From the NCBI GenBank assembly GCA_947643295.1, contig CANRVM010000039.1, positions 1 to 9,581 of the forward strand: a stretch of DNA of 9,581 nt. Reading direction: 5' to 3'. The position numbers and the translations under genes were made by a program. This DNA is from an uncultured Mycoplasmatota bacterium. GTDB taxonomy: Bacteria > Bacillota_I > Bacilli_A > RF39 > UBA660. Below, piece by piece: positions 1 through 9,581 of the stretch. How positions within the stretch are numbered: the stretch's first letter is position 1; each line of letters opens with the position of its first letter. Below the pieces are notes generated by a model. The model ran no database searches. It was not told the origin of the DNA and saw only the letters and a program-made list of their open reading frames with translations.

Positions 1-684
1 TTATCGAATGGAAAACAATTGAAGCAAAAATATTTTTTTACAGAAGGATATACTTATGCTTGGGGAATGGGATATGGCTTTACCATCGTAGTACCTGATT
101 CTATTGTAGAAAATCTTAAAATTGCAGATTCTCATCTAATTGTGGATACGAAGGAGGAGACAACAGAGGCTTTTTATGATAAACTTGCTAAGTTTTCGGA
201 TGATGATTTTTGTTATCATAATGAGAATGATCAATATATTTGTTATTCCATTGCTAATTTAATAGTACGGGGGAAAGAAAAATCTCAAAATAATGGATTT
301 GTAACAATTATTGCTTTTGTCTGTTTTTATATCGCTTTTGTGTTTACTGCTGTTGTTGGAACCATTTTAGCAATTCAACAATTAAGTGATTCTACAAGGT
401 ATAAATATCGTTATCAAGTATTAAGCAAATTAGGTGTTCGTAGAGATACTCTTCATAAGACCATATTCAAACAACTCTCCATCTTTTTTCTTTTCCCTCT
501 TCTTTATCCAACTATCATAAGTATTTGTACTTTAACATCGATGAATAGAATTTTTAAAGTATCATTAGAAAAAGATACGGTTTATTTAACTTATTTTGGT
601 ATGAATATTTTCATTTTTTTAATAATTTATTTCCTTTATTTTTTTTCTACTTACTTTGGATTTAAAAAGAATGTAGAGGAATAA
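1..684 (+). CDS. BceB-like FtsX-family ABC permease, C-terminal part (5' end outside window)
   Basis: The reading frame is open from base 1, so this is the end of a longer gene; a TTG at 19 is internal and not a believable start. The visible part begins in an extracellular domain (first ~95 residues, soluble and acidic). It continues with three hydrophobic segments that match the last three helices of the bacitracin-type permease: the first around FVTIIAFVCFYIAFVFTAVV, the second around SIFFLFPLLYPTIISI, the third near the end. The cytoplasmic stretch between the first two (AIQQLSDSTRYKYRYQVLSK then LGV) is typical of BceB/FtsX proteins. In this family the permease works with a BceA-type ATPase, presumably encoded upstream, to free cell-wall lipid intermediates from peptide antibiotics and to signal to a BceS kinase. 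The matching two-component system lies two genes downstream. Family is confident; the peptide specificity is unknown. Confidence 0.85.
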   Translation, partial: LSNGKQLKQKYFFTEGYTYAWGMGYGFTIVVPDSIVENLKIADSHLIVDTKEETTEAFYDKLAKFSDDDFCYHNENDQYICYSIANLIVRGKEKSQNNGFVTIIAFVCFYIAFVFTAVVGTILAIQQLSDSTRYKYRYQVLSKLGVRRDTLHKTIFKQLSIFFLFPLLYPTIISICTLTSMNRIFKVSLEKDTVYLTYFGMNIFIFLIIYFLYFFSTYFGFKKNVEE

Positions 685-729
685 GAAGAAAAAAATGACA
701 AATAATAAATAGTAGTAAGGAGTAGTATA

Positions 730-1299
730 ATGCAGCAAAAAAACAAAGTAAAAACTATCTTTCACATTGTAACAATTATCATGACCATATTAATTATTCT
801 TTTTATTTTTTATGGATTAAAACTAGGAATTTTTAAAGAAAAAGAGATACTTGTTTCTTATATTCAAAAGTTTGGGGTAATAGCACCAATCTTTTTCCTT
901 TTCTTACAGATGGTACAAGTAGTCTTTCCTGTGATACCAGGAGGGGCTTCTTGTCTTGCAGGAGTTCTTGCTTTTGGACCAATCCTTGGTTTTATTTATA
1001 ACTATCTTGGTCTAGTATTAGGTTCTATTGTCGCTTTTCTTTTATCTAGAAGATATGGTCTTCCTTTTGTTAAAAAATTATTCAAAGAAGAAACCATTGA
1101 GAAGTATCTAGCCTATATCAAGACAAAAAGATTTCATCAAATTTTCTTTCTAGGGATTCTATTACCAGGCCTACCAGATGATTTATTATGCTATGTAGCA
1201 GGATTATCCAATATGAGTCTAAAAAAGTTTTTTCTTTATGTTGTGGTTGGAAAACCATTTACTTTAATTTTTTATAGTATTTTTATGGAATTATTTTAG
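730..1299 (+). CDS. DedA/TVP38-TMEM64 (VTT domain) membrane protein
   Basis: 189 residues. An AAGGAG ribosome site (717-722) lies 7 bases before the ATG. There is an N-terminal membrane helix at ~10-30, then a VTT (SNARE-associated) domain at ~50-182. The domain shows both proline-rich re-entrant motifs of the family: FPVIPGG at 66-72, and LPGLPDD at 145-151 followed by a Y-x-AG-x-S segment. Between them is the glycine-rich helix pair and the basic SRRYG turn (106-110). VTT proteins of the DedA group have been shown to move undecaprenyl phosphate or other lipids across the membrane; for the TVP38/TMEM64 branch this is less settled. It sits 45 bases after a BceB-like permease and 35 bases before the response regulator, so it is probably part of the same envelope-stress locus. 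Function in C55-P recycling here is an inference from family and context. Confidence 0.85.
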   Translation: MQQKNKVKTIFHIVTIIMTILIILFIFYGLKLGIFKEKEILVSYIQKFGVIAPIFFLFLQMVQVVFPVIPGGASCLAGVLAFGPILGFIYNYLGLVLGSIVAFLLSRRYGLPFVKKLFKEETIEKYLAYIKTKRFHQIFFLGILLPGLPDDLLCYVAGLSNMSLKKFFLYVVVGKPFTLIFYSIFMELF

Positions 1300-1304
1300 A
1301 TACA

Positions 1305-1313
1305 TGGTACAAT
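1305..1313 (+). promoter_or_regulatory. candidate extended -10 promoter for the two-component system
   Basis: TG at 1305-1306, one base, then TACAAT at 1308-1313 fits an extended -10 element (TGnTATAAT, one mismatch). No convincing -35 is seen 16-18 bases upstream. It lies 22 bases before the response regulator start and would give a short leader carrying the AGGTGG ribosome site. It could let the regulator/kinase pair be expressed apart from the permease and DedA gene. Confidence 0.4.
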
Positions 1314-1334
1314 ACAAAGTAGGTGGTGTTTTTC

Positions 1335-1994
1335 ATGACAATTGCAATTATTGAAGATGAAGAAGTCATTCGAGAAGAGCTTTCGAAATTACTAGAAACT
1401 AGTGGTTATCAGACGATTAAACTAACAGACTTTGAAAAAATAGATGAAAGTATTTCTCTTTATTCTATCGACTTAATTCTCTTAGACATTAATTTACCTT
1501 ATGAAAGTGGTTTTGCGATTTGTAAAAGAATCAAAAGGAAGAGTAATATTCCAATAGTCTTTGTTACCAGTAGAAATACCCAAAAAGATGAACTAATTAG
1601 TATTCAATCTGGTGGAATTGATTTTATTACAAAACCTTATCATAAAAGTATTTTATTAGAAAAAATCAAAAGAGCACTTCAGCTGATAGATCCTAAAAAC
1701 TATAAAGAAATTACGAAAAAAGGGTACACCTTAGATCTACACTTATCTATTTTAAAATATAAAGGAAAAGAAATAGAATTAACGAGGAATGAATTTCGTA
1801 TTCTTTATTATTTCTTTTTAGAAGAGAACCGTATTATTACGAAAGAGGAGTTGTTAGAATACTTATGGAATGATAAATGTTATCTCGATGAAAATATTTT
1901 AATGGTAAATATCAATCGTCTAAGAAAAAAGGCAGAAGAAATTGGGATTACTGATTTTATAGAAACGATTCGGGGACAAGGCTATCGCTTATGA
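1335..1994 (+). CDS. OmpR/PhoB-family response regulator (BceR-like)
   Basis: 219 residues. I chose the ATG at 1335 because AGGTGG (1321-1326) lies 8 bases before it; the in-frame GTG at 1323 overlaps that ribosome site and would add only four residues. The receiver domain (1-~115) has the acidic pair E7/D8, the phosphoacceptor D51 in LLDINLP, T78 and K100 in the TKP motif. The C-terminal winged helix (~125-219) ends with the usual IRGQGYRL strand. Its stop overlaps the next start by four bases (ATGA), so regulator and kinase are translationally coupled. With the intramembrane-sensing kinase and the BceB-like permease nearby, it most likely activates the transporter genes when a cell-wall-active peptide is sensed. 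All phosphorylation residues are present, so it should be functional. Exact targets cannot be read from this window. Confidence 0.93.
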   Translation: MTIAIIEDEEVIREELSKLLETSGYQTIKLTDFEKIDESISLYSIDLILLDINLPYESGFAICKRIKRKSNIPIVFVTSRNTQKDELISIQSGGIDFITKPYHKSILLEKIKRALQLIDPKNYKEITKKGYTLDLHLSILKYKGKEIELTRNEFRILYYFFLEENRIITKEELLEYLWNDKCYLDENILMVNINRLRKKAEEIGITDFIETIRGQGYRL

Positions 1995-3001
1995 GATTTT
2001 TAACATTTCTCGAGAGTAAAATATGGTTTCTAATTTTTGTTATTTCTTTTTTAGTTTTCAATAGTATTTTACTAGGTGTTTTTCAAGTCCCTTTTCCTTT
2101 TATTATGCTTTATTGTAGTATTTTTCTTTTTTACACTTTTCTTTCTTTTGGAATTTATTTCTACCAAGAGAGAAAAAAGGTGAAAAAAATGATTCATATG
2201 GTTGATAGTTTGGAGGAAAAGTATTTGATTTCTACTATTATGAAAAGACCAAAAAATCTAGAAAACCAAGGATACTATGAAGTATTAAAGAAAACCTGTA
2301 AATCTTTTCATGATAAACTTAGTATGATAGAAGAAGAAAAAAAGGATTATCGTGAGTATATTGAAAGTTTTGTACATGAAATTAAAACTCCTATTTCTGC
2401 TTTATCTTTGATGTTTGATAATTTAGAACAGGAAGAGGCCAAAGAGGAATTAGAGAAAATTCATCATTTAGTAGAACAAATTCTTTTTTATGCAAGAAGT
2501 GAGGATATTTATCACGATTATTTTGTAAAAAAGATAAAGCTAGAGGAAGTGATTCATCAAGTACTCTTAAATTATAAGAACTATCTTTTAAAAAGAAAGA
2601 TTCAACTAGAAATAAAAGATTTAGATTACTTTGTCTATACCGATGAAAAATGGTTGATTTTCATTCTTTCACAAATCATTCAAAATTCCATTAAATATTT
2701 GGATAAAAAAAGAAAGAAAATAGAAATCAAAGCCAAAGAAGAGAAAAACAAGATAGTCCTTGAAATAATGGATAATGGGTGTGGCATTTTATCCTCTGAT
2801 ATTACTCGTGTATTGGAAAAAGGTTTTACGGGAAAAAATCGAAAAAAGGAACAAGCAACTGGTATGGGTTTATATCTTTCCAATAAATTATGTGAAAAAC
2901 TTGGATTAAAGTTACAAATAGAATCAAAAGAAAAGGAATACACTAGAGTGATTCTCATCTTTCCAAAAAGTAGTATACATAGTATCGAAGAGAAAAAATA
3001 A
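1991..3001 (+). CDS. Intramembrane-sensing histidine kinase (BceS-like)
   Basis: 336 residues. Two membrane helices (~11-30 and ~37-58) are joined by only about six outside residues (FQVPFP), so there is no extracellular sensor domain. This is the hallmark of BceS-type kinases, which read the state of the partner ABC permease. The dimerisation and phosphotransfer helix carries H129 in the FVHEIKTPIS motif. The ATPase domain has the N box (QNSIKY, N232), the G1 box DNGCGI (261-266) and the G2 box GMGLYLS (291-297). It starts inside the stop of the response regulator (four-base overlap). All catalytic boxes are present, so it looks active. The partner is inferred to be the truncated permease at the left edge, with its ATPase upstream of the window. 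Confidence 0.93.
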   Translation: MRFLTFLESKIWFLIFVISFLVFNSILLGVFQVPFPFIMLYCSIFLFYTFLSFGIYFYQERKKVKKMIHMVDSLEEKYLISTIMKRPKNLENQGYYEVLKKTCKSFHDKLSMIEEEKKDYREYIESFVHEIKTPISALSLMFDNLEQEEAKEELEKIHHLVEQILFYARSEDIYHDYFVKKIKLEEVIHQVLLNYKNYLLKRKIQLEIKDLDYFVYTDEKWLIFILSQIIQNSIKYLDKKRKKIEIKAKEEKNKIVLEIMDNGCGILSSDITRVLEKGFTGKNRKKEQATGMGLYLSNKLCEKLGLKLQIESKEKEYTRVILIFPKSSIHSIEEKK

Positions 3002-3010
3002 GAAAAGAAT

Positions 3011-3039
3011 GAGACATTATGATAAAGTTATGTTATGAT
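3011..3039 (+). promoter_or_regulatory. candidate sigma-A promoter with extended -10
   Basis: GAGACA (3011-3016, four of six to TTGACA), a 17-base spacer, then TATGAT (3034-3039, five of six), preceded by TG one base upstream (3031-3032). This would start transcription near 3046, about 33 bases before the next gene, and would separate the two genes that follow from the two-component operon. No terminator is seen between the kinase and this site, so read-through is also possible. Confidence 0.5.
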
Positions 3040-3078
3040 AGAATATATTGAGAAAATTTTATTTTTGGGGGATATAGG

Positions 3079-3813
3079 ATGAACGAAATAGCAGAAAATG
3101 ACCGATTAGAGAAAAAATGTTTTGAAATTATGAATTCTGCATCGGGGGCTTTTTACAGCTTGTGCTCAACTAGTCTTTATGTTAAAGAAGGAAAAAGAGT
3201 AAAGCAAATAAAGGAAGAAGTAGATGATTTTCTTCAATCTATTTTGAAAGACTCTTCCTTTATGAATTGGGATAATTTTTCTTATACTACCATCCTATAT
3301 ATTATTTATTATTTTGAAAAAGAGTTAACGGAGGAAACATTTTCTTTTCTTACCTCTTCTCTTATTGAAAGAAAACAACCAACCTATTTGAACTTTTCTC
3401 CTATGATTTATCTTCTTCAGACAGAAAGAGCATTGTCATCTCATACAATTAGAAGAATTTCAGAGAAAATAGAAAGGGAGGATTTAGCAAAAGAAATAGA
3501 ACCACATACACGAACACCATATGATTTTGCTTACTACTTCTTAAGAAGAGGAGAAACACCTAAGGACGTGGTAGAAAAATACTTAAAAAAGTATGATTCT
3601 CTCCCATTTTCTATATTAAAGACATCATTAGATGAATTTATGGACGATTTTAATAGTGATTTACAAAATGAACAAATCACTAATATTTCTCAAATAAAAG
3701 GAAATAAGAATTTAGAATGGGACTATCAATATTATCAAGTGATGAAAGAATATATTTCAAAAAGAAAAGACGTTAAAGAAAAGATAAAAAAACAAAAAAG
3801 GGTAGGTGGTTAG
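3079..3813 (+). CDS. Unrecognised helical cytoplasmic protein
   Basis: 244 residues with a GGGGGA ribosome site (3067-3072) six bases before the ATG. I do not recognise a family. It has no signal peptide and no clear membrane helix. It is rich in Glu, Lys, Ser and aromatic residues and looks almost wholly alpha-helical, ending in a strongly basic tail (~228-242). The middle contains a proline-bearing stretch (EIEPHTRTPYDFAYYFLRRG, ~159-178) that may be a conserved core worth searching with. The stop is followed directly, without spacing, by the ATG of the Asp-box membrane protein, whose ribosome site (GGGTAGGTGG, 3800-3809) lies inside this gene, so the two are probably co-transcribed and co-translated. 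Its own promoter candidate lies just upstream. Function is unknown; it may serve the neighbouring membrane protein or the envelope-stress system before it. Confidence 0.75.
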   Translation: MNEIAENDRLEKKCFEIMNSASGAFYSLCSTSLYVKEGKRVKQIKEEVDDFLQSILKDSSFMNWDNFSYTTILYIIYYFEKELTEETFSFLTSSLIERKQPTYLNFSPMIYLLQTERALSSHTIRRISEKIEREDLAKEIEPHTRTPYDFAYYFLRRGETPKDVVEKYLKKYDSLPFSILKTSLDEFMDDFNSDLQNEQITNISQIKGNKNLEWDYQYYQVMKEYISKRKDVKEKIKKQKRVGG

Positions 3814-4392
3814 ATGGACAAGAAAAAAATTTTTAGTCTATTTCTGATTCTTGGTATCCTTATTGTTTTTTTCTTCTTATTATTTTCTAATAATAAGAAA
3901 GAAAAAGTAGAGGAGAATTTTCTCTATTCGAGAAGATTTGGAAATCTCATTCTTACCTTTCAAAAATATGATGATGTTCTTGGACAAAATAGGATAGTAG
4001 GAGTGGAAAAAAGTACAGACAATGGGAAAAGTTATACCAAAGTAACAAAGGAGTCAATTACAGTGAGTCAAGAAGCCAGATTTTTGTTTACGAATGATAA
4101 AGTAGGTTATGTTATCTCCACTGGATATATAAGAAGAGAAAATGATTTTAAAGGATTTAAAGTAACTTTAGACGGAGGAAAAACATTTATGGATGCTAAG
4201 TTTTTCTATGAAAATGAAAATGTGGATTTGATTACGATTGAGGAATTTCCTTATCAAGATGGTAATGAATTAAGAATGAAATGTTCTGTTTATGATTTAA
4301 CAGAAGATGGAAATGGCTATGAAGAGAAGGATTTTGAGTTTAAAAGTTCTGATAAAGGGCTTACTTGGGGTTTAGAAAATGCATTCAATTAA
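3814..4392 (+). CDS. Membrane-anchored protein with three Asp-box (BNR-type) motifs
   Basis: 192 residues. A short basic start (MDKKK) is followed by one membrane helix (~6-24) without a cleavage site or lipobox, so it should be anchored with the C-terminal part outside. The outside part has three Asp-box motifs of the form S/T-x-D-x-G-x-(S/T)-(F/W/Y): STDNGKSY (67-74), TLDGGKTF (118-125) and SSDKGLTW (178-185). In known folds these mark blades of sialidase-like or photosynthesis-factor-like beta-propellers, but those usually have six or more blades; here the spacing of 51 and 60 residues allows only about three. It may therefore dimerise or form a partial propeller. No catalytic sialidase residues (RIP motif) are seen, so an enzyme role is not supported. 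It follows the previous gene without a gap and ends just before a terminator. A decayed second copy of its 3' part lies at 8299-8600. Confidence 0.8.
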   Translation: MDKKKIFSLFLILGILIVFFFLLFSNNKKEKVEENFLYSRRFGNLILTFQKYDDVLGQNRIVGVEKSTDNGKSYTKVTKESITVSQEARFLFTNDKVGYVISTGYIRRENDFKGFKVTLDGGKTFMDAKFFYENENVDLITIEEFPYQDGNELRMKCSVYDLTEDGNGYEEKDFEFKSSDKGLTWGLENAFN

Positions 4393-4431
4393 AAAGAAAA
4401 GAGCAATAGATAAAGGTTGCTCCTTATTTTT
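4391..4431. terminator. Bidirectional Rho-independent terminator
   Basis: The stem is GAGCAA (4401-4406) with TTGCTC (4417-4422), loop of ten bases. On the plus strand it is followed by CTTATTTTT, ending the Asp-box operon. Read on the minus strand, the same hairpin is followed by the complement of AAAAAGAAAA (4391-4400), a U-rich tract, ending the convergent DUF5661 gene. The stop codons of the genes on both sides lie within or against the flanking A/T tracts. The same structure recurs at 8595-8635. Confidence 0.8.
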
Positions 4432-4530
4432 GGGACTCTTGTAACTTAGATTCTAAAAATCTTTCGAATACAAGTAATCCAGAGCCTTTATTGTTGTAAT
4501 TAGAAAATTCATTTAAGAGAGCCAAAGCAA
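4424..4530 (-). pseudogene. Truncated 3' end of a DUF5661 gene
   Basis: The minus strand reads ALALLNEFSNYNNKGS then GLLVFERFLESKLQESQK and a TAA stop, matching about the last 34 residues of the intact DUF5661 gene at 8628-8900. The frame has no stop inside the homologous part, but similarity ends abruptly at 4530. Three codons further upstream in this frame there is a TGA, so the start and the conserved ELEHGT core are missing. Differences from the intact copy include P64 to S and D71-Y72 to G-S. It is a leftover from the duplication around the cassette and is unlikely to be expressed. Confidence 0.85.
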
Positions 4531-4642
4531 AAACGAGTCATTGAATTAAACTATCAAAATGAGATGTTTTAAGATTTTGTAACATAGATATTATGATTTT
4601 ATCTTAAATTATTCTTTCTATAGTACAAGGATAACAAATTAG

Positions 4643-4671
4643 TATACAAAACGTCAACAATGTGATATTAT
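4643..4671 (+). promoter_or_regulatory. weak sigma-A promoter candidate for the cassette
   Basis: TATACA (4643-4648, four of six) with a 17-base spacer to TATTAT (4666-4671, five of six). The leader would be about 113 bases and would include the left inverted-repeat arm. In DNA this AT-rich such matches arise easily. An alternative -10, TATGAT at 4742-4747, has no good -35. Confidence 0.25.
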
Positions 4672-4754
4672 TTAATAAAAAATAGCCGTTAACTTCCTTA
4701 ACTATACATTTCAAAGAATTATGAAACAGTATTCGACAAATTATGATAATTATA

Positions 4755-4776
4755 AAGTGCAAGTAGGGTAATTATT
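4755..4776 (+). repeat. Left arm of an inverted repeat flanking the secreted-protein gene
   Basis: TGCAAGTAGGGTAATTATT (4758-4776) is the near reverse complement of 5206-5226. In RNA the arms would pair as 7 bp (UGCAAGU/ACUUGCA), a small 1x3 internal loop, 3 bp (GGG/CCC) and 8 bp (UAAUUAUU/AAUAAUUA); three further weak pairs at the outer end reach 4755. The arm abuts the AAAGGAGGT ribosome site (4777-4785). Confidence 0.75.
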
Positions 4777-4790
4777 AAAGGAGGTATGAT

Positions 4791-5195
4791 ATGAAATACG
4801 TAAGAATAACATCTTTATTATTTCTTCTAACATTCTTTTTTGCACTAAGTTCAGCATCTGCACAAGTCGTAGGAATCGTAGATTTAACAATAAAGATAAG
4901 AAGTCAAACTAGCTCAACTAATAATCATAACAAAGATAACTATAGTAATCAGTTTGCAGTAAAAACTACTTGTACGGATGATGTAAGTGGTAACGAAATG
5001 GCAATTGAGGCACGAACTTATCGTGTGAATAATGGTACAACATCTAGTTGGAAAAGTCTGCCAAAGGGAACTTCTATTCAATTAACAGAAACCAATGGAA
5101 ACAACACAGTACCATCAACTTATCGTTTGAATCTTAGAGCGAAAAACTCTTTTATTACTACTGGTAGTTTCTATGGTTCTTGGAATTTAGATTAA
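4791..5195 (+). CDS. Small secreted protein, possible bacteriocin-like or ABC-partner peptide
   Basis: 134 residues with a strong AAAGGAGGT ribosome site (4777-4785), the best in the cassette. It has a clear Sec signal peptide: basic start, hydrophobic core (~8-19) and a SASA|Q cleavage site after residue 24. The mature 110 residues are rich in Ser, Thr and Asn, with one Cys (61), no LPxTG, no lipobox and no double-Gly leader. Alternating polar/hydrophobic runs suggest beta-strands, and it ends with GSFYGSWNLD. The pattern (secreted, beta-rich, aromatic C-terminus, followed by permeases and an ATPase) recalls lactococcin-972-like and DUF2712-like loci, but I see no decisive match to either. 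It is flanked by a long inverted repeat, unlike the other cassette genes. It may be a toxin handled by the transporter, or a secreted partner of it; a toxin role is an inference from context only. Confidence 0.8.
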   Translation: MKYVRITSLLFLLTFFFALSSASAQVVGIVDLTIKIRSQTSSTNNHNKDNYSNQFAVKTTCTDDVSGNEMAIEARTYRVNNGTTSSWKSLPKGTSIQLTETNGNNTVPSTYRLNLRAKNSFITTGSFYGSWNLD

Positions 5196-5205
5196 TAAAA
5201 ACTGA

Positions 5206-5229
5206 AATAATTACCCCAAACTTGCATTT
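5206..5229 (-). repeat. Right arm of the inverted repeat flanking the secreted-protein gene
   Basis: AATAATTACCCCAAACTTGC (5206-5225) and the next bases are the reverse complement of the left arm at 4755-4776, apart from a 1-versus-3 base internal difference. It lies 10 bases after the stop of the secreted-protein gene and before the ribosome site of the first permease gene. No U-tract follows, so it is not a simple terminator by itself. Confidence 0.75.
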
Positions 5230-5259
5230 ATCAGACAAATAAGAAAGGACTATTACCTT

Positions 5260-6183
5260 ATGGAAAAATGGAAAAGATATATTAAAAAAAACAATCTGAT
5301 AATATTAGCTATTTTTATTTCTATATTTATTGTATTAATTTCTTTTTATCAATATTATAGAGATTATTACTCATATGGTCCCTATTACAATGAAATAAAG
5401 GAAAAATGTGAAAAAACCAAAGATGAACTTATCTGCAAAGAGTTTAGCACCTTTGAATCTCCTAAAGAAAAATTAAAAAAATTAGATGCACTTACGTTGA
5501 CGTATGAAATAGTAGCACACCATGAATTTCAAAACTTTCCATTAATAGAACCTCTAATTATTATCATTCTAACAATTAATAATATACATTCTGAATTTAG
5601 CAGTGGTATGATTAAAAATTATTTAACAAGAATTCATTATAAAGATTATCTCAAAAAAATATTGAAAAAAAGTTTAAAACCAGCTTTATTCCTACCATTT
5701 TTATTTCTTTTGACATTTATACTTTCTTGTTTGATTACAAAGTTTAATTTCAATATGGATGCAGAAGTAAAAGGAATTGCGGTATATGAACCTTTCAAAT
5801 ATGATCACTTTTTATTATATGGATTTGTCTTGTGTATTATCCACTTCTTTTTAGGGATATTCTATGGAAATATAGGAATTCTCTTTTGTAAAAAAAGCAA
5901 ATCAAAATTTATCACCATTCTTTATGCCTATATCACTTATTTTATCTTTGTTATTATCTTATATGCAGGAGTTTATGCACTAATTATTAATAAAATATTA
6001 GGAATATCTATACCTCATGAATATTTTAATCTACTTGCATATTGGAATTTAGATAGCAATAACCATTTAATCATTCCTTGTTTCTTTTCTTTTCTATTTT
6101 GTATCTCTTCTTATATCATTTTATGGAAAAGTTATCAAAGGAAAGAAAGGGTCTTGATTGAAAATGAAAGAGAAATTTCGTAA
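5260..6183 (+). CDS. ABC-2-type permease, first of two in the cassette
   Basis: 307 residues. A GAAAGGA site (5243-5249) lies 10 bases before the ATG. Membrane segments, by eye: ~13-33, ~92-107, ~141-162, ~184-207, ~215-244 and ~270-291, six in all. An extracellular region of about 60 residues follows the first and contains two Cys (CEKTKDELIC) that could form a disulfide. After the second segment comes NNIHSEFSSGMIKNYLTRIH, the E-F-x-x-G-x-I-x-N pattern of ABC-2 permeases that couples to the ATPase. It overlaps the next gene by 26 bases, so the two permeases are translationally coupled and probably form one transporter with the ATPase downstream. Role as an immunity or export permease for the secreted protein is inferred from context. 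Confidence 0.85.
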   Translation: MEKWKRYIKKNNLIILAIFISIFIVLISFYQYYRDYYSYGPYYNEIKEKCEKTKDELICKEFSTFESPKEKLKKLDALTLTYEIVAHHEFQNFPLIEPLIIIILTINNIHSEFSSGMIKNYLTRIHYKDYLKKILKKSLKPALFLPFLFLLTFILSCLITKFNFNMDAEVKGIAVYEPFKYDHFLLYGFVLCIIHFFLGIFYGNIGILFCKKSKSKFITILYAYITYFIFVIILYAGVYALIINKILGISIPHEYFNLLAYWNLDSNNHLIIPCFFSFLFCISSYIILWKSYQRKERVLIENEREIS

Positions 6184-7609
6184 GAAAAATACTACTATAG
6201 AGATTTTAAAATTTATCACAAAGACAAAAAAGTTTAAAGCTACTATCCTTTTCTCTATTCTTTTAAGTTTATATGGAAGTCTTGTTTTAACAGCAGGCAT
6301 TCAAAATTATTTTTCAGCAATATTAAATACCTTTCAATTTGCAACGTTCAATAGCTTATTCTTTTTAGTAATTTTAATGAATACCGTGAATGTTTGTTCT
6401 ACTTTTAATCAATATGATTCTTACCTTATAAGACTAGAGAACAAAAAGAAACATTTAAAAGAATTAATAAAATTAGTAGTTTATAGCAATTTAATAGTTA
6501 GTCTAGTTATCTTACTTTCTTATTTAAGTGTTGTAAATATTTTAAAATGTGGCTATTTCTATATGAAAAGCTATAATGGATATATAAATAATATGGTCTA
6601 TACCATCTTTTATCTACTAAGATATATCGTACTTATTCTTTTCGTTAGCATCTTTAATGTCTTTTTGTGTTATAAACTAAGAGAAGAAAAGGTCATTGTA
6701 CTCGATTTTATCTTTGTTTTTGCCTTTTGGATATATCCATCAGGAATCATGGAGACTACCAATACTTTTCAGTTACCAATCTGGCGATATTTTGAAAATA
6801 TTAATTATGAAAATTTTATGCTTGAGGTTAGCTACTCTCTATTATATATACTTTTGTTGGAAGTACTTGTTATTTTTGTCTATCACTTTATAAATATTAA
6901 AGAAAAAATATTTATGAAATATATTGCCATAAGCGATATAAAATATATGATAAAGAAAAATTATAAATACATACTCACATTAATTATTATTCCTGCCTTC
7001 TCTTTATACTTTATTATTTCTAACTATGATATTAGTAGTGAGGAGATGCTGATTACCAGCATGGGATTAAGGATAGATAGCTATTTTCCTATTGATATCA
7101 TGATGTTTATTATTAACATTATCATTCACATCTATTTGGTAATCTCTTTTTACATCAATGATTTAATTAGAAACAAAGATAATTTATTTTTAAGGATTTC
7201 TACTACAAAATGGTGTTTTAATAAACAAATAGTGCTTATTTTCTTACTAACTATGATAAAGATAAGTCAGTATATCCTATTAATTTTAATGATATGTTTA
7301 AAAACTAATTCTAATTTCGATTTCAAAAGTATTATCAATTTATTAATATCCGACATCTTATTTACAAATGTGGTACAACTAGTTAGTCTATGGATTTTGT
7401 TTAACTGTAAAGAGGGTAATTTTATCAGAAAAAGAATGATTCTTTGCTTTATCATAATTTTTATTATTTTGATGCCAAAAAACATTATTTGGTATCGTCA
7501 TTATCTTTATGGATTACTAATTCTTACCATAATTTTAATGATACAACTGATAAAAAATATTAAATTAAAAAGAAGAAATGTTACGGAAATGCTAGGAGGT
7601 AAATTATGA
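6158..7609 (+). CDS. Large two-half membrane permease, second of two in the cassette
   Basis: 483 residues and very hydrophobic, with about 12 membrane segments. I chose the TTG at 6158 because an AAAGG ribosome site ends seven bases before it; the ATG at 6164 would shorten the product by two residues but has a 13-base gap. The protein appears to be two six-helix halves. In each, the second helix is followed by a basic loop (YLIRLENKKKHLKELIK, ~89-105, and DLIRNKDNLFLRISTTKWC near 328-346), the probable contact to the ATPase. It resembles the fused permeases of bacteriocin-associated ABC systems in layout, but I cannot name a family. The start overlaps the first permease and the stop overlaps the ATPase start by four bases. 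A full transporter with the 307-residue permease plus this 12-helix protein would be unusually large; alternatively one of them is an accessory protein. Confidence 0.8.
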   Translation: MKMKEKFRKKNTTIEILKFITKTKKFKATILFSILLSLYGSLVLTAGIQNYFSAILNTFQFATFNSLFFLVILMNTVNVCSTFNQYDSYLIRLENKKKHLKELIKLVVYSNLIVSLVILLSYLSVVNILKCGYFYMKSYNGYINNMVYTIFYLLRYIVLILFVSIFNVFLCYKLREEKVIVLDFIFVFAFWIYPSGIMETTNTFQLPIWRYFENINYENFMLEVSYSLLYILLLEVLVIFVYHFINIKEKIFMKYIAISDIKYMIKKNYKYILTLIIIPAFSLYFIISNYDISSEEMLITSMGLRIDSYFPIDIMMFIINIIIHIYLVISFYINDLIRNKDNLFLRISTTKWCFNKQIVLIFLLTMIKISQYILLILMICLKTNSNFDFKSIINLLISDILFTNVVQLVSLWILFNCKEGNFIRKRMILCFIIIFIILMPKNIIWYRHYLYGLLILTIILMIQLIKNIKLKRRNVTEMLGGKL

Positions 7610-8250
7610 AAATAGAAGTAAAAAATGTATCAAAAAAATTTAGAGAAGTAGAAATATTGAGAAAAGTAAACTTAACTTTTGAAAGTGGAAATATTTATGG
7701 AATAATTGGAGTAAATGGTTCTGGGAAAACCATATTATTAAAAATGTTATGTGCATTTTTGGAACCAACAGGAGGGCAAATATTATTTGATGGAGTGGAT
7801 ATTATTAAAGATAATTTATTTCCACCAAGTACTCGAGCCTTAATAGAAAACCCTAGTTTTTTGCCAGATTTAACAGGAAAAGAAAATCTCAGTCTTCTAG
7901 CTTCTTTACAATCTAAAATTGGGGAAGACGAGATTGATAAGTCATTACAAAACGTAGGGCTTGAAAAAGAAGCAAATAAGCTATATCATAAGTATTCTTT
8001 AGGTATGAAACAAAAGTTGGGAATTGCTCAAGTCCTTATGGAAGATCCTGAGGTCCTTATTTTTGATGAGCCGTTTAATGGAGTAGATGATAATAGTATC
8101 AAAAATATTAGAAAATTATTACAAAAAGAGAAGAAAAATGGAAAAATAATTATTATAGCTACGCATATTAAAGAAGATATTCATAAATTATGTGACGAAA
8201 CTTATCAGATTGAGGATGGCATCCTAAAAAAACTTTCTAAAAATAAATAG
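7606..8250 (+). CDS. ABC transporter ATPase, BcrA/LanF-like with E-loop
   Basis: 214 residues. The AGGAGGT site (7594-7600) and the four-base overlap with the previous stop fix the start. The domain is complete: Walker A GVNGSGKT (35-42), signature SLGMKQ (131-136, as usual in this subfamily in place of LSGGQ), Walker B VLIFDEP (150-156), D-loop NGVD (158-161) and switch H187. The Q-loop glutamine is replaced by glutamate in ALIENPSFLPDLTGKENL (E81). An E-loop like this is known from LanF-type lantibiotic immunity ATPases and is also seen in BcrA-like bacitracin transporters. The short length, with no C-terminal extension, also fits. It should drive the two permeases encoded before it. The E-loop and the gene order favour self-protection against, or handling of, a secreted peptide. 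Confidence 0.95.
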   Translation: MKIEVKNVSKKFREVEILRKVNLTFESGNIYGIIGVNGSGKTILLKMLCAFLEPTGGQILFDGVDIIKDNLFPPSTRALIENPSFLPDLTGKENLSLLASLQSKIGEDEIDKSLQNVGLEKEANKLYHKYSLGMKQKLGIAQVLMEDPEVLIFDEPFNGVDDNSIKNIRKLLQKEKKNGKIIIIATHIKEDIHKLCDETYQIEDGILKKLSKNK

Positions 8251-8298
8251 GATGAAATGGGAAATGGTATATATGAAAATACGATTTCTTTTTTATAG

Positions 8299-8600
8299 AA
8301 GGAGTCTGTTCGTGATTTTTCTTTGAGAATGGAAGAAGTGGATGAGAATATCATTCTTACCTTTCAAAAATATGATGATGTTCTGGGACAAAATAGGATA
8401 GTAGGAGTAGAAAAAAGTACAGACAAAATGTGAATTTGATTACCCTAGAGGAATTCCTTTATCAAGATGGTAATGAATTAGAAATGAAATGCTCTATTTA
8501 TAATAGGAAAGAGGATGGAAATGGCTATGAAGAGAGAAAGTTCAAGTTTATAAGTTCTGATAAAGGGCTTACTTGGGCATTAGAAAATGTAGTTAATAAA
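8299..8600 (+). pseudogene. Decayed second copy of the Asp-box protein gene
   Basis: From 8351 to 8424 it matches 3947-4020 with two differences (protein ILTFQKYDDVLGQNRIVGVE). A weaker in-frame match (KESV..., EVDEN) may reach back to about 8299 behind a TAG stop. After 8424 the counterpart of 4021-4216 (196 bases) is missing; 196 is not a multiple of three, so the frame shifts and meets TGA at 8431-8433. The 3' part (8425-8600) still encodes the third Asp box (SSDKGLTW) in another frame, at about 84% DNA identity, and its old stop codon has been lost. The membrane anchor is absent. The open frame from GTG 8430 to 8648 is only the remnant of this 3' part running through the terminator; it has no ribosome site and is not called as a gene. 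Confidence 0.9.
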
Positions 8601-8734
8601 AAAAGAGCAATAGATAAAGGTTGCTCCTTATTTTTGGGACTCTTGTAACTTAGATTCTAAAAATCTTTCGAATACAAGTAATCCATAGTCTTTATTGTAG
8701 TAATTAGGAAACTCATTTAAGTGAGCCAAAGCAA
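8351..8734. repeat. Right copy of the duplicated chromosomal segment
   Basis: Direct-orientation partner of 3947-4530, lacking the counterpart of 4021-4216. The offset is 4404 bases before the deletion, 4208 after it, and 4204 from the terminator onward. Similarity stops at 8734, inside the intact DUF5661 gene, which continues to 8900. Confidence 0.95.
8595..8635. terminator. Bidirectional Rho-independent terminator (second copy)
   Basis: The stem is GAGCAA (8605-8610) with TTGCTC (8621-8626), ten-base loop, with CTTATTTTT after it on the plus strand and, on the minus strand, a U-rich tract from the A-run at 8598-8604. On the minus side it ends the DUF5661 gene, whose TAA stop (8628-8630) lies inside the T-tract next to the hairpin. 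On the plus side it may stop transcription of the cassette operon. Hairpin and loop are identical to the copy at 4391-4431. Confidence 0.8.
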
Positions 8735-8900
8735 TCTTTGCTGTTGTAATTAAATCATTATTCGTTACATTTGTTTTCTCATTAATGGTTCCATGTTCTA
8801 ATTCTATATTGATACCAGTTAAAAACTCTTTGGGAGTAAATCGATTGAACTGAATACCTAACTTTTCTGCTGCATATATAGCATCTTGTATTTGATACAT
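8628..8900 (-). CDS. DUF5661 family protein
   Basis: 90 residues. On the minus strand a GGTGAT site precedes the ATG closely. The core IELEHGT (32-38), TNVTNND (43-49) and KIALAHLNEFPNYY (55-68) is the recognisable signature of the DUF5661 family: small soluble proteins of unknown function found in bacteria and some phages. The His in LEHG and the acidic residues could suggest a metal or ligand site, but no activity is known to me. It is convergent with the Asp-box pseudogene and shares its terminator, repeating the arrangement seen at 4391-4431, where only the 3' end of a second DUF5661 gene remains. This intact copy is probably the original chromosomal gene. It has no paralog elsewhere in the window. 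Confidence 0.85.
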   Translation of the reverse strand: MYQIQDAIYAAEKLGIQFNRFTPKEFLTGINIELEHGTINEKTNVTNNDLITTAKIALAHLNEFPNYYNKDYGLLVFERFLESKLQESQK

Positions 8901-8936
8901 CTTATCACCATTATAATCTTATGTTTTTCGTTTGGC

Positions 8937-8965
8937 TTGCATTACAAATATAATTCATGTAAAAT
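8937..8965 (+). promoter_or_regulatory. candidate sigma-A promoter for the DUF2000 gene
   Basis: TTGCAT (8937-8942), 17 bases, then TAAAAT (8960-8965, five of six to TATAAT). The expected start near 8972 would leave a leader of only about 13 bases; part of the ribosome site (8971-8977) falls at the start point, so the true start may differ by a few bases. The region lies between divergent genes and may also hold the minus-strand promoter of the DUF5661 gene, which I could not place. Confidence 0.4.
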
Positions 8966-8984
8966 ATAAAAAGGAGGAATATTT

Positions 8985-9413
8985 ATGGTATATAACGAAA
9001 CTCATAAATTGGTAGCAGTTGTAAATAAAAACTTAGAAATAGGGAAGGCACTAAATGCAATTGCACACTCTTGTGCAGGATTAGTTGCAAAAGCTCCAGA
9101 TGAGATAAAAGAAAAGATGAGTTTTATCGATTTTACAGATAAGGATGGATGCCTTCATGAAAGTATTTCAGGACTATCACTCATTGTATTGAAAGGAAAA
9201 AATGGAGAGATTAAGAAATTAAGACAAAAACTGATTGAAAATAATCTTCTTTATACGGATTTTACAGAAACAATGACAGGGGATACTTATCAAGAACAAT
9301 TAGAGAAAACTTTAGCAACATCTAATGAAGAAATGGAATATTACTGTTTAGCTACTTTTGGTGAAAAAGAGATACTAGATCCACTTACCAAAAAGTTTTC
9401 TTTATATCATTAA
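8985..9413 (+). CDS. DUF2000 family protein (peptidyl-tRNA hydrolase 2-like fold)
   Basis: 142 residues, AAGGAGG (8971-8977) seven bases before the ATG. The opening KLVAVVNKNLEIGKALNAIA followed by HSCAG is the typical N-terminus of DUF2000 proteins: a beta-strand, a short turn, then a helix with the conserved N/A-H pattern. The family is structurally related to archaeal/eukaryotic-type peptidyl-tRNA hydrolase (PTH2), but no such activity is established for it. The length matches the family. It is a stand-alone gene divergent from DUF5661 and upstream of the tRNA gene, and it appears to be ordinary chromosomal content outside the duplicated part. No membrane segments or signal peptide are present. 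Confidence 0.85.
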   Translation: MVYNETHKLVAVVNKNLEIGKALNAIAHSCAGLVAKAPDEIKEKMSFIDFTDKDGCLHESISGLSLIVLKGKNGEIKKLRQKLIENNLLYTDFTETMTGDTYQEQLEKTLATSNEEMEYYCLATFGEKEILDPLTKKFSLYH

Positions 9414-9445
9414 CTGTAAAATCGACAAAATAATTCTGAAAACTC

Positions 9446-9474
9446 TTGTCAAATATTCTAATTAATGATAAGAT
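9446..9474 (+). promoter_or_regulatory. candidate promoter of the tRNA-Glu gene
   Basis: TTGTCA (9446-9451, five of six to TTGACA), a 17-base spacer, then TAAGAT (9469-9474) preceded by TG one base upstream (9466-9467), an extended -10. Transcription would start near 9481, exactly where a perfect hairpin begins in the tRNA leader. Confidence 0.55.
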
Positions 9475-9480
9475 AATATT

Positions 9481-9496
9481 GTCTTTGGGAAAAGAC
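9481..9496 (+). other. hairpin in the 5' leader of the tRNA precursor
   Basis: GTCTTT-GGGA-AAAGAC is a perfect six-pair stem with a four-base loop, ending nine bases before the tRNA. It lacks a following U-tract (ATAATTTCTGG follows), so it is not a good terminator for the DUF2000 gene; a 5' end structure of the tRNA precursor is more likely. Confidence 0.5.
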
Positions 9497-9505
9497 ATAA
9501 TTTCT

Positions 9506-9581
9506 GGCCTGTTGGTGAAGAGGCTCAACACACTGCCCTCTCAAGGCAGCATTCACGGATTCGAATTCCGTACAGGCTACC
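9506..9581 (+). tRNA. tRNA-Glu (anticodon CUC)
   Basis: The cloverleaf is complete. Acceptor is GGCCTGT with ACAGGCT (first pair G-U), D arm GTG/CAC, anticodon stem CTGCC/GGCAG with loop CTCTCAA (T33, anticodon CTC, A37), and T arm ACGGA/TCCGT around TTCGAAT. Discriminator A is followed by CC; the final A of an encoded CCA would be the first base outside the window. The sequence follows the layout of Bacillota tRNA-Glu closely. It is probably the first of a tRNA cluster or followed by an intergenic region beyond the edge. Confidence 0.93.

Follow-up and report, generated by a model that had tools for sequence, protein, structure and literature searches.

Positions 4791 to 8250 of the window (the whole stretch of 9,581 nucleotides analysed here) hold one member of a recurrent gene cassette, and we put the chances at about even that this cassette encodes a Sec-secreted bacteriocin together with LanFEG-like ABC immunity, with an mRNA that folds back on the toxin leader. 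The cassette is taken to be more than a chance arrangement because other genomes contain the same set of genes. As the initial annotation had claimed, the open reading frames and their translations give a secreted protein, two permeases and an E-loop ATPase, all on the plus strand: a 134-aa protein with a Sec signal (4791..5195), permease A (307 aa; 5260..6183), a double permease (481 aa; 6164..7609) and a short ABC ATPase (214 aa; 7606..8250). The overlap described for the last three genes amounts to 20 nt between permease A and the double permease and 4 nt between the double permease and the ATPase.

The secreted protein, the proposed bacteriocin, has a signal peptide that was assigned by eye as MKYVRITSLLFLLTFFFALSSASA and a mature part of 110 aa with one Cys; no lipobox or anchor motif was seen by eye in the window protein. 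It had been called a protein of no assignable family, and the Pfam scan agreed, with no family above cut-off; the sole match, to DUF5979, was sub-threshold (21.7 bits; cut-off 25) and absent from all 12 relatives scanned. Of the checks proposed at that stage, the profile search found no clear match to a known non-toxin family, and AlphaFold predicted a beta-sandwich whose fold matches, of jelly-roll type, are generic and name no target. Mean pairwise identity is 21% for the secreted protein, 25% for permease A and 56% for the ATPase; on these figures the secreted protein appears hardly more variable than permease A, which gives no particular hint of an arms race. Close pairs gave no support for arms-race divergence: the secreted protein and permease A stood at 82.7 vs. 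93.8% in one case, yet at 91.9 vs. 85.0% in another.

Permease A is of the ABC-2 type, its match to PF12679 (E 0.0061, 16.3 bits) lying below the cut-off of 27.2. Five of the six helices attributed to it were recovered by a hydropathy cut, and the sixth, near residues 95-115, was read by eye alone. The double permease, with its best start at ATG 6164 and its stop at 7609, has the 12 hydrophobic segments described for it and, up to an E of 1, matches nothing in Pfam or NCBIfam. Because it aligns with two separate genes in each of L001, L002 and L003, its description as a two-half permease is corrected: as judged by alignment, it is a fusion of the usually separate genes B and C. The ATPase carries the motifs GVNGSGKT, YSLGMKQ and VLIFDEP and matches PF00005 (E 9.2e-30); its best NCBIfam match is TIGR03740 (galliderm_ABC), at 179 bits (cut-off 310), with TIGR03608 ranked below it (114.5 bits; cut-off 254.85). 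The E-loop noted earlier reads IEN in the window, and the Q-loop position is acidic (24 E, 4 D) in 28 of 28 cassette ATPases, which comprise those of the window, of L002 and of 26 places from the order set described below.

An unexpected finding was that the sequence before the secreted gene is complementary to the sequence after it. In the minimum-energy fold of 4741-5262, 25 pairs are predicted between a 5' arm directly upstream of the secreted gene's RBS (4744..4776) and a 3' arm between its stop codon and the start of permease A (5206..5233), both on the plus strand, with the core GGGTAATTATT/AATAATTACCC. The window foldback is strong by ensemble (27.4 expected flank-to-flank pairs vs. 1.8 when one other 3' flank, picked at random, is substituted) and by gapped duplex, and middling by ungapped helix, where its score of 25.0 is below the 95th percentile of swapped flank pairs (26.5). 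Across 51 loci, cognate flanks outpaired swapped ones (medians 27 vs. 18; nominal p 5e-21), and the same test at the permease A and ATPase genes showed no such effect. This complementarity of the leader to the 3' segment recurs in many loci with different sequences, locus by locus; the foldback was absent from seven of the eight plasmid relatives tested.

That the complementary flanks are instead a DNA-level feature, such as sites of inversion or module exchange or regulator-binding sites, and not RNA structure, is a possibility we rate as somewhat unlikely. The G-U excess, a feature that would indicate RNA, is weak once base composition is allowed for (18/21, p 0.04; 9/10, p 0.10 in a stricter set), and the secreted gene is inverted relative to the permease on three Priestia plasmids and one Planococcus plasmid, both of which would fit such a feature; however, the three of these four plasmids that were tested (L030 lay outside the test) have no such flanks, and in the order set the secreted gene was on the permease's strand. 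Furthermore, in 26 of 37 loci a -10-like box ends 0-14 nt upstream of the 5' arm; the two adjoining 15-nt stretches further upstream have such box ends in 15 and 16 loci, and the position immediately downstream in 8, a distribution that also argues against a DNA-level feature.

The survey sample (the order set) consisted of 288 genomes of one related order, in which the secreted-protein profile matched 35 places. In 28 of these, permeases and an ATPase were found beside it, so that the neighbourhood check proposed by the initial annotation came out in favour of linkage; two had a permease only, one was untestable, and four matches, seemingly unrelated, had no cassette. A permease adjoins the secreted gene in all 30 places that were classed as genuine and could be tested (30 of 34 without that judgement). 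The permease A profile was present in 75 of the 288 genomes, and 85 testable permease-A places comprised 56 with a secreted gene (12 of these recognised only from their signal peptide, size and position), 4 with remnants and 25 with the transporter alone; the transporter-only places could hold a secreted gene too divergent to see. On the ATPase tree (quick tree search), the label with or without secreted gene changes at least 18 times, with seven changes forced by well-supported branches, and it is also clustered (19 changes vs. a shuffled mean of 30.6). Relatives adjoining permease and ATPase genes were found on small Bacillus-type plasmids of 9.8 kb and 10 kb. With mature parts compared, a Carnobacterium plasmid protein scored 22.3 against the secreted-protein profile (L031; shuffles up to 14.5, 93 columns) and a Niallia one scored weakly, at 16.4 (L027; shuffles up to 12.4, 21 columns). 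The window's own subfamily had no match in the phage, viral and plasmid collections.

It is unlikely, in our estimate, that the transporter moves another compound (a lipid, a drug or a host peptide), with the secreted protein as an accessory binding partner or decoy that the pump can dispense with. Jelly-roll folds, the type matched by the secreted protein, are often sugar or lipid binders, the transporter stands alone in 25 of the 85 places, and a response regulator and sensor kinase (profile scan), a pair that we take to be Bce-like, lie upstream of the cassette in the window; yet a permease adjoins the secreted gene in every place counted as genuine and testable, and carriage on small plasmids fits a killer-immunity pair better. 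Less probable still is a surface or signalling protein that needs the ABC transporter for release from the membrane and kills nothing: the strong linkage and the existence of ABC systems that extract membrane-bound cargo fit it, but the window protein shows neither lipobox nor anchor motif by eye and the transporter repeatedly occurs without a cargo gene, contrary to expectation.

If the cassette is a bacteriocin-immunity system, the 134-aa protein would exit by the Sec route, its 110-aa beta-sandwich would act on the envelope of related cells, and the E-loop ATPase, together with its three permeases A, B and C, would expel it from the producer's own membrane in a LanFEG-like manner, as the ATPase type and the linkage suggest. 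The computed complementarity indicates that the leader of the secreted gene probably pairs in the mRNA with the segment after the stop codon, and this foldback may keep toxin translation limited compared with that of the transporter, or may give a duplex for processing. This reading is supported by the linkage, the asymmetry between transporter and secreted gene, the acidic Q-loop position, the plasmid relatives, the listing of the yybN operon among Rok targets and the foldback. Confidence in it is slightly reduced by the reported inhibition of scbBC-only strains and by the 12 secreted genes recognised from size, signal peptide and position; the generic folds, the transporter-only places that could hide a divergent secreted gene, the clustered label, the low variability of the secreted protein relative to permease A, the plasmid relatives without foldback and the weak G-U excess were also counted against it. 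The bacteriocin candidate of the initial annotation is partly supported, by the linkage and by the lack of a clear match to a non-toxin family, and its identity as a bacteriocin is a proposal. A bolder view, which we consider doubtful, is that Sec-secreted jelly-roll bacteriocins form a large family, as yet without a name, across uncultured Bacilli and related lineages; every member would have an ABC immunity pump of its own, and a long-range foldback specific to each locus, with arms that co-vary between lineages, would act as an immunity-first RNA switch that holds toxin translation below that of immunity. If the bacteriocin reading is true, the transporter would be present in roughly one in four of the genomes sampled from one order (75/288), many genomes of that order would encode a candidate antibiotic protein that lacks a Pfam name, the RNA foldback would tie toxin and immunity expression within one operon, and a testable role would be suggested for the yybN operon, the B. 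subtilis look-alike.

The cassette is enclosed by two imperfect copies of one stretch (3943..4530 and 8347..8734; no strand assigned), a feature that the initial annotation did not mention. The left copy spans the 3' part of a BNR-like gene, a terminator-like hairpin and the end of a minus-strand gene, while the right copy consists of two blocks, 96% and 88% identical to the left, and lacks the part matching about 4023-4216. The BNR-like gene has relatives in 14 of 223 genomes; no empty insertion site was found, and in the six of these 14 neighbourhoods that were retrieved no other window protein matched at E up to 1e-3.

Cassettes of the order DUF2712-DUF2705-WxPxxD-DUF2705-ATPase (examples from two Priestia plasmids and genome G178) resemble the cassette here in encoding, in order, a Sec-signal protein, three permease units and a short ATPase with an E-loop (read by eye), and the window cassette has this layout. 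In layout, the system that the initial annotation proposed as undescribed does have look-alikes. It is the first permease only that backs the shared layout; permeases B and C have no clear position match to the look-alike permeases. The permease A profile scored 35.8 with the first permease of the DUF2712 cassettes and 13.5 and 12.9 with the others, and hhalign gave a probability of 46.9 with DUF2705, the best of three positions; A matches the first permease in both look-alike groups, but about as well as it matches B within the cassette (43.1 and 57.5). PF10916 (DUF2712) matched neither the window protein nor any of the three genomes of L001-L003, and the secreted protein had no secure similarity to DUF2712 (mature-part profile score 11.5, shuffles up to 13.7), although a comparison that retained the signal peptides aligned 27 C-terminal columns at a probability of 36.5. 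The two DUF2712-DUF2705 cassettes tested have no clear foldback, a difference from the cassette here. We take the yybN operon of B. subtilis to be a cassette of this type, and sboA-alb, sunA and sdpABC to be peptide-antibiotic genes. The yybN operon is tabled as a Rok target with these three loci. It is described as of unknown function (PMC11841835). Searches of one literature collection found nothing with the terms DUF2712, DUF2705 and yybN with yybJ, and nothing relevant on WxPxxD or such bacteriocins.

As here, the lactococcin 972 family (Lcn972, streptococcin B) combines a secreted, unmodified protein with putative ABC immunity genes, and the lactococcin 972 plasmid pBL1 is given as 11-kbp in the excerpt available (PMC4055356). 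According to the accessible portion of another report, scbBC occurs without scbA in 157 of 571 pneumococcal genomes, streptococcin B inhibits strains with scbBC but no scbA, and no lactococcin 972 locus has had immunity by its B and C genes verified (PMC11796350); because of the latter two points, 'orphan immunity' is insecure even in scb, the nearest analogue. Lactococcin 972 itself was rejected for the secreted protein (PF09683 had no hit with an E of 1 or less; the mature-part profile score was 9.0, and shuffles reached 10.7), and the ATPase is nearer to TIGR03740 than to TIGR03608, the lactococcin 972 subfamily. LanFEG shares the E-loop ATPase and ABC-2 permeases, and LanFEG immunity, in the passages available, releases the peptide into the medium (PMC7038271). 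The cassette differs in its permeases, which form two or three units and here include a fusion, in the lack of lanthionine-forming enzymes and of a lanthipeptide precursor, as linked to LanFEG, among the 10 window ORFs scanned, and in an ATPase that is below the TIGR03740 cut-off (179 vs. 310 bits); the initial view that it fits neither lactococcin 972 nor lantibiotic loci holds in these tests. With respect to the foldback, such a structure is known from the hok mRNA. In icaR of S. aureus, a sequence downstream of the coding region base-pairs with the RBS region, which hinders translation and creates a substrate for RNase III (PMC3868564). The foldback loci are like both in that a segment downstream of the ORF is complementary to the leader and RBS region; unlike in icaR and hok, the 3' arm here lies inside the operon, before the next gene, and many loci show such complementarity, with sequences that differ between them.

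The cassette at window 4791-8250 opens with the gene of a 134-aa Sec-signal protein and also encodes permease A (307 aa), a permease with 12 segments (481 aa counted from ATG 6164) and an E-loop ATPase (214 aa), with the last three genes overlapping by 20 nt and then by 4 nt, which confirms the set of genes and the overlaps described in the initial annotation. The secreted protein, to which no family had been assigned, indeed gave nothing above the Pfam cut-off, where its sole row was DUF5979 (21.7 bits versus a cut-off of 25), and nothing in NCBIfam at E up to 1; it is predicted by modeling to be a beta-sandwich. An acidic residue occupied the Q-loop position in 28 of 28 cassette ATPases. The 12 segments of the supposed two-half permease were borne out, and since its halves align with the second and third permeases of three relatives' loci (L001-L003), it proves to be a fusion of two genes that are separate there (permeases B and C). 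Fusions were seen again in L067, L075 and L076, and the cassette of L077, near-identical to that of L076, has separate permease genes; in this pair (genomes G643 and G552) the fused B-C protein is 462 aa and the separate ones are 238 and 228 aa. A PCxxC motif was present in 17 of 54 cassette secreted proteins (including those of L109, L110, L111, L119, L127, L128, L130 and L135), perhaps marking a disulfide or metal-site subgroup.

The stretch left of the cassette covers the 3' part of a BNR-like gene, a terminator-like hairpin and the last part of a minus-strand gene, and a partly deleted copy of it lies on the right. Such flanking copies look as duplication or single-crossover insertion would leave them; none of six neighbourhoods contained an empty insertion site. 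Genes at window 1-3001 also adjoin the cassette, encoding the end of a membrane protein (presumably FtsX/BceB-type), a VTT-domain protein, an OmpR-type response regulator and a sensor kinase, a layout that we take to be Bce-like. The 244-aa protein encoded at 3079-3813 could be assigned to no Pfam, NCBIfam or PADLOC family above cut-off, and a tRNA-Glu (CTC) at 9506-9581 ends the window.

A first protein search, with 14 candidates, retrieved the window protein itself plus three relatives, and a permease A scan of genome contigs yielded L001-L003 (L001 from uncultured Bacilli, L003 from uncultured Tenericutes), all three with an upstream signal-peptide protein of about 123-130 aa and, downstream, two more permeases and an ATPase. 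A search of 1402 candidates with an 11-relative alignment of the secreted family recovered 35 proteins (E up to 0.01), four of these 35 being already in the first search; those with named sources include Priestia, Listeria and Robertmurraya proteins, annotated as hypothetical and in one case also as DUF4430. Alignment A9 (34 rows: 31 of the 35 proteins, without P0003, P0017, P0026 and P0034, plus three loci) was searched against 288 genomes of one related order and matched 35 places in 32 genomes. Inspection of all 35 neighbourhoods placed the secreted gene beside permeases and ATPase in 28, confirming that the system picked out by the initial annotation is real and recurrent. The ATPase of L066 and L067, both among the 28, is split into two pieces, and gene order differs in L078 and L084 (ATPase after permease A) and in L083 (ATPase before the secreted gene). 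In L064 a permease is followed by the contig end and in L065 a permease is present and the ATPase absent, both with a stop within the secreted gene; L085 could not be judged, as its sequence stops 336 nt downstream. Four places (L089-L092) lack the cassette; given a length of 173-386 aa and alignment to no more than a portion of the profile (E 4.6e-5 to 5.8e-4), their proteins were judged unrelated. However, L093, a cassette-bearing place, matches as weakly (E 9e-4), so this judgement is not independent; counting L089-L092 too, a permease is present in 30 of 34 testable places.

The permease A profile (A10, 25 rows) found 97 places, spread over 75 of the 288 genomes: 30 came from the secreted-gene search, 60 were newly inspected, two lay inside inspected stretches and five weak ones were left out. 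All 60 had an ATPase nearby, and 26 had an intact upstream signal-peptide protein, of which 14 also match the secreted-family profile and 12 (L112, L113, L118, L119, L121, L125, L131, L132, L138, L140, L147 and L161) were accepted solely for their signal peptide, size and position. Upstream DNA was too short in five, and an intact secreted gene was absent in 29, with remnants detected by a wider profile in four (L106, L124, L126 and L134). The small upstream ORFs of L105, L122 and L137, which we take to encode housekeeping proteins, were dismissed. Thus, 85 testable places comprise 56 with a secreted gene (two broken), 4 with remnants and 25 with the transporter alone. On a quick-search ATPase tree (94 rows, about half of the inner branches weak), presence of the secreted gene changed at least 18 times over 83 rows, 7 changes being forced by well-supported branches, yet the label was clustered, the with-secreted group needing 19 changes versus a shuffled mean of 30.6.

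Related cassettes occur on plasmids. Secreted-family protein P0032 matches five plasmid records, and genes for a permease and an ATPase were close by in every one: Priestia pHJT3_2 (9971 bp; second permease stretch reaching the record end and only partly read), Planococcus pPS15-2 (9775 bp; ATPase annotation fragmented) and three larger Priestia plasmids, the secreted gene being divergent from the permease in the last four. Hits of the window ATPase extend to 1462 plasmid records, so that ATPase similarity by itself is no specific marker; the best 20 include two Priestia cassettes annotated as DUF2712, DUF2705 (or hypothetical), WxPxxD, DUF2705 and ATPase. PF10916 (DUF2712) also matches in B. 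subtilis, one of the control genomes, in a gene that is presumably yybN. Rok is reported to repress the yybN operon directly, in a table that also holds sboA-alb, sunA and sdpABC (PMC2978689), and the operon is described as of unknown function (PMC11841835). The first permease is the best match of the permease A profile in both groups (55.2 versus at most 20.7 for the others in the group of plasmid relatives; 35.8 versus at most 13.5 in the DUF2712 group), but within the cassette permease A also resembles B (43.1, 57.5). Profile alignment gave no clear position match for permeases B and C in either group, and profile comparison no secure link between the window's secreted family and the look-alike proteins. 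Further loci were noted: an agr-like locus with related ATPase and permeases on a Eubacterium eligens plasmid (L024; autoinducer peptide, AgrB-family protein, LytTR regulator and kinase); a cassette variant on a Niallia megaplasmid (L027) with an extra, unannotated 377-aa protein, a lipoprotein by eye, between secreted protein and permeases; and a DUF2712 gene in G178 (L013) that may be broken, its open frame having no start and the signal peptide lying in a separate short upstream frame. Among 120 genomes sampled from a wider class, 5 contained lactococcin-972-type genes (L095, L096), L095 also having a partial ATPase with a cassette-like YSLGMNQK motif.

The flanks of the secreted gene are complementary. 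In the predicted minimum-energy fold, the window leader (4744-4776) pairs with 5206-5233 after the stop through 25 pairs, and in a first duplex test 23 of 46 loci fell at or below 0.01 of shuffles (window, 0.005). A stricter, ungapped test covered 51 loci (56 in all, made up of the window, L002, 28 order-set loci and 26 from the permease A search, less five near-duplicates); cognate flanks scored a median of 27 versus 18 with other loci's flanks, and 17 loci lay above the 99th percentile of the swapped pairs, which number 2550 and are not independent (nominal p 5e-21). The identical test showed no effect at permease A (28 loci) or the ATPase (26 loci). Whole-transcript ensembles gave at least 8 expected flank-to-flank pairs in 42 of 51 loci, compared to 21 with one random other 3' flank; the window is among the best by ensemble (27.4 expected pairs) and middling by ungapped helix score (25.0, below the 95th percentile of 26.5). 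Purines exceed half of the 5' arm in 33 of 34 loci, averaging 0.67 against a background of 0.58, and in 26 of 37 loci a -10-like box ends 0-14 nt before the arm, whereas the two adjoining upstream stretches have such a box in 15 and 16. Arm sequences differ between most loci, so it is their complementarity that is conserved. The helices contain more G-U than A-C, 18 versus 3 (p 0.04 when base composition is allowed for) and, in a stricter set, 9 versus 1 (p 0.10), by which action as an RNA rather than a DNA feature is favoured but not proved. Among eight plasmid relatives, only L031 comes near, at quantile 0.988.

Beside the computed gene linkage, transporter-only places, acidic Q-loop position, beta-sandwich prediction and locus-specific complementary flanks, we propose a mechanism in which the secreted protein would kill, permeases B and C would form the channel with permease A as specificity subunit, and the foldback would keep toxin translation down. 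Protection would be by expulsion, modeled on LanFEG, for which it is reported (PMC7038271). For the foldback, icaR of S. aureus is a measured precedent of 5'-3' pairing (PMC3868564). The recurrent transporter without a secreted gene resembles orphan immunity, and the scb locus likewise has transporter-type genes without the secreted gene, with scbBC only in 157 of 571 pneumococcal genomes; however, scbBC-only strains are reported to be inhibited by streptococcin B, and the same source describes immunity by these genes as unverified in any lactococcin 972 locus (PMC11796350). By the tests run here, the cassette falls outside the named families, but in its logic it resembles the known bacteriocin-ABC pairs.
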